NCBI RefSeq assembly: GCF_001077535.1
Contig: NZ_CP011968.1
Span: 2,604,001-2,668,000 of the forward strand
Length of the DNA: 64,000 nt
Origin: Clostridioides difficile ATCC 9689 = DSM 1296
GTDB taxonomy: Bacteria > Bacillota > Clostridia > Peptostreptococcales > Peptostreptococcaceae
Direction of reading: 5' to 3'
How positions within the stretch are numbered: the stretch's first letter is position 1; each line of letters opens with the position of its first letter. This document shows positions 1 through 64,000 of the stretch, in pieces. Position numbers and translations under genes: made by a program. Under the pieces are notes generated by a model. The model made no database searches. It was not told where the DNA came from and was given only the letters and a program-made list of their open reading frames with translations.

Positions 1-22
1 TACCAACCATACTTTGACTCAT
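1..22 (-). CDS. 5' end of a gene running off the left edge
   Basis: Reading the minus strand from position 22, an ATG opens the peptide MSQSMVG and continues past the window edge. A ribosome binding site AGGGGTG lies just upstream (about 34-28). A sigma-54 type promoter is about 45 bases upstream. Seven residues are too few to identify the product. The gene is probably a target of the sigma-54 activator encoded at 284-2275, because activators of that class are commonly next to the operon they switch on. Confidence 0.6.
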
Positions 23-64
23 ACCATCACCCCTAAAATTGTATTTACTCTTACATTATATATT

Positions 65-82
65 AAGCAATTACTATGCCAA
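65..82 (-). promoter_or_regulatory. sigma-54 (-24/-12) promoter
   Basis: The minus strand reads TTGGCAT-AGTAA-TTGCTT (82 down to 65). The invariant GG (80-79) and GC (68-67) are exactly ten bases apart, as required for RpoN promoters, and the flanks match TGGCAy-N5-TTGCw closely. Transcription would start near position 56, upstream of the partial gene beginning at 22. An enhancer-dependent activator is encoded immediately upstream. Confidence 0.85.
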
Positions 83-204
83 TAAATCCCACTTTATGTA
101 AAATTGATTTTGTTTAGAATTATTATTTTTTTCATTATTAAATTAAGTGTTTTAACTATTTTTCTTATAAATATATATGCCTGTCTAAAAAAATAAAAAT
201 TTGC

Positions 205-256
205 AAAAAAGTAATGTTAATTTTTCTTAACACTTGTTTTAAAAAATTAACATTAC
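205..256 (-). terminator. intrinsic terminator of the sigma-54 activator gene, possible enhancer site
   Basis: A perfect 15-base inverted repeat has arms 211-225 and 242-256 (GTAATGTTAATTTTT and its complement) around a 16-base loop. On the minus strand it is followed by six T residues, giving a standard rho-independent terminator after the stop codon at 284. The same segment carries TGTTAA-N6-TTAACA (215-232) plus another TTAACA (247-252). It lies about 135-175 bases upstream of the sigma-54 promoter, the usual distance for an activator binding site, so a dual role is possible. Confidence 0.75.
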
Positions 257-283
257 TTCAAAATAATTTATATGTAATTATAT

Positions 284-2275
284 TTAAATATTTTTATTGT
301 ATTTCTTCCATAAAGATGTCCTGCTTATTCCAAGAACTTGTGCAACTTCATTTTTAGAAAGTCCCTGAGCAAAAAGCATACTTATTATTTTTTCTTCAAC
401 ATACTTATTTACTTCTTTTATATCTATACTTATCTTACCATCATTTATCTTACTTATATTTATAGATTCATCTTGGACTTCTACACTTGCTGTCGTTTCA
501 GAATTAAATTTGTCTACTTCAGAGTTAGGAAGTAATTTTTTAGTTTTAAAATCTCTATCTTGTCTCAATTTAATTTTACCTGTCACAACATATTTTTGAG
601 CTATTGTCTTTAACTCTCTTACATTTCCAGGCCAGCTATAATTATATAGCTTATCCATTTCATCTTTAGTCAAAACAAAATTTTCATCTATACTGTTTAT
701 TCCATTGAGACCATCATCCTTTAATACTTCATTTACAAAATTGTTAAACAAAGGTATTATATCTTCTCTTCTGTCTCTTAAAGGAGGTATATTTATCTCT
801 AAACTACTCAATCTATAAAATAAGTCTGCTCTAAATGTACCCATAACTATTTTTTCGGTTAAAGATTCATTCGTTGCTGCTATAATCCTTATATCCAGAG
901 GTATTATATAATCAGAACCAATTCTCATTATTTGACGTTCCTCTATTACTCTTAATAGTTTTGTCTGAATATTAAAGGATAGACTATTTATTTCATCTAA
1001 AAAAAGAGTCCCTCCATGAGCAAGTTCAAATAGCCCTCTTTTTCCACCCTTTCTAGCACCAGTAAATGCACCTTCTTCATAGCCAAAAAGTTCACTTTCA
1101 AGTAAATTTTCTGCTATAGTAGCACAATTTATGGCAACAAAAGGCCTATCTTTTCTTTTACTTATATTGTGTATACTATGAGCTATAATTTCTTTACCAG
1201 ACCCACTTTCTCCATAAAGTAAAGTTGTATAATCACTTTTTCCAATTTTTTTAGCTTCTTCAATAAATTCTTTAGTTAATTTATCTTTAAATAAAAAATC
1301 ATCAAAAGTATATCTAGCATAGAGACCTTTTTGATTCAAGTCAAATCTTATTTTTCTTTCTAAGTTTTGTAACTTGGTTATATCTTGTATTATTCCTAAA
1401 ACTCCATAAGTACTATTATCAACTTTTATCAATGTTGTCCTAGTATTAACAATTAGATTATTTATATTTCTTATCTTTCTATCTTCTACGTCCTCTTTTT
1501 CATGTAAACAATCTAACATCCACTCCATTTTAGGAAATACATCTAAGATGTATTTATTAAGTGCACATTTTCTCTCTACTTTAAGCATGTTTTTTGCACT
1601 TTCATTGTACAAAATTATACTGCCATTACTATCTATAGCAATTACTCCATCTTTTATACCATCAAGTATATTTCGTAACACTTCATTATTAAACTTTTCT
1701 TCACCTAATGTATCTAATAATTTTTTACAATATTCTACAGCTTCTCTTATAGATTCATCACTAGCAGTTGCAAATACACTATCAATTCCATATTGCCTTG
1801 CAAAAGAACATGCCAAACCTCCTCCTACGATTACAACTTCATCTTTTTGGTCTATATATTTTACAACTTTACTTCTTATCTCATACTTAGATTCAAACCA
1901 TTCTTCAGTTATTTCAGTACTTATGACATTTCTCCAGCCAACATAGTCAAAAGAAACTTCATTGTCTCCAAGAATCAATACTACTTTTTTAGAATATTTC
2001 TTTGCTATTTCTATTGCTCTTAAAAGGTCAGTTGACTTCATATTCATTGGTATAACAGGTACATTTACTGTATCTATTACTAAACTATAACCTCCACCTC
2101 TACCAATTATAGCTTGGGCACCTTTTTCAACAAGTATACGACCTTGATTTTCCATTAAGTCTAGGTTAAGTATGTCGATTATTATAGTTCCATTTTCTAC
2201 ATCTTCTCTATATAATTCTTCTATTCTTTCTTTTAATTCAATATCAGAGGCTATAATTCCTATTTTTTTTCGCAA
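284..2275 (-). CDS. sigma-54-dependent activator, PrpR_N-PAS-AAA-Fis
   Basis: Enhancer-binding transcription activator for sigma-54 RNA polymerase. The N-terminal ~190 residues resemble the propionate-activator receptor domain (PrpR_N), with [10 protein letters not shown] near residue 58. A PAS domain follows (about 195-300), then a full AAA+ domain: Walker A GESGSGKE near 356, the sigma-54 contact loop GAFTGA near 403, Walker B GGTLFLDE near 422 and arginine-finger region FRADLFYRL near 482. The C-terminus holds a Fis-type helix-turn-helix ([20 protein letters not shown]). The first possible start (GTG, 2284) sits inside the Shine-Dalgarno GAGGTGAT, so the TTG at 2275 is preferred, giving about 663 residues. 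The GGDEF gene upstream ends only 16 bases away, suggesting cotranscription. The signal sensed is unknown; PrpR_N domains bind small organic acids or acyl ligands. The likely target is the gene at the left edge. Confidence 0.9.
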
Positions 2276-2291
2276 CAAAATCACCTCAATT

Positions 2292-4178
2292 TTAAATTAT
2301 AATGTATTGATTTCTACCTGCTTTTTTTGATTTATATAGGTTCTTATCTGCATCTTCAATTAATATTTCAACATCTTTTCTACTATGACACCTTTTTATA
2401 CTTACTCCAGCACTTATAGTTATATAGTTTTTTATTTTAGAATATATATGTTCAATACCCTCAAATTCAAGAAGTTTGAAAACTCTTTTAATATATAATT
2501 CTATATTATCAATCTCTTCAACACCGATTGATTCTATAGAATCTACTAATATTAAAATTTCTTCTCCCCCATATCTGATTATGTGTTCGGTAATATCTAT
2601 AAATACACTTCTTATAATATCAGTTACCTTAACTATAACTTTATCCCCTGCTAGATGACCATAATTATCATTATAACTTTTAAAACAATCTATATCGACC
2701 AGTATTGCAACCATATTTTTGTCTCTGGTTCCATTAAATAAATCCAACTGCTGTTCCAAATATCTTCTATTATATAGTTTAGTAAGTCCATCTTTTAAAA
2801 TATCATTTTCTAATTTCTTATTATCATCCACTAGTAATCTTAAACTCTCTTGTTTTTGTCTGAGTTCATATTGTTTGTGAATTGCTTGAGATGTTTTATA
2901 GGAATTATTTTTTTCCCACCTATCAGAATACCAATCCATACTTTTATAATATTCTATTGCCAGTTTAAAATCTTTTTTTAGCTCATATCCATTTGCTATT
3001 AGCCCATAAAATATAGATATTTTTCTAAGATTCAATGAACTCTTTTTAACTAAATTTAAACCTTTTATATAACAACTTATACCTTCATCTATATTACCAA
3101 ATTTTATATATAAATCTCCATACAACTTATATATGTAATCTAGTTTAGAATTATATATAAAAACATCTCCAAAACTTTTATATATATTTTTTGATAAAAT
3201 TAAATAGGTGTTTACCTTTTCAAAACTACAATTATCTTTCTTTAACTCAATTTCAGCTGAATATAAAAATATAAATGAATATAAATAATCCTTATATACA
3301 CCTTCAACAACTTTCATTAATTTTATAGTCTTTAATAAAATAACTTCTGCTTCTTTATTCATATCTTCTTTTAAATATGCCCATATAAGGTCTATTTTTA
3401 TAGACACTCTTTCAGTTACTGATATTGAGTTATTACTGTGTGCAACATCTAATACATTATTTATGTATTTTATAGCTTCTACATTATTTCCACTCTCTAA
3501 ATAACACAAACTTATTATACATTTACAAAAAGCCTCTATAGAGTATAAATTATTTTCTTGAGCCAATTTTAGACATTCAATTAAGTATTCCATACTTTTT
3601 ATAAAGTTATTAAATAAATATAGATAAACTCTCCCAAATATATAATTTGCCCTACTTACAAGAGCTTTATTTTTTAAAGTTTTAAAAAAAGACACTTCTT
3701 CTACTAAAGCTATTACATCCGTTTTGGTCTGATATAAAGCACTTATTTCTACACATAAACTCATATTTAACAATACCAACAACTCATTTAAATGATTTTG
3801 TCTTATAATTTTTTTTGCTGAGAAATAAAAATTATTTACCTTATCATATTTTCTTATAGAAATAGCTGATAAAGTAAGATAAATATAAATTTTAGATATT
3901 ATATCTGAATCATCTTTTAATGACAATTTTTTAATATACTTTAATGACTCTATCAAATAGTTGTATGATGCTTCTCTATCTTTTTTTATATAGTTTATAA
4001 GACTAATTAAATATAAAGTATAGACTCTACTATTATCTTCTAATTTTGTATTTAAAAGGTCTTTGTGATAATCCAAGATGTAGTTTAAATCTGTCAAATT
4101 TAGATAGAATTTAGTCAACATATCGTATTCTATCTTGTTTATATTTCTCTTTAAATCTTCTATTAAACTCCTTTTCAA
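2292..4178 (-). CDS. TPR-GGDEF diguanylate cyclase (first of two)
   Basis: Predicted cytoplasmic diguanylate cyclase making cyclic di-GMP from two GTP. The first ~450 residues are all-helical with TPR-like repeats and no membrane segment or signal peptide. The C-terminal ~170 residues are a GGDEF domain: [12 protein letters not shown] start motif, metal-binding [15 protein letters not shown], and signature [10 protein letters not shown]. The inhibitory I-site RxxD five residues before GGEE is absent (DITE in that place), so product inhibition at that site is not expected. An earlier TTG at 4190 has no space for a ribosome binding site; GGTGAT lies four bases before TTG 4178, so that start is used. 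It lies between a second TPR-GGDEF gene and the sigma-54 activator, all minus strand with gaps of 16-26 bases, a probable operon. What the TPR part senses is not visible. Confidence 0.85.
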
Positions 4179-4204
4179 GTAAATCACCAATCCTATTTCA
4201 ACAG

Positions 4205-6046
4205 TTAAAAATTCTTAAAATCATGATAATGCAAACATCTATTTCTACCACTTTCCTTTGCTTTATATAAAGCTTTATCAGCATTTTCAATTATTTCTTT
4301 TATATCTATACTACTATTTTTACATGTATCAATGCCAATACTAACTGTCAAATTATTGTTTAAAAATTTCTTTACAATCCTACATAATTTTCTTCCAAAT
4401 ATTTTACTTTTTTTATAATCTTTACATACAGATAATATCAGAAATTCTTCTCCACCATACCTTATCATAAGCATGTCTTTTTTTAGATATTTTTTTATTA
4501 TTATAGTTATATTTTTAAGAGCAATATCTCCATTGTAGTGTCCATAAGTATCATTGTATTCTTTAAAGTAATCTACATCTATCATAAATGCTGTGCAATA
4601 TTCACTAACTTCTTGTTTTTCTAAAAAATCGTTCAAAAAAGTTCTATTATATGCACTTGTCAAATGGTCAACATACTTTTTTTTATCTAAATCAAGTTTT
4701 ACTTTTCTCATGTTATTTATTTCTTTTTCTATATACTCATGTCTATAATTTAAGGAATCTATATAATTTCTATTTCGAGCTTTTATATACATCATTTTTA
4801 ACTCATAATACATTTTAAAGTATTTCATACTCATTTCATAATTTTGAATCTTTTCAAAACACAAATATATACTCTTATATGCTAACTTCACATAATTATA
4901 ATTTTTAGCATTTTTAGATTTTTCAAGGAGTTTTTTATTTGTGTTTAAGGCATTGTCATAATATCCAAAGATATAATATATCTTTGCCTGGTGATAAATT
5001 ATTTCTAAATCATATATTATATATTCTTCTATATTTTTTATCATATTTAATATGTTTTTAGCTCTATCTAAATAGCATATTGATTGTTCAAAAGATTTTT
5101 CATTACTTTTTGCATAATACATGGCTAAACTTATAAATAAATCAAACTTCTCTACTTCTTTTAAGCTATGATTTTTAATTTTTTCTAGATATACTTCAGA
5201 TTTTGCTAAATTATTTATTGCGACAGGATAATTTCTAGTCTTTATTAATATTTTAGTTATGTTGTTTGATGCTCTATATTTTTGAATTATATTTACATTT
5301 CTATACTTTTTATTGCTTATTACTTCATTGAAATATTCCATGGAACATTCATAATTTTCAAACGAACATTCACACTCACCTATCTTTATATTACATAGTG
5401 AAGATACTTGCATATCCTTTAGTAAATCTGCATATTTTCTTGCTTTTAAAAAATTTACCTTAGCAATTAGAGCATCATCCAAAAACAAAAAATATATTTT
5501 ACCAATAATAAAAAAATATATTTTTTTACAATTAAAATCGTTAATTTCTTTTATCTTTATATACAACGTTTCTATCTCTTTAATTATTACAGAAGATTCT
5601 ATACACTTACTTGCCTTAATGTAAATAAGTTGTGATTTAAAAATAATTTCTTCAATTAGAAAATTATTTTCATCACAAATAAGATTAAATTTATCCATAT
5701 ATAAATTTGCCTTATTTACATCTTCATTTTTTAAACTTAAAATAGCTATTTGTGAATAAAATCGTGCTAAAAATTTATAATCTTTGGGTAAGCATTTATC
5801 AATATATTTACAGGAAATCAAAATATACTCTTTCATTTTTTCACTAAACCCTTGAATACCATATAATAAAGCTAGCAAAAAATTTGATTTTAATAACATT
5901 AAACTATTTTGTTCAGTTTTATAGCAATCAATTAAATTCTTTACTACATCAATTTTATTTTCAATAAAATCGTTATTAGTCAATAATCTTTCATTCAAGG
6001 TTAGTTTAAACATTGAATCTAAAATTGTATCATCTATCTCTTCCAA
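4205..6046 (-). CDS. TPR-GGDEF diguanylate cyclase (second of two)
   Basis: About 613 residues with the same plan as its downstream neighbour: a helical TPR-like N-terminal region of roughly 430 residues, a short coiled-coil linker (NNMRKVKLDLDKKKYVDHLT) and a GGDEF domain with IDVDYFKEYNDTYGHYNGD and RYGGEEFLIL. The RxxD inhibitory site is again missing (KKDM). No transmembrane helix is seen, so the enzyme should be cytosolic. The TTG at 6046 is the first classical start, but the good ribosome binding site GGAGGTGAG lies about 24 bases farther up; an in-frame ATA at 6061 would be better spaced, so the exact N-terminus is uncertain. The sequence is clearly related to, but diverged from, the neighbour, suggesting an old duplication. 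Confidence 0.85.
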   Translation of the reverse strand: MEEIDDTILDSMFKLTLNERLLTNNDFIENKIDVVKNLIDCYKTEQNSLMLLKSNFLLALLYGIQGFSEKMKEYILISCKYIDKCLPKDYKFLARFYSQIAILSLKNEDVNKANLYMDKFNLICDENNFLIEEIIFKSQLIYIKASKCIESSVIIKEIETLYIKIKEINDFNCKKIYFFIIGKIYFLFLDDALIAKVNFLKARKYADLLKDMQVSSLCNIKIGECECSFENYECSMEYFNEVISNKKYRNVNIIQKYRASNNITKILIKTRNYPVAINNLAKSEVYLEKIKNHSLKEVEKFDLFISLAMYYAKSNEKSFEQSICYLDRAKNILNMIKNIEEYIIYDLEIIYHQAKIYYIFGYYDNALNTNKKLLEKSKNAKNYNYVKLAYKSIYLCFEKIQNYEMSMKYFKMYYELKMMYIKARNRNYIDSLNYRHEYIEKEINNMRKVKLDLDKKKYVDHLTSAYNRTFLNDFLEKQEVSEYCTAFMIDVDYFKEYNDTYGHYNGDIALKNITIIIKKYLKKDMLMIRYGGEEFLILSVCKDYKKSKIFGRKLCRIVKKFLNNNLTVSIGIDTCKNSSIDIKEIIENADKALYKAKESGRNRCLHYHDFKNF

Positions 6047-6120
6047 ATATTTACTATATATTGTAACTCACCTCCGACTTACATTATCTCATAAATTTAG
6101 TAATTTTCCATACTATTTTT

Positions 6121-6169
6121 GAAAAAAGTTGATGTCTCAATTTAGAAATTTCTCTTAAATTAAGACATA
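6121..6169 (-). terminator. terminator between 6177 gene and GGDEF operon
   Basis: Arms 6133-6145 and 6155-6167 (TGTCTTAATTTAG paired with CTAAATTGAGACA on the minus strand, one G-T pair) are followed on the minus strand by a TTTTTT run near 6127-6122. It ends the transcript of the small gene at 6177-6596 and separates it from the GGDEF/activator operon. Confidence 0.7.
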
Positions 6170-6176
6170 CTTTACA

Positions 6177-6596
6177 CTAAACTATACAATTTTCTATCTG
6201 AACTATATAATCCTGACAATTTTCGCAAATTATCACACTTACAATATAACTATTATCAACTTTATTTGCCCTTGATAGTTTATTAAAAGATAGTCCTTTA
6301 TAATCAACAGATATATTGCTTATTACATATTCTCCATCTTTACTGAAAATATAAAAGTGATATTCTAAAAAAGGAAAGAATTTTTTCTTTTCTTTTACTC
6401 CTTCTAAACATAATGGACATGCTTCTTGATAATATTCTACATCAAAATCAACTTCTTCTGCTTCATTAAGTATATCAATTATTTTTGAAATACTTACTCC
6501 TTGAACTGGATTTTCTTCATCATTTATTAAAGCACTACAGTTCTCCTCTTTTAATAAATATTCCTTATCATCATATATAAACTTATATAAACTCAT
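6177..6596 (-). CDS. uncharacterised small protein with two CxxC knuckles
   Basis: 139 residues, no signal peptide or membrane segment. It contains CPLC (around residue 59) and CENC (around residue 124), a spacing compatible with one zinc site, followed by another Cys near the C-terminus. The N-terminus (MSLYKFIYDDKEYLLKEE) and the acidic middle part suggest a small beta-rich cytosolic protein. A strong ribosome binding site AAGGAGG precedes the ATG. It is monocistronic, with its own terminator. I do not recognise the family and assign no function. Confidence 0.7.
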   Translation of the reverse strand: MSLYKFIYDDKEYLLKEENCSALINDEENPVQGVSISKIIDILNEAEEVDFDVEYYQEACPLCLEGVKEKKKFFPFLEYHFYIFSKDGEYVISNISVDYKGLSFNKLSRANKVDNSYIVSVIICENCQDYIVQIENCIV

Positions 6597-6908
6597 ATTA
6601 TATCCTCCTTATAATTATTAATCTCCAAGTTATTCTACCATTTAAATAAAGTTAATAAAAGTAATTGTTTATAATCTTTATAATTAAGTTATGTATACAT
6701 ATATTCCTATGCGCTATCTTAATTAATGATTTTAAAATCCAAGTTTGCAATTTGAACATCCAGTTTCCCAAAATCTATTGTCAAAACTCACTTTAGTTAT
6801 TAATATAATGATATAAATATATAACTGCATAGATGTTACACACTTAACTATTTAATATGATACGATTTGGTATCTAAATTTATATATTGTATATAGGGGG
6901 AGATATAT
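6597..6908. other. intergenic stretch between divergent small genes
   Basis: About 310 bases, AT-rich, between the divergent genes at 6177-6596 (-) and 6909-7091 (+). It must hold the promoters of both. I see no clear hairpin, repeat or known regulatory motif in it. Confidence 0.5.
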
Positions 6909-7091
6909 ATGTATAAAGATAAAAGTGATGAATGTATACACTTAATGACTGCATACATCGATAGTATAAGTGGATATTATTCATTTATTGACACACAATT
7001 AGAGGATTTTATGATGAAATATGGTGAAAACATTGTTGATTCAAATTTACACAGTATAATGATGTTGCTTTGTAAATGGGGATTATCTTAG
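6909..7091 (+). CDS. small orphan protein, 60 residues
   Basis: Short ORF beginning MYKDKSDECIHLMTAYIDSI and ending CKWGLS, with a purine-rich ribosome binding site AGGGGGAG six bases before the ATG and a strong intrinsic terminator about 75 bases after the stop. This setting makes it more likely to be real than chance. It has mixed acidic and hydrophobic helical character, two cysteines, no signal peptide and no recognised domain. Function unknown. Confidence 0.5.
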   Translation: MYKDKSDECIHLMTAYIDSISGYYSFIDTQLEDFMMKYGENIVDSNLHSIMMLLCKWGLS

Positions 7092-7164
7092 CATTTCAAG
7101 AAACTTTTTTGTATATTGTATCCTATATTATTTATTCATTAACAAAAAAGATTGACATAAACTT

Positions 7165-7213
7165 AAAAGCTATATATAGATTTCTTTAAAAATCTATATA
7201 TAGCTTTTTTAAT
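7165..7213 (+). terminator. strong terminator after the 60-residue ORF
   Basis: Arms 7165-7183 and 7190-7208 form a near-perfect stem (AAAAGCTATATATAGATTT and its complement) with a short loop, followed by a T-run. It supports the small upstream ORF at 6909-7091 being a transcription unit. Confidence 0.8.
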
Positions 7214-7419
7214 TTTTTCAAAATGTATACTTAAATAAGTTAGTTTTTTTCAAAATTTGACTGTCTAATATGATATAATTTAACTATCTACAACAATAAA
7301 AAATATCTAATATGTATTATCTAGTTTAGCTCATCATAATAACATCCATATATTTACAATTAAGATATTTTCAATATAGTAATACTCAATTTTAATATTA
7401 TAAAAAGGAGAGATTTTGT

Positions 7420-8442
7420 ATGAATTACAATGACTTACTAAAATCAGCTAGAGAGAACTTTAATGGAACATGTAAGGTATGTAAAATTTGTAATGGATTA
7501 GCTTGTGCTGGAGATGTTCCTGGTATGGGTGGTAAAGGAAGTGGTTCGTCTTTCATTGAAAATAGAAAAAGTCTAGAAAAAATAAAGATAAATATGAGAG
7601 TCATACATAATGTTTCAAAGCCAGATACATCCATAGAATTATTTGGTAGAAAAATGAGTTCTCCTATATTCGCTGCACCTGTATCAGGTACTATATTGAA
7701 CATGGGTGGTAAAGTTTCCGAAAAAGAATACATAGAGCCTGTTGTTAGAGGTTGTTCTAATTCTGGAATTTATGCTATGGTTGGCGATACTAATGTAGAT
7801 ACTTTTTTACTGGATAATTTAGATGTATTGAAGGATAATAGGGGAAATGGAATTGTATTTATAAAGCCTTGGAATAATTCAAAGATAATAGAAAAAATTA
7901 GATTGTCTGAAGAAGCAGGTGCTTTTGCAGTTGGTGTAGACCTTGATGCTTGTGGACTTATTAATAATCAATTTCAAGAAAATCCTTTTTCTCCTAAAAC
8001 AATTGATGAGATTAGAGAATTGGTTGAATCCACTAGATTACCTTTTATTATAAAAGGAATTATGACTGTAGATGATGCTTTGATGGCTGTAGAGTCTGGT
8101 GCTAGTGCCATTATTGTTTCAAATCATGGTGGAAGAGTACTTGATTATACTCCTGGTACTTGTGAGGTACTTCCAGATATAGCTAAGTCTGTAAAGGGAA
8201 AGATAACAATACTTGTTGATGGTGGAGTTAGGACTGGTGTTGATGTAGTTAAGATGCTTGGATTGGGTGCTGATGCTGTTTTGATGGGAAGACCTTTTGT
8301 TACTGCTTCTTTTGGCGGTGGTCTTGATGGTGTGGAGTTTTTTATAGAGAAGATTAGGAATGAGTTATGTGAGACTATGATTTTGACTGGTTGTCAAAAT
8401 GTTAAGGATATAGATGGTAGAGTTATATGGAATTTATTGTAA
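7420..8442 (+). CDS. FMN-dependent alpha-hydroxyacid dehydrogenase/oxidase
   Basis: 340 residues, TIM-barrel flavoenzyme of the lactate dehydrogenase/glycolate oxidase family. The catalytic-base and FMN region IIVSNHGGR lies at 231-239. Other conserved parts are KGIMTVDDALMAVESGA before it and ILVDGGVRTGVDVVKMLGLGADAVLMGRP after it, the FMN phosphate site. The N-terminus differs from classic LldD: it carries a cysteine cluster CKVCKICNGLACAG (19-31), a feature of a clostridial subgroup, possibly a metal or redox site. The substrate is likely a 2-hydroxyacid but cannot be set from sequence. The ribosome binding site AAAGGAGAG precedes the ATG. Monocistronic, closed by a terminator shared with the convergent gene. 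In an anaerobe, a non-oxygen electron acceptor is expected. Confidence 0.85.
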   Translation: MNYNDLLKSARENFNGTCKVCKICNGLACAGDVPGMGGKGSGSSFIENRKSLEKIKINMRVIHNVSKPDTSIELFGRKMSSPIFAAPVSGTILNMGGKVSEKEYIEPVVRGCSNSGIYAMVGDTNVDTFLLDNLDVLKDNRGNGIVFIKPWNNSKIIEKIRLSEEAGAFAVGVDLDACGLINNQFQENPFSPKTIDEIRELVESTRLPFIIKGIMTVDDALMAVESGASAIIVSNHGGRVLDYTPGTCEVLPDIAKSVKGKITILVDGGVRTGVDVVKMLGLGADAVLMGRPFVTASFGGGLDGVEFFIEKIRNELCETMILTGCQNVKDIDGRVIWNLL

Positions 8443-8487
8443 AATATTTCTAGACTCTAAGATACTGATTAATATATTCTATATAAA

Positions 8488-8526
8488 AAGGTTGTCGCCC
8501 TATTTCTTAGTGCGACAACCTCTTTT
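8488..8526. terminator. bidirectional terminator
   Basis: Perfect ten-base stem AGGTTGTCGC (8489-8498) and its complement (8512-8521) with a 13-base loop and T/A flanks on both sides. It lies between the convergent genes at 7420-8442 (+) and 8527-9129 (-) and can serve both. Confidence 0.85.
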
Positions 8527-9129
8527 CTAATAACGCTCTCCGGCAGCTTGCCAAGTGGCTTTTCCAACAACACCATCTTTTGTTACACCAAGTCTTCCTT
8601 GAAGTATTTTTACTTGATTATATGTAGCAGGTCCAAATTTACTATCTGGATCAATATCAGAACCATTTATTTGTTGACATAAAAGTTGTACTAAATGCAC
8701 AGGATTCCCTTTTTCTACATGTCCATATCCTACTACAGTGGTATTTATATTTACGCTATAACTTATAGGACCAGTAACATCAAAACGATTTAAATCTTTT
8801 TTATATCTAATAATAAATGCTTTTGGTTCAATATTATAATCATCTATATTAATATTATATGAATCTATAAATTTTTCATTAATAAAGATTGTATCATCTT
8901 TAGATGGATTTATATTTAATTCTTTACATTTTTTTTCATAATCAGATTTTATAGGTTGTGGTGCATTCTCATAAATAAATTCATAACCAGTTATTGTAAA
9001 TGAATTTGTTGTTTGCTCTTCATTACTTTTTGATACATTTACATCATTATTAGTACTTGCAAATACTAAACTAGTAGATATTAGAGTCAAACACCCTGTG
9101 ACTATTAAAATTTTCTTTAGACTTTTCAT
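8527..9129 (-). CDS. secreted peptidoglycan-binding protein, cassette copy A
   Basis: 200 residues. A Sec signal peptide (MKSLKKILIVTGCLTLISTS..., cleavage likely after VFA near 25) is followed by a roughly 120-residue part of unknown fold. A C-terminal peptidoglycan-binding (PG_binding_1) domain follows, about 143-199, with FGPATYNQVKILQGRLG and DGVVGKATWQAA. No catalytic domain is present. It is the last gene of a BlaI-BlaR-like cassette, 51 bases after the M56 gene, and probably the regulated output of that pair. A paralogue lies at 12195-12782. Confidence 0.85.
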   Translation of the reverse strand: MKSLKKILIVTGCLTLISTSLVFASTNNDVNVSKSNEEQTTNSFTITGYEFIYENAPQPIKSDYEKKCKELNINPSKDDTIFINEKFIDSYNINIDDYNIEPKAFIIRYKKDLNRFDVTGPISYSVNINTTVVGYGHVEKGNPVHLVQLLCQQINGSDIDPDSKFGPATYNQVKILQGRLGVTKDGVVGKATWQAAGERY

Positions 9130-9179
9130 TTCAAAATTCCTCCTAATTTGTTAATAAATTATAATACTATAAAAATCTA

Positions 9180-10214
9180 TTAATTTACAACTCTCATGCT
9201 AATATCATCTTCTTCCTTAAGATCTGCGCCTGTTTTTTCTAAAATCCCTATATTTCTTAAATAATTTGAATTATCAAAACTAATACTTTCAAAATTAAAA
9301 TATGTAACTGAAAATAATGTAAACAAAATCAATAACATCAATATTCCACTTTTCCCTTTTTTCTTAATAATACTATCAAGTCTCTTTTCCAAATTTGTCT
9401 TATTAAATTCAGTTGTTAAAATACCACTATTATAATTCTTACTAAGTTTAATTGACTTTATAAGTGCTAACGCATATGCTTTCTTATCTTTTAAAGAGCA
9501 ATCAGTCAAAACACTTTCATCACAACATAATTCACAATCTAGATTTACTTTATTGCTCATTATATAAACAAGTGGATTAAACCAATACATTATTTTAACA
9601 GACAAAACTAAAAACTTTATCAAAATATCTTTGTTTTTAAAATGCATTAATTCATGTTTCAAAATCCAAGTTAACTCATCTTTACTATAAGTATAGTCTG
9701 GTAAGAATATGTACGATTTAAATAATCCCATACCTGCTGGACTTATCAATTCATCAGAACCCCTTAACTCAATTTTCTTTTTTATGTCTAATTCTTTTAA
9801 CAAATTTTTATAGATACAATTTACATCATTATCTTCAATATCATAAGATACATCAACAACGAGATTTTTAAATTTTGTGTATTCTATAAATGTATAAACT
9901 GCAATGGCTATAGTTACAAATAACCATAAATAAACTAAATACAGCATAAAATCATTATCTATAGAAATATCAATTTGTGTAATATTATTTCCTACTGTAT
10001 TTTCTTTGGGATCTTTTACTTCATACATTACTGTATAATTAAATAGAAAAAGTAACATTCTAAAGACTATTACCAACCAAATATAATAATTAAATCTCTT
10101 ACTAAACCTCTTAAAAAAATATATTTTCAAAAATAATAATAGACAAATACCAAAACTACATACAATAGTTGTCTTTATAAGATTGTCAAAAACATATAGC
10201 ATATAATTATTCAT
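9180..10214 (-). CDS. short BlaR1-type M56 membrane metallopeptidase, copy A
   Basis: 344 residues. It has membrane segments near 12-32, 42-61 and 92-111, then a cytosolic zinc protease domain with HELMH at 187-191 and the downstream CELCCDESVL conserved in M56 proteases. A last membrane helix lies near 287-306. Classical BlaR1/MecR1 proteins are about 585 residues and end in a penicillin-binding sensor domain; here only about 38 residues follow the last helix, so there is no beta-lactam sensor. The gene overlaps the BlaI-like gene by eight bases, indicating translational coupling. By family knowledge it should inactivate the partner repressor in response to an envelope signal. The copy at 12848-13882 is closely similar. 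Confidence 0.85.
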   Translation of the reverse strand: MNNYMLYVFDNLIKTTIVCSFGICLLLFLKIYFFKRFSKRFNYYIWLVIVFRMLLFLFNYTVMYEVKDPKENTVGNNITQIDISIDNDFMLYLVYLWLFVTIAIAVYTFIEYTKFKNLVVDVSYDIEDNDVNCIYKNLLKELDIKKKIELRGSDELISPAGMGLFKSYIFLPDYTYSKDELTWILKHELMHFKNKDILIKFLVLSVKIMYWFNPLVYIMSNKVNLDCELCCDESVLTDCSLKDKKAYALALIKSIKLSKNYNSGILTTEFNKTNLEKRLDSIIKKKGKSGILMLLILFTLFSVTYFNFESISFDNSNYLRNIGILEKTGADLKEEDDISMRVVN

Positions 10215-10584
10215 TCTTTAAATTATCAAAATAACTTTCTAAAAAATCTAGCGTGTCTTTACCTATATTTTCATCATCATGCAATGCTGAAATTAAGCTT
10301 TTCAAAGAATCATCATGTATATTACTTAGGAAATCCTTTGTCTCAAAACTTAAATAATCTTTGTGTTTTACTATTACTGTGTAATGTGTATATCTGTCTA
10401 TTTTTTGAGCATCTAAGAATCCTCTTTTTACTAACCTAGATAAAAGTGTTAGTGTAGTGGTTTGTTTCCAACCATATTTTTGTTCCATAACTTCAATAAC
10501 ATCTTTTGATGTCACTGTAGCATCTACTTTCCAAATAAATTTCATTACTTTTAGTTCTGCTTGTGGTATTTTTCTTATCATCAT
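10207..10584 (-). CDS. BlaI/MecI-family repressor, copy A
   Basis: 125 residues of the BlaI/MecI/CopY winged-helix repressor family: IPQAELKVMKFIWK at the start, recognition region GWKQTTTLTLLSRLVKRGFL, and a C-terminal dimerisation helix bundle. BlaI-type repressors bind TACA/TGTA dyads as dimers and are cleaved by, or because of, the cognate M56 protease. A matching dyad lies over the promoter at 10620-10630. The ribosome binding site GGGAGGTG precedes two consecutive ATG codons; copy B starts at the position of the second. First gene of the cassette. By eye there are about seven differences from copy B (13875-14249). Confidence 0.9.
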   Translation of the reverse strand: MMIRKIPQAELKVMKFIWKVDATVTSKDVIEVMEQKYGWKQTTTLTLLSRLVKRGFLDAQKIDRYTHYTVIVKHKDYLSFETKDFLSNIHDDSLKSLISALHDDENIGKDTLDFLESYFDNLKNE

Positions 10585-10614
10585 TTACACCTCCCTCAAA
10601 ACTCTTGCTACTTT

Positions 10615-10645
10615 AAGTCTACAATATGTAAATTTTTTAGTCAAA
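10615..10645 (-). promoter_or_regulatory. cassette A promoter with BlaI-type operator
   Basis: Minus strand: -35 TTGACT (10644-10639), 17-base spacer, -10 TAGACT (10621-10616). The dyad TACA-N3-TGTA (10620-10630) overlaps the -10 region, so repressor binding would block the polymerase. BlaI/MecI operators are TACA...TGTA dyads, here with one extra central base. The assignment is by motif only. Confidence 0.65.
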
Positions 10646-10693
10646 CGCTTTATGAAAAAATGTGAATTTTTGTACTTTTTATTAATTTTCTAA

Positions 10694-11104
10694 TTTTTTT
10701 AAATATTAAAAGTTAGATTTTAAAATATAGTTATTCAAGTATTTTGCTTTTTACGTATTTAATTATAATAGTGTAGAATGTTATTTCCACATTAAAATTA
10801 TTTAACAAAACTACCTATATTTTTACACAAGGAATATTATAATACTTTTATTTAAATAAACTAGAGTAATATCTAATAAATTTTAACAATCTCCTAATTG
10901 TACCTTTGTGTTATTAAAATATCTGTTTTATATAAGTTTATGTTATAAGTAAAATTATACATATCAAATAAAGGTATAAAAACACCATTTTGAGTGTCTT
11001 TAAAATAAAGTTTGTATTCTTCTAAAAAGTTATAATAATTAAAACATCACTACTATACAAAGGAAGATGTACACTTTTTATGTTTAATAAAAACTAAAAT
11101 ATTA
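10694..11104. other. intergenic, part of the cassette duplication
   Basis: The part up to about 10934 is clearly homologous to 14250-14602 (for example the shared stretches AATAGTGTAGAATGTTATTT and AACTAGAGTAATATCTAATA), marking the distal end of the duplicated unit. The rest up to the transposase remnant shows no gene or clear structure. Confidence 0.6.
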
Positions 11105-11997
11105 AAAAAATTTATTGAAGAATATGATGTCAAAACAATTACAGATATTCAAGATATACTAAAAGATTTATTTTAAAGTACAATCCATTAAATGTTAGAA
11201 GCGGAGCTTGATGAACTTTTAGGTTATGATAGAACGATAATAAGAACAAAAATACTAAAAACTCTAGAAATGGATATAGAAATAAAAATATTAAATCAGA
11301 TTTTGGAGAAATAACTTTAAATATTTCAAGAAAGCGAAATGAAGATTTTGAACTAAAGGTAATTAGAAACTATGAAAATGATATATTAGGAATAAAAAAT
11401 CAAGTGATTGGAATATACTTAAAAGGCATGTCTACTCAAAATATATTAAGTCATCTTAAAAGTACTTATGGAATTGATATTATCTCATTCACTAATAACT
11501 AAAACTACTGATAAAGTTATTCCTTTAGCTCATAAATGGTAACTTAGACCTCTTAATATAATTTATTCAATTGTATTTATAGATGCTATACATTATAAAG
11601 TTAGAAGTGAGGTGGAATAATAAACAAAACAGTATATATAGCTATATGTATTAACTTAGAAGGCATAAAAGGGGTTTTAATAATATGAAATAGTACAATC
11701 AATATACAATAGTATTAAGAGGTTGGTGAAACAATTGGAATGAATTAGTAACATATTTTAAGTATCCTCAAGAAATAAATACATCGATATATACTACAAA
11801 TTCAATGTAAAGTTAGAATAGATTATTAAGAAAAGTTACTAAATTGAAATCTATTTTTACTTTGGATAATTATTTGCACACATCACTATACTTAACAACC
11901 ATGTATATTTCTTAAAAATGGACTCAGAAAATTAGAAATTGTGCTCAAATTTTAGCTCATTTAAGTATTTATTTTGAAGAAAGAAATTTTTCAAAAT
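11105..11997 (+). pseudogene. decayed IS256-family (mutator) transposase
   Basis: No intact frame remains, but frame by frame a recognisable IS256-type transposase appears in order. First comes FIEEYDVKTITDIQDILKDLF then MLEAELDELLGYDR (about 11190). Next are ENDILGIKNQVIGIYLKGMST (about 11375-11430), LRPLN..SIVFIDAIHYKVR (about 11545-11605) and INKTVYIAICINLEGIKG. After a jump come NNWNELVTYFKYPQEI, IYTTNSM and CAQILAHLSIYFEERNF. The first catalytic Asp (FIDAIHYKV) survives. The segment with the second Asp is deleted and the catalytic Glu after TTN is now a stop. Several frameshifts and stops are present. I could not find its terminal inverted repeats. It sits exactly between the two BlaI/BlaR cassette copies. 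Confidence 0.85.
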
Positions 11998-12056
11998 AAA
12001 CAAGAATTTTTCTTAAAGGGTTAATAGTTTTTGCAAAAATGAAAAATATATCAAAA

Positions 12057-12090
12057 TAAGGCTATGATTTTTAAAGCCATAGCCCTATTA
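12057..12090 (-). terminator. possible terminator of cassette B
   Basis: Stem GGCTATG (12060-12066) with CATAGCC (12078-12084). On the minus strand it is followed by TTATTTTGA. It lies about 105 bases past the stop of the gene at 12195 and is a modest terminator candidate. Confidence 0.5.
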
Positions 12091-12194
12091 GTAAAAATTT
12101 AATTATCACTTAAAAAATAAATTTTTGTTTAAAGAATACATGTAAATGTTTACAGATTCAGCAATTTAAAATTATCTGTGCAATAGCTTTCTTT

Positions 12195-12782
12195 TTAAAG
12201 ACGTCTTCCAGCTGCATCCCAAGTACTTCTTCCAACAATTCCATCTCTTGTTAATCCAAGTCTTCCTTGAAGTGACTTAACTGCATTATATGTAGCAGGT
12301 CCAAATTCACTATCATCATCAATACTTGAACCATCTAAGGTTCTACATAAAAGTTGAACTAAATGCACAGGATTACCTGATTCAACACGATTATATCCGA
12401 CTACAGTATTACTTACATTTAATGTATAACTCTTAGGTCCAGTAACTTCAAAAACATAACCTTTTTTATATCTAATAATATATGCTTTTGGCTCAACATA
12501 GTTTTCTACATCATTTGCATCTATAGAATCTTTGTTAACAAAAATTATATCATTTTTAGATGGTTTTATATTTAGCGCTTCACATTTTTTTTCATAATCA
12601 AATTTTACAGATTGTGGTGCGTTTTCATATGTAAATTCATAACCAGTTATAGTACATGAACTTATTATTGAATCATCATCCTTTGATGTATCTACATCAG
12701 TAGTAGTATTTGCAAATACCAAACTAGTAGATATTAGAGTTAGACAACCTGTAATTATTAAAATTTTTTTTAAATTTTTCAT
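12195..12782 (-). CDS. secreted peptidoglycan-binding protein, cassette copy B
   Basis: 195 residues, paralogue of the protein at 8527-9129. The signal peptide is nearly the same (MKNLKKILIITGCLTLISTS), followed by a diverged middle and a C-terminal PG_binding_1 domain (FGPATYNAVKSLQGRLG, DGIVGRSTWDAAGRRL). It is the most diverged of the three cassette genes, consistent with the secreted product evolving faster than its regulators. No enzymatic domain. It should bind cell-wall glycan and follows the M56 gene by 65 bases. Confidence 0.85.
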   Translation of the reverse strand: MKNLKKILIITGCLTLISTSLVFANTTTDVDTSKDDDSIISSCTITGYEFTYENAPQSVKFDYEKKCEALNIKPSKNDIIFVNKDSIDANDVENYVEPKAYIIRYKKGYVFEVTGPKSYTLNVSNTVVGYNRVESGNPVHLVQLLCRTLDGSSIDDDSEFGPATYNAVKSLQGRLGLTRDGIVGRSTWDAAGRRL

Positions 12783-12847
12783 TTCATAATTCCTCCTAAT
12801 TTATTAATAATATGACAATATACCTTTTCATTACATATATTAATCTA

Positions 12848-13882
12848 TTAATTTATAACTCTCATGCTAATATCATCTTCTTCCTTAAGATCTACTCCTG
12901 ATTTTTGTAAAATCCCCATATTCCTTAAAGAATTTGAATTATCAAAACTAATACTTTCAAAATTAAAATATGTAACTGAAAATAATGTAATCAAAATCAA
13001 TAACACCAATATTCCACTTTTACCTTTTTTCTTAACAATACTGTCAAGTCTCTTTTCCAAACTTGTCTTATTAAACTCTGTTGTTAAAATACCACTATTA
13101 TAATTCTTACTAAGTTTAATTGACTTTATAAGTGCTAATGCATACTCCTTCTTATTCTTTAAAGAACAATCAATCAAAACACTTTCATCACAGCATAATT
13201 CACAATCTAGATTTACTTTATTGCTCATTACATATACAAGTGGATTAAACCAATATATTATTCTAACAGACAAAACTAAAAACTTTATTAAAATATCTTT
13301 ATTTTTAAAATGCATTAATTCATGTTTCAAAATCCAAGTTAGTTCATCTTTACTATAAGGATAGTCTGGTAAGAATATGTAAGATTTAAATAATCCCATG
13401 CCTGCTGGACTTACCAATTCATCAGAACCTCTTAATTCAATTTTCTTTTTTATATTTAATTCTTTTAACAAGTTTTTGTAGATACAGTTTATATCATTAT
13501 CTTCAATATCATAAGATACATCAACAACTAGATTTTTAAATCTTGTATACTTTATAAATGTATAAACTGCAATGACTATAGTTACAAATAACCATAAATA
13601 AGCTACATACAGCATAAGATTATTATCTGTAGAAATATCAATTTGTGTAATATTATTTCTTACTGCATTTTCTTTGGGTTCTTTTACTTCATATACTATT
13701 GTATAATTAAATAGAAAAAGTAACATTCTAAAGACTATTATCAACCAAATATAATAATTGAATCTCTTACTAAACTTCTTAAATAAATATCTTTTCAAAA
13801 ATAATAATAGACAAATACCAAGACTACATACAATAGTTGTCTTTATAAGATTTTCAAAAACATATAGCATATAATTATTCAT
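12848..13882 (-). CDS. short BlaR1-type M56 membrane metallopeptidase, copy B
   Basis: 344 residues, collinear with copy A without gaps. It has the same membrane layout, HELMH zinc motif at 187-191, CELCCDESVL, a final helix near 287-306 and a short outer tail (LQKSGVDLKEEDDISMRVIN). The C-terminal penicillin sensor of BlaR1/MecR1 is missing here as well, which argues that the short form is a functional family rather than one truncation event. It overlaps the BlaI-like start by eight bases. Confidence 0.85.
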   Translation of the reverse strand: MNNYMLYVFENLIKTTIVCSLGICLLLFLKRYLFKKFSKRFNYYIWLIIVFRMLLFLFNYTIVYEVKEPKENAVRNNITQIDISTDNNLMLYVAYLWLFVTIVIAVYTFIKYTRFKNLVVDVSYDIEDNDINCIYKNLLKELNIKKKIELRGSDELVSPAGMGLFKSYIFLPDYPYSKDELTWILKHELMHFKNKDILIKFLVLSVRIIYWFNPLVYVMSNKVNLDCELCCDESVLIDCSLKNKKEYALALIKSIKLSKNYNSGILTTEFNKTSLEKRLDSIVKKKGKSGILVLLILITLFSVTYFNFESISFDNSNSLRNMGILQKSGVDLKEEDDISMRVIN

Positions 13883-14249
13883 CCTTTAAATTATCAAAAT
13901 AACTTTCTAGAAAATCTAGCTTATCTTTACCTATATTTTCATCATCATGTAATGCTGAAATTAAGCTTCTTAAAGAGTCATCATGTATATTACTTAGGAA
14001 ATCCTTTGTCTCAAAACTTAAATAATCTTTGTGTTTTACTCTTATTGTGTAATGTGTATATCTGTCTATTTTTTGAGCATCTAAGAATCCTCTTTTTACC
14101 AGCCTAGATAAAAGTGTCAGTGTGGTGGTTTGTTTCCAGCCATATTTTTGTTCCATAGCTTCAATAACATCTTTTGATGTCACTGTAACATCTACTTTCC
14201 AAATGAATTTCATTACTTTTAGTTCTGCTTGTGGTATTTTTCTTATCAT
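13875..14249 (-). CDS. BlaI/MecI-family repressor, copy B
   Basis: 124 residues, almost the same as copy A. The DNA-recognition part GWKQTTTLTLLSRLVKRGFL is unchanged, so the two repressors probably recognise each other's operators. The ribosome binding site GGGAGGTG lies upstream of a single ATG (copy A has ATGATG). Head of the second cassette. Confidence 0.9.
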   Translation of the reverse strand: MIRKIPQAELKVMKFIWKVDVTVTSKDVIEAMEQKYGWKQTTTLTLLSRLVKRGFLDAQKIDRYTHYTIRVKHKDYLSFETKDFLSNIHDDSLRSLISALHDDENIGKDKLDFLESYFDNLKDE

Positions 14250-14279
14250 TATTTACACCTCCCTCAAAACTCCTGCTAC

Positions 14280-14313
14280 CTTAATTCTACAACATGTGAA
14301 TTTTTTAGTCAAA
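14280..14313 (-). promoter_or_regulatory. cassette B promoter with BlaI-type operator
   Basis: Minus strand: -35 TTGACT, 17-base spacer, -10 TAGAAT. The dyad at 14288-14298 is TACA-N3-TGTG, a one-base departure from copy A's TACA-N3-TGTA. The promoter is slightly closer to consensus than that of cassette A and the operator slightly weaker, so basal expression may differ. Confidence 0.6.
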
Positions 14314-14602
14314 CACTTTATGAAAAAAATGTGAATTTTTGTACTTTTTGTTAAATTTCTAATTTTTTTACAATATTAAAAGTTAGATTTTAAAATATAT
14401 CTATTTAAATATTTTACTTTTTACATATTTAATTACAATAGTGTAGAATGTTATTTACACATTAAAACTGTTTAATAAAAATTCCTATATTTTCACACAA
14501 GGAATATTATAATACTTTTTTTTAAAATAAACTAGAGTAATATCTAATAAATTTTAATAACCTTCTAATTATGCCTTTATGCTATTAAAACATCTATTTT
14601 AT

Positions 14603-14883
14603 ACTGATTATTTACAAATATATCTAAATTAATTATAAATTTTATTGAATAAGACTTTTATAATTATACCTTTCATAAATTATAAAAAAGCACTTTTATA
14701 AAAAATGTGCTTTTAATATCTACTAATAAAGTTCTTTATTTTAATTAAAACATAATTATATTTTAGTATTATAATCTTTTAATTTTAGCATTATAGTTTA
14801 TGTATTATACCCTAATATATTTTAAATTACTAGTTAATCACTCTTTTCGGGTTATTTATCTCCTATATATTAAAGTGTCACAC
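14603..14883. other. intergenic with minus-strand terminator
   Basis: Beyond the duplicated region this stretch contains a hairpin AAAAGCAC (14686-14693) with GTGCTTTT (14707-14714), followed on the minus strand by TTTTTT. It is the terminator of the membrane-protein gene at 14884-15366. Nothing else is seen. Confidence 0.65.
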
Positions 14884-15366
14884 CTAAATAGTTAAATCAT
14901 TATCCTCTTTTATCTTTATTGCCTTTACAAATCCATCTGCAATTACAAAACTCATCAGAGAAGTTATAAAATATACAAATACTGGAACAGTAAAATAAAA
15001 TCCAAATCCTAAATCTAGAAATCTCATTCCTTTTCCAGTAGTACCAAAAGTTGAAATAAACTCAATTAGAGAGTTTAAAAGCAAAAGATATCCAATAATC
15101 CTAAATCTTTTTACATTCTCTTTTACAAATAGGCTATATTCAGAACTACCTAATACTTCTATCAATGATTTTATAATGATAAAATATGATACACCTAAAA
15201 TAAACATTAATATTCCATAAATAGTACCTTGTAGAGTTGCTTCTCCACTAAAACAGAGGTACATAAAACTTTTAAATCCTCCTGCAACAATTACTAATCC
15301 TAAAAGAAAAAATAAAATTTGTAATATACCACTTAGTAAATTTTTTATAAGTTTATTAGACATCAT
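14884..15366 (-). CDS. DUF2975-like integral membrane protein
   Basis: 160 residues with four hydrophobic segments (about 10-32, 45-68, 87-107, 120-145) and a short charged tail. The layout and size fit the DUF2975 family of four-helix membrane proteins. These are often coded beside a small Cro/C1-type regulator, but none is adjacent here. The ribosome binding site AAAGGAG precedes ATGATG. Monocistronic. Function unknown. Confidence 0.65.
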   Translation of the reverse strand: MMSNKLIKNLLSGILQILFFLLGLVIVAGGFKSFMYLCFSGEATLQGTIYGILMFILGVSYFIIIKSLIEVLGSSEYSLFVKENVKRFRIIGYLLLLNSLIEFISTFGTTGKGMRFLDLGFGFYFTVPVFVYFITSLMSFVIADGFVKAIKIKEDNDLTI

Positions 15367-15484
15367 GCCAACTCCTTTAAAATATTTTATATATAGTATA
15401 ATACATTATATTATATCGTTTTTCAATAAAAATATTATAATTAACAATATATTTTTATTGTTAATTATGCAAATAAAAAAGAGT

Positions 15485-15540
15485 ATAATAAAAGCCTTTA
15501 AAATACATTTTTTTCTTATTTTAAAGGCTTTTTATATTCT
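15485..15540 (-). terminator. terminator downstream of the B3/4 gene
   Basis: Arms AAAGCCTTTAAAATA (15491-15505) and its complement (about 15519-15533) form a long stem with A/T runs on both flanks. It is best placed as the terminator of the minus-strand gene at 15658-16362, and can also stop plus-strand reads. Confidence 0.7.
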
Positions 15541-15657
15541 ACATTTTTATTTTCTATATTATATCCTTTGATAATCGTTATATCTAAAATAGACCTTCTT
15601 ACCCTAAATATAAGTATCTTTATAACTAGAATAGTCCATTACAACAGCACCTCCATA

Positions 15658-16362
15658 TTAATCCACTGATACCTCTTTATTATCAATATCTAAAATTGAA
15701 ATTTTACAATTCCCACCCAATTTTTCTTGAACTATTTTAGCTAATTCATTTAAAGCATTTTCAAATTCTTTAAATCTACTTTCATCTACTAATTCAATGC
15801 ATAAAAAGGCATTGTTAGTATCTTCAGTAAGCATTGTTCTCACTGCTTCACGCCAATTCCAACATCTACAAATTGCTCCACCATCATCTTTATAAATTAT
15901 TTCTCCTTCATATGGAAATGAATTTTCATCTGTCCCTAGTGGGATAAACTCCTCATTACCAATTGCTCTAGTTAGCCTAATATCTCCTATAAATTTATCT
16001 ATATCCTCCCCTCCACAAGGTAATGCATATTTTAATGAGATAAAATTGTAGATATCCACTAAAGGGTTAATAGTTCCTATATTATTTCCATTATGAACTC
16101 TTTTTAATAATGCTTCAATAGAAGACCTTGCTCCTTTTTTCGTTTTAAATTTTTTAAATGCTTCTCTCCATACTTTAATCACTTGGTTGTTGCTAAATTC
16201 TGAGTCCCCCAAGTATTTTAATGCTTCTTCTTCTCCCTTCAAAATTATTTTCTTATAGTCTTCATCTTTTATAGAGTTATCTATATCATTACAAATAACA
16301 ACTCCAATTTTTGCACTAGGAAATAGATTCCAAAATGCATCCTCAATAACAAATTTTTTCAT
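15658..16362 (-). CDS. stand-alone B3/4 domain protein under riboswitch control
   Basis: 234 residues, matching the B3/B4 domain of the phenylalanyl-tRNA synthetase beta chain as a free protein. Features seen are LKRVHNGNNIGTINPLVDIYNFISLKYALPCGGEDIDKF, GDIRLTRAIGNEEFIPLGT and the GGAICRCWNWREAVRT segment of the domain. In PheT this domain holds the editing pocket that hydrolyses mischarged tRNA; free homologues are poorly characterised and may act on aminoacyl-tRNA or free amino acids. The gene has a good ribosome binding site (GAGGAGG) and lies directly behind a guanidine-I type riboswitch with its terminator, so expression should rise with the ligand. This ties a putative editing or amino-acid-binding protein to guanidine, an inference from context. 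No neighbour joins the transcript. Confidence 0.8.
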   Translation of the reverse strand: MKKFVIEDAFWNLFPSAKIGVVICNDIDNSIKDEDYKKIILKGEEEALKYLGDSEFSNNQVIKVWREAFKKFKTKKGARSSIEALLKRVHNGNNIGTINPLVDIYNFISLKYALPCGGEDIDKFIGDIRLTRAIGNEEFIPLGTDENSFPYEGEIIYKDDGGAICRCWNWREAVRTMLTEDTNNAFLCIELVDESRFKEFENALNELAKIVQEKLGGNCKISILDIDNKEVSVD

Positions 16363-16394
16363 TAGAAAACCTCCTCAAATTTAAAATATGTAAA

Positions 16395-16440
16395 AATAAA
16401 AAAGCCTATAGAAATATTATTAAATATCTCCCAGGCTTTT
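16395..16440 (-). terminator. riboswitch expression-platform terminator
   Basis: Minus strand: AAAAGCCT (16440-16433) pairs with AGGCTTTT (16408-16401, running into the T-run) around a stem-loop with AATAATATT, followed by TTTTTT. The 5' half of this hairpin is the conserved 3' end of the aptamer (AAAAGCCTGGGAGA). Ligand-stabilised aptamer and terminator therefore exclude each other: an ON switch. Confidence 0.85.
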
Positions 16441-16512
16441 ATCCTTCCGTGTACACAACAATTGTGCGTTTTCTCTTGGACCTGACCATTATAAAATGCG
16501 GAACCCTAGAAA
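16424..16512 (-). ncRNA. guanidine-I (ykkC-yxkD class) riboswitch aptamer
   Basis: The minus strand shows the family's conserved blocks in order: CTAGGGTTCCGC (from about 16509), GGTCAGGTCCAAGAG (about 16482-16468), a hairpin with CACAA and TTGTG arms, ACACGGAAGG (about 16453-16444), then ATAAAAGCCTGGGAGA. The TTCCG/CGGA pairing closing the structure is present. The only differences I note from the consensus are in variable positions (GGTCCA for GGTCCG, GCCT for GCCC). The ykkC family also has subtypes binding ppGpp, PRPP or nucleoside diphosphates; the intact ACACGGA...ATAAAAGCC block favours guanidine but does not prove it. The terminator follows at once and the regulated gene is the B3/4 protein at 15658-16362. 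Confidence 0.88.
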
Positions 16513-16714
16513 ACTAAATTATAAGTTTTTTAATTTACAAAATACAATTAAATTTTAGCATAATGTAGTATTTAAAACAATATTATATTATCGGATTTGT
16601 ACATTAAAACAATTTGCTATTAAATTATAATTATGGTGGCAAATGGGTGGCAAATCACCTTTTTTATTACATTTTCGTTTGTTTAAACTATTGAAATACT
16701 ATATTCTTACAATT
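16513..16714. other. intergenic with a short tandem repeat
   Basis: Upstream region of the riboswitch transcript, so it holds that promoter, and the 3' flank of the transglycosylase gene. It contains GGTGGCAAAT directly repeated (about 16634-16654). No gene. Confidence 0.4.
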
Positions 16715-17731
16715 TTAATCAATTTCTGATTTAAATGGAGTGTCATCAGCTTTTGCTATTCTATACTCCTTATCAGTTATATAACCAAGCTGATGCATCT
16801 TATACAACACAATCACTTGTCTCTTCTTAGCCTCTCCATGGTCAATATACCTTGCAGGATTATTTGTCATACCAGCTAACATAGCACACTCAGCTAAATT
16901 TAATTCACTAACCTTTTTACCAAAGTAGACTTCAGCTCCCTTTGCAGCTCCATATGCATTTTTACCTAGATACATATTATTTAAATATGCTTCAAGAATT
17001 TCATCCTTAGTCATAATCTTATTCATCTGCTTAGCATTATACATATCCCTTATTTTCCGCTTCATAGTTTTATCATTACTAGTAAGCAGGTTTTTTGAAA
17101 CTTGCATATCTATAGTACTTGCACCTTGTGTTGTATCTGTAAACACATTGTTTAATACTGACCTAACTAGAGAAATAACATCTACTCCTTTATGCTTATA
17201 AAATCTCTCATCTTCTATGGAAACTATTGCATGTTTTAAATCATTTGGCATTTGTTTTATACTTACAACCTCACTACTTATATATTTAGACCTAATTAAC
17301 TTTTTAGTAACTTCTGGTGACCCTTTTATAGCTGAAACTGTAAATATTGCACCTGCCACTGAAAATATAATTAGTGCAACTAACATAATAGATAATAATG
17401 CCCTAACTATTCTAATCCTTTTTTGTTTTTTTCTTTTTTTACTTTTTAATTTTTTCTCTCTTTGTTTATACTCGACTCTTCTTCTTTCTCTTTGATTGTA
17501 ATCTGTATTTAAAGGTCTTACATTATCTCTTGTAAAACTATCTCTATCTCTTTTTATAAGATTCTGTGAATCTACTTTTTCACTCATTCTTTTACTGGAA
17601 CTTGTATTAGGACTTTTATTTTTTTTATTTGCCGAAGTATAAGAATGTTTAGATTTTTTATTACTATCTTTGTTGTTACTAATTTTTTTACGTCTTATTT
17701 TATTATTATCATTATCATTGTAATAACCCAT
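16715..17731 (-). CDS. membrane-anchored GT51 peptidoglycan glycosyltransferase, no transpeptidase domain
   Basis: 338 residues. A very basic, low-complexity N-terminal cytosolic part (about 1-107, rich in K, N, S, R) is followed by one membrane helix (108-132). A GT51 domain follows: EDERFYKHKGVD with the catalytic Glu, QGASTIDMQVSKNLL (family QGGSTITQQ), KIRDMYNAKQMNKIMTKDEILEAYLNNMYLG, YGAAKGAEVYFGKKVSELNLAECAMLAG. It polymerises lipid II into glycan strands outside the membrane. Unlike class A PBPs it stops after the GT51 domain, so cross-linking must come from other proteins. The QGAST and DMQ substitutions in the second motif are departures worth noting, but the catalytic Glu residues look intact. 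The ribosome binding site GGGAG precedes the ATG. Confidence 0.88.
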   Translation of the reverse strand: MGYYNDNDNNKIRRKKISNNKDSNKKSKHSYTSANKKNKSPNTSSSKRMSEKVDSQNLIKRDRDSFTRDNVRPLNTDYNQRERRRVEYKQREKKLKSKKRKKQKRIRIVRALLSIMLVALIIFSVAGAIFTVSAIKGSPEVTKKLIRSKYISSEVVSIKQMPNDLKHAIVSIEDERFYKHKGVDVISLVRSVLNNVFTDTTQGASTIDMQVSKNLLTSNDKTMKRKIRDMYNAKQMNKIMTKDEILEAYLNNMYLGKNAYGAAKGAEVYFGKKVSELNLAECAMLAGMTNNPARYIDHGEAKKRQVIVLYKMHQLGYITDKEYRIAKADDTPFKSEID

Positions 17732-17858
17732 TTTAGTCTCCCTTCTTCATATAAGGTACATTATACATTGTTCTACAAAATAAATCAAAGAACAAAATTG
17801 TAAGCTTAAGGGTCAATTTTATAAAGGATATTTTCACTAATTTTCTCTATATTTATAA

Positions 17859-18365
17859 TTAATATTCATCTTTTATTTTCAAAAATAGTTTTGCAGTTGC
17901 TAATGTATCACTGTCAGCTCTATGAGCATTTATATTCTCTATGTTGTAATAAGCACAAGCTGTTTCAAGTTTCTTGTTTTTTCCTTTATAACTTTTACAT
18001 TTTTTTAATAACTCTACTGTACATATATAATTGTTTATTGGTTCTAAATCTAACATTCTAAGATAGTAATTTAAAAATTTTAAATCAAATTTCGCATTGT
18101 GTGCAATTATAGTTCTATCACCTATGTATTTTCTAAATCTAGGTAAAACTAATTCTAGTGGTTCTTCATTTTCTACCATTTCATTACTTATATGTGTCAA
18201 TTCTGTTATAAATGAAGAAATTATCCCCTTAGGTTTTATCAACCTTGAATAGTTTTTTACAATTTGTTCATTTTTTATTTCTGTTATTCCTATTTCTATT
18301 ATTTCACAACCTTTATATGGATCTAATCCTGTAGTTTCTAAATCCACAACTACATACTCTTTCAT
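17859..18365 (-). CDS. DEDDh 3'-5' exonuclease (DnaQ-like)
   Basis: 168 residues. Exo I VVVDLETTGLDP (Asp and Glu metal ligands), Exo II IIAHNAKFDLKFLNYYL, Exo III HRADSDTLATAKLF with the DEDDh histidine. It is a compact single-domain exonuclease like the epsilon proofreading subunit of DNA polymerase III or the exonuclease part of PolC/DinG, without the alpha-binding tail of E. coli epsilon. It is likely a repair or nucleic-acid turnover enzyme. The ribosome binding site AAGGAG precedes the ATG. Monocistronic. Confidence 0.85.
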   Translation of the reverse strand: MKEYVVVDLETTGLDPYKGCEIIEIGITEIKNEQIVKNYSRLIKPKGIISSFITELTHISNEMVENEEPLELVLPRFRKYIGDRTIIAHNAKFDLKFLNYYLRMLDLEPINNYICTVELLKKCKSYKGKNKKLETACAYYNIENINAHRADSDTLATAKLFLKIKDEY

Positions 18366-18523
18366 ATCTCTTCTCCTTATTATTAAATGGATATATTTAT
18401 ATTCTATATTTATGTAATAGACTAATCAATACTTAATTTTATATGATATAGGAAGATTTTACAAATTACAACATAGATATATCCTATATTCCATCATAAA
18501 TAAAGATTTTTTTATTAGAATAA

Positions 18524-19192
18524 TTAAACTTTTAATTTATTGTTATTTAATCTATTTTGATAAACATTATTTATTTTATTATTATTTAAATCTTTAAAAT
18601 CTAAACTTTTACATTGTTCATCATCTTCCCATATTCCTGCTTGTTTATTTCCATCATTTTTATATAATACACCCTTACCATTTTTCTTATTATCTAAAAA
18701 ATATCCCTTATAAATGTCATTATTGGGATATGTTAATTTTCCCAAACCATTTTTTAATCCGTATTTAAATTCACCTGTATATATTGAACCATCTCTATAA
18801 GTATATTTTCCTATTCCATGCATCTTGTCATCTTTCCATAATCCTTCATACTTTTCCTTACTTGAAAAAATATATATTCCAAATCCATTTTTCTTTCCAT
18901 CAACAAACTCACCTTTATATAAATCACCATTATCGTATTTAAATACTTTTTCTCCCTTTAATTTCTTATTGTTACTCTTATTTTTATTATTATTGTTATC
19001 CTTTATATGTATTTCTTCTCTTCTGGCTTCAATAAAATCTCTATCATACCTAAATCCGTTTCTTGATTTAATTTTTTGATTAATCTTCTTCTTATTAATA
19101 AATACTCTAGCTAGTTGAGTAAATATAAATACAGATGATAAGCATATAAATACACATAGTATTGTTGTAAAATAACTAGTTATATTTTCCAT
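18524..19192 (-). CDS. membrane-anchored MORN-repeat protein
   Basis: 222 residues: an N-terminal membrane helix (about 8-31), a basic Asn/Lys-rich linker, then about five MORN repeats of 22-23 residues (YKGEFVDGKKNGFGIYIF, YEGLWKDDKMHGIGKYTY, YTGEFKYGLKNGLGKLTY, YKGYFLDNKKNGKGVLY, and a degenerate last one), then an Asn-rich tail. MORN repeats form a curved beta sheet that binds lipids or proteins. The orientation of the repeat part is probably cytosolic given the positive residues after the helix. No partner gene is near. Function unknown. Confidence 0.8.
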   Translation of the reverse strand: MENITSYFTTILCVFICLSSVFIFTQLARVFINKKKINQKIKSRNGFRYDRDFIEARREEIHIKDNNNNKNKSNNKKLKGEKVFKYDNGDLYKGEFVDGKKNGFGIYIFSSKEKYEGLWKDDKMHGIGKYTYRDGSIYTGEFKYGLKNGLGKLTYPNNDIYKGYFLDNKKNGKGVLYKNDGNKQAGIWEDDEQCKSLDFKDLNNNKINNVYQNRLNNNKLKV

Positions 19193-19604
19193 AAAAAATC
19201 ACCCTTTAAAAAATTTATTTAAAATACCTAATATAATATATATTTTTATTAAATGTTATTTATACTTTTATAGTACTATATTGAATAAAATTAACTTTGA
19301 AATTATTTACATTAAAATAAATCAAATACAAATGCCATAAATTAAGTGTTTCTAGTTAGCATAAAAATACTTATAAAGTATACTCAAGTATTTCAAATAA
19401 ATACTTTTATTCAAATAAATCTCTACTTATATAAGTGCTTATATAAATAAAAAGATGAACTATAGTAAATATAGTTCATCTTTTTTATAATAGTATTTAT
19501 TTAAAATTAATATTTATTTAGTTACTAGCATCTACTTAGATATCAGATAAGAAAGCACAGTCATTTACTTATAATAAGTTCTTTTCATATATTTTTTATT
19601 ATAA
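19193..19604. other. intergenic with a strong terminator
   Basis: About 410 bases. The one clear element is a perfect hairpin AAAGATGAACTATA (19451-19464) with its complement (19470-19483), followed by a T-run on the plus strand and an A/T flank on the minus strand. It is the terminator of the minus-strand gene at 19605. The remainder would carry the MORN gene promoter. Nothing else is seen. Confidence 0.7.
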
Positions 19605-20111
19605 TTATTCTTTTACAAGAACTTTTATAATTTCTGAAATGTACATAGTATGGTAATCTTTCTCTGGATACCATTTTTTATCATTTTCTTTAGCATCAAA
19701 GTTTTCTGGTGGCATATTACCATGATATAGCTTTTTACATACTATAATCATATTAGCTTCTTCAAAAGCTACCGTATCATCCACAAAATATGGTGTAAGT
19801 CCTGCTTTTTCTATTTTATTTATATCTCTACCAGAAATAGTGCCACAAATATTTAAAGCTTCTCTATACGTTTCATCAAAGAAGGCAACTGTAAATGTAT
19901 CATTACTATCTACAAATTCTTTTGTATATCTCTGTGGTCTTATGTAAGTTGTAACAACATTTTTACCCCAATAGACTCCAACACCACCCCAGCTAGCAGT
20001 CATTGTGTTAAACTTTTCTGAATCACCAGCTGTTATAAGTAACCATTCTTTGCCAATCTTAGTAAATGGATTAAACTGTAATTCCTCAATTTTTACTTCT
20101 CTAAAACCCAT
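19605..20111 (-). CDS. flavin reductase-like FMN-binding protein
   Basis: 168 residues of the flavin reductase/flavoredoxin fold: NPFTKIGKEWLLITAGDSEKFNTMTASWGGVGVYWGKNVVTTYIRPQRYTKEF matches the FMN-binding part of the family. EEANMIIVCKKLYHGNMPPENF is in the position of the dimer contact region. Members bind FMN and move electrons between NAD(P)H or ferredoxin and small acceptors. The substrate is not known. Single gene flanked by terminators. Confidence 0.8.
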   Translation of the reverse strand: MGFREVKIEELQFNPFTKIGKEWLLITAGDSEKFNTMTASWGGVGVYWGKNVVTTYIRPQRYTKEFVDSNDTFTVAFFDETYREALNICGTISGRDINKIEKAGLTPYFVDDTVAFEEANMIIVCKKLYHGNMPPENFDAKENDKKWYPEKDYHTMYISEIIKVLVKE

Positions 20112-20481
20112 GACTTCATCCTACCCTTCATTTTTTAATTATATAAATTAATTGTTAAAAATTTGAATATATGTACTCTTATAATACTGACTTTTGATTG
20201 TCCTACATAATTCATGTAAATTATAATACAACAAATCAATTACTTTCGCAATAAGTAGTTTTCATATTTTATAAGTGTAAAATATAGATAAAATATATTG
20301 ATTATAAAGTATATAATATATTTTTAAACCTAAAGCAATATACAATAAAAAAATGTAGAAAGTAAGTATCTCTCTACATTTTTTATTGTATATTATTTTT
20401 ATATTAATTTAATTTTATCTTGATTCAGTTTTATAAAAAATTGTTATAATTGTCAAGTTCTACTCTATTATTTATAATTTC
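20112..20481. other. intergenic with terminator of the exonuclease gene
   Basis: A long inverted repeat (arms about 20341-20359 and 20372-20390, core ATGTAGA/TCTACAT) with T-runs on both strands, placed just after the minus-strand gene at 20482. No other structure or gene is evident in this AT-rich stretch. Confidence 0.7.
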
Positions 20482-21510
20482 TTATATCTTATTAACAACA
20501 TTTAAGTTATTACATTTATTTATATATATTTTTTCATTATCTAAGTCTTCATCAAACATTTTTATTATATTTTTTATCTCATACTTGTACTCATCTTCAT
20601 TCATTCTATAAAGCATTAAATCTTCTAGTACATCTTTCATATCGAAGTACACATCTTCTAATAAATAAAAATAGCCTTCCTCTATATCTTTCAATTTATC
20701 TATAGTATCCATTTTTTTACTTATATCTTTCATAATTTCTAAATTTTGTATATTTACATCTATGATTGTTAATAAGTACATTCTCACAGTTTTTATTATT
20801 TCAACAGAAAAATCTACAATATTATAATTTCCTTCTTTTTTATATAATGACTCCTTAAATTTGTTAAAACAATTATCTAAATTAGAATTTATATCGTTAA
20901 ATGGTGGTCTTATTATGTCACGTATTATTAAAAGATTTTGTATATCTACATTATTTGTGATTGCCTCATCCAAAATAAATAAATTATATGCATCATTTAA
21001 TGGGTCATGGGCATCTCCACTAAACTCTAAGTTAACAAATTCAAGTAAATTTTTCAATGATATATAGTTCATACATCTCATACCACAATTTATATATTTT
21101 TCTTTTATATCTACAAATAAATCTCTAATGTTATTTACAAACCTTGGATGGTTATTTTTTTTAGCACTTCTCATATCTGTGTTATTGAAACATGTCAAAT
21201 CCAAATTACCAAAAGTATATATTCCTTTAATATCAGAAAATATGCCAAGCCATTTTTTAAACTTTCTCATGACCTCTTCATAACTTGGTGCACTCTTCAA
21301 TTCTTCAGAAGATATATGTGTTAATTCTTGTATATGAGGATACAACTCCTCATTACTTACTGGTCTTATTAAAGATTTAAATTTATCAATATTTTTTGTT
21401 TTTTCATCATACATAACTGCTCCGATTGCAATTATATCAGAATTAAATACTGCTCTTTTTGATTTAGAATTTGGCATATTCATTTCAAAATCTATATATA
21501 CTCTTTTCAA
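20482..21510 (-). CDS. DEDDh exonuclease domain protein with helical tail (KapD/ERI-1-like)
   Basis: About 342 residues. The N-terminal ~190 residues form a DEDDh exonuclease: VYIDFEMN (Asp, Glu), IQELTHISSEEL, YTFGNLDLTCF (Asp) and HDPLNDAYNLFIL (His, Asp). This resembles KapD and 3'hExo/ERI-1 type RNA or DNA exonucleases more than the DnaQ-like protein at 17859. The C-terminal ~150 residues are helical and acidic with no recognised domain. The longest frame starts at TTG 21528, but its second to fourth codons are the ribosome binding site (GGAAAGGGTG), so TTG 21510 is chosen. It lies 47 bases after the PP-loop gene and may be cotranscribed. Confidence 0.78.
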   Translation of the reverse strand: MKRVYIDFEMNMPNSKSKRAVFNSDIIAIGAVMYDEKTKNIDKFKSLIRPVSNEELYPHIQELTHISSEELKSAPSYEEVMRKFKKWLGIFSDIKGIYTFGNLDLTCFNNTDMRSAKKNNHPRFVNNIRDLFVDIKEKYINCGMRCMNYISLKNLLEFVNLEFSGDAHDPLNDAYNLFILDEAITNNVDIQNLLIIRDIIRPPFNDINSNLDNCFNKFKESLYKKEGNYNIVDFSVEIIKTVRMYLLTIIDVNIQNLEIMKDISKKMDTIDKLKDIEEGYFYLLEDVYFDMKDVLEDLMLYRMNEDEYKYEIKNIIKMFDEDLDNEKIYINKCNNLNVVNKI

Positions 21511-21557
21511 TATAAACACCCTTTCCAATTGTTTATAGTGATTCTTTTTAACTATTT

Positions 21558-22418
21558 TTATTCAAAATTTTCTAAGAAAGAATGTTTCTCTCCATCTTTT
21601 TGCCAACCAAGTACTGAATCAAGATTTACATTTTCTGCCGCCTTAAATATAGATTTTTCTACATTTTTAAAATTTGATTCTAAACTCTTTATTAAGTCTT
21701 TTATCTCATATCTTTTATTACCTGTTTTTTTAGCAGCAACCATACATGCACAATTTAATGGCCATATACCACTATTTTGAATAAATCTTATAATATGTTC
21801 TTCTCTTATATAATAAAGTGGTCTTATAATTTTTATACCTTCAAAATTAGTAGAATTAAGTTTAGGAAGCATTGTTTTAAAATTTCCAGCACATAATAAG
21901 TTAAGCATTGTTGTCTCTATTACATCGTCATAATGATGACCTAATGCAAGTTTGTTACACCCTAATTCTTCTGCCTTTGAATATAATGCTCCTCTCCTCA
22001 TTCTTGCACACATATAGCATGGATAATCTTTTGCTATTTCATCTGCTATCTCAAATATCCTTGAATCAAATAAATGTATTGGTATATTTAGATACTCACA
22101 ATTATCTATAAGTAATTGTCTTATATTTGCATGATATCCAGGGTCCATAGCAATAAATTCAACATCAAAATTAACTTGTCCATGTTTTTTTAACTCTTGA
22201 AACATTTTAGCCATAAGAATACTGTCTTTTCCACCAGAAATCGCTACAGCTATCTTATCACCTTCTTCAACCAATTTATAATCTCTTATTGCCTTCATAA
22301 ACTTAGACCATAAATTTTTCCTATATTTTTTTATTATACTTTTTTCTATATCTCTTACTGGAAGTCTTTCCTCAAAAGGAACTATAATTTCACAGCCTTT
22401 TCCTGATAGTTCACTCAT
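21558..22418 (-). CDS. TtcA/TilS-type PP-loop ATPase, probable tRNA thiolation enzyme
   Basis: 286 residues. The ATP pyrophosphatase loop AVAISGGKDSILMAKMFQEL is near 58-77. CYMCARMRRGALYSKAEELGCNKLALGHHYDDVIET has the CxxC plus the GHHxDD segment typical of TtcA, which adenylates and thiolates cytidine 32 of tRNA using a 4Fe-4S cluster. A third cysteine region LNCACMVAAKK lies near 222-232. The size fits the TtcA-like subgroup rather than TilS, which is longer. Ribosome binding site AGGTGATTAG before ATG. The exact modified base cannot be told from sequence. Confidence 0.82.
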   Translation of the reverse strand: MSELSGKGCEIIVPFEERLPVRDIEKSIIKKYRKNLWSKFMKAIRDYKLVEEGDKIAVAISGGKDSILMAKMFQELKKHGQVNFDVEFIAMDPGYHANIRQLLIDNCEYLNIPIHLFDSRIFEIADEIAKDYPCYMCARMRRGALYSKAEELGCNKLALGHHYDDVIETTMLNLLCAGNFKTMLPKLNSTNFEGIKIIRPLYYIREEHIIRFIQNSGIWPLNCACMVAAKKTGNKRYEIKDLIKSLESNFKNVEKSIFKAAENVNLDSVLGWQKDGEKHSFLENFE

Positions 22419-22613
22419 CTAATCACCTCGTATATTTATGTTAATAATATTTTACAAAAAAGTCTACCTTCATCCACAAAATACTATAATTTTTACTTTA
22501 ATTTTACTAAATAATTTATAGTTTACAATAACACATAAACTTATAATAACATAAATAACCTCTTTCTTTTATTATCTTTTTTATTTTTCTCATTTAATAT
22601 TTTATTATTAGTA

Positions 22614-22640
22614 ACGATTTTTAAATGATTGAATATTATA
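22614..22640 (+). promoter_or_regulatory. possible sigma-K type promoter of cotJ operon
   Basis: AC (22614-22615), 16 bases, then AATATTATA (22632-22640), one mismatch from the mother-cell sigma-K pattern AC-N16/17-CATAnnnTA. It lies about 47 bases before the cotJA start and fits a spore-coat operon, but the motif is weak in AT-rich DNA. Confidence 0.35.
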
Positions 22641-22686
22641 CACTAGATAGAGTTACCTATCTATTTACAACAAGGAGGTTTTCATC

Positions 22687-22896
22687 TTGGAAAATAAGAC
22701 TAGAGATATCAAAAAAAATTGTGGTCCATCTTTGGCTAGACCATACATTAATAATCAAATTTTCACAGAAATGTACTGCCTTTCTGATGCATTAAAATTT
22801 GGAACTATATTTCCAGAACTAAACTTACTAGAGTCTGAAATGTACAACAAAGAATTATATGCTAAGCCAAAAAAATATAGAGGAGGTAGAAGATAA
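22687..22896 (+). CDS. cotJA: spore coat protein CotJA
   Basis: 69 residues, matching the small CotJA coat protein: SLARPYINNQIFTEMYCLSDALKFGTIFPELN followed by a basic end (KKYRGGRR). First gene of cotJA-JB-JC. The start is TTG with an excellent ribosome binding site AAGGAGG eight bases upstream. Its stop overlaps the CotJB ATG by one base, so the two are translationally coupled. Expressed in the mother cell in relatives. Confidence 0.9.
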   Translation: MENKTRDIKKNCGPSLARPYINNQIFTEMYCLSDALKFGTIFPELNLLESEMYNKELYAKPKKYRGGRR

Positions 22897-23162
22897 TGAA
22901 AGACTCATCTAGAGCTGAACTTATGAGAAAAGTTCAGGAAACATCTTTTGCATGTGTTGATATGAACTTATATTTAGACAATCACCCTGATGATAAAAAT
23001 GCTATCAACACTTATAATTCATTATGTAATCAATTTGCGCAAGCTAGATATGCTTACGAAAATAAATACGGTCCTTTAACTAACTTTGGGTATGCTCCAA
23101 GTAGATGCCCTTGGCAATGGGCTGACCAACCTTGGCCTTGGGACAGAGAATTTAATTATTAG
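22896..23162 (+). CDS. cotJB: spore coat protein CotJB
   Basis: 88 residues, CotJB family: LMRKVQETSFACVDMNLYLDNHPDDKNAI, YNSLCNQFAQARYAYENKYGPLTNFG, and a Trp-rich C-terminus (CPWQWADQPWPWDREF). It starts within the CotJA stop codon and has a ribosome binding site (GGAGG) in the end of cotJA. It is required with CotJC for coat assembly in relatives. Confidence 0.9.
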   Translation: MKDSSRAELMRKVQETSFACVDMNLYLDNHPDDKNAINTYNSLCNQFAQARYAYENKYGPLTNFGYAPSRCPWQWADQPWPWDREFNY

Positions 23163-23190
23163 ACATCAAGTATTGGAGGATTGAAAATTC

Positions 23191-23763
23191 ATGTGGATAT
23201 ATCAGAAAACTATACAACACCCAGTTAATATAAAAACTTGTGACCCTAGAATGGCTAAATTTCTTATAACTCAATTTGGTGGGCCAAATGGAGAACTTGC
23301 TGCATCTTTAAGATATTTAAGCCAAAGATATACAATGCCTACTGGTAATATGCGTGCACTTTTAACAGATATTGGTACAGAAGAACTAGCTCACGTTGAG
23401 CTTATATGTACTATGGTTTATCAGTTAACTTCTGATGCAAGCCCAGAAGAGTTAAAAGCTGCAGGTCTTGGTTCAAACTATGCTCAAAATGGATATGGAA
23501 TTTATCCAACAGATTCAAATGGTGTTCCATTTGATGTAAGACCTATAGCAGTTATGTCAAATCCCGTAACCGATTTACATGAGGATATGGCAGCTGAACA
23601 AAAAGCACTTGCAACTTATTATCAACTTATAAACCTAACAGATGACGTTGATGTTATAGATGTATTAAAATTCTTAGGTCAAAGAGAAATAATTCACTAT
23701 CAAAGATTTGGTGAAGCTTTAATGGATGCTTACGAGTTAGAAGAATCTCAAAAAATGTTCTAA
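23191..23763 (+). CDS. cotJC: spore coat manganese catalase-like protein CotJC
   Basis: 190 residues, di-manganese (pseudo)catalase family: GGPNGELAASLRYLSQRY, TDIGTEELAHVELICTMVYQL (Glu and His metal ligands), DLHEDMAAEQKALATYYQLI and FLGQREIIHYQRFGEALMDAYE carry the four-helix ferritin-like metal-binding residues. It sits on the spore surface and probably decomposes hydrogen peroxide. In C. difficile the product of such an operon is also called CotD. Last gene of the operon, 28 bases after cotJB, with a large hairpin downstream. Confidence 0.92.
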   Translation: MWIYQKTIQHPVNIKTCDPRMAKFLITQFGGPNGELAASLRYLSQRYTMPTGNMRALLTDIGTEELAHVELICTMVYQLTSDASPEELKAAGLGSNYAQNGYGIYPTDSNGVPFDVRPIAVMSNPVTDLHEDMAAEQKALATYYQLINLTDDVDVIDVLKFLGQREIIHYQRFGEALMDAYELEESQKMF

Positions 23764-23874
23764 AATTTTTATTTGTATAACTATTATTATTTGATAATTT
23801 ATAATTTACTGTTGTGTTAAAATTTATAAAAAATATAAATATAATTTATTTTCTATAAACAGAGAAAATAAATA

Positions 23875-23944
23875 AAAAGCAGGTATCAATAAAATAGTAA
23901 CATGTATTATACTATACATTACTATCAATATTGTACCTGCTTTC
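23875..23944. terminator. long composite hairpin between convergent genes
   Basis: The outer stem AAAGCAGGTA (23876-23885) pairs with TACCTGCTTT (23934-23943). An inner stem ATAGTAA/TTACTAT with ATGTA/TACAT encloses a short loop. The whole folds as a roughly 68-base two-part hairpin with T-rich ends in both directions, serving cotJC (+) and the NlpC/P60 gene (-). Confidence 0.75.
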
Positions 23945-23996
23945 ATATTATAAGCAATAAAGAAAAATCTATTTATTAGGTTTTATAATAAAACAA

Positions 23997-25187
23997 TTAT
24001 AAAACTCTTCTTGCATTTACATATCTACTTGAATAGTAGCTACTATTTATATTAGATATTGTTACTTTTTTTGATGAACCTGAAGATGCATGTATCATAT
24101 CTCCATTTCCTATGTATATTCCAACATGACTTACAGAACCATTATTTGAACCTTGTGTATCAAAGAATACTAAATCTCCACTTCTAAGGTCTCCTCTATT
24201 TACATATGTTCCATACTTACTTTGGTCTCTAGATACTCTTGGTATACTAACCCCTGCAGATTTTTTCATAACGTACTGTGTGAATCCAGAACAGTCAAAA
24301 CTATTTGGACCTTCTGCTCCCCATACATATGGTTTTCCAAGTAGTGTCTTTGCAAAACTTATTACACTATCAGCTCCTTGACTTGGAGAATTAGTCGAAT
24401 AAGATGGAATTGAAGTATCAACAGAACCTTTTTCAGCAAGGTATTGACTTGACACATATCCAGTTTGATTGCCATAACTTACTTTTGTCCATCCTCCACT
24501 TTCAGAAATACTTCCAACCTCAGTACCATAACTTAATGTAGCTATTTTAGAATGACTTGTACCTGGTCCTGTTCTAACGTTCAATGACTTTGCTGTTACA
24601 ACCTTTGTACCCTTTACAAGGTCATTTGAACTGTTTTCAGCATTTTCATTTGTAGAGTCATTTACACTAGTTCCTAAATATTTACTTGAAACATAACCTA
24701 CTCTACCATTAGAACTTATTTTTGACCATCCATTTGACTCAGATATGTATCCGACTTCAGTCCCATATCCTAGTGTTGATATTTTAGAACTACTTGTACT
24801 TGGTCCTGTTCTAAAATTTAATCCTTTTGCTGTTACAACTTTTGTCGACTTAACTGAAGTATCACTACTTTCATTGCTACTTCCAAGGCTATTTATTGCT
24901 ACATAATTTCCATGCACATAACCTGTGTTTCCATTATATTTAACTTTTACCCAAGAACCTTCTTTTCCTACGTACTCAACTTTATCACCTTTGTAAAGTT
25001 TCCCCATTGATTCATGGTTTGTACCTGGTCCTTTTCTAAAATTTACCGCATTCCCTGTTATTGTTCTGCTTTCTATACTCACACTCTCTACTTCAGACTC
25101 ATTAGCATATGCTAAATTCCCCATAGTAGGCATTATTATCGCAGTCGCCATTATACTGGCTGCTATTCTCTTTTGATTAAAATTCAT
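23997..25187 (-). CDS. secreted SH3b(3)-NlpC/P60 peptidoglycan endopeptidase
   Basis: 396 residues. Signal peptide (MNFNQKRIAASIMATAIIMP..., cut likely after AYA near 28); three bacterial SH3 repeats (about 41-97, 114-171, 193-251, each with FRxGPSTS- or VRTGPGTS-like and GYVSSxYL parts); Ser/Thr linker; NlpC/P60 domain 271-396. The catalytic triad is visible: Cys299 in NSFDCSGF, His354 in SHVGIYIG and His366 in DMIHASS. It should cleave D-Glu to diamino acid bonds in stem peptides while the SH3 repeats bind wall. Likely roles are growth, separation or sporulation lysis. Ribosome binding site GAGGAGATGAG. Monocistronic. Confidence 0.92.
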   Translation of the reverse strand: MNFNQKRIAASIMATAIIMPTMGNLAYANESEVESVSIESRTITGNAVNFRKGPGTNHESMGKLYKGDKVEYVGKEGSWVKVKYNGNTGYVHGNYVAINSLGSSNESSDTSVKSTKVVTAKGLNFRTGPSTSSSKISTLGYGTEVGYISESNGWSKISSNGRVGYVSSKYLGTSVNDSTNENAENSSNDLVKGTKVVTAKSLNVRTGPGTSHSKIATLSYGTEVGSISESGGWTKVSYGNQTGYVSSQYLAEKGSVDTSIPSYSTNSPSQGADSVISFAKTLLGKPYVWGAEGPNSFDCSGFTQYVMKKSAGVSIPRVSRDQSKYGTYVNRGDLRSGDLVFFDTQGSNNGSVSHVGIYIGNGDMIHASSGSSKKVTISNINSSYYSSRYVNARRVL

Positions 25188-25237
25188 AACTTTCCACTCA
25201 TCTCCTCTTTTCTACTATCTTTATTTCACTTCAAAAT

Positions 25238-25284
25238 ATAAAAGAAATAATTGACACTATTAAAATATCAATTATTTCTTTTAT
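25238..25284 (-). terminator. hairpin downstream of dut, upstream of the NlpC/P60 gene
   Basis: Arms about 25239-25254 and 25268-25283 (AAAAGAAATAATTGA and complement) around a 13-base loop, with a T-rich 3' side on the minus strand. It either ends the dut transcript or is a control element in the leader of the hydrolase gene. A second inverted repeat (ATATAGCCAT, arms 25387-25396 and 25415-25424) lies closer to dut, but its T-run favours the plus strand. Confidence 0.5.
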
Positions 25285-25446
25285 ATTAATATTATTACAA
25301 ATTTGTAACTATTTGTCTATAGTAACATTTGCTTACCATAAATTACCATGTATAAATTTTAATCTTTAATAGCCTGTAATTTAGTAATATAGCCATCTTT
25401 TACCTTTTTTAAAAATGGCTATATTTTTTAACTTTTTTGTAACTTT

Positions 25447-25878
25447 TTAAAATCCAGTTGAGCCAAACCCACCTTTTCCTCTTTCGGAGTCACTTAATTC
25501 TTTTACTTCTTCTATGTTAATATCATAGATAGGTTTTACTATCATTTGAGCAATTTTCATATGCTTTTCAACCTTAAAATCATTTTTACCATGATTTATT
25601 AATATAATTTTAAGCTCTCCTCTGTATCCTTCGTCAATAGTTCCTGGTGTATTTAATACAGTAACAGAATGCTTTAAGGCAAGCCCACTTCTAGGTCTTA
25701 CCTGCGCTTCTGTCATAGTAGGAAGCTCTATACATATCCCAGTTTTGATAAGTTTAGTCTCTCCAGGAGGTATTACAACCTCTTCTATAGAATACAAATC
25801 CATACCAGCATCACCTTTGTGAGCAAAATTAGGTATTATAGCATCATCATTTAATTTTTTTACTTTTAAATTGTACAT
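25447..25878 (-). CDS. dut: dUTP diphosphatase
   Basis: 143 residues, trimeric dUTPase with all five motifs: [38 protein letters not shown] (catalytic Asp and uracil-binding Tyr), MKIAQMIV and the C-terminal P-loop-like [11 protein letters not shown]. It hydrolyses dUTP to dUMP and pyrophosphate, keeping uracil out of DNA and feeding dTMP synthesis. Ribosome binding site GAAAGGAG. Divergent from topB. The chromosomal setting without phage genes suggests the housekeeping copy. Confidence 0.95.
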
Positions 25879-25990
25879 CTTATATCTCCTTTCAACTTTC
25901 TATAAATATTATAACTTAAATTTCGACCTCTTGAAGTTTTTTATTTTTTTGTGGTAATATAATTATTAGTGTTTTAAAGGAGGATTTTTT

Positions 25991-28219
25991 ATGAAACTTG
26001 TACTTGCCGAGAAACCATCTGTGGCAAAAACTATAGCATCATTTTTAGGTGCAAAGACCAGACAAGATGGTTACTTTGAAGGAAATGATTATATAATTAC
26101 TTATGCAGTTGGACACTTAGTATCATTATATGATATGAAGGATTATGATAAAGATAAATACTCTGGCTCTTGGAAAATGAACAATTTCCCATTTGTTCCT
26201 GAGGATAAGTTTAAATTTAAGATTGATAGTTCTAAAACTAAACAATTCAACACTGTAAAAAAGCTTTTGAATAGAAAAGATGTAGAATATGTAATAAATG
26301 CCACTGACAATGACCGAGAAGGAGAACTTATAGCATTTTTAATATTTTTACTGGCAAAAAATAAAAAACCAGTAAAAAGAATCTTGGTAAATGAATGGAC
26401 ACCAGAAGATATTACAAGAGGTATAAAAAACCTAAAAGATGAAGATGAAATGAGAAATCTTCAAGCTGCTGGATATACTAGGCTTATTACTGACTGGTTG
26501 ATTGGAATAAATTTCACTTCTGTTGCTACATTGAAATATGGAAATGGGAAACTATTAAACATAGGTAGGGTAATTCTTCCAACAGTTAAATTAGTCTATG
26601 ATAGAGATATGGAAATACTAAACTTTGTTCCTAAAACTTATTATGAAATAGAAGGGCATTTTAAAGCTGAAGCTGGTGAATATAAAGGTAAATATGTTAA
26701 GGGTAAAGAAAGTAAATTTGATACACTTGAAGATGCAAATAAAATTATAGCTTCAATTACATCTGAAACTGGTAAAATACTAGATAAAAAAGTTACTATG
26801 TCAAAGGAATATGCACCAAAACTTTTTAGTTTGACATCACTTCAAGGATATATAACTTCTAAGTATTCCAATTTTACATCTGATAAGGTTTTAAATGTCT
26901 GTCAATCTCTCTATGAGGGTAATGGTAAGGGTGGATACATAACTTACCCTAGAACTGATTCCATTTTCTTAGAAGAAAGTTTGGCTTCAAAAGCTTCTCA
27001 AACTTTAGATAAATTAAAGGTTGGTCTTGAATATGAAAATAAAATTAAATTTTCTAAAACTAAAAGAGTTTTTGATTCTTCTAAAGTAGACTCCCATAGT
27101 GCTATAATTCCAACTTATATAATTCCAAAAAGTTTATCTAAGGATGAACAATTAGTTTATGATGCCATAAAAGATAGATTTGTAGCAAATTTTATGCCTC
27201 CTGCTGAATATGAGAATACAGAAATTAAGACTGAAGTAGATAATTGTACTTTCTTAACAAAAGGTAAGGTGCTTAAATCAAAAGGATACCTTGAGGTATA
27301 TAATAAGGAAGAAAAAAACGATTTACTTCCACTTGTAAATAAAGATGATGTTGTAGATGTGTTAGAAATAAAACCATTAACTAAGCAAACTACTCCACCT
27401 AAACCATATACTGAGGACACCCTTTTAAAGGCTATGAAAAATTGTGGTAAAAATGTGCCTGAAGAAGATACAACAGTGCTATCTGGATATTCGATTGGAA
27501 CATCAGCCACACGTGCTGATGTGTTAAAGAAGATAAGTCAAGTAGGCTATGTAAAGAAAAAAGGGAAATCTTATTCTATAACAGACCTTGGGAAAAATTT
27601 AGTTGAAATTTTTCCTGTTAAAGACTTATTTGATGTAGATTATACTGGAAAACTTGAAAAAAGTTTAAGCGATATTCAAAAAGGAAAGTATACAAGAAAA
27701 GAATATCTTACTAATATCATTAGTTTTATATATCAAAATGTCAATATTATAAAACAAGATGCTTCAAAAAATATAAACACAGAAGCATATACTTTCGATT
27801 CAAAAACTAAAAAATTTACTAAAACAAAAGAAAAAAAACAGAAAAAAGATGTAACTAATACTGAAAAAGAAGTTGCTATATCAAAGGATTCTAATAACAA
27901 AAAAGAAGTTAAAAATGGTGATGAAAATCAATCTCTTGGCAAATGCCCCATTTGTCAAGGTGATGTACTAGAATTTGATAAAGGCTTTGCTTGTAAAAAT
28001 CATAAAGAATGTAAATTTGTTATTTGGAAAAATGATAAGTATTTAAGTCTTTATAAAAAGAAAGTTAACAAAACAATGGTCAAAAATATTTTAAAAAAAG
28101 GTGAAACTAAAGTAAAATCTTTAACTGCTAAAAACGGTAATAAATTTGATGCTACATTAAAATATGATAAAAATCCAGATACTGGCTATTTCAATTGGAA
28201 AATAGAGTTTGACAACTAA
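25991..28219 (+). CDS. topB: DNA topoisomerase III
   Basis: 742 residues, type IA topoisomerase. Toprim start MKLVLAEKPSVAKTIASFLGA with the acidic NATDNDREGELIAFL; active-site tyrosine in GGYITYPRTDSIFL near residue 320; DSHSAIIPT and GTSATRADVLKKISQVGYV of the gate domain. A Lys-rich linker near 600-645 precedes a C-terminal zinc-ribbon-like part CPICQGDVLEF...CKNHKECKFVIWKN. It decatenates and relaxes negatively supercoiled DNA through a 5'-phosphotyrosine. Ribosome binding site AGGAGG. Single gene. Shorter, mobile-element-borne TopB forms exist, but nothing mobile is near. Confidence 0.93.
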   Translation: MKLVLAEKPSVAKTIASFLGAKTRQDGYFEGNDYIITYAVGHLVSLYDMKDYDKDKYSGSWKMNNFPFVPEDKFKFKIDSSKTKQFNTVKKLLNRKDVEYVINATDNDREGELIAFLIFLLAKNKKPVKRILVNEWTPEDITRGIKNLKDEDEMRNLQAAGYTRLITDWLIGINFTSVATLKYGNGKLLNIGRVILPTVKLVYDRDMEILNFVPKTYYEIEGHFKAEAGEYKGKYVKGKESKFDTLEDANKIIASITSETGKILDKKVTMSKEYAPKLFSLTSLQGYITSKYSNFTSDKVLNVCQSLYEGNGKGGYITYPRTDSIFLEESLASKASQTLDKLKVGLEYENKIKFSKTKRVFDSSKVDSHSAIIPTYIIPKSLSKDEQLVYDAIKDRFVANFMPPAEYENTEIKTEVDNCTFLTKGKVLKSKGYLEVYNKEEKNDLLPLVNKDDVVDVLEIKPLTKQTTPPKPYTEDTLLKAMKNCGKNVPEEDTTVLSGYSIGTSATRADVLKKISQVGYVKKKGKSYSITDLGKNLVEIFPVKDLFDVDYTGKLEKSLSDIQKGKYTRKEYLTNIISFIYQNVNIIKQDASKNINTEAYTFDSKTKKFTKTKEKKQKKDVTNTEKEVAISKDSNNKKEVKNGDENQSLGKCPICQGDVLEFDKGFACKNHKECKFVIWKNDKYLSLYKKKVNKTMVKNILKKGETKVKSLTAKNGNKFDATLKYDKNPDTGYFNWKIEFDN

Positions 28220-28223
28220 ATAT

Positions 28224-28290
28224 TCATAAGAAAAGAAATAGCAGTAGTATAATAATCTATATTATATTACTGCTATTTCTTTTCTTATGA
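28224..28290. terminator. bidirectional terminator between topB and marR
   Basis: Long near-perfect inverted repeat: AAGAAAAGAAATAGCAGTA (about 28228-28246) with its complement (about 28268-28286) and a short inner AT stem. T-runs exist in both directions, so it serves convergent topB (+) and the MarR gene (-). Confidence 0.88.
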
Positions 28291-28329
28291 AGTTTTAACT
28301 TTTTTAATAGTGACTTTTACAATCACACT

Positions 28330-28815
28330 CTAACCTAATTTCTTTACTATTTCTGATAACTTTAATGTATGTTCATCTAATAAAGTTAGTTCCTCTTCAG
28401 AAAGATTAGATAATTTTTTTACTAGAGATTCTTTGAGAATAGCTTTTACTGCATCAAATAATTTAAATGCTTTATCTGTTAATTCAACCCTAAGAATCCT
28501 TCTATCTTTTGGGTCAGGAAATTTATTGACTAAACCATGTTCCACTAATCTGTCAATAATCGGAGTCATATTTGATTTTAAAATTCCTAAATTAGAAGCT
28601 ATTTGAGAAATTGATGATGAATTTGATGTCATAAGATAAAGAATTACCTTAGCATGTGATGGAGCCATTGGACATTCTTCAAAATAAGCTTTCATTATAT
28701 CAGAGTTATTTTGAAACTTTTTTAACAAATCGCTTTCTTTAAATATATTATTTTCAAGCACAAATAAAAAATCTAAAAAAGAGTCCGCTATTTTAAGTAT
28801 ATTGTTGTTATCCAT
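28330..28815 (-). CDS. MarR-family regulator of the divergent efflux operon
   Basis: 161 residues, winged-helix MarR family: APSHAKVILYLMTSNSSSISQIASNLGILKSNMTPIIDRLVEHGLVNKFPDPKDRRILRVELTDKA covers the helix-turn-helix and the wing with the DxRxxR motif, and dimerisation helices lie at both ends. It is divergent from a three-gene RND efflux operon, so it is probably the operon's ligand-responsive repressor. Palindromes overlie both promoters in the 28816-29066 interval. Ribosome binding site AAGGGATG before ATG. Confidence 0.88.
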   Translation of the reverse strand: MDNNNILKIADSFLDFLFVLENNIFKESDLLKKFQNNSDIMKAYFEECPMAPSHAKVILYLMTSNSSSISQIASNLGILKSNMTPIIDRLVEHGLVNKFPDPKDRRILRVELTDKAFKLFDAVKAILKESLVKKLSNLSEEELTLLDEHTLKLSEIVKKLG

Positions 28816-28845
28816 ATTTGTAACATCCCTTCAATAGATAATATA

Positions 28846-28942
28846 ATAAAACATTGTTGTTTAATATAGTATAAATTATAAACTATTAATAAATTTAAAA
28901 CAAGAAAAAGTTATTGACTCATAATAATTATAAATTTATAAT
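28846..28942. promoter_or_regulatory. divergent promoters with palindromic operators
   Basis: Plus strand, for the efflux operon: TTGACT (28914-28919), 17 bases, TATAAT (28937-28942), with the perfect palindrome ATTATAAATTTATAAT (28927-28942) covering the -10 box. Minus strand, for marR: TTGTTT (28903-28898), 17 bases, TATAAT (28880-28875), with an AAACA-N4-TGTTT dyad at 28848-28861 downstream of it. The arrangement fits MarR repression of both directions; which dyad is bound is inference. Confidence 0.65.
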
Positions 28943-29066
28943 CAAATTAGAGAATTATAAATTGCCAATAAAGGGAAGTTTTTTAATTAGTCTAAAACTA
29001 AACTTAAATTATAAGACACTTTAAATTCTACAACAAGCTAGTGTGCAATATATAATAGGAGGAGAT

Positions 29067-30290
29067 ATGAAAAGATATTTAATAGTTTTCTTAATGTGTA
29101 GTTCACTGTTTTTAGTTGGATGTGGAAAAACAGAAGAATCTGAACCTGAGAAACCAATAGCAGTTTCTGTTCAAAAAGCAATAGGTGGAGAAATTGAAAA
29201 CACAAATTCTTTCTCAGGAACTACAAAGGTTAAAGATGAAACAGCTGTTACTGCACAGACTGTTGGCACAGTTCAAGAAGTGTATGTAAAACTTGGGCAA
29301 AATGTAAGAAAAGGAGATGAATTATTGAGTATAAGCAGTCCAGAGCTAGAAAATAGTGTAAAGCAAAGTAAAGCCTCACTAGATTTAGCAAAAGCAAGTT
29401 ATTCAAGTGCCACTGGTGGTTCATTAGAGGCACAAGTAAATCAGGCAAAAACAGCTCTTGACAATGCAAAGATTCAATATGAGGAGTCTCAAAGAAATTA
29501 TGACAATAATAAGATTCTTTATGAACAGGAAGTCATTAGTTTAGACCAATTTAAAAAAATAGAGTTTTCTTTAGAGCAAACAAAACAACAGTTAGATTCT
29601 GCTCAAAGAGCATACGATACAGCAACTTCAAAAAGTATACCTCAAGCTAAAGCACTTGCTAAAAAACAGCTTGACCAAGCTCAAGTATCATATAATTTAG
29701 CAATGAGTAATTTAGACAAATTAACATTAACATCTCCAGTAGATGGTACAATAACAGCTAAAAACTTTGATTCAAAGGAAATGATAACACAATCACAACC
29801 AGCTTTTATTATTTCTAATCCTAATATACTAGAAGTTGATTTAAATGTAGCAGAATCAGATATAGGTAAATTTAAGAAAGATGGAAATGTAGATGTTATA
29901 ATTGAAGACCAAAGGATTTTAGGAAAAATAGATTATGTACCTTCAGTAGTTGACCCTCAGACATCTTTATATCCTGTTAAAGTACTTGTAAATAATACAA
30001 ACAACAAATTTAAGGCAGGTATGTCTGCTCAAGTAAACTTAAGTGTTGAAAAAGAAAATGGTGCTGTTACAGTACCTAAAAAAGCAATATTTGAAGAAAA
30101 TGGTAAAAAATATGTATACATAGCAACAAAAGACAATATAGCAAAGAAACACTTGGTTCAAACTGGAATTGTAACAGAGGATAAAATAGAAATTAAAAGT
30201 GGTGTAAGTGATAAAGATACAGTGATTATTGGAGGGATAAGTCTTATTTCTGACGGAACTAAGATATTTCCTGTAGAAAAGGAGAAGTAG
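29067..30290 (+). CDS. RND efflux periplasmic-adaptor-like lipoprotein (HlyD/AcrA family)
   Basis: About 407 residues. Lipoprotein signal MKRYLIVFLMCSSLFLVGCGK with the lipobox Cys near 20; biotinyl-lipoyl-like half AVTAQTVGTVQEVYVKLGQNVRKGDELLSI; a long coiled coil with Gln/Ala-rich heptads (about 100-215); LTSPVDGTITAKNFDSKEMI second lipoyl half; then a beta barrel. It is anchored on the outer face of the membrane and links the pump to its partners. The longest frame begins at GTG 29043, but the ribosome binding site GGAGGAG falls inside it, so ATG 29067 is used. First gene of the MarR-controlled operon, four bases before the pump gene. Confidence 0.88.
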   Translation: MKRYLIVFLMCSSLFLVGCGKTEESEPEKPIAVSVQKAIGGEIENTNSFSGTTKVKDETAVTAQTVGTVQEVYVKLGQNVRKGDELLSISSPELENSVKQSKASLDLAKASYSSATGGSLEAQVNQAKTALDNAKIQYEESQRNYDNNKILYEQEVISLDQFKKIEFSLEQTKQQLDSAQRAYDTATSKSIPQAKALAKKQLDQAQVSYNLAMSNLDKLTLTSPVDGTITAKNFDSKEMITQSQPAFIISNPNILEVDLNVAESDIGKFKKDGNVDVIIEDQRILGKIDYVPSVVDPQTSLYPVKVLVNNTNNKFKAGMSAQVNLSVEKENGAVTVPKKAIFEENGKKYVYIATKDNIAKKHLVQTGIVTEDKIEIKSGVSDKDTVIIGGISLISDGTKIFPVEKEK

Positions 30291-30293
30291 ACT

Positions 30294-33200
30294 ATGAATT
30301 TAACACAGACTTCCGTTAAACGTCCTCTCACAATCATAATGGTCTTTTTAGTATTAATAGTTTTTGGTGGTATTGGATATAAAAAAATGTCAATAAATCT
30401 AATGCCTGATATAGAAATACCAGTTGTAATGGTCATGACTACTTGGACAGGTGCTGGTCCTCAAGACGTTGATGAACAAGTTAGTCAAAAAGTTGATGAA
30501 AGTTTATCTGCCGTTTCAAATGTAAAATCTACTATATCAAGTTCACAAGAAAGTGTTTCTATGGTAGTTGCTCAGTTTGAATTTGGAACTAATTTGGATG
30601 AAATAATGAATGATGTTAGGTCTAAAGTTGATGCATTACAGACCAGCCTCCCAGATGATGCAGCTAAACCAACAGTTTTAAAGCTGGATATGAATGCACA
30701 GGCTATAGGTCAACTTGTCATATCTGGAGGAAATGAAAATAGTTCACAAGCCTTAAGAAAATACGCTGAAGATGTAATTCAGCCTAAAATAGAATCCATA
30801 GATGGTGTTACTTCAGCAGACCTTAAAGGTGGAGAAAAAGCACAGGTTAATGTAATAGCTGACCCAGCTGTTCTTTCAAATTATGGAGTTAGTTTATCCA
30901 CTATAAAAGGTGTCTTATCCTCTAGTAATAAAACATTCCCTTATGGTTCAATTACTCAAGGTGAGGATAAAATAGTTTTAAGAGCGATTGATAAATTAGA
31001 ATCCCTAGATGATATAAAACAGATTCAAATTCCTGTAAAAGGAGGAAATACAGTTAGATTAGATAATCTTTGTAGTGTAGATTATGGATATGCAGACAAA
31101 GATAGTATTTATAGATACAATGGAAAAGACAGTTTGGTAATAGATATTTCTAAACAACAAGATGCCAACACTGTAAAAGTTATGCAGAGTGCATACAAAT
31201 ACGTAGATGAATTGAATAAGGAAAATCCTCAATTTAAAATTAAAATTGCTAATGATACAAGTTCATACATAAGTGAATCAATAAACAGTGTAATGAGCAA
31301 CTTGCTTATAAGTGCTGTTATCGCATTTATTGTAATATTTGCTTTCCTAAAAAGTGTAAGAGCTTCACTAGTTGTTGCAGTTGCAATACCAATTTCTATA
31401 ATAGGTGCTATAGCAATTCTCTACTTTACTGGTGAAAGTTTAAATCTTATTACTGCAAGTTCATTGGTAATTTCAGTTGGTATGGTTGTTGATAATGCTA
31501 CAGTTGTAATTGAAAATATATTTAAATATAGGAAAAGTGGCAGATTGAGTCTTGATGATTGTGCTATTGAGGGAACAAGAACTGTAACAAATGCAATACT
31601 TGCATCAACATTGACCACAATAGCAATATTCTTACCTATCATGTTTACAGAAGGTATAGCTAAAATAACTTTTGGGGCATTAGGTAAAACACTAATAGCT
31701 TCACTAGCATTCTCCTTTATAGGTGCAATTACACTCGTTCCTAGTGTATTTGCAAAATTAAGCAGAGGAAAAAATAGTCAAAAGATGCAAGAAAAAGATA
31801 GTCCTATATTTGATAAGGTAAGTGAAGCATATAAAAAATTATTAAGTGTATGTTTGAGACATCAACGCTTAGTTGTAATATCAAGTTTACTTATTTTTGT
31901 AGCTTCCTTATTTGGAATGGGATTTATAGGTATGGACTTTATGCCTGCAGCAGACAAGGGTGAATTATCTATTTCTATAGAACTTCCAAAAGGTCTTAGC
32001 CTAGAATCCAATGATTACTATGTATCTATGACTGAGAAAAAAGTCTCAGATATTCCAGAAATTAAAACTTTAATAACAACTTTGACATCAGATTCAAATA
32101 ATAGTAAAGCAAGTATAGCAATTGAATTAGAATCTCAAAAAAATAGAAAAAGAACTACTGATGAAATAGAAAAAGAGATAATTGATAGAGTGGCTACTGT
32201 ACCAGATTGTAAAATAAATGTAAGTCAAAACAGTAGTGTTATGGGTGGAGCTGGAGGAGCAGACTTCACATTAGAAATGAAAGGTCCTGATTTAGATGTA
32301 TTAAAAATACTGGGAAAAGAAGCTGAAAAAGAATTTAGCTCTATAAAAGGATTTAGAAATGTTGAAACTTCTCTTACAGATACAACACAAGAAGCTCAAT
32401 TTACTATAGATAAACATAAGGCTCAAGAATATGGTGTAAATACTGCTGAAATTGCAGGCATGTTACGTACAGCAATAAATGGTGACTCCGTAACCACTGC
32501 TACTATTGATGATTACAAAGTGGATGTAAACCTAAAATTTAAAGCAGATACTATTGATAGCTTAGAAGATATAAAGCAACTAAAAGTAAACTCTGCAACT
32601 GGAAAAGAAGTTCCTCTTGGTGCTTTTTCAGATATAAAAATGGCAGATGGTCTACAATCTATATCTAGGACTGATGGAGATTTTTCTGTAAATATAACTG
32701 CTACACTTGACAATTTAGATGCTGGTACTGCTACAAAACTAGCACTAGAAAAAACGAATAAAATGGTAATTCCTAAAGATTACTCTATAGGTGTTGGTGG
32801 TGAAACAGAAATGATGAATGAATCTATGGCAAGTCTTGGATTTTCAATGGTCATAGCTATAGCATTAGTTTATATGGTAATGGTAGCTCAGTTTGAATCA
32901 TTTAGTAAACCATTTATAATCATGTTCTGTGTTCCATTTGCATTCGTTGGAGTTGTGCTTTCGCTTCTAGTTAGTGGTCAAAGTTTAAGTACTGTCGGTA
33001 TGCTAGGTATAATCTTACTTATCGGTATTGTTGTTAATAATGGTATAGTTCTTATTGACTACATAGAGCAACTTAGAAAAACAAATCGTAACAATGATTT
33101 AATTGGTTTGGTTTCAATTGGTTGTGCAGCAAGATTAAGACCAGTCTTAATGACTACAGCAACAACAATTTTAGGTATGTTGCCAACAGCACTATCTCTT

Positions 33201-33428
33201 GGTGAAGGTGGAGAAACTATGCAACCACTAGCCATAGTTATAATGGGTGGTCTAACTGTATCTACACTTATAACTTTGGTGCTTATACCTACTATATACT
33301 TAATATTTGATAAATGGGAAAATAAGTTTTCAGACAAAATGCCTAAAATATTTGGTAAGATAACAGATAAAATAGGAAGTATAAAACGTAAAATAATAAA
33401 GAAACCAAAATTGAAAGCTAAAGTTTAA
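30294..33428 (+). CDS. RND-family efflux pump (AcrB/CzcA-like)
   Basis: 1044 residues with the full RND layout. The first membrane helix starts at 12 (PLTIIMVFLVLIVFGGIGY). A large outer loop with GAGPQDVDEQVSQKVDESLSAV follows, then helices II-VI with SLVISVGMVVDNATVVIENIF (motif A-type Asp residues needed for proton relay). A second outer loop includes GFIGMDFMPAADKGELSISIELP, and helices VIII-XII include GIILLIGIVVNNGIVLIDYIEQ. It exports drugs or other amphiphiles using the proton gradient. In a cell without an outer membrane it delivers substrate to the outside together with the lipoprotein adaptor. Ribosome binding site AAGGAG overlaps the stop of the upstream gene. Confidence 0.92.
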   Translation: MNLTQTSVKRPLTIIMVFLVLIVFGGIGYKKMSINLMPDIEIPVVMVMTTWTGAGPQDVDEQVSQKVDESLSAVSNVKSTISSSQESVSMVVAQFEFGTNLDEIMNDVRSKVDALQTSLPDDAAKPTVLKLDMNAQAIGQLVISGGNENSSQALRKYAEDVIQPKIESIDGVTSADLKGGEKAQVNVIADPAVLSNYGVSLSTIKGVLSSSNKTFPYGSITQGEDKIVLRAIDKLESLDDIKQIQIPVKGGNTVRLDNLCSVDYGYADKDSIYRYNGKDSLVIDISKQQDANTVKVMQSAYKYVDELNKENPQFKIKIANDTSSYISESINSVMSNLLISAVIAFIVIFAFLKSVRASLVVAVAIPISIIGAIAILYFTGESLNLITASSLVISVGMVVDNATVVIENIFKYRKSGRLSLDDCAIEGTRTVTNAILASTLTTIAIFLPIMFTEGIAKITFGALGKTLIASLAFSFIGAITLVPSVFAKLSRGKNSQKMQEKDSPIFDKVSEAYKKLLSVCLRHQRLVVISSLLIFVASLFGMGFIGMDFMPAADKGELSISIELPKGLSLESNDYYVSMTEKKVSDIPEIKTLITTLTSDSNNSKASIAIELESQKNRKRTTDEIEKEIIDRVATVPDCKINVSQNSSVMGGAGGADFTLEMKGPDLDVLKILGKEAEKEFSSIKGFRNVETSLTDTTQEAQFTIDKHKAQEYGVNTAEIAGMLRTAINGDSVTTATIDDYKVDVNLKFKADTIDSLEDIKQLKVNSATGKEVPLGAFSDIKMADGLQSISRTDGDFSVNITATLDNLDAGTATKLALEKTNKMVIPKDYSIGVGGETEMMNESMASLGFSMVIAIALVYMVMVAQFESFSKPFIIMFCVPFAFVGVVLSLLVSGQSLSTVGMLGIILLIGIVVNNGIVLIDYIEQLRKTNRNNDLIGLVSIGCAARLRPVLMTTATTILGMLPTALSLGEGGETMQPLAIVIMGGLTVSTLITLVLIPTIYLIFDKWENKFSDKMPKIFGKITDKIGSIKRKIIKKPKLKAKV

Positions 33429-33449
33429 ATAGAATGGAGGGTGATTGTA

Positions 33450-34760
33450 TTGAATAAAAAAATGAGCAAAATAGTTGCAATTGGCTGTGGTGTTGGTATA
33501 ATAACTGCCAATTTAATCCCAGTTTACGCAGATAATAATACTTCTTCTATAAACAAAGTTGATAATTCTATTTTAAGTGACTCAAATAAAAGAACATCTG
33601 AAAAGGAAATTTTGACTGCTAGAGAAGCTGTTAGTGCTGCACTTAAAAATAGTGAAAAATTAAAAATGAAATCAGAAGAAATAAAAATGTTAAAAGAAAA
33701 GTTAGAAGTACAAGATGAGTTTGATAGTTTTACTGGAAGTGACAACTCGTTTCCATACGACCAAATTGGACTTCTTAAAAATCAAAGTGAACAGGCTAAA
33801 GGCTTTATGGAGGACCAAATAGCAAATGATATTACTAATAAATTTAACGATTTAGTTTCAAGAGAAAATGAGCTAGATAAAATAAAAAACAATCTTGAAA
33901 TAAAAACTAAAGAAATTAAAGATATGAAATTAAAAAAAGATTTAGGGTTAGTAACATCTTTAGAAACTGAATCAGCTGAACTTGAACTTCAAACACTACA
34001 AAATACTCAAAAAGCTAAACTTCAAGAACTAAAAAACAATCAAGACTATTTTAAGTTATTAACTAATATAGATTTAAATAATTATCAATTGGATAAAGAA
34101 TATAGATTTGAATCTTTTAGAGTAGGTGGCTCAGTTGATTCATATATGGAAGGTAAGGTTAATGAATATTTAAAATACGACCAATTGATTTTAGAACGTA
34201 CAGAAGAAAGCTTTAATGATAAAGATGAGAACAAAGCAGATTTACCAGATAGACCTAACCTTACAAGACCAGTTGCTCCTACAAAACCAGAGCAAGGTAA
34301 CCTAACTGATGATGAATACAAGGTTCTTATGGATAAGTATGAAAAAGATTATGATAGATATAAAAAAGAAGTTGAAGCATACAATCTTGAAAGACAGACT
34401 TATGCTGCTGGTCTTACTACTTATGCAAATTATCTTCAACAAAAATTTAATACTGAAAATGGTCTAGTAACATTAGAAGACAGTAAAAAAGCTCTTAAAA
34501 AAGGGTTAATTGATAGCTATGCTCAATTACTTGCTTTAGAAGATACAATTCAGATTACTAAAAAACAACTTGATTTATCAGAAAAACAATTAAAAAATAC
34601 TAAATTAAGATATGATTTAGGATTAATTACTCTAACTGATTATAAAAAACAAGTGGTAAGTAATGAAGATGCTAAAAATAGCTATGACTCTCTTATTGTG
34701 AATTATAACTCACTAAAAAATGGTATAGAAAAACCTTGGATACTTAATTCTGGTAAATAG
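33450..34760 (+). CDS. TolC-like secreted coiled-coil protein of the RND operon
   Basis: About 436 residues: a signal peptide (MNKKMSKIVAIGCGVGIITANLIPVYA), then a mostly helical TolC/OEP-type protein. ILTAREAVSAALKNSEKLKMKSEEI opens the first repeat and TKKQLDLSEKQLKNTKLRYDLGLITLTDYKKQVV is the typical second-repeat helix. A Pro-rich insert (DLPDRPNLTRPVAPTKPEQ) interrupts it near 265. Gram-positive bacteria lack an outer membrane, so it cannot act as a classical channel; it may form a wall-spanning conduit or a helical partner of the adaptor. The GTG at 33441 directly abuts GGAGG, so TTG 33450 is the preferred start. Third gene of the operon. Confidence 0.82.
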   Translation: MNKKMSKIVAIGCGVGIITANLIPVYADNNTSSINKVDNSILSDSNKRTSEKEILTAREAVSAALKNSEKLKMKSEEIKMLKEKLEVQDEFDSFTGSDNSFPYDQIGLLKNQSEQAKGFMEDQIANDITNKFNDLVSRENELDKIKNNLEIKTKEIKDMKLKKDLGLVTSLETESAELELQTLQNTQKAKLQELKNNQDYFKLLTNIDLNNYQLDKEYRFESFRVGGSVDSYMEGKVNEYLKYDQLILERTEESFNDKDENKADLPDRPNLTRPVAPTKPEQGNLTDDEYKVLMDKYEKDYDRYKKEVEAYNLERQTYAAGLTTYANYLQQKFNTENGLVTLEDSKKALKKGLIDSYAQLLALEDTIQITKKQLDLSEKQLKNTKLRYDLGLITLTDYKKQVVSNEDAKNSYDSLIVNYNSLKNGIEKPWILNSGK

Positions 34761-34896
34761 AAAGATTACTTTAACATACGTTTGATTAAAAAATAGTTAT
34801 GCACACTCGTGGCTTTAGTCATGGAAGATTCAGAAGGCAAATAATAGAAATAGATTAGTAAAAATATATTTACTTATAAAACTGTATACTTTTATA

Positions 34897-35013
34897 GAGG
34901 CTATCTCAAAATAGAGATAAGCCTCTTTTTTATTGTTTAAATTATAAAAATATATTTGATTCCATACAAAAAGAGTGCCTTATGAACTAAAAAGTTCATT
35001 TTGAGACACCCTC
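34897..35013. repeat. MITE-like inverted-repeat element, copy 1
   Basis: 117 bases bounded by imperfect terminal inverted repeats GAGGCTATCTCAAAAT and ATTTTGAGACACCCTC. The right part forms a hairpin around AACTAAAAAGTT with GAGTGCCT and the end. Related copies lie at 48614-48730 (same orientation) and 62196-62308 (inverted). It has no coding capacity. It sits between the efflux operon (+) and the zinc-ribbon gene (-) and probably ends transcription for both. Confidence 0.75.
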
Positions 35014-35035
35014 AAAAGCTTAACTCTAAATTTAA

Positions 35036-35281
35036 TTATTTTTTATCAAATGTCTCATCTATTTTACATCTCACCATGTTAACAAATTCAGAAATATTAT
35101 ATCCTCTAAGTTTGCATCCACATTTAGGACAATAATCCAGTTTCCTAGATACCAAAGCCCTACAACTAGGTTCTGGACATCTTATTTTTAGACTCTCATC
35201 TGCTACTTTAAATCCACATCGTGGGCATATACTACCTGGACGTGATGATACTTCCTTTCCACATTTAGGACACTTTGTCAA
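35036..35281 (-). CDS. small double zinc-ribbon protein
   Basis: About 81 residues with four Cys pairs: CPKCG, CPRCG, CPEPSC and CPKCGCKL, that is, two zinc ribbons in tandem. The tail is helical (YNISEFVNMVRCKIDETFDK). The first frame start (TTG 35305) precedes the ribosome binding site GGAGGGG; TTG 35281 is six bases after it and yields the natural start MTKCPKCGKE. Such small rubredoxin-like zinc ribbons usually bind nucleic acid or protein. Function unknown. Confidence 0.75.
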   Translation of the reverse strand: MTKCPKCGKEVSSRPGSICPRCGFKVADESLKIRCPEPSCRALVSRKLDYCPKCGCKLRGYNISEFVNMVRCKIDETFDKK

Positions 35282-35398
35282 CTTTATCCCCTCCAGTAAA
35301 CTCAATTTAATTGATAGTTGAAATTTCTCTCTACAATAATATATGCAATATAATTAAATACGTTTCACTTACAACTATATAAGTTAAATTTTTATAAT

Positions 35399-35464
35399 AA
35401 AAATCCCCTATATTCAATTTACAAATACTTAATTTGATACATTGAACAATAGGGGATTTTATTT
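35399..35464 (-). terminator. terminator of the ppdK operon
   Basis: Arms AAATCCCCTATATTCAAT (35401-35418) and ATTGAACAATAGGGGATTT (35441-35459) form a long stem with one bulge; a T-run follows on each strand. It lies 30 bases after the ppdK stop. Confidence 0.85.
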
Positions 35465-35494
35465 TTATTTAGTTACATATTTTGCAGTCTATTA

Positions 35495-38122
35495 TTATCT
35501 AGGATTTTTTATAGATGCTTGAGCTGCTGCAAGTCTAGCAATTGGCACTCTAAATGGTGAACAAGATACATAGTTAAGTCCTACACTATAACAGAACTCT
35601 ACTGAAGATGGTTCTCCTCCATGCTCTCCACATATTCCTAGTTTTAATTCTGGTTTAACTTCTCTACCTAATTTAGCTCCCATCTTAACTAACTTACCAA
35701 CACCATTTTGGTCTAGTACTTGGAATGGGTCTTTTTCTAATATTTCTTCATCTACATATTGACCTAAGAATTTACCAGCATCATCTCTTGAATATCCAAA
35801 TGCCATTTGAGTTAAGTCATTAGTACCAAAACTGAAGAAGTCTGCTTCTTGTGCTATTTCATCAGCAGTTAAACAAGCTCTAGGTATTTCTATCATAGTA
35901 CCTACAGTATAAGGAACTTCTATACCTTCTTCTTTTATTATAGCGTCAACAGTTTCTACTATCATTTTTCTTATTATTTTTAACTCATTTACTTCTCCAA
36001 CTAATGGAACCATTATCTCTGGAGAAACTTTAACACCTGCTTTGATTGCTTCTATAGCACCTTGTATTATAGCTTTAGATTGCATTACACATATTTCAGG
36101 ATAAGTTATTGCAAGTCTACAACCTCTGTGTCCAAGCATTGGGTTAAACTCATCTAAATCAACTATTCTCTTCTTAATATCACTTACTTTTATTCCCATA
36201 GATTTTGAAAGTTCTTCTATAGTCTCATCATCATGAGGCAAAAATTCATGTAGTGGTGGATCTAGTAATCTTATATTAACTGGTTTTCCATCCATAACTT
36301 TAAATAACTCTACAAAATCTTCTCTTTGCATTGGTAATATTTTTTCAAGAGCTTTTTCTCTTTGTTCTACTGTATTAGATAATATCATTTCTCTAACTGC
36401 TGGCAATCTAGCTTCATCAAAGAACATATGCTCAGTTCTACATAGACCTATACCTTCTGCACCAAACTCTATAGCTGCACGAGCATCTCTAGGATTATCT
36501 GCATTAGTTCTAACCATCATACATTTGTGTTTGTCTACCCAGTTCATTAATTTTTCAAAGTTTCCAGTCAAAGATACTTCTGTTTTCTTAACATCTCCTA
36601 GGTACACATTTCCTGTAGAACCATCTATAGAAATGTATTCTCCTTCTTTTATAACTACATCATCAAGTGCTCTTATTTCTTTATTAAACTCATCAACTTT
36701 TATTTCTCCACATCCAGCAACACAACATTTACCCATACCTCTAGCAACAACTGCTGCATGTGATGTCATTCCACCTCTAGCTGTAAGGATTCCTTCTGCT
36801 TTAACCATTCCTTCTATATCTTCTGGAGATGTCTCTAGTCTAACTAAAACTACTTTTTCTCCTTTTTCATTTGCTTTTACTACATCATCAGCATTGAAAT
36901 AAACTTTACCACTTGCTGCACCTGGTGATGCTGGTAAACCTTTTGCTATAACCTTAGCTTCTTTTAATGCCTTATCTTCAAATTTTGGATGTAATAATTG
37001 GTCTAATTGATTAGGCTCAATTCTCATGATAGCTTCTTTTTCATCAATTATTCCAGCTTCAACTAAATCAACCGCTACATTTATTGCTGCTGCTGCTGTT
37101 CTCTTACCATTTCTAGTTTGTAGTATATATAATCTTTCATTTTCTATAGTAAACTCTATATCTTGCATATCTTTATAATGACCTTCAAGTATATGAGTAA
37201 TTTTTACAAATTCATCGAATACAGCTGGCATTACATCTGCAAGAGTTGATATATTTTGAGGAGTTCTTATACCTGCAACAACGTCTTCACCTTGTGCATT
37301 CATTAAAAATTCACCAAATAATTTATTTTCTCCTGTAGCTGGATTTCTAGTAAATGCAACACCTGTACCACTAGTTTCTCCCATATTACCAAATACCATT
37401 GATTGAATATTTACTGCTGTTCCTAAGTTATGAGCTATATCATTCAATTTACGGTATACGATTGCACGAGGATTATTCCATGATCTAAATACAGCCTCTA
37501 TTGCAAGCATTAATTGCTCTTTTGGGTCTTGTGGGAAATCATTTTTTATTTCTTTTTTATAAATTGCTTTAAATTCTTTTACTATTTCTTTTAAATCATC
37601 AGTTGTAAGTTCTGTATCAACTGTGTATCCCTTTGCTTCTTTTACTCTGTCTAATACATTTTCAAATTTATATTTTGGAACTTCCATAGCAACATCAGAA
37701 AACATTTGTATGAATCTTCTGTAACTATCATATGCAAATCTTTCATTTTGTGTAGCCTCTGCTAAGCCAACAACACTATTGTCATTAAGACCTAGGTTAA
37801 GAATTGTATCCATCATTCCTGGCATAGAGAATACTGCACCAGAACGAACTGATACTAATAATGGATTCTTATTGCATCCTAATGTTTTATTTAAGTCTTT
37901 TTCTAAAGTAGCTAAATGCTCTTCTATTTCTTTTATTATCTCTGCTCTTATACTTTCATTGTTAACATAATAATCATTACATGCTTCTGTTGTTATAGTG
38001 AATCCAGGAGGGACAGGTAAGCCTATCTTAGTCATTTCTGCTAAATTGGCACCTTTACCTCCTAGTAAAGATTTCATGTCTTTGCTTCCTTCACCAAAAC
38101 TATAAACATACTTAGTTTCCAT
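35495..38122 (-). CDS. ppdK: pyruvate, phosphate dikinase
   Basis: About 875 residues, starting METKYVYSFGEGSKDMKSLLGGKGANLAEM. ATP-grasp nucleotide domain first; then the swivelling phosphohistidine domain with GGMTSHAAVVARGMGKCCVAG (catalytic His near 454; the TSH threonine is the target of PpsR); then the C-terminal PEP/pyruvate barrel with ...EHMFF, GTNDLTQMAFGYSRDD and GICGEHGGEP. It interconverts pyruvate, ATP and phosphate with PEP, AMP and pyrophosphate. An upstream ATG at 38137 overlaps the ribosome binding site GGGGGA and is rejected. It forms an operon with ppsR and ccpN upstream (gaps of 60 and 12 bases). Confidence 0.97.
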   Translation of the reverse strand: METKYVYSFGEGSKDMKSLLGGKGANLAEMTKIGLPVPPGFTITTEACNDYYVNNESIRAEIIKEIEEHLATLEKDLNKTLGCNKNPLLVSVRSGAVFSMPGMMDTILNLGLNDNSVVGLAEATQNERFAYDSYRRFIQMFSDVAMEVPKYKFENVLDRVKEAKGYTVDTELTTDDLKEIVKEFKAIYKKEIKNDFPQDPKEQLMLAIEAVFRSWNNPRAIVYRKLNDIAHNLGTAVNIQSMVFGNMGETSGTGVAFTRNPATGENKLFGEFLMNAQGEDVVAGIRTPQNISTLADVMPAVFDEFVKITHILEGHYKDMQDIEFTIENERLYILQTRNGKRTAAAAINVAVDLVEAGIIDEKEAIMRIEPNQLDQLLHPKFEDKALKEAKVIAKGLPASPGAASGKVYFNADDVVKANEKGEKVVLVRLETSPEDIEGMVKAEGILTARGGMTSHAAVVARGMGKCCVAGCGEIKVDEFNKEIRALDDVVIKEGEYISIDGSTGNVYLGDVKKTEVSLTGNFEKLMNWVDKHKCMMVRTNADNPRDARAAIEFGAEGIGLCRTEHMFFDEARLPAVREMILSNTVEQREKALEKILPMQREDFVELFKVMDGKPVNIRLLDPPLHEFLPHDDETIEELSKSMGIKVSDIKKRIVDLDEFNPMLGHRGCRLAITYPEICVMQSKAIIQGAIEAIKAGVKVSPEIMVPLVGEVNELKIIRKMIVETVDAIIKEEGIEVPYTVGTMIEIPRACLTADEIAQEADFFSFGTNDLTQMAFGYSRDDAGKFLGQYVDEEILEKDPFQVLDQNGVGKLVKMGAKLGREVKPELKLGICGEHGGEPSSVEFCYSVGLNYVSCSPFRVPIARLAAAQASIKNPR

Positions 38123-38182
38123 TGTTAAATCCCCCATTAATCTTTTTATTTTAATTTATATCATTTTTATTAATAGACATTA

Positions 38183-39019
38183 TTAAATTTCTATTTCTTT
38201 GTATATCTTTAGACCATTTTCTTTCATTATGTCTAAAATTATACCTGCTGTTTCTTCTATTGCCTTATTTGAAACGTTTATTACTGGGCATCCAATTCTT
38301 TTCATTATCTCTTCTGAATAATCTAACTCCTGAAGTATTCTTTCTAAATTAGCGTAGTTTGCTTTACTGGACAATCCTAAAGCTTTTAATCTTTGGGTTC
38401 TTATCTCATTCAGCTTTTCAGGTGAATTAGTAAGACCTATTATCTTTTTAGTATCTATCTCAAACACTTCTTTAGGAATTGGTATTTCTGGAACTAATGG
38501 AACATTAGCTACTTTTATATTTTTATTAGCTAAATACATACTCAAAGGAGTTTTAGATGTTCTTGATATTCCCACTAAAATTATGTCTGCTTGAAGAACA
38601 CCTCTAGGGTCTTTTCCATCATCATATTTCACTGCAAATTCTATAGCTTCAACTCTCTTAAAGTAAGATTCATCTAATTTTCTAATTATACCAGCTTCTC
38701 TTTTAGGTTTTCTTCCTGTTCTCTTGCTTATTTCTCTTAGTATATCTGTCATTAAATCTATACAACTAAGACCTTCTCTTTCGCAATATCTTTCAACAAT
38801 ACTGCATAATTCTTCATCAACTAATGTATATACAATTAAAGCGTTTTCAGCTTTTGCATTCTCCAAAGTTTCAAGTAGTACTCCTTTATTAATCATGTAT
38901 GGAAATCTTTTTATTTCATAAGTTTCATTCACATAAAACTGAGACATACATGCCTTTGCAACTTGTTGTGCAGTCTCCCCTACTGAATCTGATACTGCAT
39001 ATATAATTAGGTTTTTCAC
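38183..39019 (-). CDS. ppsR: PPDK regulatory kinase/phosphotransferase
   Basis: About 278 residues, PpsR/PDRP (DUF299) family: IYAVSDSVGETAQQVAKAC at the start, IILVGISRTSKTPLSMYLANK (the P-loop) near 150, and GLTNSPEKLNEIR. By family knowledge it inactivates dikinase by ADP-dependent phosphorylation of the Thr next to the catalytic His, and reactivates it by phosphorolysis. The ribosome binding site AAGGAGG is one base before an ATG (39025) but seven before GTG 39019, which is chosen. Directly upstream of its target ppdK. Confidence 0.92.
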   Translation of the reverse strand: MKNLIIYAVSDSVGETAQQVAKACMSQFYVNETYEIKRFPYMINKGVLLETLENAKAENALIVYTLVDEELCSIVERYCEREGLSCIDLMTDILREISKRTGRKPKREAGIIRKLDESYFKRVEAIEFAVKYDDGKDPRGVLQADIILVGISRTSKTPLSMYLANKNIKVANVPLVPEIPIPKEVFEIDTKKIIGLTNSPEKLNEIRTQRLKALGLSSKANYANLERILQELDYSEEIMKRIGCPVINVSNKAIEETAGIILDIMKENGLKIYKEIEI

Positions 39020-39031
39020 CAGCATACCTCC

Positions 39032-39670
39032 TTAATTGTCAACTATTTCTAAGAATAGCTTAGTTATGTTGGTTTTTGATATTCTCCCAACAACTCTCAT
39101 ATGATTTTTGTCTTCTCCCTTATATTCAACAATCGGAATCGAATCTACTTCATGTTCTATTATTTTTCTTGAAGCTAATAAAACACTTGCTCCTTTAGTT
39201 AAAGTGACTACATTTGGAGTTCTTGTCATTATCATACCTATTGGCATTTTATTTATATCAGAACCTCCTATAGTTGCTTTTAGCAAGTCTTTTCTGGAAA
39301 CAACTCCACATAACTCTTCATTCTCATCTATAATAACTATACTCCCTACATCAGATAAAAACATAGTGACTATTACATCATATATACTTTCATCCTTCTT
39401 AGCTAGTACAGGCATGCTCATTATATCCTCTACTGTTTTTTCTTTTACACTTTTACCAATTAAATTTATTTCACTAACTCCTGAATAAAAATATCCAACT
39501 TTTGGTCTTGCGTCTAATATTCCTGTCATTGTTAATATAGCTAAATCAGATCTAAGTGTAGCACGAGTCACATTCAAGCTGGAGGCAATACTTTCACTCG
39601 TTATTGGTTCATTTTCCTTAACTATATCTATAATTTTTAGTTGTCTTTCATTAAGCTGAATAATAATCAC
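39032..39670 (-). CDS. ccpN: CcpN-type HTH-CBS repressor of gluconeogenic genes
   Basis: 212 residues: winged helix (LNERQLKIIDIVKENEPITSESIASSLNVTRATLRSDLAILTMTGIL) and two CBS domains (VEDIMSMPVLAKKDESIYDVI..., IGMIMTRTPNVVTLTKGASVL...). It matches Bacillus CcpN, which senses energy state through its CBS pair and represses PEP-forming genes. Here it heads the ppsR-ppdK operon and probably controls it. The first codon is GTG within AAGAAGGTGATT; the exact start is uncertain by a few codons (the homologue's N-terminus supports this region). Confidence 0.88.
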   Translation of the reverse strand: MIIIQLNERQLKIIDIVKENEPITSESIASSLNVTRATLRSDLAILTMTGILDARPKVGYFYSGVSEINLIGKSVKEKTVEDIMSMPVLAKKDESIYDVIVTMFLSDVGSIVIIDENEELCGVVSRKDLLKATIGGSDINKMPIGMIMTRTPNVVTLTKGASVLLASRKIIEHEVDSIPIVEYKGEDKNHMRVVGRISKTNITKLFLEIVDN

Positions 39671-39719
39671 CTTCTTTCATTGTGCTATACTTTTTATCTT
39701 TTCGCATCTTATATAGTAT

Positions 39720-39749
39720 ATTATATAACTATATATACCATTCTGTAAA
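39720..39749 (-). promoter_or_regulatory. promoter of ccpN-ppsR-ppdK
   Basis: Minus strand TTTACA (39749-39744), 18-base spacer, TATAAT (39725-39720). The spacer and downstream sequence are alternating AT (ATATATAG, ATATACTATAT), where CcpN-like repressors could bind. The start codon of ccpN is about 50 bases downstream. Confidence 0.5.
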
Positions 39750-40105
39750 CAGATTTTTTATTGAATACGATATATTTTTTACTAAGTTCTCTCGCTTAAA
39801 GATATTTATTATATATTAATGGGGGATATTTCTTTAATTAATAGAACTATATTAGTATTACAGTTAATATTATAATACATAATTGGTCATTTTAATTCAT
39901 TTTATATTAAAATTTTTAATAATATTATTTCAATGTGAATATAAAATTGCAGAACTAATTCAAAATAATTTTTACGACTACAAATAACCTATAATATACT
40001 TTTAAAGAAAGTATCCTAACAAGAATATATAAAAATTTAAAAGGGTTGATTTAAAAATAACCATCAACCCTTTTTACTAATATCTATTTATATTACCATC
40101 AAATC
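39750..40105. other. intergenic with terminator of the SAF-dehydrogenase gene
   Basis: A clear terminator at 40039-40074 (AAAAGGGTTGAT with ATCAACCCTTTT, T/A-runs both sides) ends the PTS-linked operon on the minus strand. The remaining ~290 bases are AT-rich without visible gene or repeat. Confidence 0.75.
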
Positions 40106-41398
40106 TTACCCAAATATTTTTTCTTGCAATTGTCTTAAATGATATAAAGTAGTATCTTTTTCTATCTCTACCATATCGTAAGTTATAACTTCACCTTTTT
40201 TAATATCTTTTACAACTTTAGTCTTTTTACTTATCAAACCAATAGGTACAGCATTCATAGCCTTTGCTACATCGTATTTTTCTATAGTACCATAGCATGT
40301 ATATGCTCCATAGCCATCCATAAACTCACCTTTTTTCAAATCTTTCTTAGCTATAGTCATAACTTCTGCTACTAGTCCAGCTTTAGGTACTATTGTAGCC
40401 TTATGGTCTAAAACTGCCATAGCTGCTGATAAAGGAGTCTCTAAACTACATAAATGATATGGTCTATATAATATGTAATTAGGTCCATCACCCATACTTA
40501 AATATTTTAGTTCATCATTAACTGCTTTTAATTTATGGGCTACTACTACGAAAACTCCAGGTGCTATACCATTTACAAAATCAACTACACCGTAATTATC
40601 TAATACTCCACCTTCGCTTTTTAATGCATATTTCTTAGGTACTTCATTAACTGTAGCTTCAATACCATGACCACCTCTTACATCAGGCACAAATCCAGTT
40701 GCATTACACATTAAAGCCATTTCTACCATTGTTTTAGTTCCTTCTTTAAAAGAAGCTATCATATGAGGTGAAGCTCCTTTTCTTTCTGCTTCTTCTCTAA
40801 CTGTATCAGGATTACAATCTAAATCTAATTTATTATTTTTACCTTTACCTATCACTCTAACTTCAAACCCCATTGCATCTGCAAAATCAAATAATTCCAT
40901 TACTGCACCTGGCTCATCTCCTGCAGAACCTGTAAATATTACTCCAGCATCATCTGCTAATTTTTTAAGTATTGGTCCAACAACACAATCAGTTTCAGCA
41001 TTTAACATAACTATATGTTTTTTATTTAAAATAGAGTTTAATGCTATCTCTGCACCAATTGCAATACCCCCAGTTGCATCTATAACTACATCTATTGACT
41101 TAGTTTTACAAGCCACAAGAAAGTCATTACATGTCAATACTTTTCCTTCTTGTAATTTTATTTCTGCATCCTTTTCATTTGTTACATTATCTATAATTTC
41201 TTCATCTATTCCTGCATCAGTAAAAGCTTTATGAGCCAACTCCAAATTTATATCTACAACAATAGAAGCTTCAATACCTTTCATATTTGCCATTTGGCTT
41301 ACCATTCCATTTCCCATATGCCCAGCTCCTATAAGAGCTACTTTTATTTTTTTACCTTCCTCTTCCAATTTTGCAAGTTTTCTGTTTAAATCTAACAT
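40106..41398 (-). CDS. NAD(P)-dependent dehydrogenase with SAF domain
   Basis: 430 residues. N-terminal Rossmann fold (IKVALIGAGHMGNGMVSQMANM near 18-39), homoserine-dehydrogenase-like middle (SIDVVIDATGGIAIGAEIALNSILNKKHIVMLNAET, VIFTGSAGDEPGAVMELFDFA), and a C-terminal SAF domain (VPIGLISKKTKVVKDIKKGEVITYDMVEI). This architecture occurs in sugar- and polyol-linked oxidoreductases of poorly defined specificity. It follows srlB in a glucitol-type PTS operon, in the place where sorbitol-6-phosphate dehydrogenase (SrlD) would be expected, so it likely oxidises the phosphorylated product of the PTS. Substrate unknown. Confidence 0.8.
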   Translation of the reverse strand: MLDLNRKLAKLEEEGKKIKVALIGAGHMGNGMVSQMANMKGIEASIVVDINLELAHKAFTDAGIDEEIIDNVTNEKDAEIKLQEGKVLTCNDFLVACKTKSIDVVIDATGGIAIGAEIALNSILNKKHIVMLNAETDCVVGPILKKLADDAGVIFTGSAGDEPGAVMELFDFADAMGFEVRVIGKGKNNKLDLDCNPDTVREEAERKGASPHMIASFKEGTKTMVEMALMCNATGFVPDVRGGHGIEATVNEVPKKYALKSEGGVLDNYGVVDFVNGIAPGVFVVVAHKLKAVNDELKYLSMGDGPNYILYRPYHLCSLETPLSAAMAVLDHKATIVPKAGLVAEVMTIAKKDLKKGEFMDGYGAYTCYGTIEKYDVAKAMNAVPIGLISKKTKVVKDIKKGEVITYDMVEIEKDTTLYHLRQLQEKIFG

Positions 41399-41434
41399 AC
41401 CAATTCCTCCTGTTATAATAATTTTATTTTCAAA

Positions 41435-41791
41435 TTAAGAAATAGTTATTAAATCTCCAATAGTTATATCTGGATTTCCTATTTCCACATGTATTTCTCC
41501 TGGTAAATTTACTTCACATTTTCCATCAAATTTGATTGTACAATGCCCAATTTCTCTAAGAGTCTTCTGAGCAATATCACCAACTGAAACTATACAATAA
41601 TCTCTATTCCCTATAGTAAGTGTATCTCCTATTTCAACATCACTTTTTAACGTTGCTATTGAATGAATTACAGATATATCCTTTAAGTCGTCATCATTAA
41701 TGGTTTCATCATATATAATAAGACAATTGCTTTCATCCATTAACTCTTTAACTAAACTGCCTATCCCACTTATATTAACTTCATATTTCAT
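41435..41791 (-). CDS. srlB: PTS glucitol/sorbitol-type EIIA
   Basis: 118 residues, EIIA-Gut family: SVIHSIATLKSDVEIGDTLTIGNRDY with the phospho-accepting His region near 42, and REIGHCTIKFDG...LPGEIHVEIG at the end. It takes phosphate from HPr and passes it to the EIIB domain of SrlE. Ribosome binding site AGGAGG. Lies 36 bases before the SAF-dehydrogenase and 34 bases after gutM. Confidence 0.9.
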   Translation of the reverse strand: MKYEVNISGIGSLVKELMDESNCLIIYDETINDDDLKDISVIHSIATLKSDVEIGDTLTIGNRDYCIVSVGDIAQKTLREIGHCTIKFDGKCEVNLPGEIHVEIGNPDITIGDLITIS

Positions 41792-41825
41792 GACATTCCT
41801 CCTGATAATTTATATTTATATTGAG

Positions 41826-42185
41826 TTAATTAAAAGAAACATTTATTTTTTCTTTTATAAATTTTATAGCTTGTACAATACTCTCTTCATCTTTAAATTT
41901 TTGCTCTGCACTATATATATCTAATCCTTCTATTTCTTCAATCTCTTTAAATTTAGCCATTACTGTACGCCCTTTTAAAATTTCTCCAAACTTTATAAAC
42001 CCATCTGAATCTGAAGATATAACGGCTATACTTCCTTTAGAAAAATAGCTTTTCTTTTTGCCTGTAGACACTATATCACCCTTTTTTTTAGCTCTATTTA
42101 AAGTTTTAAAATACAATTTATTCTGCTTCATTATAAATATAGTATTTAAAATATAAGCAACAAATAAAATTACTAATAATTTCAT
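41826..42185 (-). CDS. srlM: glucitol operon activator-like protein GutM/SrlM
   Basis: About 119 residues with an N-terminal membrane helix (MKLLVILFVAYILNTIFIM) and a cytosolic beta-rich part (GDIVSTGKKKSYFSKGSIAVISSDSDGFIKFGEILKGRTVMAKFKE), matching GutM. In E. coli GutM activates the glucitol operon by an unclear route. The longer frame from 42233 is rejected because the ribosome binding site GGAAGGTG lies seven bases before ATG 42185. Confidence 0.85.
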   Translation of the reverse strand: MKLLVILFVAYILNTIFIMKQNKLYFKTLNRAKKKGDIVSTGKKKSYFSKGSIAVISSDSDGFIKFGEILKGRTVMAKFKEIEEIEGLDIYSAEQKFKDEESIVQAIKFIKEKINVSFN

Positions 42186-42253
42186 ATTTATACACCTTCC
42201 AAAAATCACATTATTTTTAAATCTGTATAACAACTATAAATGCTGTACAATAG

Positions 42254-44227
42254 TTATATAAGGTTTTTAAGTAACACCTTTTTAAATTCTAAAAAAGTTC
42301 TACATTTACTTATCTTATTCGTTAATTTTACATCTTGGCCTATCTTTAAAACTTCTTCATAAATTTTTACTAATAAGTCTGAGTCTATCTTATTCTCACA
42401 TGGAAACATTGTCATAAGAATTATTTTTATACTTCTATTTGCATATTCTATTGGTTCTTCTAAAATTCCAACTGCCATTAAAAACTTATCTGATTTTTCA
42501 TTTACAGAATGAGGAAATAATAAACCTTTATCAAATACTGTGGGAGATTTTTCTTCTCTATTGACTATATTTTTTCTAAACTTCTCATCAATACATCCCA
42601 AATCCATAAGATGGTCCATCATTTTTTCTAATGAGGCAAGTATAGTCTTTTCATTTAATATCATAAATTTATCTTCATCTAACAAATTATTGATTAGTAA
42701 ATTTGTAGAATTAGTAGTGTCAATATTCCCTTCTCTTAGGCACAATACTGTTTTTAATTGTTCTCTTAGTTTGTTTTCATCAAATATTGTATTTATTTTT
42801 AATACTATTGTATTTATATTTGATGTGTCTAAATCAATAGTTGTAAAAACTATATCGTATTCATCTAAGTTAATATTTCTCAAATTAAAACTTGAAAGAG
42901 TATCAATTTTAGGATTATTTCCTATCAGTTTTTCTACTCTTATTTTCAATAGTTTTGCTGTTCCTAGACCTGTACTACATATAATTGCTATTTTTTTTAT
43001 TGAATAGAATCTACTGCTATTTCTTTCTAAATATCCACTGAAATGGATTGCTATATATCCAATCTCATCTTCTGAAACTTCTAAGTTATACTTTTTCTCT
43101 ATTACTTTTCCTGCTATTTGTGCTAATTTAAATGGAAGTATATAATTTTGCTTAATCTCTTCTAACAAAACATTTTTTAACTTTATATTAAATAATAGCC
43201 TGTTTAAAGTAAAACTAAGATGATATCCTAGACCTACTCTTAATTCATCCTCATTTATAAAAATACCCATATCGACATATATTTGATTAAATATATTTTC
43301 CATCAACTCATCAATGTTTTTACTAATTCTACTACTATTTAAAGCACATTCTGATGCTGGTGCATTTCCACTAACTAACGGTATAGTTAAATAAATAATT
43401 TCTTCATCATTTAAAGTACATTCAAACATTCCTGATATTATATGTTTTATTTCCCTAGCAATAAAGTATTCATCATATGATTTAAGTAAATCAAACTTTA
43501 CATCATAATCTTTTACTTTCTTTTCTTCTTTTACTCTATAGACTAAAACTACTATGTAGTTAATAACTTCTCTTAACATTTCATCTGTAACATAAAAATT
43601 ATTTTTTTTAAATAAAGTCAATAGTTTTTCTTCTAAATTTATGATTTCTTCTTTTTTGATTCCTTTAAAATACTTTGAATTACTGAAATCTTTTCTTGAG
43701 TTTTTATACAACTGATTTAATATAAACAGTCTAATATCAAGTTCATTTCCATTTAATTTCATACCTGTATTCTGTTTTTTAATCAAGTTTAAATTATATG
43801 AAGCCAAAACTTTTTCTACATACTGGAAATCATTTACTAAAGTAGTTCTTCCTACACATATCTCATCAGCTAAACTATCAAGTGTAATAAATCCATCTAG
43901 TTCTATCAAGTAATTTAGTATAAACTCTACTCTATCTTCTTTTGAATTTAATGAAAATACATTTTTTCTATTCATATCAATAATCTTATTGAGTATCTGC
44001 TCATCTTTTATTTCTAGTTTATAGCCTTGACCCTTTATATATTTGATTACTGCTATATCATTACCTAAATCTTTATTCAATTGTTTTATATACGTCCTTA
44101 CACTTCTAGTTGTGACATTCAATTCATTTGCTATTGAGTTAATACTCACAAACTCTTTTTTACTACACATAATCAATATCTTAAATATCTTGCGGTCAAT
44201 AGAAGGAATTTTCTCAGTTACACTCAT
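42254..44227 (-). CDS. PRD-containing transcription regulator/antiterminator with EIIB and EIIA modules
   Basis: About 657 residues: HTH_11 and Mga-type helix-turn-helix domains at the N-terminus (SIDRKIFKILIMCSKKEFVSINSIANELNVTTRSVRTYIKQL and LDSLADEICVGRTTLVNDFQYVEKVL). Two PTS regulation domains follow, then an EIIB-Gat-like domain (KKIAIICSTGLGTAKLLKIRVEKL) and an EIIA-2 domain (FDKGLLFPHSVNEKSDKFLMAVGIL with the PH histidine). Such proteins are switched by phosphorylation through the PTS and activate the neighbouring sugar operon. Start ATG 44227 is seven bases after AAGGAGGAG; the longer frame from 44293 is rejected. It lies between srlE and srlM. Confidence 0.9.
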   Translation of the reverse strand: MSVTEKIPSIDRKIFKILIMCSKKEFVSINSIANELNVTTRSVRTYIKQLNKDLGNDIAVIKYIKGQGYKLEIKDEQILNKIIDMNRKNVFSLNSKEDRVEFILNYLIELDGFITLDSLADEICVGRTTLVNDFQYVEKVLASYNLNLIKKQNTGMKLNGNELDIRLFILNQLYKNSRKDFSNSKYFKGIKKEEIINLEEKLLTLFKKNNFYVTDEMLREVINYIVVLVYRVKEEKKVKDYDVKFDLLKSYDEYFIAREIKHIISGMFECTLNDEEIIYLTIPLVSGNAPASECALNSSRISKNIDELMENIFNQIYVDMGIFINEDELRVGLGYHLSFTLNRLLFNIKLKNVLLEEIKQNYILPFKLAQIAGKVIEKKYNLEVSEDEIGYIAIHFSGYLERNSSRFYSIKKIAIICSTGLGTAKLLKIRVEKLIGNNPKIDTLSSFNLRNINLDEYDIVFTTIDLDTSNINTIVLKINTIFDENKLREQLKTVLCLREGNIDTTNSTNLLINNLLDEDKFMILNEKTILASLEKMMDHLMDLGCIDEKFRKNIVNREEKSPTVFDKGLLFPHSVNEKSDKFLMAVGILEEPIEYANRSIKIILMTMFPCENKIDSDLLVKIYEEVLKIGQDVKLTNKISKCRTFLEFKKVLLKNLI

Positions 44228-44352
44228 TTTGTATCTCCTCCTTGATTTCATTCTAGTACAAATTTGAAACCAAATTAATACATAAAATTTCACTTTAATA
44301 AAGGAAAATTTAGTATTAATCTAACTCGATAATTACAGCTAATTAATAGTAT

Positions 44353-44394
44353 AAAAGCTAGTCTTTCATTAACAAAAAATCTTGACTAGCTTAA
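44353..44394 (-). terminator. terminator or leader hairpin between srlE and the PRD regulator
   Basis: AAGCTAGTC (44355-44363) pairs with GACTAGCTT (44384-44392). On the minus strand it is followed by TTTTATA. It lies about 55 bases after the srlE stop, so it may reduce read-through into the regulator gene, or act as an attenuator. Confidence 0.6.
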
Positions 44395-44448
44395 ATTTAT
44401 ATTTACAATTTTATTAATTAATTCCAAGCCTTATATTGACATTAAATA

Positions 44449-45462
44449 TTATCTCAATGCAAATACTGCAACTCCATATGCAATAATAACAGCTATTGGA
44501 CCAGTTATTAAACGAGAGTAAAATAAAGCTGGAACACCATACTCTACAGTTTCTGGTTCTGCTTCTCCCAAACTTAATCCTACTGGTACAAAATCACATC
44601 CAGCTTGCCCATTTATTGCAAATAAAGCTGGAAGTGCTAAATATGCTGGTATTGCACCAAGACCAATTTGTGTACCTACAAGAGTCCCTACTACTTGAGC
44701 TATAACTGCACCAGGTCCTAGTATTGGTGATAAGAATGGAAGTGTGCAAATTACTGATATAATCAATAATCCACCAATATTACCTGCAAGTGGAGATATA
44801 ACTCTTGCAATCCAGTCTCCCAGTCCAGATGCTAAAATAATTCCCATAAGCATACTTACAAATGCCATAAATGGTATTACGTTATTCATTACCATTTGGA
44901 TAGTATCTCGACCTGCATCATAAAATTTTGATACTACTTGCCCTGCCCCTTGACCAATAGAAAGTATTATGTTCTTTTTAGCATATTCACCTTGTGCTTT
45001 TGACTTAACCTCATCATAATTATCAGGCTTTCTAATAGAACTCTTATTTTCGCTTTTATTTTCTTGAGATTTTTGTGGCATATCTTCCCCATCTACAACA
45101 CTTATACAGTTAGGATTAACATCTGATACATAATATTCTTCTGTTATAAATTTTGCTAAAGGACCTGTTTTTCCAACTGGATTTACATTTATTGTAGGTA
45201 TTTTTTTCTTTGGATAAACTCCACATCTAGCAGTTCCACCACAATCAATAATAACTACTGCTACTTCTTCATCAGAAACTCCAGTTTTAAATCCATCTAC
45301 AATTTCACAACCCAGTAGTTCTTTTATTTTTAATGTTACTTCATGGATACCACCAGCAGTCATTGATAGTATCTTATTTCTATTCCCTTCTTTTTTTATA
45401 TACAAAGGACCTCCCCAGCCTGAAGTTCCCTTTTCTATTTTTAATATTTTATTCTCCTCCAT
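44449..45462 (-). CDS. srlE: PTS glucitol/sorbitol-type EIIBC
   Basis: 337 residues. N-terminal EIIB domain (WGGPLYIKKEGNRNKILSMTAGGIHEVTLKIKELLGCEIVDGF, then DCGGTARCGVYPKKKIPTINVNPVGKTGPLAKFI with the phosphorylated Cys in ARCG). A hydrophilic Lys/Ser linker and a membrane half follow (about 180-335) with QMVMNNVIPFMAFVSMLMGIIL and INGQAGCDFVPVGLSLGEAEPETVEYGVPALFYSRLITGP. It phosphorylates and imports a hexitol-type substrate with SrlA. Starts 12 bases after srlA. Confidence 0.92.
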   Translation of the reverse strand: MEENKILKIEKGTSGWGGPLYIKKEGNRNKILSMTAGGIHEVTLKIKELLGCEIVDGFKTGVSDEEVAVVIIDCGGTARCGVYPKKKIPTINVNPVGKTGPLAKFITEEYYVSDVNPNCISVVDGEDMPQKSQENKSENKSSIRKPDNYDEVKSKAQGEYAKKNIILSIGQGAGQVVSKFYDAGRDTIQMVMNNVIPFMAFVSMLMGIILASGLGDWIARVISPLAGNIGGLLIISVICTLPFLSPILGPGAVIAQVVGTLVGTQIGLGAIPAYLALPALFAINGQAGCDFVPVGLSLGEAEPETVEYGVPALFYSRLITGPIAVIIAYGVAVFALR

Positions 45463-45474
45463 TTTATCTACCTC

Positions 45475-46020
45475 CTAAGCCTTATTTGTTGCTCTATTTT
45501 TTCTTGTTAGAAAAGCATACATTTTTTCTGTTACTATACCTCTTATAAAAATTACAATTAGACCAACTATAAAATACCACAATGCCAATGTAGTAGTTTC
45601 TTTACCTAAAGTAGTCAAACCTGCAGATATTCCCAACCATACAAAAAGTTCTCCTGCATTTGCATGTGGAAAAAGACCTGTAATTGGATGTACAAATGAA
45701 ACTGCTGCATCATAAAATCCTGCTTTGTGCTCTTCTTTTAAAAATCTACCAAATGTATAGCACATAGGATTTCCCAAGAAAAATACTGATACTAATGGAA
45801 GTAGAATATATCTTGTAAAAGAGTTCTTTCCTAGCTTAGAAGCCCAATTATTAACTCTTTCCTCACCAATTATCTTAATCAAAGAGTTAATAGCTACCAT
45901 TAATACAATTAGCGTTGGAAGAGTACCTGAAACAAGACCTATAAATTGTTCTCCCCCTTTCTGAAACAAACCGATAAACCACTCTGCACCTTTACTTAGA
46001 CCTGTAATAACGTTTTCCAT
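45475..46020 (-). CDS. srlA: PTS glucitol/sorbitol-type EIIC
   Basis: 181 residues, hydrophobic with about four to five membrane segments: EWFIGLFQKGGEQFIGLVSGTLPTLIVLMVAINSLIKIIGEERVNNWA and TRYILLPLVSVFFLGNPMCYTFGRFLKEEHKAGFYDAAVSFVHPITGLFPHANAGELFVWLGI match SrlA. Together with SrlE it forms the channel. First gene of the run. Ribosome binding site GGGAGG. Confidence 0.92.
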   Translation of the reverse strand: MENVITGLSKGAEWFIGLFQKGGEQFIGLVSGTLPTLIVLMVAINSLIKIIGEERVNNWASKLGKNSFTRYILLPLVSVFFLGNPMCYTFGRFLKEEHKAGFYDAAVSFVHPITGLFPHANAGELFVWLGISAGLTTLGKETTTLALWYFIVGLIVIFIRGIVTEKMYAFLTRKNRATNKA

Positions 46021-46395
46021 AAAATTATAACCTCCCTATAATATCTTTAAATTTTTAATTTTACTGCTTACCATAAATTTTACAAATTACATCTTTTTTC
46101 TGTACTATATGCTAATATTGTAAATGTTTTTTTATTAATATCATTTTAATATAATATTTTTGATAAATAAATACATCTTTTTTCAATTTTATAAAGGAAA
46201 AAATTGTACTAATTAGAATTTTCAGAAATATACAATTCTTATTTCGACTATATTCTAAATTCTTCTTAGAAATTTAAGAACTTATTTTTATTTCTTTTAT
46301 TATTAAAATTATCTAAATCTTATAAAAATAAAAAATAGATGCTCTTTTACGAACATCTATTTCTTAATCAAATTATTTTTTAGTTTTCTTATAGA
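46021..46395. other. upstream region of srlA and terminator of the araC-like gene
   Basis: The hairpin AAATAGATG (46333-46341) with its near-complement (46353-46361) and T-rich flanks ends the minus-strand regulator at 46396. The rest is the srlA promoter region; no clear catabolite-response or dyad element was recognised. Confidence 0.55.
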
Positions 46396-47265
46396 TTATT
46401 TTATAGGTATATAAATATCAATTTGTGAGTTCACATTACTAGGACCTAAAAATCGTTCATCATATACTTCAAAATCATCTCTTATATCAAGTTCTTCTTT
46501 TGAACTTAAAAACCAAGTACCCCATATATATTCATAAGTTTTGTCTAAATTATCTAAGTTACCAGTATGAGTAAATATAGCATACTTTCCTTCCTTAATA
46601 GTTTTTGAAACAAATGAATTTGGAATCACATCATAACTATTAACTTCAAGTCCTATTATCTCATTAAATTCCATACTTTCACTAACTAGGTGTATTTCAG
46701 AGATTGCTTCACAGATTCCAAAAACTCTCTTTGATGGCAAAGTATTTGGGACAATATGATGTACTTTTCTGAATTTCTCCCACAAGTCAGGTAATGAATT
46801 ATTTTCTAAAATTACTTTATCCTTTATACCTATTACCTTTATTTTTTCTATTTCTTTTATAACTGGTTTAATCGTTATATTTCCAACAAGATGTCTCATA
46901 AAATCTAACTCTAATTTTTTCTTTTTACCAACAAATACATCAATTCTATTTTTTCTATATTCTATAGGGCTAACCTTGTATATAGATTTAAATGCTCTGC
47001 TAAATGCTTCTGAAGATTCAAATCCACTACCAATAGCTATATCTATCACTTTTTTATCACTATATAAAAGTTCTTTTGTACTACTTACTAATCGTCTTTT
47101 TTTTATATAACTTCCTACACTCTCACCAAACATAGACTTAAATAAGCGTGTTAAATGATAATAAGAATATCCAGTTTCTTTTGCCACATCATTTACAGTT
47201 ATATTTTCATGTAAATTATTCTCAATATACATTACAGCTTTTTCAAAATACTTTAAGTAATCCAA
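46396..47265 (-). CDS. AraC-family regulator with GyrI-like ligand domain
   Basis: 289 residues. Two helix-turn-helix units at the N-terminus (NITVNDVAKETGYSYYHLTRLFKSMFGESVGSYIKKRRL and KVIDIAIGSGFESSEAFSRAFKSIYKVSPIEYRKNR). The C-terminal half is an effector-binding GyrI/Rob-type domain (PVIKEIEKIKVIGIKDKV ... EGKYAIFTHTGNLDNLDKTYEYIWGTWF, DERFLGPSNVNSQIDIYIPIK). These regulators respond to amphipathic small molecules and often control efflux or stress genes. Start TTG 47265 behind GAGGTG. Its target is unclear: the PTS lies downstream and the acyltransferase gene 151 bases upstream, both on the same strand. Confidence 0.88.
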   Translation of the reverse strand: MDYLKYFEKAVMYIENNLHENITVNDVAKETGYSYYHLTRLFKSMFGESVGSYIKKRRLVSSTKELLYSDKKVIDIAIGSGFESSEAFSRAFKSIYKVSPIEYRKNRIDVFVGKKKKLELDFMRHLVGNITIKPVIKEIEKIKVIGIKDKVILENNSLPDLWEKFRKVHHIVPNTLPSKRVFGICEAISEIHLVSESMEFNEIIGLEVNSYDVIPNSFVSKTIKEGKYAIFTHTGNLDNLDKTYEYIWGTWFLSSKEELDIRDDFEVYDERFLGPSNVNSQIDIYIPIK

Positions 47266-47416
47266 TATGGCACCTCTCTTTTACTTAAACTCTTTAAATA
47301 TGTAAAATAGCACTATTTTTTACTATACTAAAATATTATAACTAATTCAATACGATAAATAAAAACTTTTAGTTGATTTATATATCCTAATTATTTAGAA
47401 TAATTGAATACATTTT

Positions 47417-48532
47417 TTATTCAATGAAATCAAAAAAGTCAGATGGTGCTTTTTCAATATTTATGTTTATCCTCTGTGTTATAGATTTAATGTCATTTTT
47501 TAAATAGTAGCTCTCCCATTTATTCTCTAGTCCACCCCATAAAATATTAAACTTTCCTATATTTAAATCCATAACTATACTTTTTAAAGTTCCAAAAAAA
47601 TCATTATAGTAATTACAAAATAAGCCATTTGGATATTTTGAAGACAATAAATTCATTAACTCTTTCTCTCCAATTTTTTTAGACTTATTTATATATTCTT
47701 TAATTAATTTATATCTATGAATAGAATTTTTCATTGATTGTGGATCTAATTTATGAAGTTTATCAATATGTGTATGATTAGTAGAGTGTAAAAAATATTC
47801 TCTTTTACTTTCTAAACTGTTGATTATATTTACTTCTTTTTTCCCATCTAAAGTCTCCACAAGTGCAATGTTTCCAGACTTATCTGCAAGCAATAAATTA
47901 ATATTGTATGCAATTGGCATATCTTTTAAATATTCTAATGCTTCATCTACATCTTTGCAATTTTCTAACAAATATCTAATAACAGCCCAAAACTGTAAAC
48001 CTACAATTGCTGGTTTTCTTAAACCATCTGAATTGCCTACAGGAATACCACATGATGACTGACTTACACCTAAGCCACATTCATTCATACCTTCACCTCT
48101 TCCAAATTGCATAATGGTAGTACCTATATGTGCATATTTTCCATTTACCTTAGTTTTACATAAAACAAAATCCTCCATATTGTGTGAGAAATCGAAATTA
48201 CGTGCAAATAGTACATGCCCATTTTCAGTTAATTCTGGTGCTAATGCAACTTGACTACAACCTGGTTTAAGATAAGTCATAGTATAATATAAAATTTGAT
48301 TACAATTCACTTGAATTGCATCAGCAAAACCTTGCAATTCTTCATTAAGACCTGGACAATATTTATCAAACAACTCTATCATCTCTTTTTCTTCTTTTTT
48401 GCTTACCAGATTAGATTTATTAATCTGACCTTCTATTATCTCTGGCATATTAGCAACCAATTCTCCTAGTCTGTATCCTATCTCATAATTTGTACCACTC
48501 AATTCAATATTTCTTACTTCTAAAGTTTCCAT
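47417..48532 (-). CDS. C45-type Ntn hydrolase / acyltransferase (penicillin acyltransferase-like)
   Basis: About 371 residues: LSGTNYEIGYRLGELVA at the N-terminus; the presumed self-cleavage and nucleophile Cys in GCSQVALAPELTENGHVLFARNFDF; FVLCKTKVNGKYAHIG; GLGVSQSSCGIP; and LADKSGNIALVETLDGKKEV. These match acyl-CoA:6-aminopenicillanate acyltransferase-type and related linear amide hydrolases. The physiological substrate in bacteria is generally unknown, probably N-acyl amino acids or peptides. ATG 48532 follows AGGAGGGG; the longer frame is rejected. Downstream of an M20 amidohydrolase and AGCS symporter on the same strand, with a MITE-like repeat in between. Confidence 0.8.
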   Translation of the reverse strand: METLEVRNIELSGTNYEIGYRLGELVANMPEIIEGQINKSNLVSKKEEKEMIELFDKYCPGLNEELQGFADAIQVNCNQILYYTMTYLKPGCSQVALAPELTENGHVLFARNFDFSHNMEDFVLCKTKVNGKYAHIGTTIMQFGRGEGMNECGLGVSQSSCGIPVGNSDGLRKPAIVGLQFWAVIRYLLENCKDVDEALEYLKDMPIAYNINLLLADKSGNIALVETLDGKKEVNIINSLESKREYFLHSTNHTHIDKLHKLDPQSMKNSIHRYKLIKEYINKSKKIGEKELMNLLSSKYPNGLFCNYYNDFFGTLKSIVMDLNIGKFNILWGGLENKWESYYLKNDIKSITQRININIEKAPSDFFDFIE

Positions 48533-48613
48533 ATGTACCCCTCCTATATATCTTATAATCGATTTTATCATTCGAATTGTAATCATTCATGATATTTTGT
48601 GCTACAAGTTAAA

Positions 48614-48730
48614 AAAGGTCATATAAAAACAGATAAGCCTCTTTTTCATGTTTAAAATAATAAAAATATATTTAATTTCATACAAAAAAGAGTGTCTCAT
48701 AAACTAAAAAGTTCATTTTGAGACACTCTT
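48614..48730. repeat. MITE-like inverted-repeat element, copy 2
   Basis: Same orientation and length as copy 1, sharing GATAAGCCTCTTTTT, TAAAAATATATTT and the right-hand hairpin AAGAGTGTCTCATAAACTA...TTGAGACACTCTT. The left terminal repeat is decayed (AGGTCATATAAAAAC). It separates the amidohydrolase and acyltransferase genes and would act as a terminator. Confidence 0.75.
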
Positions 48731-48767
48731 CTTATTTTAAAGAGTATAATTAAAAATAGTCTAAGTT

Positions 48768-49904
48768 CTACTCTTCCTTCATTTTTTTCAATAATTCTGG
48801 ATTTTCAAATAAATTAAATCCTGTTAAAGCTAATATTTTTATACCATCAATTACTCTATCTTTTGCATATGAATTTATAGAAGCCTCCAAAAATTCTTTT
48901 GTATGTAGTTCTTCTCCATTTTCAGAAAACTTCATCAAAGGATGTATACATGGCATTATTTGACTTAAATTTCCCATATCTGTTGAACCTAACATTACTT
49001 GTTCATCTTCATATATTCCAAATTCCTCCATAATCTTTGTAAATATATCTACCAAAACTTTATTTTCATTTAATCCTTGGCAAGTTGGTTCAAAGTGATA
49101 AAATTCAAGTTCACATCCAGTGGCTATTGCAGCACCTCTAGCACAATTTTTCACTTTTTCTACTACTTCATCAAAGTAATTTTGTTCTTTTGCCCTTATC
49201 TCTAATCTTACTTTTCCCATATCAGGTATTACATTTGCAGCAGTTCCTGCTTCTAATATAATACCATGTATTCTCGTTCCATCTACTAATTGTTGTCTTA
49301 GTGCATTTATATTATTATATAGTAGTACTACTGCATCTAAAGCATTTATTCCGTTATATGGCTTAGCTCCTGCATGAGATGCTTTTCCAGTAAATATGAA
49401 ATCTAGACCTCCTATTGCTATAATTTCAGGTGTTACACAAGTTTTTGAATTTGGATGTATCATCATTGCTGCATCATAGCCATCAAATACACCATGTTCT
49501 ATCAAGTAAGGCTTTCCATCTCCAGTTTCTTCAGCAGGTGTTCCAATTATACTTACTTCTCCCTTGTAAGTATCCAGTATACTTGAAAGAGCTATTCCAG
49601 CTCCAACTCCCATAGATGCAATTAAATGATGTCCACATGCATGTCCATTGCCTGGAAGAGCATCATATTCTGCTATAAATGCTATTTTAGGACCATCTCC
49701 ATTTTTCTTGGTTGCTTTAAAAGCTGTAGCCATACCTGCCAAGTTTTCCTCAACATCAAAACCCTCTTCTCTTAGAAATTCTGATATTTTTTTAGCAGAT
49801 TTATATTCTTGCAAAGCAATTTCTGGTTCATCATATAAAGATTGACATAGCCCTAGAATTTTTTCTTTCTTTGAATCAGCCACTTGTATTATTCTTTCTT
49901 TCAT
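48768..49904 (-). CDS. M20-family amidohydrolase
   Basis: About 378 residues, M20D-type metallopeptidase: EPEIALQEYKSAKKISEFL; KIAFIAEYDALPGNGHACGHHLIASMGVGAGIAL (Asp, His ligands); IIGTPAEETGDGKPYLIEHGVFDGYDAAMMIHP (Glu-Glu); GKASHAGAKPYNGINALDAV dimerisation lid; GSTDMGNLSQIMPCIHPLMKF. Relatives cleave N-acyl amino acids, p-aminobenzoyl-glutamate or dipeptides. ATG 49904 lies ten bases after GGGAGG; the GTG at 49922 would overlap it. It follows the AGCS symporter by 55 bases, suggesting uptake and hydrolysis of an acylated amino acid or dipeptide. Confidence 0.85.
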   Translation of the reverse strand: MKERIIQVADSKKEKILGLCQSLYDEPEIALQEYKSAKKISEFLREEGFDVEENLAGMATAFKATKKNGDGPKIAFIAEYDALPGNGHACGHHLIASMGVGAGIALSSILDTYKGEVSIIGTPAEETGDGKPYLIEHGVFDGYDAAMMIHPNSKTCVTPEIIAIGGLDFIFTGKASHAGAKPYNGINALDAVVLLYNNINALRQQLVDGTRIHGIILEAGTAANVIPDMGKVRLEIRAKEQNYFDEVVEKVKNCARGAAIATGCELEFYHFEPTCQGLNENKVLVDIFTKIMEEFGIYEDEQVMLGSTDMGNLSQIMPCIHPLMKFSENGEELHTKEFLEASINSYAKDRVIDGIKILALTGFNLFENPELLKKMKEE

Positions 49905-49959
49905 ACCAATCTTACCTCCCACTAAATTTATTTAGTAATTTTTATATTTTATTATAACT

Positions 49960-51423
49960 TTAATTTAACTCATGCTTATCCTCTTTTAAGTATCTATTTT
50001 CCCAAAACTCAGCATTTCTTATATCTAACTCTATAGGGTTAAAAGTTCTATCACTCCTTTTTATTCCCATCTTCTTCTGTCTTATATAATCATAATATGC
50101 CTTTATAGCTGGTTTTTTTAGTGTAAAGATGGCAATTAAATTTATATATGTTAATACACCTATACATATATCACCTAATGCCCAGCTTGTAAGTGGTTCT
50201 ATAAAACAACACATTGCTGCACATGCTATAAGCATAAATCTACAGACATTAATTATGTACTTTTCATGTTTTTCTGCTTTAATTCTAGTTACTAAGTAAG
50301 ATACATTAGTCTCCATCATATATGAGAAGGCTAATAAAGTTGTAAATGTAAATAATAATAAAACTATTGCTATAAAAATATCACCTAATTGTGGATGTAA
50401 TGTATTTATTGCACTCTGTACATATTGTGGTCCCGGTTCTACACCTGGTAGTGCTGTGCAAACACCTGTAACATTATACATTCCTGTTATTACAATCATA
50501 ATACCTGTAGCCATACATATTAATAATGTGTCTACATAAACAGAAAATGCTTGAACTAATCCTTGTTTGGCTGGATGACTTACTTCTGCTGCTGCCGCAC
50601 CATAAGTCCCAGAACCTTCTCCTGCTTCATTTGAGTATATACCTCTTTTTACTCCCCAAGATATTGCTGAACCTAGCATTCCTCCAAAAACTGAACCAAA
50701 TCCAAATGCAGATTTAAACATTGTTACAATAGCCTCTGGAACTAAACTAATATTTGTTATAATTATTACTAATGTCATAATAAGGTATGCTCCACCCATT
50801 ATAGGTACTACTTTTTCAGCAAATAAACCAATCCTTTTAATTCCTCCAAAAATTATTATCGCTAATGCAATAGAAGATGCTACTGCTATTGTCATTTTTG
50901 AAAATCCAAATGCTTGATTCATTGCTAGATATAAAGTGTTTGATTGTGTACCAGGCATAAAAAATGTATAACTTATTATTGCAACTATTGAAAATAAAAC
51001 TGAACACTTTTTCCACCCAAGACCTTTTTCAAAATAATATGGAGGTCCTCCTCTATACTGCCCATCATGCTCATCTTTATATATTTGAGCTAAAGTAGAT
51101 TCTACAAATGCAGTTGCTGAACCTAATGTAGCCATTATACACATCCATACTAATGCTCCTGGACCTCCCATTGCTATTGCTACAGCTACACCAGCTATAT
51201 TTCCAGTCCCTATTCTTCCAGCCATAGATGTAGCAAAACCTTGAAATGATGATATACCAACATGAGAACTATCTCCTTCAAGCAAGAGAGTAAACATTTC
51301 TTTTACATCTCTTATTTGAAAAAGTTTTAATTTCAATGAAAAATATAATCCTATACACAAACACATTGCAACTAATACGGGTGACCAAACAATTCCATTA
51401 ATGGTGTTAACTAAATCGGTCAC
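49960..51423 (-). CDS. AGCS-family sodium:amino acid symporter
   Basis: 487 residues, about eleven membrane segments. Family signatures: GISSFQGFATSMAGRIGTGNIAGVAVAIAMGGPGALVWMC, AFVESTLAQIYKDEHDGQYRGGPPYYFEKGLG, and SAISWGVKRGIYSNEAGEGSGTYGAAAAEVSHPAKQGLVQAFSVYVDTLL. It transports alanine, glycine or related neutral amino acids with sodium. Start GTG behind GGTGGTGAG. First gene of a small run with the amidohydrolase. Confidence 0.92.
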   Translation of the reverse strand: MTDLVNTINGIVWSPVLVAMCLCIGLYFSLKLKLFQIRDVKEMFTLLLEGDSSHVGISSFQGFATSMAGRIGTGNIAGVAVAIAMGGPGALVWMCIMATLGSATAFVESTLAQIYKDEHDGQYRGGPPYYFEKGLGWKKCSVLFSIVAIISYTFFMPGTQSNTLYLAMNQAFGFSKMTIAVASSIALAIIIFGGIKRIGLFAEKVVPIMGGAYLIMTLVIIITNISLVPEAIVTMFKSAFGFGSVFGGMLGSAISWGVKRGIYSNEAGEGSGTYGAAAAEVSHPAKQGLVQAFSVYVDTLLICMATGIMIVITGMYNVTGVCTALPGVEPGPQYVQSAINTLHPQLGDIFIAIVLLLFTFTTLLAFSYMMETNVSYLVTRIKAEKHEKYIINVCRFMLIACAAMCCFIEPLTSWALGDICIGVLTYINLIAIFTLKKPAIKAYYDYIRQKKMGIKRSDRTFNPIELDIRNAEFWENRYLKEDKHELN

Positions 51424-52067
51424 TTAACTCACCACCATTCATTTTATATTTATAGACAATAATTTAAACAGCTATATTTCAATATTTTATATAATCTTTA
51501 TATTAATATATCTAAAAAATCTACCTTCTATTTATTTATATTATCTTTAATCTACAATCTACAAATATTTATTTCTAAAATCAAGAGTATTAATCATATC
51601 TAAACATAAATTTATAAAATTTTTAACGACGTGTGTTTGAATAATAATCAAACAATATAAATTGGAATACATATAATGAAAAGCCTGAAATTATTATTAT
51701 ATAAATAGTACAATATATATTTATTAATATATAATTAAATAGTATCTAGTTAGATTTTAAATTTTCGTATTTATTATGAGGTTTAAAATTGAGTACAACT
51801 ACCATCTATTTTGAAAATCTCTTAGAATTTAAATTAAATAGGTTTATGTAGGTAAGAAAATAGATAATAATTGCCACTCAATTTTACACCTTCAGGGGTA
51901 ACTTTATGTTAAAACCTAGAAAACTTGATAACATTTTGATTTTTATACTTTATTCTCTAAACATTATTATAAAACTTAATCTATTGATATTTTTTATGTT
52001 ATTTATACAATCACATTCATCAAAATAAGTATTGTATTTATATATACTTAATTACCAAATTGAATAT
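51424..52067. other. long intergenic region with unexplained structures
   Basis: About 640 bases without a credible ORF. Two features stand out: a perfect dyad TGTTTGA-N7-TCAAACA (51634-51654) and a nested inverted repeat 51785-51885. It carries the promoter of the AGCS gene and the 3' end of the MFS operon. Confidence 0.6.
51785..51885. other. nested inverted repeat, possible structured RNA or control element
   Basis: Outer arms AAAATTGAGT (51785-51794) and ACTCAATTTT (51876-51885); inner arms ATCTATTTT (51804-51812) and AAAATAGAT (51857-51865), both perfect, separated by internal loops of 9 and 10 bases. The two arm pairs make a coaxial two-helix fold with a 44-base apical part. No T-run follows on either strand, so it is not a standard terminator. 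Could be a leader RNA of the AGCS gene or a small RNA. Confidence 0.45.
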
Positions 52068-53327
52068 TTAAGCTTCTAATTTACTTGCTCTTCTCTTTTT
52101 AACCTTTAATATATATAAACAAGATAGTATTCCAATAACTAGAATTGCTATTTGGAATATAAATGTATATGTGTAACCTTTATTGCCATAAGTATCTATC
52201 CAGTGTCCTATTAATGCAAATTGGAATACATCTGGTGAAAATCCTAAAGCTGCAGCTATACCTATAGTAGTTGCTGAATATTTAACTGGAACTTTTACTT
52301 CATCTTGTACTGCATAATATATACCTTTTCCCATGTAACCTAATATACCTACTACAAATGTTAAAGCTATGAATATAGTCATTGGAGTTGATGCAGGTAA
52401 TACTAGGAATAAAACTATTACTGCTATACCAAATACATATATTGGTAAAAGTACTTTTGTAGGAGATTTTAATTTGTCTGCACAATATCCTCCAAATGGT
52501 GCTCCAAATAATTTTAGACCATGCTGTCTTATTATTGCTAATGCACCAGATAATGCTACAGAACCTCCAAGTACAGATGTTATATATGGTGTAAAATAAG
52601 ACATTGTAACTGTGAATGAATATACACAGAATATACTTATTCCTACTAGCCAAGTATTTGGTGATTTTAGTACTGTTATAAAATCACCAGCAGACATTTT
52701 TTCACCTGCTTCTTCTCTTTCTTCTTTAATATCTACATCTTTAATTACAAACCATAATACTGGACACATTGCTATTGATAATATTCCTAAAGATATCATT
52801 ACCCATCTCATACCCAATGTAGGAGTTGCAAAGCATGTATAAATATATAAGAATATTGCTCCCATTACTACTCCAGAAACTCCAACCATAGCTTCATTAA
52901 ATCCATAAACCTTACCTTGATTATCTTTTCCTATAACTCTAAGTATTTTTACCATAGAAGGATAGTTCATAACTAATGATGTGATTGCACAACCTACCCA
53001 AGTAGCAACTGCAAATGGATAGTTCATATTAAATGCAAATAAAAATGATACTACTCCATTAAGAAATACAGAACCTAAAATTATCTTTCTATAATCAAAT
53101 CTATCTGCTAACCAGCCTCCTATAGGAGCTCCAAATATATTACCTAACCCATAAATTGTAAGTAGAAAACCTAGTTGAGTGTTTGTACATTCTAATGCTT
53201 TTAGGATTGGATCATATAATGTATATTGGATAAATGGTATAATATAAACTAATTCCCAAGATATTGCTATAATAACAAGTTGAAACATTAACTTTCCAAA
53301 CTTTATACCGTTTTCTTTTTCTCCCAT
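52068..53327 (-). CDS. MFS transporter
   Basis: 419 residues with twelve hydrophobic segments. The loop 2-3 motif GNIFGAPIGGWLADRFDYRKIILGS is the MFS signature, and FGAPFGGYCADKLKSPTKVLLPI is its C-half counterpart. A hydrophilic central loop (DVDIKEEREEAGEKMSAGD) separates the halves. It lies 23 bases after the aminotransferase gene, at the end of the amino-acid oxidation run. It probably imports the amino acid or exports the organic acid end product. Confidence 0.85.
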   Translation of the reverse strand: MGEKENGIKFGKLMFQLVIIAISWELVYIIPFIQYTLYDPILKALECTNTQLGFLLTIYGLGNIFGAPIGGWLADRFDYRKIILGSVFLNGVVSFLFAFNMNYPFAVATWVGCAITSLVMNYPSMVKILRVIGKDNQGKVYGFNEAMVGVSGVVMGAIFLYIYTCFATPTLGMRWVMISLGILSIAMCPVLWFVIKDVDIKEEREEAGEKMSAGDFITVLKSPNTWLVGISIFCVYSFTVTMSYFTPYITSVLGGSVALSGALAIIRQHGLKLFGAPFGGYCADKLKSPTKVLLPIYVFGIAVIVLFLVLPASTPMTIFIALTFVVGILGYMGKGIYYAVQDEVKVPVKYSATTIGIAAALGFSPDVFQFALIGHWIDTYGNKGYTYTFIFQIAILVIGILSCLYILKVKKRRASKLEA

Positions 53328-53350
53328 ATTTAAACCCTCACTTTTTATAT

Positions 53351-54559
53351 TTATTCACAAGCATAATTGAGTTCTTTTTTTATAACTTCTGCAAGTATCT
53401 CAACACCTTTAACGATTTGTTCTTCTGACATTGTTGTATAGTTAAGTCTCATAGTATTTTTTGGACCATTATTTGCAAAGAAGGACTCTCCAGAAACATA
53501 AGCAACTCCAGCATCAATGGCTTTATCTAATAAATCATCTACATTTATACTTTCAGGAAGTTCAACCCATATAAACATTCCTCCATCTGGTTCTGTATAT
53601 TTAGCTTCCTCTGGGAAATGTTTCTTCATAGCATCTAACATTAGCAGACATCTTTTCTTATACTCTGCTCTTATTTTTTCTATATGTTCATTTAAGTTGT
53701 ATTTCTTTAAAAATTCTATTACTTGTACTTGCGAAAATTGATTTGACTGTAAATCTATACCTTGTTTTAAAAGTTCTGCCTTATCTATGATGTCTACATT
53801 ACCACACATCCAAGCAACTCTAAATCCTGGACATAATACCTTTGAAAATGACCCAAGGTACAATACTTTATCTTTAGTATCAAGAGATTTAAGTGTAGGT
53901 AGAGGTTCTGGTGTAAATCTTATTTCTCCATAAGGATTATCCTCTATTACTATGACATCATATTTATTCACGACTTCCATAAAATCTTTTCTTCTTTGTA
54001 AAGACCATGTTTTTCCTGTAGGGTTTTGAAATGTTGGTATTACATATATCACCTTTATGTTAGAATTTTCAGATAATAATTTGTCTAAATCATCTGTTAC
54101 CATTCCTTCTTCATCTGTATCTACTCCTAAAAAATCACATTCATAAGGTCTAAATGCATTTATTGCACCTAAGTAACTTGGATTTTCTGTAACTACTACA
54201 TCTCCCTTTTCTAATAAAATCATAGCACTTAATGCTATCCCTTGTTGTGACCCAGTAGTTATTATAATATTTTCTGCTTTTGTATCAATATTTTCTTCTT
54301 CTTTCATTCTTTTTACTAATAGATCTAACAACTCATCTTCACCTTTAGTAGGTCCATATGCTAGGGCAAATTTTCCCCTTTCATTAAGTACTTTTTGAGT
54401 TATTTCACTTATCTCTTCTATTGGAAATAAATTTGGGTCAGGAAGCCCTGCAGCAAAAGATATAACAGTTCCACCACTTGCTACCTTCTGAGCTATTTTC
54501 TTTTGAGAATCTCTTATAGCTGAAGCTTTTACCATATCCATTCTTTTTGCATATTTCAT
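53351..54559 (-). CDS. PLP-dependent class I/II aminotransferase
   Basis: 402 residues, fold-type I, close to the 2-aminoadipate/aromatic (LysN, MocR C-domain) branch: VISFAAGLPDPNLFPIEEI, ITTGSQQGIALSAMILLEKGDVVVTENPSY, PTFQNPTGKTWSLQRRKDFM, VIEDNPYGEIRF and the PLP lysine in LGSFSKVLCPGFRVAWM. It moves the amino group of an amino acid to a 2-oxoacid, giving the oxoacid oxidised by the nearby ferredoxin oxidoreductase. 29 bases after ptb. Confidence 0.9.
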   Translation of the reverse strand: MKYAKRMDMVKASAIRDSQKKIAQKVASGGTVISFAAGLPDPNLFPIEEISEITQKVLNERGKFALAYGPTKGEDELLDLLVKRMKEEENIDTKAENIIITTGSQQGIALSAMILLEKGDVVVTENPSYLGAINAFRPYECDFLGVDTDEEGMVTDDLDKLLSENSNIKVIYVIPTFQNPTGKTWSLQRRKDFMEVVNKYDVIVIEDNPYGEIRFTPEPLPTLKSLDTKDKVLYLGSFSKVLCPGFRVAWMCGNVDIIDKAELLKQGIDLQSNQFSQVQVIEFLKKYNLNEHIEKIRAEYKKRCLLMLDAMKKHFPEEAKYTEPDGGMFIWVELPESINVDDLLDKAIDAGVAYVSGESFFANNGPKNTMRLNYTTMSEEQIVKGVEILAEVIKKELNYACE

Positions 54560-54588
54560 AACACTTTTTCCTCCTTAATAATAATTTC

Positions 54589-55482
54589 TTATTGTGATGC
54601 TAGGCACGCTAATGCTATTGAATTTATTTTTATTTCAGCTGTGTCAGAACGTGAACCTAAAATTATCGGATTTGTTGCTCCTAAAACTATACCTGCCCAC
54701 TTAGCTTTATTAAATCTAAGCCATGACTTTCCTAATATATTCCCTGCTTCTATATTTGGAAATACTAATAAATCAACATCACCAGCAATATTACTTTTAA
54801 TACCTTTATGTTCTGCTGCATGTGCATCAAATGCTACATCAAATGCTATTGGACCTTCCACTATACACTTTGGTATTTCTCCCGATTTTTCCATCTCTAC
54901 AAGTAGGTTGGCATCCACTGTAGATTGTATCTTAGGGTCTACCATTTCATTTGCAGTAAGTATCGCAGTTTTAGGATTTTCCATGCCTATACTTTTCATA
55001 GTAAGAAGTACATTTGTCATTATATCTTTTTTTTGATTTAAGTTTGGCGATACATTTATTCCACTATCAGTACAATAAAGAAGTTTATGATATTGAGGTA
55101 ATTCATATACTGCAAGCAAACTTAATAATCTTCCTGTTCTAAGACCCGTTTCTTTATTTAATATAGCTCTCATATAGACACTTGTATTTACTAATCCCTT
55201 CATAAGAACTTTAGCTTCCTTATTTTTAACTATCTCTACAGCTTTTTTAACTGATTCATCGGGATTTTGACAACCTATTATTTCATGACCTTTTAATCCA
55301 ATTTCTCTTGATATACTTTCTATTTTATCCTTGTCTCCTACAAGAATTGGCTTTATAATGTTTAAATCTGTTGCTGATTTCACAGCCTTTAATACTTCTT
55401 TGTCTTCTGCAACAGCAACACTTACAATAACAGGTTCAAGCTTTTTAGCCTCTTCTAATAAATTATTAAAATCTTTTAACAT
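54589..55482 (-). CDS. ptb: phosphate acyl(butyryl)transferase
   Basis: 297 residues, phosphate acetyl/butaryl transferase family: PVIVSVAVAEDKEVLKAVKSA, KPILVGDKDKIESI, LMKGLVNTSVYMRAILNKETGLRTGRLLSLLAV, DSGINVSPNLNQKKDIMTNVLLTMKSIG, GPIAFDVAFDAHAAEHKGIKS, VDLLVFPNIEAGNILGKSW. It converts acyl-CoA and phosphate to acyl phosphate and CoA. It is paired with the kinase directly upstream (17 bases). Given the aminotransferase and oxidoreductase around it, the acyl group is more likely a branched or other short chain than butyrate itself. Confidence 0.9.
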   Translation of the reverse strand: MLKDFNNLLEEAKKLEPVIVSVAVAEDKEVLKAVKSATDLNIIKPILVGDKDKIESISREIGLKGHEIIGCQNPDESVKKAVEIVKNKEAKVLMKGLVNTSVYMRAILNKETGLRTGRLLSLLAVYELPQYHKLLYCTDSGINVSPNLNQKKDIMTNVLLTMKSIGMENPKTAILTANEMVDPKIQSTVDANLLVEMEKSGEIPKCIVEGPIAFDVAFDAHAAEHKGIKSNIAGDVDLLVFPNIEAGNILGKSWLRFNKAKWAGIVLGATNPIILGSRSDTAEIKINSIALACLASQ

Positions 55483-55499
55483 ACTCTTTCTCCTAAATA

Positions 55500-56558
55500 T
55501 TAATAAGTTTTTGCTATTTCTTCTCCATTAAGTACTCTAAGTGCCCCTAGAGCAAGTGCCTCCATTTCCATCTCTCCTGGTACTATCTCTATTGGAGCTA
55601 GATATGAAACTTTTTCTGCTACTCCTTTGACTACCATTTCTGAGTGAGATATCCCTCCTGTCAAGATAACTCTATCTACATTCCCTGAAAGTGAAGCTCC
55701 ATACATAGAAATTTCTTTTGCTACTTGATAAATAAATGCATCCATTATAAGTTTTGCCTTTTCATCACCCTCCTTGATTCTGTTTTCAATTTCTATCATG
55801 TCCTTTGTTCCTAAATAATCGTACATTCCCCCAATCGAACTTACTTTTGCGACCATTTCATCATGAGTATATTTTCCGGAGTAACACAATTCTATAAGAG
55901 GATATGCAAGTAATCCACCACTCCTTTCTGGAGAAAATGGACCATCAGACCTACCACCACTTCCATCAATCATTTTGCCTTGTTTATGTGCTACAATCGA
56001 TATTCCTGAACCTAAATGAGCTACAATAAAGTTATAATCCTCGTATTTTCCCCCTAGTTTTTGTGCAATTTTTCTTGAAACAGCTTTATGGTTTAATGCA
56101 TGTAACCAACTTGCTTTTTCTATGTCTGATATTCCTGTAATCCTCGATACATCATCAAATTCATCTACAGAAACTGGGTCTACTACAAATGATTGTACTC
56201 CTATTTCATCAGCTATAGTTTTAGCTAATAATGCACCTAAATTTGATGCATGTTCCCCATTTATTTCATTTCTCATATCCTCAATCATTTCTTCACTCAC
56301 AGTATAGGTACCACCTTTTATAGCCTTCATAAGTCCACCACGACCAACTACTGCGTCAAAAGAATTTATACTATGATTCTCACTACTTAAAATATCTACT
56401 ATCAGTTGTTTTCTATAATCATATTCATCAAATACTTTAGAAAAATTTTTTAAATCTTCTCTTGTATGGGTTATATTTTTTTTCAAAATTTCATTTTCAT
56501 CTTGGAAAACAGAAATTTTTGTGGATGTACCACCAGGATTTATTACTAAAACTTTCAA
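55500..56558 (-). CDS. buk: butyrate kinase-type acyl kinase
   Basis: 352 residues, acetate/propionate/butyrate kinase fold (ASKHA): VLVINPGGTSTKISVFQDE start, VVGRGGLMKAIKGGTYTV, FIVAHLGSGISIVAHKQGKMIDGSGGRSDGPFSPERSGG, and VDRVILTGGISHSEMVVKGVAEKVSYLAPIEIVPGEMEMEALALGALRVL. It transfers the acyl phosphate group to ADP, giving ATP and the free acid. Start is TTG behind GGGGGTG. A separate promoter region with GTTCT/AGAAC operators lies just upstream (56573-56644). Confidence 0.93.
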   Translation of the reverse strand: MKVLVINPGGTSTKISVFQDENEILKKNITHTREDLKNFSKVFDEYDYRKQLIVDILSSENHSINSFDAVVGRGGLMKAIKGGTYTVSEEMIEDMRNEINGEHASNLGALLAKTIADEIGVQSFVVDPVSVDEFDDVSRITGISDIEKASWLHALNHKAVSRKIAQKLGGKYEDYNFIVAHLGSGISIVAHKQGKMIDGSGGRSDGPFSPERSGGLLAYPLIELCYSGKYTHDEMVAKVSSIGGMYDYLGTKDMIEIENRIKEGDEKAKLIMDAFIYQVAKEISMYGASLSGNVDRVILTGGISHSEMVVKGVAEKVSYLAPIEIVPGEMEMEALALGALRVLNGEEIAKTY

Positions 56559-56572
56559 TTTAACACCCCCTA

Positions 56573-56644
56573 GTTCTACTATACAGAACGCCGTTCTTGT
56601 ATTCCGACCTAAAGACTTCGTCCTATTGTCCAGAACGACGTTCT
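56573..56644 (-). promoter_or_regulatory. operator cluster upstream of buk
   Basis: GTTCT (56573-56577) N7 AGAAC (56585-56589) N3 GTTCT (56593-56597), then AGAAC (56632-56636) N3 GTTCT (56640-56644). The 13-base palindromes AGAACGCCGTTCT and AGAACGACGTTCT are strikingly GC-rich for this region. The same GTTCT-N7-AGAAC-N3-GTTCT layout occurs upstream of the oxidoreductase operon at 59383-59407. Proposed binding sites of the IclR-family protein at 59574-60341. Confidence 0.7.
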
Positions 56645-56714
56645 ATATTTTATTAATTAAATACTAACATATAAAAATAAGTATTTCAATAATTATTTTA
56701 AATATTTAAAATAT

Positions 56715-57254
56715 TCATTCGTAGTCGTATCCAGCTTCAAATGCTTCTACATTTTTAGAATTGAATTTACCTTTGCCTTGATTTTCAAAGTATTCACACA
56801 TACCACTTTCAAATTCTTCTTTTGTAAATAAATCCAAACTCTTTACCATAGCACCTAACATGCAAATGTTAGCAGCTTTTTCATTGCCTAAATTTTGTGC
56901 TATTTCAGTAACAGGTACTTTTATAACATTAATGTCTTCTCTGTACTTTCTATCCTTACTTACTAGTGATTCATTGACAAACATATAACCATTTTTTTTC
57001 ATTAAACTTTCATACTTATCTACTGATACGCTGTTCATTCCCAATAGTATATCTGGATTTTTTACACAAGGATTTGCAATTTTTTCATCACTTACAACAA
57101 CATTGCAATTTGCACTTCCTCCCCTCATCTCATTTCCATAAGATGGGAACCATGTAATTTTCTTTTCTGCCTTATATGCAACATACATTATAATTTTTCC
57201 TGCTGTAAGAACTCCCTGTCCTCCAAAACCAGCACATATAATTTCATTCAACAT
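56715..57254 (-). CDS. 2-oxoacid:ferredoxin oxidoreductase, gamma subunit
   Basis: 179 residues, gamma-type subunit (KorC/VorC class): EIICAGFGGQGVLTAGKIIMYVAYKAEKKITWFPSYGNEMRGGSANCNVVVSDEKIANP is the family signature. With the delta, alpha and beta subunits it forms the four-subunit enzyme that oxidises a 2-oxoacid to acyl-CoA and CO2, reducing ferredoxin. Twelve bases after the beta subunit gene; about 155 bases before buk, where a second control region lies. Confidence 0.9.
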   Translation of the reverse strand: MLNEIICAGFGGQGVLTAGKIIMYVAYKAEKKITWFPSYGNEMRGGSANCNVVVSDEKIANPCVKNPDILLGMNSVSVDKYESLMKKNGYMFVNESLVSKDRKYREDINVIKVPVTEIAQNLGNEKAANICMLGAMVKSLDLFTKEEFESGMCEYFENQGKGKFNSKNVEAFEAGYDYE

Positions 57255-57266
57255 ATTATTTCCTCC

Positions 57267-57986
57267 CTAATCAATAAATTCTCCAAGTGGATACTTTGGA
57301 ACAAGTTCATTTTCAATTCTCTTCATAGCATCTACTGGCTTTAATCCCCAGTTTGTTGGACATGGTACAAGCACTTCTATTAAGCAAAAACCTTTCTTTT
57401 CTTTTTGTTTTTCTAGAGCTTTTTTGATGTATCTTTTTGTTGTATTTATTTCTTTAGGGTTAGTTATTGTTCCTCTTGCTAGATATGCTATATCTAAATT
57501 TCCCATAACTTTTACAACATCAAATGTTGAACCATGATCTGCGTAATTTCTACCCGCTGGAGTAGAAGCTGTATATTGACCTTCTATAGTAGTTGGAGCC
57601 ATTTGCCCTCCTGTCATTGCAAACATATTATTGTTCATAACAAGAAATATTACATTATCATTTCTAGTAGCAGCTGACATAGTTTCTCCAAGCCCTATTG
57701 CATAAGCTCCACCATCTCCAGCTATTGTAAATATATATTTATCTGGTCTAACTCTTTTCATAGCTGCCATTGCTGCTCCCATTTTACCATGAGGTGGAAC
57801 GACAACATCTACATTCATACTAAATTGAAACATATGATTACAACCTATATCTGAACATATAATTGTATCTTGACATATATCCATTTCTGTTAATACTTCT
57901 CCAATAATTCTATCGACTATAGAGTGTCCACAGCCTCCACAGAACATATTTTCACACATCATTATTGCTGGTGCTTTTTTAGCCAT
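57267..57986 (-). CDS. 2-oxoacid:ferredoxin oxidoreductase, beta subunit
   Basis: 239 residues, thiamine-diphosphate-binding subunit: MCENMFCGGCGHSIVDRII, CSDIGCNHMF, PHGKMGAAMAAMKRVRPDKYIFTIAGDGGAYAIGLGETMSAATRNDNVIFLVMNNNMFAMTGGQMAPTT (GDG...N ThDP/Mg site), FCLIEVLVPCPTNWGLKPVDAM. Starts two bases after the alpha gene stop, with its ribosome binding site inside alpha. Confidence 0.93.
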   Translation of the reverse strand: MAKKAPAIMMCENMFCGGCGHSIVDRIIGEVLTEMDICQDTIICSDIGCNHMFQFSMNVDVVVPPHGKMGAAMAAMKRVRPDKYIFTIAGDGGAYAIGLGETMSAATRNDNVIFLVMNNNMFAMTGGQMAPTTIEGQYTASTPAGRNYADHGSTFDVVKVMGNLDIAYLARGTITNPKEINTTKRYIKKALEKQKEKKGFCLIEVLVPCPTNWGLKPVDAMKRIENELVPKYPLGEFID

Positions 57987-57988
57987 AA

Positions 57989-59065
57989 TTAAAATACCTC
58001 CTCTTGCTTAGCTTTTCCATCTATAATCTGTTGAGCAAAATCTATTAATTGATTTACTTCTGCCATATATTGAGCTGTTGCTACTGAATATACTGGAAAT
58101 CTATTATCACATGCTATAATTACATCTTCCTTCATCTGTGCCATCATGTTCATTTCAACTGTTACAAGTCCCTTCAATGAATCACTTAATTTCTTAAATG
58201 CTTTTCTTGGGTAAGGCCACAATGTTTTTGGTCTTATTAGACCTAATTTCATTCCTTTTGCTCTAGCATCTCTAACTGCACCTTCTGCTATTCTTGATGA
58301 AATACCGTATGCCACAAATACCACTTCAGCATCTTCTATTTCTATCTCTTCCCATCTTTGTTCATCTTCTTGAACTTTTCTCATTTTTTCTATATACCCT
58401 TTTTGCCATGTATCTTGGTCTTCAAAATATGTTATATCAGTTATTACTTTATTTTTTTCTCCTACAGGTGTTCCTTTTGCAGCCCATGGAGCTTTATCCA
58501 TATCGTATTCTTTCATTGGTGGTGCTATACAAGGTTCTACCATTTGACCTATTGTAGCATCAGAAAGTATAAGTACTGGATGCATATATTTTTCAGCCAA
58601 TTCAAAAGATTCATATGCCATATCCATATTTTCTTGAACACTATTAGGTGCTAACACGATTAAATGATAATCTCCATTTCCACCGCCTTTTACTGCTTGC
58701 CAATAATTATCTTGACCAGCTCCTATAAATCCATCACCTATACCATATCTTTGCACACATGCTACAACTGCTGGCAAACCAGCTGATACCCAATATGCAA
58801 TACCTTCTTGTTTTAATGAAAATCCTGGACCAGATGAAGAAGTCATAGCTCTTGCTCCAAGTGCACTTGCTCCCATAACCATATTTACACTGGCTATTTC
58901 TGATTCACCTTGGATAAATACTCCTCCAACTTCTTTTTGTCTCCATGCCATCATTTCTAATATTTCTGATTGTGGTGTTATTGGATAACCTGCATAAAAT
59001 CTGCAGCCACCACGTATAGCACCTTCTGCTAAAGCTTCATTTCCTTTAATTAATAAACTTTGCAT
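57989..59065 (-). CDS. 2-oxoacid:ferredoxin oxidoreductase, alpha subunit
   Basis: About 358 residues: LLIKGNEALAEGAIRGGCRFYAGYPITPQSEILEMMAWR, FIQGESEIASVNMVMGASALGARAMTSSSGPGFSLKQEGIAYWVSAGLPAVVACVQRYG and GLIRPKTLWPYPRKAF match the KorA/VorB pyrimidine-binding and swivel domains. ATG 59065 is chosen because GAGGGGAG lies seven bases before it; the longer frame would overlap the delta gene. The pairing with ptb/buk and an aminotransferase favours a branched-chain or similar 2-oxoacid over 2-oxoglutarate. Confidence 0.92.
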   Translation of the reverse strand: MQSLLIKGNEALAEGAIRGGCRFYAGYPITPQSEILEMMAWRQKEVGGVFIQGESEIASVNMVMGASALGARAMTSSSGPGFSLKQEGIAYWVSAGLPAVVACVQRYGIGDGFIGAGQDNYWQAVKGGGNGDYHLIVLAPNSVQENMDMAYESFELAEKYMHPVLILSDATIGQMVEPCIAPPMKEYDMDKAPWAAKGTPVGEKNKVITDITYFEDQDTWQKGYIEKMRKVQEDEQRWEEIEIEDAEVVFVAYGISSRIAEGAVRDARAKGMKLGLIRPKTLWPYPRKAFKKLSDSLKGLVTVEMNMMAQMKEDVIIACDNRFPVYSVATAQYMAEVNQLIDFAQQIIDGKAKQEEVF

Positions 59066-59093
59066 ACCTTTTCTCCCCTCTAATAAAAATAAT

Positions 59094-59291
59094 TTATAAT
59101 ATCTCAAATACTAAATCAGGGCACATTGTATAACAAGCGCCACATTGAATACATTTTTCTTCATCGACTTTAATAGTTACAAAGCCTTTTTTATTTGTGT
59201 AGTCAGAAAGACTTATTGCATCTTTTTTACAAGCTTCAATACAAAGATAGCATCCCTTACATCTTTCAACACTCAACTTGACTTTTTCCAT
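59094..59291 (-). CDS. 2-oxoacid:ferredoxin oxidoreductase, delta (ferredoxin) subunit
   Basis: 65 residues with two 4Fe-4S motifs: CKGCYLCIEACKKDAI and CIQCGACYTMCPDLVF. It shuttles electrons from the ThDP centre to ferredoxin. First gene of the oxidoreductase operon. An operator-like palindrome lies about 90-115 bases upstream. Confidence 0.92.
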   Translation of the reverse strand: MEKVKLSVERCKGCYLCIEACKKDAISLSDYTNKKGFVTIKVDEEKCIQCGACYTMCPDLVFEIL

Positions 59292-59382
59292 TTCTCAAAT
59301 CTCCCCTTTATGTAATATTTTTACTTAATTTTAAATATATAATATTTATATTTTGTATAAATACTATATATGCATCAATTTT

Positions 59383-59407
59383 GTTCTATAGTATAGAACC
59401 TTGTTCT
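59383..59407 (-). promoter_or_regulatory. palindromic operator upstream of the oxidoreductase operon
   Basis: Perfect 17-base palindrome GTTCTATAGTATAGAAC (59383-59399), then N3 and another GTTCT (59403-59407). The half-sites and spacings equal those upstream of buk. A site for the IclR-family protein encoded just upstream is the simplest reading. Confidence 0.72.
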
Positions 59408-59496
59408 ATTTTTATTGCTTAATTAAAAGATAACACATTCGCTTATATATTTCAATAACATTTTAAATTTTAAGAATATTTAATTTTAGATTAAAG

Positions 59497-59557
59497 AAAA
59501 ATAGGCTACATTTAAATTGATATTTACAAATAACAATTTAAATATAGCCTATTTTTA
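59497..59557 (-). terminator. terminator of the iclR gene
   Basis: Arms 59498-59519 and 59534-59555 (AAAATAGGCTACATTTAAATTG and near complement, one mismatch) with T/A-runs on both sides; just downstream of the IclR stop at 59574 and before the operon's operator. Confidence 0.85.
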
Positions 59558-59573
59558 TTATCAAGATTAAAAA

Positions 59574-60341
59574 TCATCTAAAAAGTTCAGATATACTTTT
59601 TGCAGTTTCTATAACTCTTTTAATCTTATACTCAAAGTCCCCTTCTCTCATTCTTATAGTTGGACCTGACAAACTTATGGCTGCAATAGCTTTATTATTT
59701 TTATCTAAGATAGGTGCTCCAATACAAGTTAGTCCATGTTCTAGTTCTTCATCATCTATAGCATATCCTTGTTCTTTTATTTTTGCTAAAAAAAGCATCA
59801 TATCATCCCAATTATCAATTGTATGTTCTGTATACTTGTGTATTGGTGTTTTTCTATATTTTTCAAAATCTATAGAATCATTAAATGCCATAAGACATTT
59901 ACCAACTGCTGAACAATAACATTCACTACTTGAACCAACGGATGGATTTACTGAAAGTAATTGATTTGAACCATACTCTTTATGTATTATGATACTTCTT
60001 GGAGAATCTTGAGCTCTTTCTTCTAATATAGATACATTAACTACTTCGTTAAATTCTTGATTTAATTTTTTCGTATATGGTTTTACTATTTCAGTCAATG
60101 ACATTTTTTCTCCCACAACCATACCTATTGCATATAAATTTATTCCTAGCCAATACTTACCATTCTCTGCATTTTGTATAACAAAACCTTTGTTTTCAAG
60201 AGTAACCAAAGTTCTATGTACAGTACTTTTATATACTCCCATAGCCTTGCTTATTTCAGTTATTCCCATTTCTCTCTTTTCATGATATAACAGCAAAATT
60301 ATGTCTAGGGCTCTATCTAATGCATTTATTATTTCTCCCAT
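59574..60341 (-). CDS. IclR-family transcription regulator
   Basis: About 255 residues: winged helix (ALDIILLLYHEKREMGITEISKAMGVYKSTVHRTLVTLENKGFVIQN) and IclR effector domain (SVNPSVGSSSECYCSAVGKCLMAF, YAIDDEELEHGLTCIGAPILDKNNKAIAAISLSGPTIRM). ATG 60341 follows AGGAGGAG; the upstream TTG (60362) contains that site. IclR proteins bind palindromes as dimers of dimers; matched operators lie at two places in the following operon, so it very likely controls it. Confidence 0.9.
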   Translation of the reverse strand: MGEIINALDRALDIILLLYHEKREMGITEISKAMGVYKSTVHRTLVTLENKGFVIQNAENGKYWLGINLYAIGMVVGEKMSLTEIVKPYTKKLNQEFNEVVNVSILEERAQDSPRSIIIHKEYGSNQLLSVNPSVGSSSECYCSAVGKCLMAFNDSIDFEKYRKTPIHKYTEHTIDNWDDMMLFLAKIKEQGYAIDDEELEHGLTCIGAPILDKNNKAIAAISLSGPTIRMREGDFEYKIKRVIETAKSISELFR

Positions 60342-60564
60342 ATACAAAAACTCCTCCTGCAAATATTAAGTGCTACTCCCACACTCTACTAAATATTATA
60401 TATTAAAATTACAAAATTATCTATTTATCTTAATTATATTTTATAAAACAAAAATATTATACTTAATTTGTAAAATAAAAACAAAATACTCACTATGTCC
60501 TTATTATTCTTACTTTTAATAGAATTATTCTGTTATATTTTTATCCTGACTAGATAATAATATA

Positions 60565-60588
60565 TATATCTATTATACAATAGATATA
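60565..60588. promoter_or_regulatory. palindrome upstream of the siroheme reductase gene
   Basis: Ten-base arms TATATCTATT and AATAGATATA around ATAC, a perfect 24-base dyad, about 33 bases before the start of the reductase gene. AT-rich, so partly expected by chance, but its length and promoter-proximal place make an operator plausible. Confidence 0.4.
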
Positions 60589-60620
60589 TTTTTATACAAG
60601 ACTAACAATGAGGTGAAATA

Positions 60621-62168
60621 ATGGATAATTTTAAAAAGATATTGTTAAATGAACTACCTAATTTTAAAGAATATTCTTCAAAATTTTTAAATGGAGAAAT
60701 AAATAAAATGCAATATAAGGGATTTTCTGGTGGATATGGTGTTTATGCTCAAAGAGACAAAAAATCTTTTATGATAAGACTTAGAGTATCTGCTGGAGTT
60801 TTATCTCAGTATCAACTTAATAAAATCTATGAAATAGCTATTAAACACAACTTAGATAAGATACACTTAACAACTAGACAAGCTATACAATTACACGATT
60901 TATCTATAAATTCAATTGTTGATATCATGGAAGAAGGAATAAAAAATGATATATTCACTAGAGGTGGTGGTGGTAATTATCCTAGAAATGTCGGATTATC
61001 TCCATTATCTGGAGTTGACCCTAGTGAAGTCTTTGATGTTACTCCATATGCAGTTGCTACTGATAAATATTTTATCAAAAATGCTACTACATACCATTTA
61101 CCTAGAAAATTAAAAGTTTCTTATTCTAATTGTTACACAGATACTGCTCATTGTAGTATACAAGACTTAGGATTTGTTGCTACTTTGAAAAATGATGAAC
61201 CATATTTCAGAGTTTTCTTAGGTGGAGGTCTAGGTAAACAGCCCAAAGTTGCTTTAGAACTTGATGAACTTATAAAGCCGAAAGACGCCTTATATTGTGT
61301 TGAAGGTATGATTAAATTCTTTATGGATTATGGAAATTATGAAAATAAAAATAGAGCTAGGGTTAGATATATGGTCGAATCACTTGGTGAAGAACTATTC
61401 TTAGAAAAATTTAAAGAATACTATAAATTAGAAAAAGAAAATGGTAGTCTTGAACTCAATATTGAAGAAATAGATTACTCTAAACCTGGAGTTAAAATAG
61501 ATATACAAGATTCTAGACTAATACCTCAAAAACAGGATGGTTTATACACTGTATATATACATCCAGTTGGAGGTATTTTGTTAACAAAGGATTTAAGTAC
61601 TTTACTTAAAGAATTAGATAATGTTGAAAATCCTATGATTAGACTAGGAATGACAGAGGGATTATATATTTTAAATTTAAATGGAAATGAAGCAAAAAGA
61701 ATATTAGAAATAAGTAAAACTATTAGTTGTAATTCTCAATTAGAACAAAGTATATCTTGCATAGGTGTTCCAATTTGTCAAATGGGCATACAAAATAGTC
61801 AGAAAATGTTACATGAAATCATAGATTATTTTAGATTACAAAATAATGAAGAAATTTTAAATAAAGCACCTAAGTTATATATATCAGGATGTTTAAATTC
61901 ATGTGGTGTTCATCAAGTTGGTAGCATAGGTTTATGTGGTAAAAAGAAGAATGTTGATGGTATATCTACAGATGCATTTGAATTATTTGTTGGAGGCAGT
62001 TTTGAAATAGGTAAGACTAGATTGGGAAAATCACTTGGAGATTTTAAAGCTAGTGATATTCCTGAAATGCTTTATAAAATATCGGACGCATCATCAGGCA
62101 ATTTTTATGAATGGGTAAATTCAAATGATAATATTTTAAACAAAATAACTGATAAGTATAAAATATAA
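60621..62168 (+). CDS. siroheme nitrite/sulfite reductase-like protein
   Basis: 515 residues with the duplicated ferredoxin-like half-domains of nitrite/sulfite reductases: GGYGVYAQRDKKSFMIRLRVSAGVLSQYQLNKI, HLTTRQAIQLHDL, the first cluster ligands in SNCYTDTAHCSIQD (two Cys) and GCLNSCGVHQVGSIGLCG (CxxxC plus following Cys) for the 4Fe-4S/siroheme centre. A gene alone, without the NADPH or AsrA/AsrB partner subunits, so ferredoxin or another donor is expected. It might reduce sulfite, nitrite or serve assimilation; sequence does not decide. Ribosome binding site GAGGTGA before ATG. Confidence 0.88.
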   Translation: MDNFKKILLNELPNFKEYSSKFLNGEINKMQYKGFSGGYGVYAQRDKKSFMIRLRVSAGVLSQYQLNKIYEIAIKHNLDKIHLTTRQAIQLHDLSINSIVDIMEEGIKNDIFTRGGGGNYPRNVGLSPLSGVDPSEVFDVTPYAVATDKYFIKNATTYHLPRKLKVSYSNCYTDTAHCSIQDLGFVATLKNDEPYFRVFLGGGLGKQPKVALELDELIKPKDALYCVEGMIKFFMDYGNYENKNRARVRYMVESLGEELFLEKFKEYYKLEKENGSLELNIEEIDYSKPGVKIDIQDSRLIPQKQDGLYTVYIHPVGGILLTKDLSTLLKELDNVENPMIRLGMTEGLYILNLNGNEAKRILEISKTISCNSQLEQSISCIGVPICQMGIQNSQKMLHEIIDYFRLQNNEEILNKAPKLYISGCLNSCGVHQVGSIGLCGKKKNVDGISTDAFELFVGGSFEIGKTRLGKSLGDFKASDIPEMLYKISDASSGNFYEWVNSNDNILNKITDKYKI

Positions 62169-62195
62169 TTTATTATATTTACTTACAAAAAACAT

Positions 62196-62308
62196 GGGTG
62201 TCTCAAAATGAACTTTTTAGTTTATGAGACACTCTTTTTCTATGAAATCAAATATATTTTCATCATCTCAACAATGAAAAATAAGACTATCTCTATTTTG
62301 AGACAGCC
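62196..62308. repeat. MITE-like inverted-repeat element, copy 3
   Basis: 113 bases, in inverted orientation relative to copies 1 and 2. Terminal repeats GGGTGTCTCAAAAT and ATTTTGAGACAGCC; the inner hairpin GTGTCTCAAAATGAACT...AGTTTATGAGACAC and the ATCAAATATATTTT core match the others. Placed between the convergent reductase (+) and glyS (-) genes, so it can terminate both. Confidence 0.78.
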
Positions 62309-62333
62309 TTATTTCTTATAAATAGTTTAAATT

Positions 62334-64000
62334 TTATTTATAAACAATTTTAGATAAATCACAAATTTCTAGCATAGTATCATATACTTGTTTAAGTAAA
62401 GCAAGTCTATTGTTCTTAATAGCTTCATCATTATCCATAACCATAACTGTATCAAATAAATTATCAACTACTGGTCTTAAAGATGCAAATTCATCTAAAG
62501 CAATACCATATTTCTTATCCTTTAATAATTCATTAACTTTTACCTTTACTTGTTTAAATTCATTGTAAAGTTTAATTTCAGCATCTTCTTTTAATAAAGA
62601 TTCATCAATTTTATCACTTTCTGCTTTTTGAGCTAGAGTAGAAACTCTATTAAATGCAGTAAGCATCTCCACTAATTCATCTTTTTCTAGCCAATTATTA
62701 AGCTCTAAAGCTCTCATATGCATATCAGAAACATCATTTATATCAGAACTTAAAACAGCATCAACAACATCATATCTTATTCCTAAATCTTTAAATAGAT
62801 TTTTTACTCTCTCATTGAAGAAACTCATTATTTGCTCAACAACTTCTTCTTTATTAAAATCTAATTCAGAATAATTATCTAAAGCATGTTCAATAAGTAC
62901 TTTTATATCCACAGCAACTTTTCTGTCCATAAGTATACTAAGTATACCTAAAGCTTGTCTTCTTAAAGCATATGGGTCTTGAGAACCTGTTGGTTGTATT
63001 CCTATAGCAAAGAAACCTGCTATTGAATCCAACTTATCAGCTATTGATAAGGCAACCCCTGCATTAGTCTTAGGAAGTATATCTCCTGCAAATCTTGGAA
63101 GATAATGTTCAAAAATAGCTTCACTTACAACATCATTCTCTCCTCCAACTTTTGCGTATTCTTTTCCCATAAAACCTTGTAATTCATCAAATTCTCCTAC
63201 CATTCCAGTAACTAAATCTGCCTTAGATAATTTAGCAGCCCTTATAGTATCTGCCTTTTCATCTACTAAACCTAAACTATCAAGTATATCAGCACTTAAT
63301 TTTTCAAGTCTTAAAGTTTTGTCGTAAATAGTTCCTAGTTTTACTTGGAATACAACAGTTTTTAATTTTTCTATGTAGCTTTCTAAGTTTCTCTTAGTAT
63401 CTTCTCTATAGAAAAATAAAGCATCTGCAAGTCTTGCTTCTAAAACTTTTTCATTTCCAGCTTTAACATTGTCTATTCTGTAAGAATCACCATTTCTAAC
63501 AGCTATAAAGTTAGGTAACAGTTTTCCTTCTTTAAGTACTGGAAAATATCTTTGATGTTGTTTCATAGGAGTTATAACAACTTCTTTTGGTAGTTTTATA
63601 TAATCCACATCAAATTCTCCATAAAAAGCAGTTGGATATTCAACTAAATAAGTTACCTCTTCAAGTAAATCTTCATCAAATTCAACTTCTCCACCTAAAG
63701 AATTTGCTACTTCTATACATTGTTTTCTTATCATTTCTTTTCTCTTGTTTTGGTCTAAAACTATATAATTTTTTTCTAATTTTTCAAAATAATCTTCTAT
63801 AGAATCAACTTCTATTGTACTTTCACCTAAAAATCTATGACCTTTTGTTACATTAGAAGATATTATTCCTTCTAAATCAAACTCTAATACTTTATCATTT
63901 AACAATGTAACTATCCATCTTATAGGTCTTGCAAATTTAAGATTTTTTCCTCCCCAACGCATAGCTTTTGGGAATACTACAGATTTTATAGTCTCTGGTA
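62334..64000 (-). CDS. glyS: glycyl-tRNA synthetase beta subunit, 5' end outside window
   Basis: The frame is open to the window edge; the residues before the internal Met at 63962 read PETIKSVVFPKA, then MRWGGKNLKFARPIRWIVTLL, a conserved GlyS block, so the true start lies beyond 64000. Further matches: GHRFLGESTIEV, VVITPMKQHQRYFPV, FIAVRNGD, KLSKADLVTGMVGEFDELQGFMGKEYAKVGGE, GVALSIADKLDSIAGFFAIGIQPTGSQDPYALRRQALGIL, and the C-terminal DALR-type domain. About 556 of roughly 690 residues are present. It pairs with GlyQ as the alpha2beta2 enzyme charging tRNA-Gly; glyQ should lie just right of the window. Confidence 0.95.
   Translation of the reverse strand, partial: PETIKSVVFPKAMRWGGKNLKFARPIRWIVTLLNDKVLEFDLEGIISSNVTKGHRFLGESTIEVDSIEDYFEKLEKNYIVLDQNKRKEMIRKQCIEVANSLGGEVEFDEDLLEEVTYLVEYPTAFYGEFDVDYIKLPKEVVITPMKQHQRYFPVLKEGKLLPNFIAVRNGDSYRIDNVKAGNEKVLEARLADALFFYREDTKRNLESYIEKLKTVVFQVKLGTIYDKTLRLEKLSADILDSLGLVDEKADTIRAAKLSKADLVTGMVGEFDELQGFMGKEYAKVGGENDVVSEAIFEHYLPRFAGDILPKTNAGVALSIADKLDSIAGFFAIGIQPTGSQDPYALRRQALGILSILMDRKVAVDIKVLIEHALDNYSELDFNKEEVVEQIMSFFNERVKNLFKDLGIRYDVVDAVLSSDINDVSDMHMRALELNNWLEKDELVEMLTAFNRVSTLAQKAESDKIDESLLKEDAEIKLYNEFKQVKVKVNELLKDKKYGIALDEFASLRPVVDNLFDTVMVMDNDEAIKNNRLALLKQVYDTMLEICDLSKIVYK

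Follow-up and report, generated by a model that had tools for sequence, protein, structure and literature searches.

What does a guanidine-I riboswitch control when the gene directly behind it encodes a lone B3/4 domain, the tRNA-editing type of domain known from PheT? The question is raised by a locus of Clostridioides difficile ATCC 9689 = DSM 1296, lying in the window, by which we mean the whole 64-kb stretch of DNA that was analysed. An earlier note on this DNA had placed a complete guanidine-I aptamer, a terminator and the B3/4 gene between positions 15658 and 16512, had suggested that guanidine or a guanidino amino acid is either a substrate or a mischarging threat, had considered that this could be a new guanidine-response function, and had proposed to count the pairing across genomes. 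The features of the locus are collected in Table 1. Elsewhere in the window we observed two tandem copies of a three-gene module (8510-10932 and 12178-14603, about 3.67 kb apart, 76-94% identical by block), with genes for a peptidoglycan-binding protein and a BlaR1-type M56 peptidase (by Pfam, run on a single copy of each) and for what, by the impression of its sequence, is a BlaI-like regulator.

Table 1. Features of the ctdA locus, in positions of the window.
Feature	Position	Strand	Basis
Promoter-like site TTGCCA-18-TATAAT	16624..16653	-	11/12 consensus match
Guanidine-I riboswitch aptamer	16426..16520	-	RF00442, 86.3 bits; gathering 63
Intrinsic terminator hairpin, then U tract	16400..16440	-	fold -16.9 kcal/mol
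Ribosome-binding site GAGGAGG, 7 nt before ATG	16370..16376	-	read from sequence
ctdA, stand-alone B3/4 domain protein, 234 aa	15658..16362	-	PF03483; phmmer and fold match CtdA
Radical-SAM gene scar: start region joined to piece of C-terminal third	15558..15660	-	alignment to L003, L094
A+T-rich inverted repeat AAAAGCCTTTAAAATA / TATTTTAAAGGCTTTT	15490..15531	-	read from sequence

The aptamer was the sole Rfam match above gathering within the whole window (cmscan, E 4.8e-14), and it is complete, covering model positions 1-107. In the strip 16340-16660, guanidine-I was the only riboswitch family at E<=1, the one other row being a lncRNA model (E 0.61). The 3' end of the aptamer lies 63 nt from the ctdA ATG, and the terminator hairpin (AAAAGCC...GGCUUUU) starts 14 nt inside that end and runs into the U tract, its 5' arm AAAAGCC being part of the aptamer's own 3' segment; an unconstrained fold of the leader also forms this hairpin. 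The class assignment of the earlier note and its account of a complete aptamer with a terminator directly upstream of the B3/4 gene were therefore borne out, as was the location of the locus, with the correction that its end at 16512 falls 8 nt inside the aptamer.

All 20 directly coupled leaders examined (the window and 19 relatives) carry a comparable hairpin that overlaps the aptamer end; they have the architecture of a transcriptional ON switch, a terminator sharing the 3' segment of the aptamer. In each leader the hairpin picked was that of lowest energy among those running into a stretch of U, with no shuffled control; it is their near-constant position, with the 5' arm starting 13-14 nt inside the aptamer in 18/20 and 21 nt inside in 2/20, that argues for terminator overlap in direct leaders. 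The score of the aptamer together with this overlap in 20/20 direct leaders rules out a chance match or artefact as its source. A generic terminator scan did not flag the hairpin of the window, and the whole leader folds only modestly better than its shuffles (z -1.86; 8/200 shuffles equally good). The promoter-like site lies about 100 nt upstream of the aptamer; 15 such sites were found in 1.5 kb versus 10.9 expected in shuffles, and the consensus match alone is no evidence of function. At the other end, the A+T-rich inverted repeat possibly marks the end of the transcript, and a terminator scan requiring three G-C pairs and loops of 3-8 did not report it.

The protein behind this leader has PF03483 (Pfam B3_4, E 4.7e-29) and no other Pfam domain at E<=0.001, in keeping with the stand-alone PheT-editing-like domain described previously. 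Searched with phmmer against all PDB sequences, it matched 9f7e, the CtdA of Pseudomonas canavaninivorans (7.3e-29), and 9mkl, a second B3/4 protein titled CtdA in the fold listing (4.6e-26), and nothing else at E<=0.01, PheRS included. A search with its predicted structure (pLDDT 83.3) likewise ranked 9f7e (TM 0.80) and 9mkl (TM 0.82) best; the other 32 matches at E<=0.001 were nearly all PheRS chains at TM 0.46-0.58 (best PheRS 0.58). The B3/B4 editing domain of the PheRS beta subunit thus shares its fold and Pfam domain with the window protein; the latter, however, is free-standing, nearer to CtdA than to PheRS beta by sequence, and has the CtdA fold, with PheRS fold scores clearly below those of CtdA. 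The lack of PheRS matches at E<=0.01 and the lower TM rule out a PheRS fragment.

Both solved CtdA proteins resemble the window protein in being stand-alone B3/4 proteins of about 230 aa, with TM about 0.8, and in their GGE and CRxWNWR motifs. An alignment gave P-x-GGE and CRxWNWRxxxRT as motifs common to the window protein and rhizobial and Pantoea B3/4 proteins; the GGE and CRxxNWR blocks are kept with rhizobial, Pantoea and Enterococcus relatives, and a paralogue in the same genome (L113) was without both blocks. Identity to Pseudomonas CtdA is low (27% in the fold alignment). From its sequence, its modelled fold and its homologues, the ctdA product is a probable canavanyl-tRNAArg deacylase. 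We observed three further B3/4 proteins in the window genome: L113, whose gene (1501-2196 of its locus) has an azaaromatic (yjdF) riboswitch (369-466) about 1 kb upstream, and the divergent L114 and L115, which match PF03483 with 60.5 and 34.7 bits. A ctdA homologue of Mesorhizobium sp. AR10, which came from an Astragalus nodule, lies between genes for a PLP-dependent enzyme and an FMN-binding regulator.

The pairing of aptamer and gene recurs in relatives, of which we compared the best 80 of 235 related stretches. The count proposed in the earlier note came to 37 of these best 80 loci with guanidine-I at gathering upstream of a ctdA homologue: 19 directly, with a gap of 47-115 nt, and 18 with a gap of 255-815 nt that holds a gdx-type gene or piece (11 loci) or an EamA-like gene or piece (seven loci; the Pfam assignment comes from one scanned protein, L027). 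We found no guanidine-I upstream in the other 43 of the best 80 (5 of the 43 with <1 kb of contig upstream), so the link is not obligatory. The intervening transporter gene takes several forms. A 144-152 aa EamA-like (half-size DMT) gene lies between guanidine-I and ctdA in L013, L022, L027, L031, L042 and L053, and a piece of one in L024; in L009, L010, L011 and L012, very similar loci from differently named organisms, the gdx-like gene in this position is broken by an in-frame stop.

Within the family of the window organism, 28 of 60 sampled genomes had guanidine-I (35 matches, 33 above the cut-off). ctdA was present at E<=1e-60 in 10 of the 60, with guanidine-I upstream by coordinates in all 10, 50-65 nt away in nine and about 700 nt away in one (G035), where an EamA-like gene lies between. 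Guanidine-riboswitch control is thus a feature of the clostridial ctdA members, as at the window locus. Other guanidine-I targets observed in the family sample were a MatE transporter gene at L101 (assigned by Pfam), with a similar-looking gene at L105, and a gene for an SfLAP-family membrane protein (L095). Among the best 80 of 235, the nearest named relatives of the window locus are three C. difficile-labelled records (84-92% protein identity), with which it groups in the tree (support 100/100 for the four-row set). The window genome itself (4.15 Mb, 2 contigs) has two guanidine-I aptamers, the second preceding a small-multidrug-resistance-type gene of the gdx/SugE kind (Pfam).

This pairing is already known and described in print. 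Hauth et al. (2023, PMC10018355) report that CtdA of P. canavaninivorans deacylates canavanyl-tRNAArg, that its gene adjoins a canavanine-degradation operon, and that a guanidine-I-associated homologue from C. perfringens prevents the accumulation of canavanylated tRNAArg. They also describe a P. pelagia guanidine-I reporter switched on by hydroxyguanidine as by guanidine, and propose that guanidine or hydroxyguanidine serves as a proxy or indicator of canavanine. A 2024 review (PMC11477304) gives CD0488 (gdx) and CD2392 (printed 'cdtA') as the guanidine-I targets of C. difficile, annotates CD2392 with 'deacylation of canavanylated tRNAArg', and states that the gdx RNA switches on transcription when it binds guanidine. 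The two aptamers found here, before ctdA and before gdx, match these two targets; the CD2392 unit belongs to the same genus, with two guanidine-I RNAs before gdx and before the B3/4 gene, and we saw no difference between it and the window. Unlike Pseudomonas ctdA, the window gene is under riboswitch control, and we saw no canavanine-degradation genes beside it. On the strength of these two articles, a new target class for guanidine-I is ruled out. Of the interpretation given in the earlier note, then, the riboswitch class, terminator type and domain stand, and so does the guess of a guanidino amino acid as mischarging threat, which the reported deacylation of canavanyl-tRNAArg by homologues supports; the novelty of the guanidine-response function does not.

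We conclude that the locus is very probably the ctdA transcription unit of Clostridioides, switched by guanidine, with CtdA clearing canavanyl-tRNAArg. Without ligand, the leader would fold into the intrinsic terminator and transcription would stop before ctdA. With guanidine bound, or hydroxyguanidine, a breakdown product of canavanine, AAAAGCC would be kept in the aptamer, blocking the terminator, and ctdA would be made. CtdA would then hydrolyse tRNAArg mischarged with canavanine, a plant analogue of arginine, guanidine acting as a proxy signal for canavanine exposure. The present analysis shows to which class the aptamer belongs, that it overlaps the terminator, the family and fold of the protein, and the conservation of their linkage; ligand response and tRNA deacylation are taken from the published homologues, and we infer that the window RNA and protein behave as these do.

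A further gene belongs to the unit in many relatives. In 38 of the best 80 of 235 loci, the next gene after ctdA, with the same orientation, is a radical-SAM gene, intact in 33 of them and in pieces in 5. For the 33 intact genes among these best 80, a simple start-codon rule gives 30 gaps of 9-21 nt, the remaining three measuring 45, 48 and 100 nt. The product has about 230 aa, and its CxxxCxxC cysteines are invariant in 31 aligned proteins; the one protein scanned (L097) matched PF04055 at E 5e-15. These features and the predicted fold (pLDDT 86.4) place the intact copies of relatives in the radical SAM superfamily. Since PFL activase, TYW1, RlmN, lipoyl synthase, viperin and NifB came out of the fold search with almost equal Z, no family is assigned; PFL activase, TYW1, RlmN and viperin are, by fold, the closest known systems. 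A PDB profile search gave nothing at E<=0.001. Single-sequence phmmer at E<=1 returned influenza hemagglutinin chains (all but the first of the matches listed, 60 of 99), which at 0.005-0.05 we judged to be chance.

The radical-SAM gene also occurs without ctdA behind the riboswitch. Of the 60 family genomes, 17 had a match at E<=1e-15, 12 of them with full-length close copies and the rest with pieces or more distant proteins. Eleven of the 12 full-length copies have a guanidine-I aptamer upstream, and seven follow ctdA; in four genomes (G018, G030, G042, G052) the full-length gene follows the aptamer without ctdA. We observed this order, guanidine-I then radical-SAM gene with no ctdA, at L088, L097, L098 and L103, with an FMN-reductase/flavodoxin-like gene after the radical-SAM gene at L098 and L103 (Pfam for L098 only). 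At L091 (1653-2015), an ORF behind guanidine-I starts like ctdA and ends like the radical-SAM protein; by its sequence, it looks like a fusion of the two genes through a deletion. In another family genome (G003, locus L141), the remaining full-length copy of the radical-SAM gene (1495-2184) is about 1.4 kb upstream of a guanidine-I/gdx pair and 50 nt after a methionine-gamma-lyase-like PLP gene (2237-3448). The PLP enzyme is 39% identical to that adjacent to ctdA in Mesorhizobium, and the PDB matches of both are the usual methionine/cystathionine lyases; it missed the cut-offs of all the NCBIfam families listed (25 of 42), and beyond its neighbourhood we found no support for a canavanine lyase.

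In a sample of 245 genomes of the class, six had a radical-SAM match at E<=1e-30. Two loci (L123, L124) carried guanidine-I, gdx, ctdA and the radical-SAM gene, and L122 the same set without ctdA; in G140, guanidine-I, gdx, ctdA and radical-SAM pieces were spread over separate contigs. At L125 the radical-SAM gene accompanies ctdA, and guanidine-I was not found in the surrounding DNA examined; divergent copies (in G254, and a second one in G190) had neither guanidine-I nor ctdA nearby. Among the ctdA loci of the best 80 of 235, the radical-SAM gene accompanied 30 of 37 with guanidine-I versus 8 of 43 without (Fisher p 2.5e-8, a test that ignores kinship). Independent pairs (7 on supported branches) went the same way 2.9 times and the other way 0.2 times on average, with a median p of 0.25; once kinship is respected, the association is not significant. 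Among the papers listed by a literature search naming radical SAM, none connected such a gene with guanidine riboswitches or with the handling of canavanine.

The window retains a scar of this gene. Within the 294 nt after ctdA, nt 1-58 of the strip align with the intact region of L003 at 79% (E 1.7e-10, 53.6 bits), and nt 70-103 align at 94% (E 4.8e-11, 51.8 bits) with a part of L003 lying about 460 nt beyond; the first block contains an in-frame stop. The same junction is present in a second genome of the genus (G048, locus L094; 104 nt at 84%, E 2.5e-27, 108 bits), compared with which the window is without a further stretch of about 265 nt. None of 1000 randomised strips scored higher than 41.9 bits, a level that all these scores exceed; against L004 one block was above it (44.6) and one below (31.9), and against L005 nothing exceeded the randomised level. 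Differently placed pieces of the gene remain in G057 (L005), and it is intact in G017 and G036 of the same genus. We found no other close radical-SAM copy in the window genome (best other match 1.6e-4, none at 1e-15). Since the window groups in the tree with intact L003, and L005 with intact L004, the gene has decayed at least twice in the genus.

The main reading has to be set against other accounts of the RNA, the protein and the unit. Most of the ykkC scaffold is common to its subtypes, and RF00442 alone may not separate them, as would matter if the aptamer were a ykkC subtype-2 RNA sensing ppGpp, PRPP or a nucleoside diphosphate instead of guanidine. Such a ligand is extremely improbable given 86.3 bits to the Guanidine-I model with no other riboswitch family at E<=1, an alignment with the gdx aptamer of the same genome in which the conserved core is common to both, the induction of the C. 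difficile gdx RNA by guanidine (stated in PMC11477304), and the gdx or EamA-type transporter gene or piece that shares the unit in 18 of the 37 linked loci (best 80 of 235). The gene context of guanidine-I/ctdA loci is of the guanidine type.

B3/4 domains have several specificities. With only 27% identity to the Pseudomonas enzyme, the window protein might edit another mischarged tRNA, or act on another arginine analogue or a free guanidino compound, canavanine not being its natural substrate here; a gut anaerobe would presumably meet legume canavanine through diet only. We consider this unlikely, because the closest solved structures are both CtdA (9f7e, 9mkl), the window protein keeps the motifs of rhizobial homologues, and a guanidine-I-associated clostridial homologue prevents canavanylation (PMC10018355). 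The transporter genes and the radical-SAM gene that share the unit in relatives, and the four family genomes that keep the latter behind guanidine-I without ctdA, would also suit a unit devoted mainly to guanidine detoxification, in which ctdA is carried along and at present has no role here. Against this very improbable account, ctdA is open in 5/5 sampled genomes of the genus, whereas the radical-SAM gene is broken in three of them, so that ctdA is the part retained. A guanidine-switched unit that expresses CtdA against canavanine mischarging therefore stays the preferred reading.

For this reading, the window confirms in one more genome a connection already in print, in which guanidine is sensed as a warning of canavanine mischarging. 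The part of the locus that may be new is the radical-SAM partner with its scar; in relatives this gene is closely linked to both ctdA and guanidine-I. We suggest tentatively, and with somewhat less than even confidence, that the small radical-SAM enzyme is a second guanidine/canavanine-response protein of this unit in anaerobic Firmicutes, one that in some genomes persists behind the riboswitch without ctdA and that has decayed at least twice in the genus, leaving the scar seen in the window. If true, this would bring a radical-SAM enzyme into a response about whose chemistry in anaerobes little is known. Through the decay in Clostridioides, ctdA units with the radical-SAM partner and units without it can be compared as they occur in nature.
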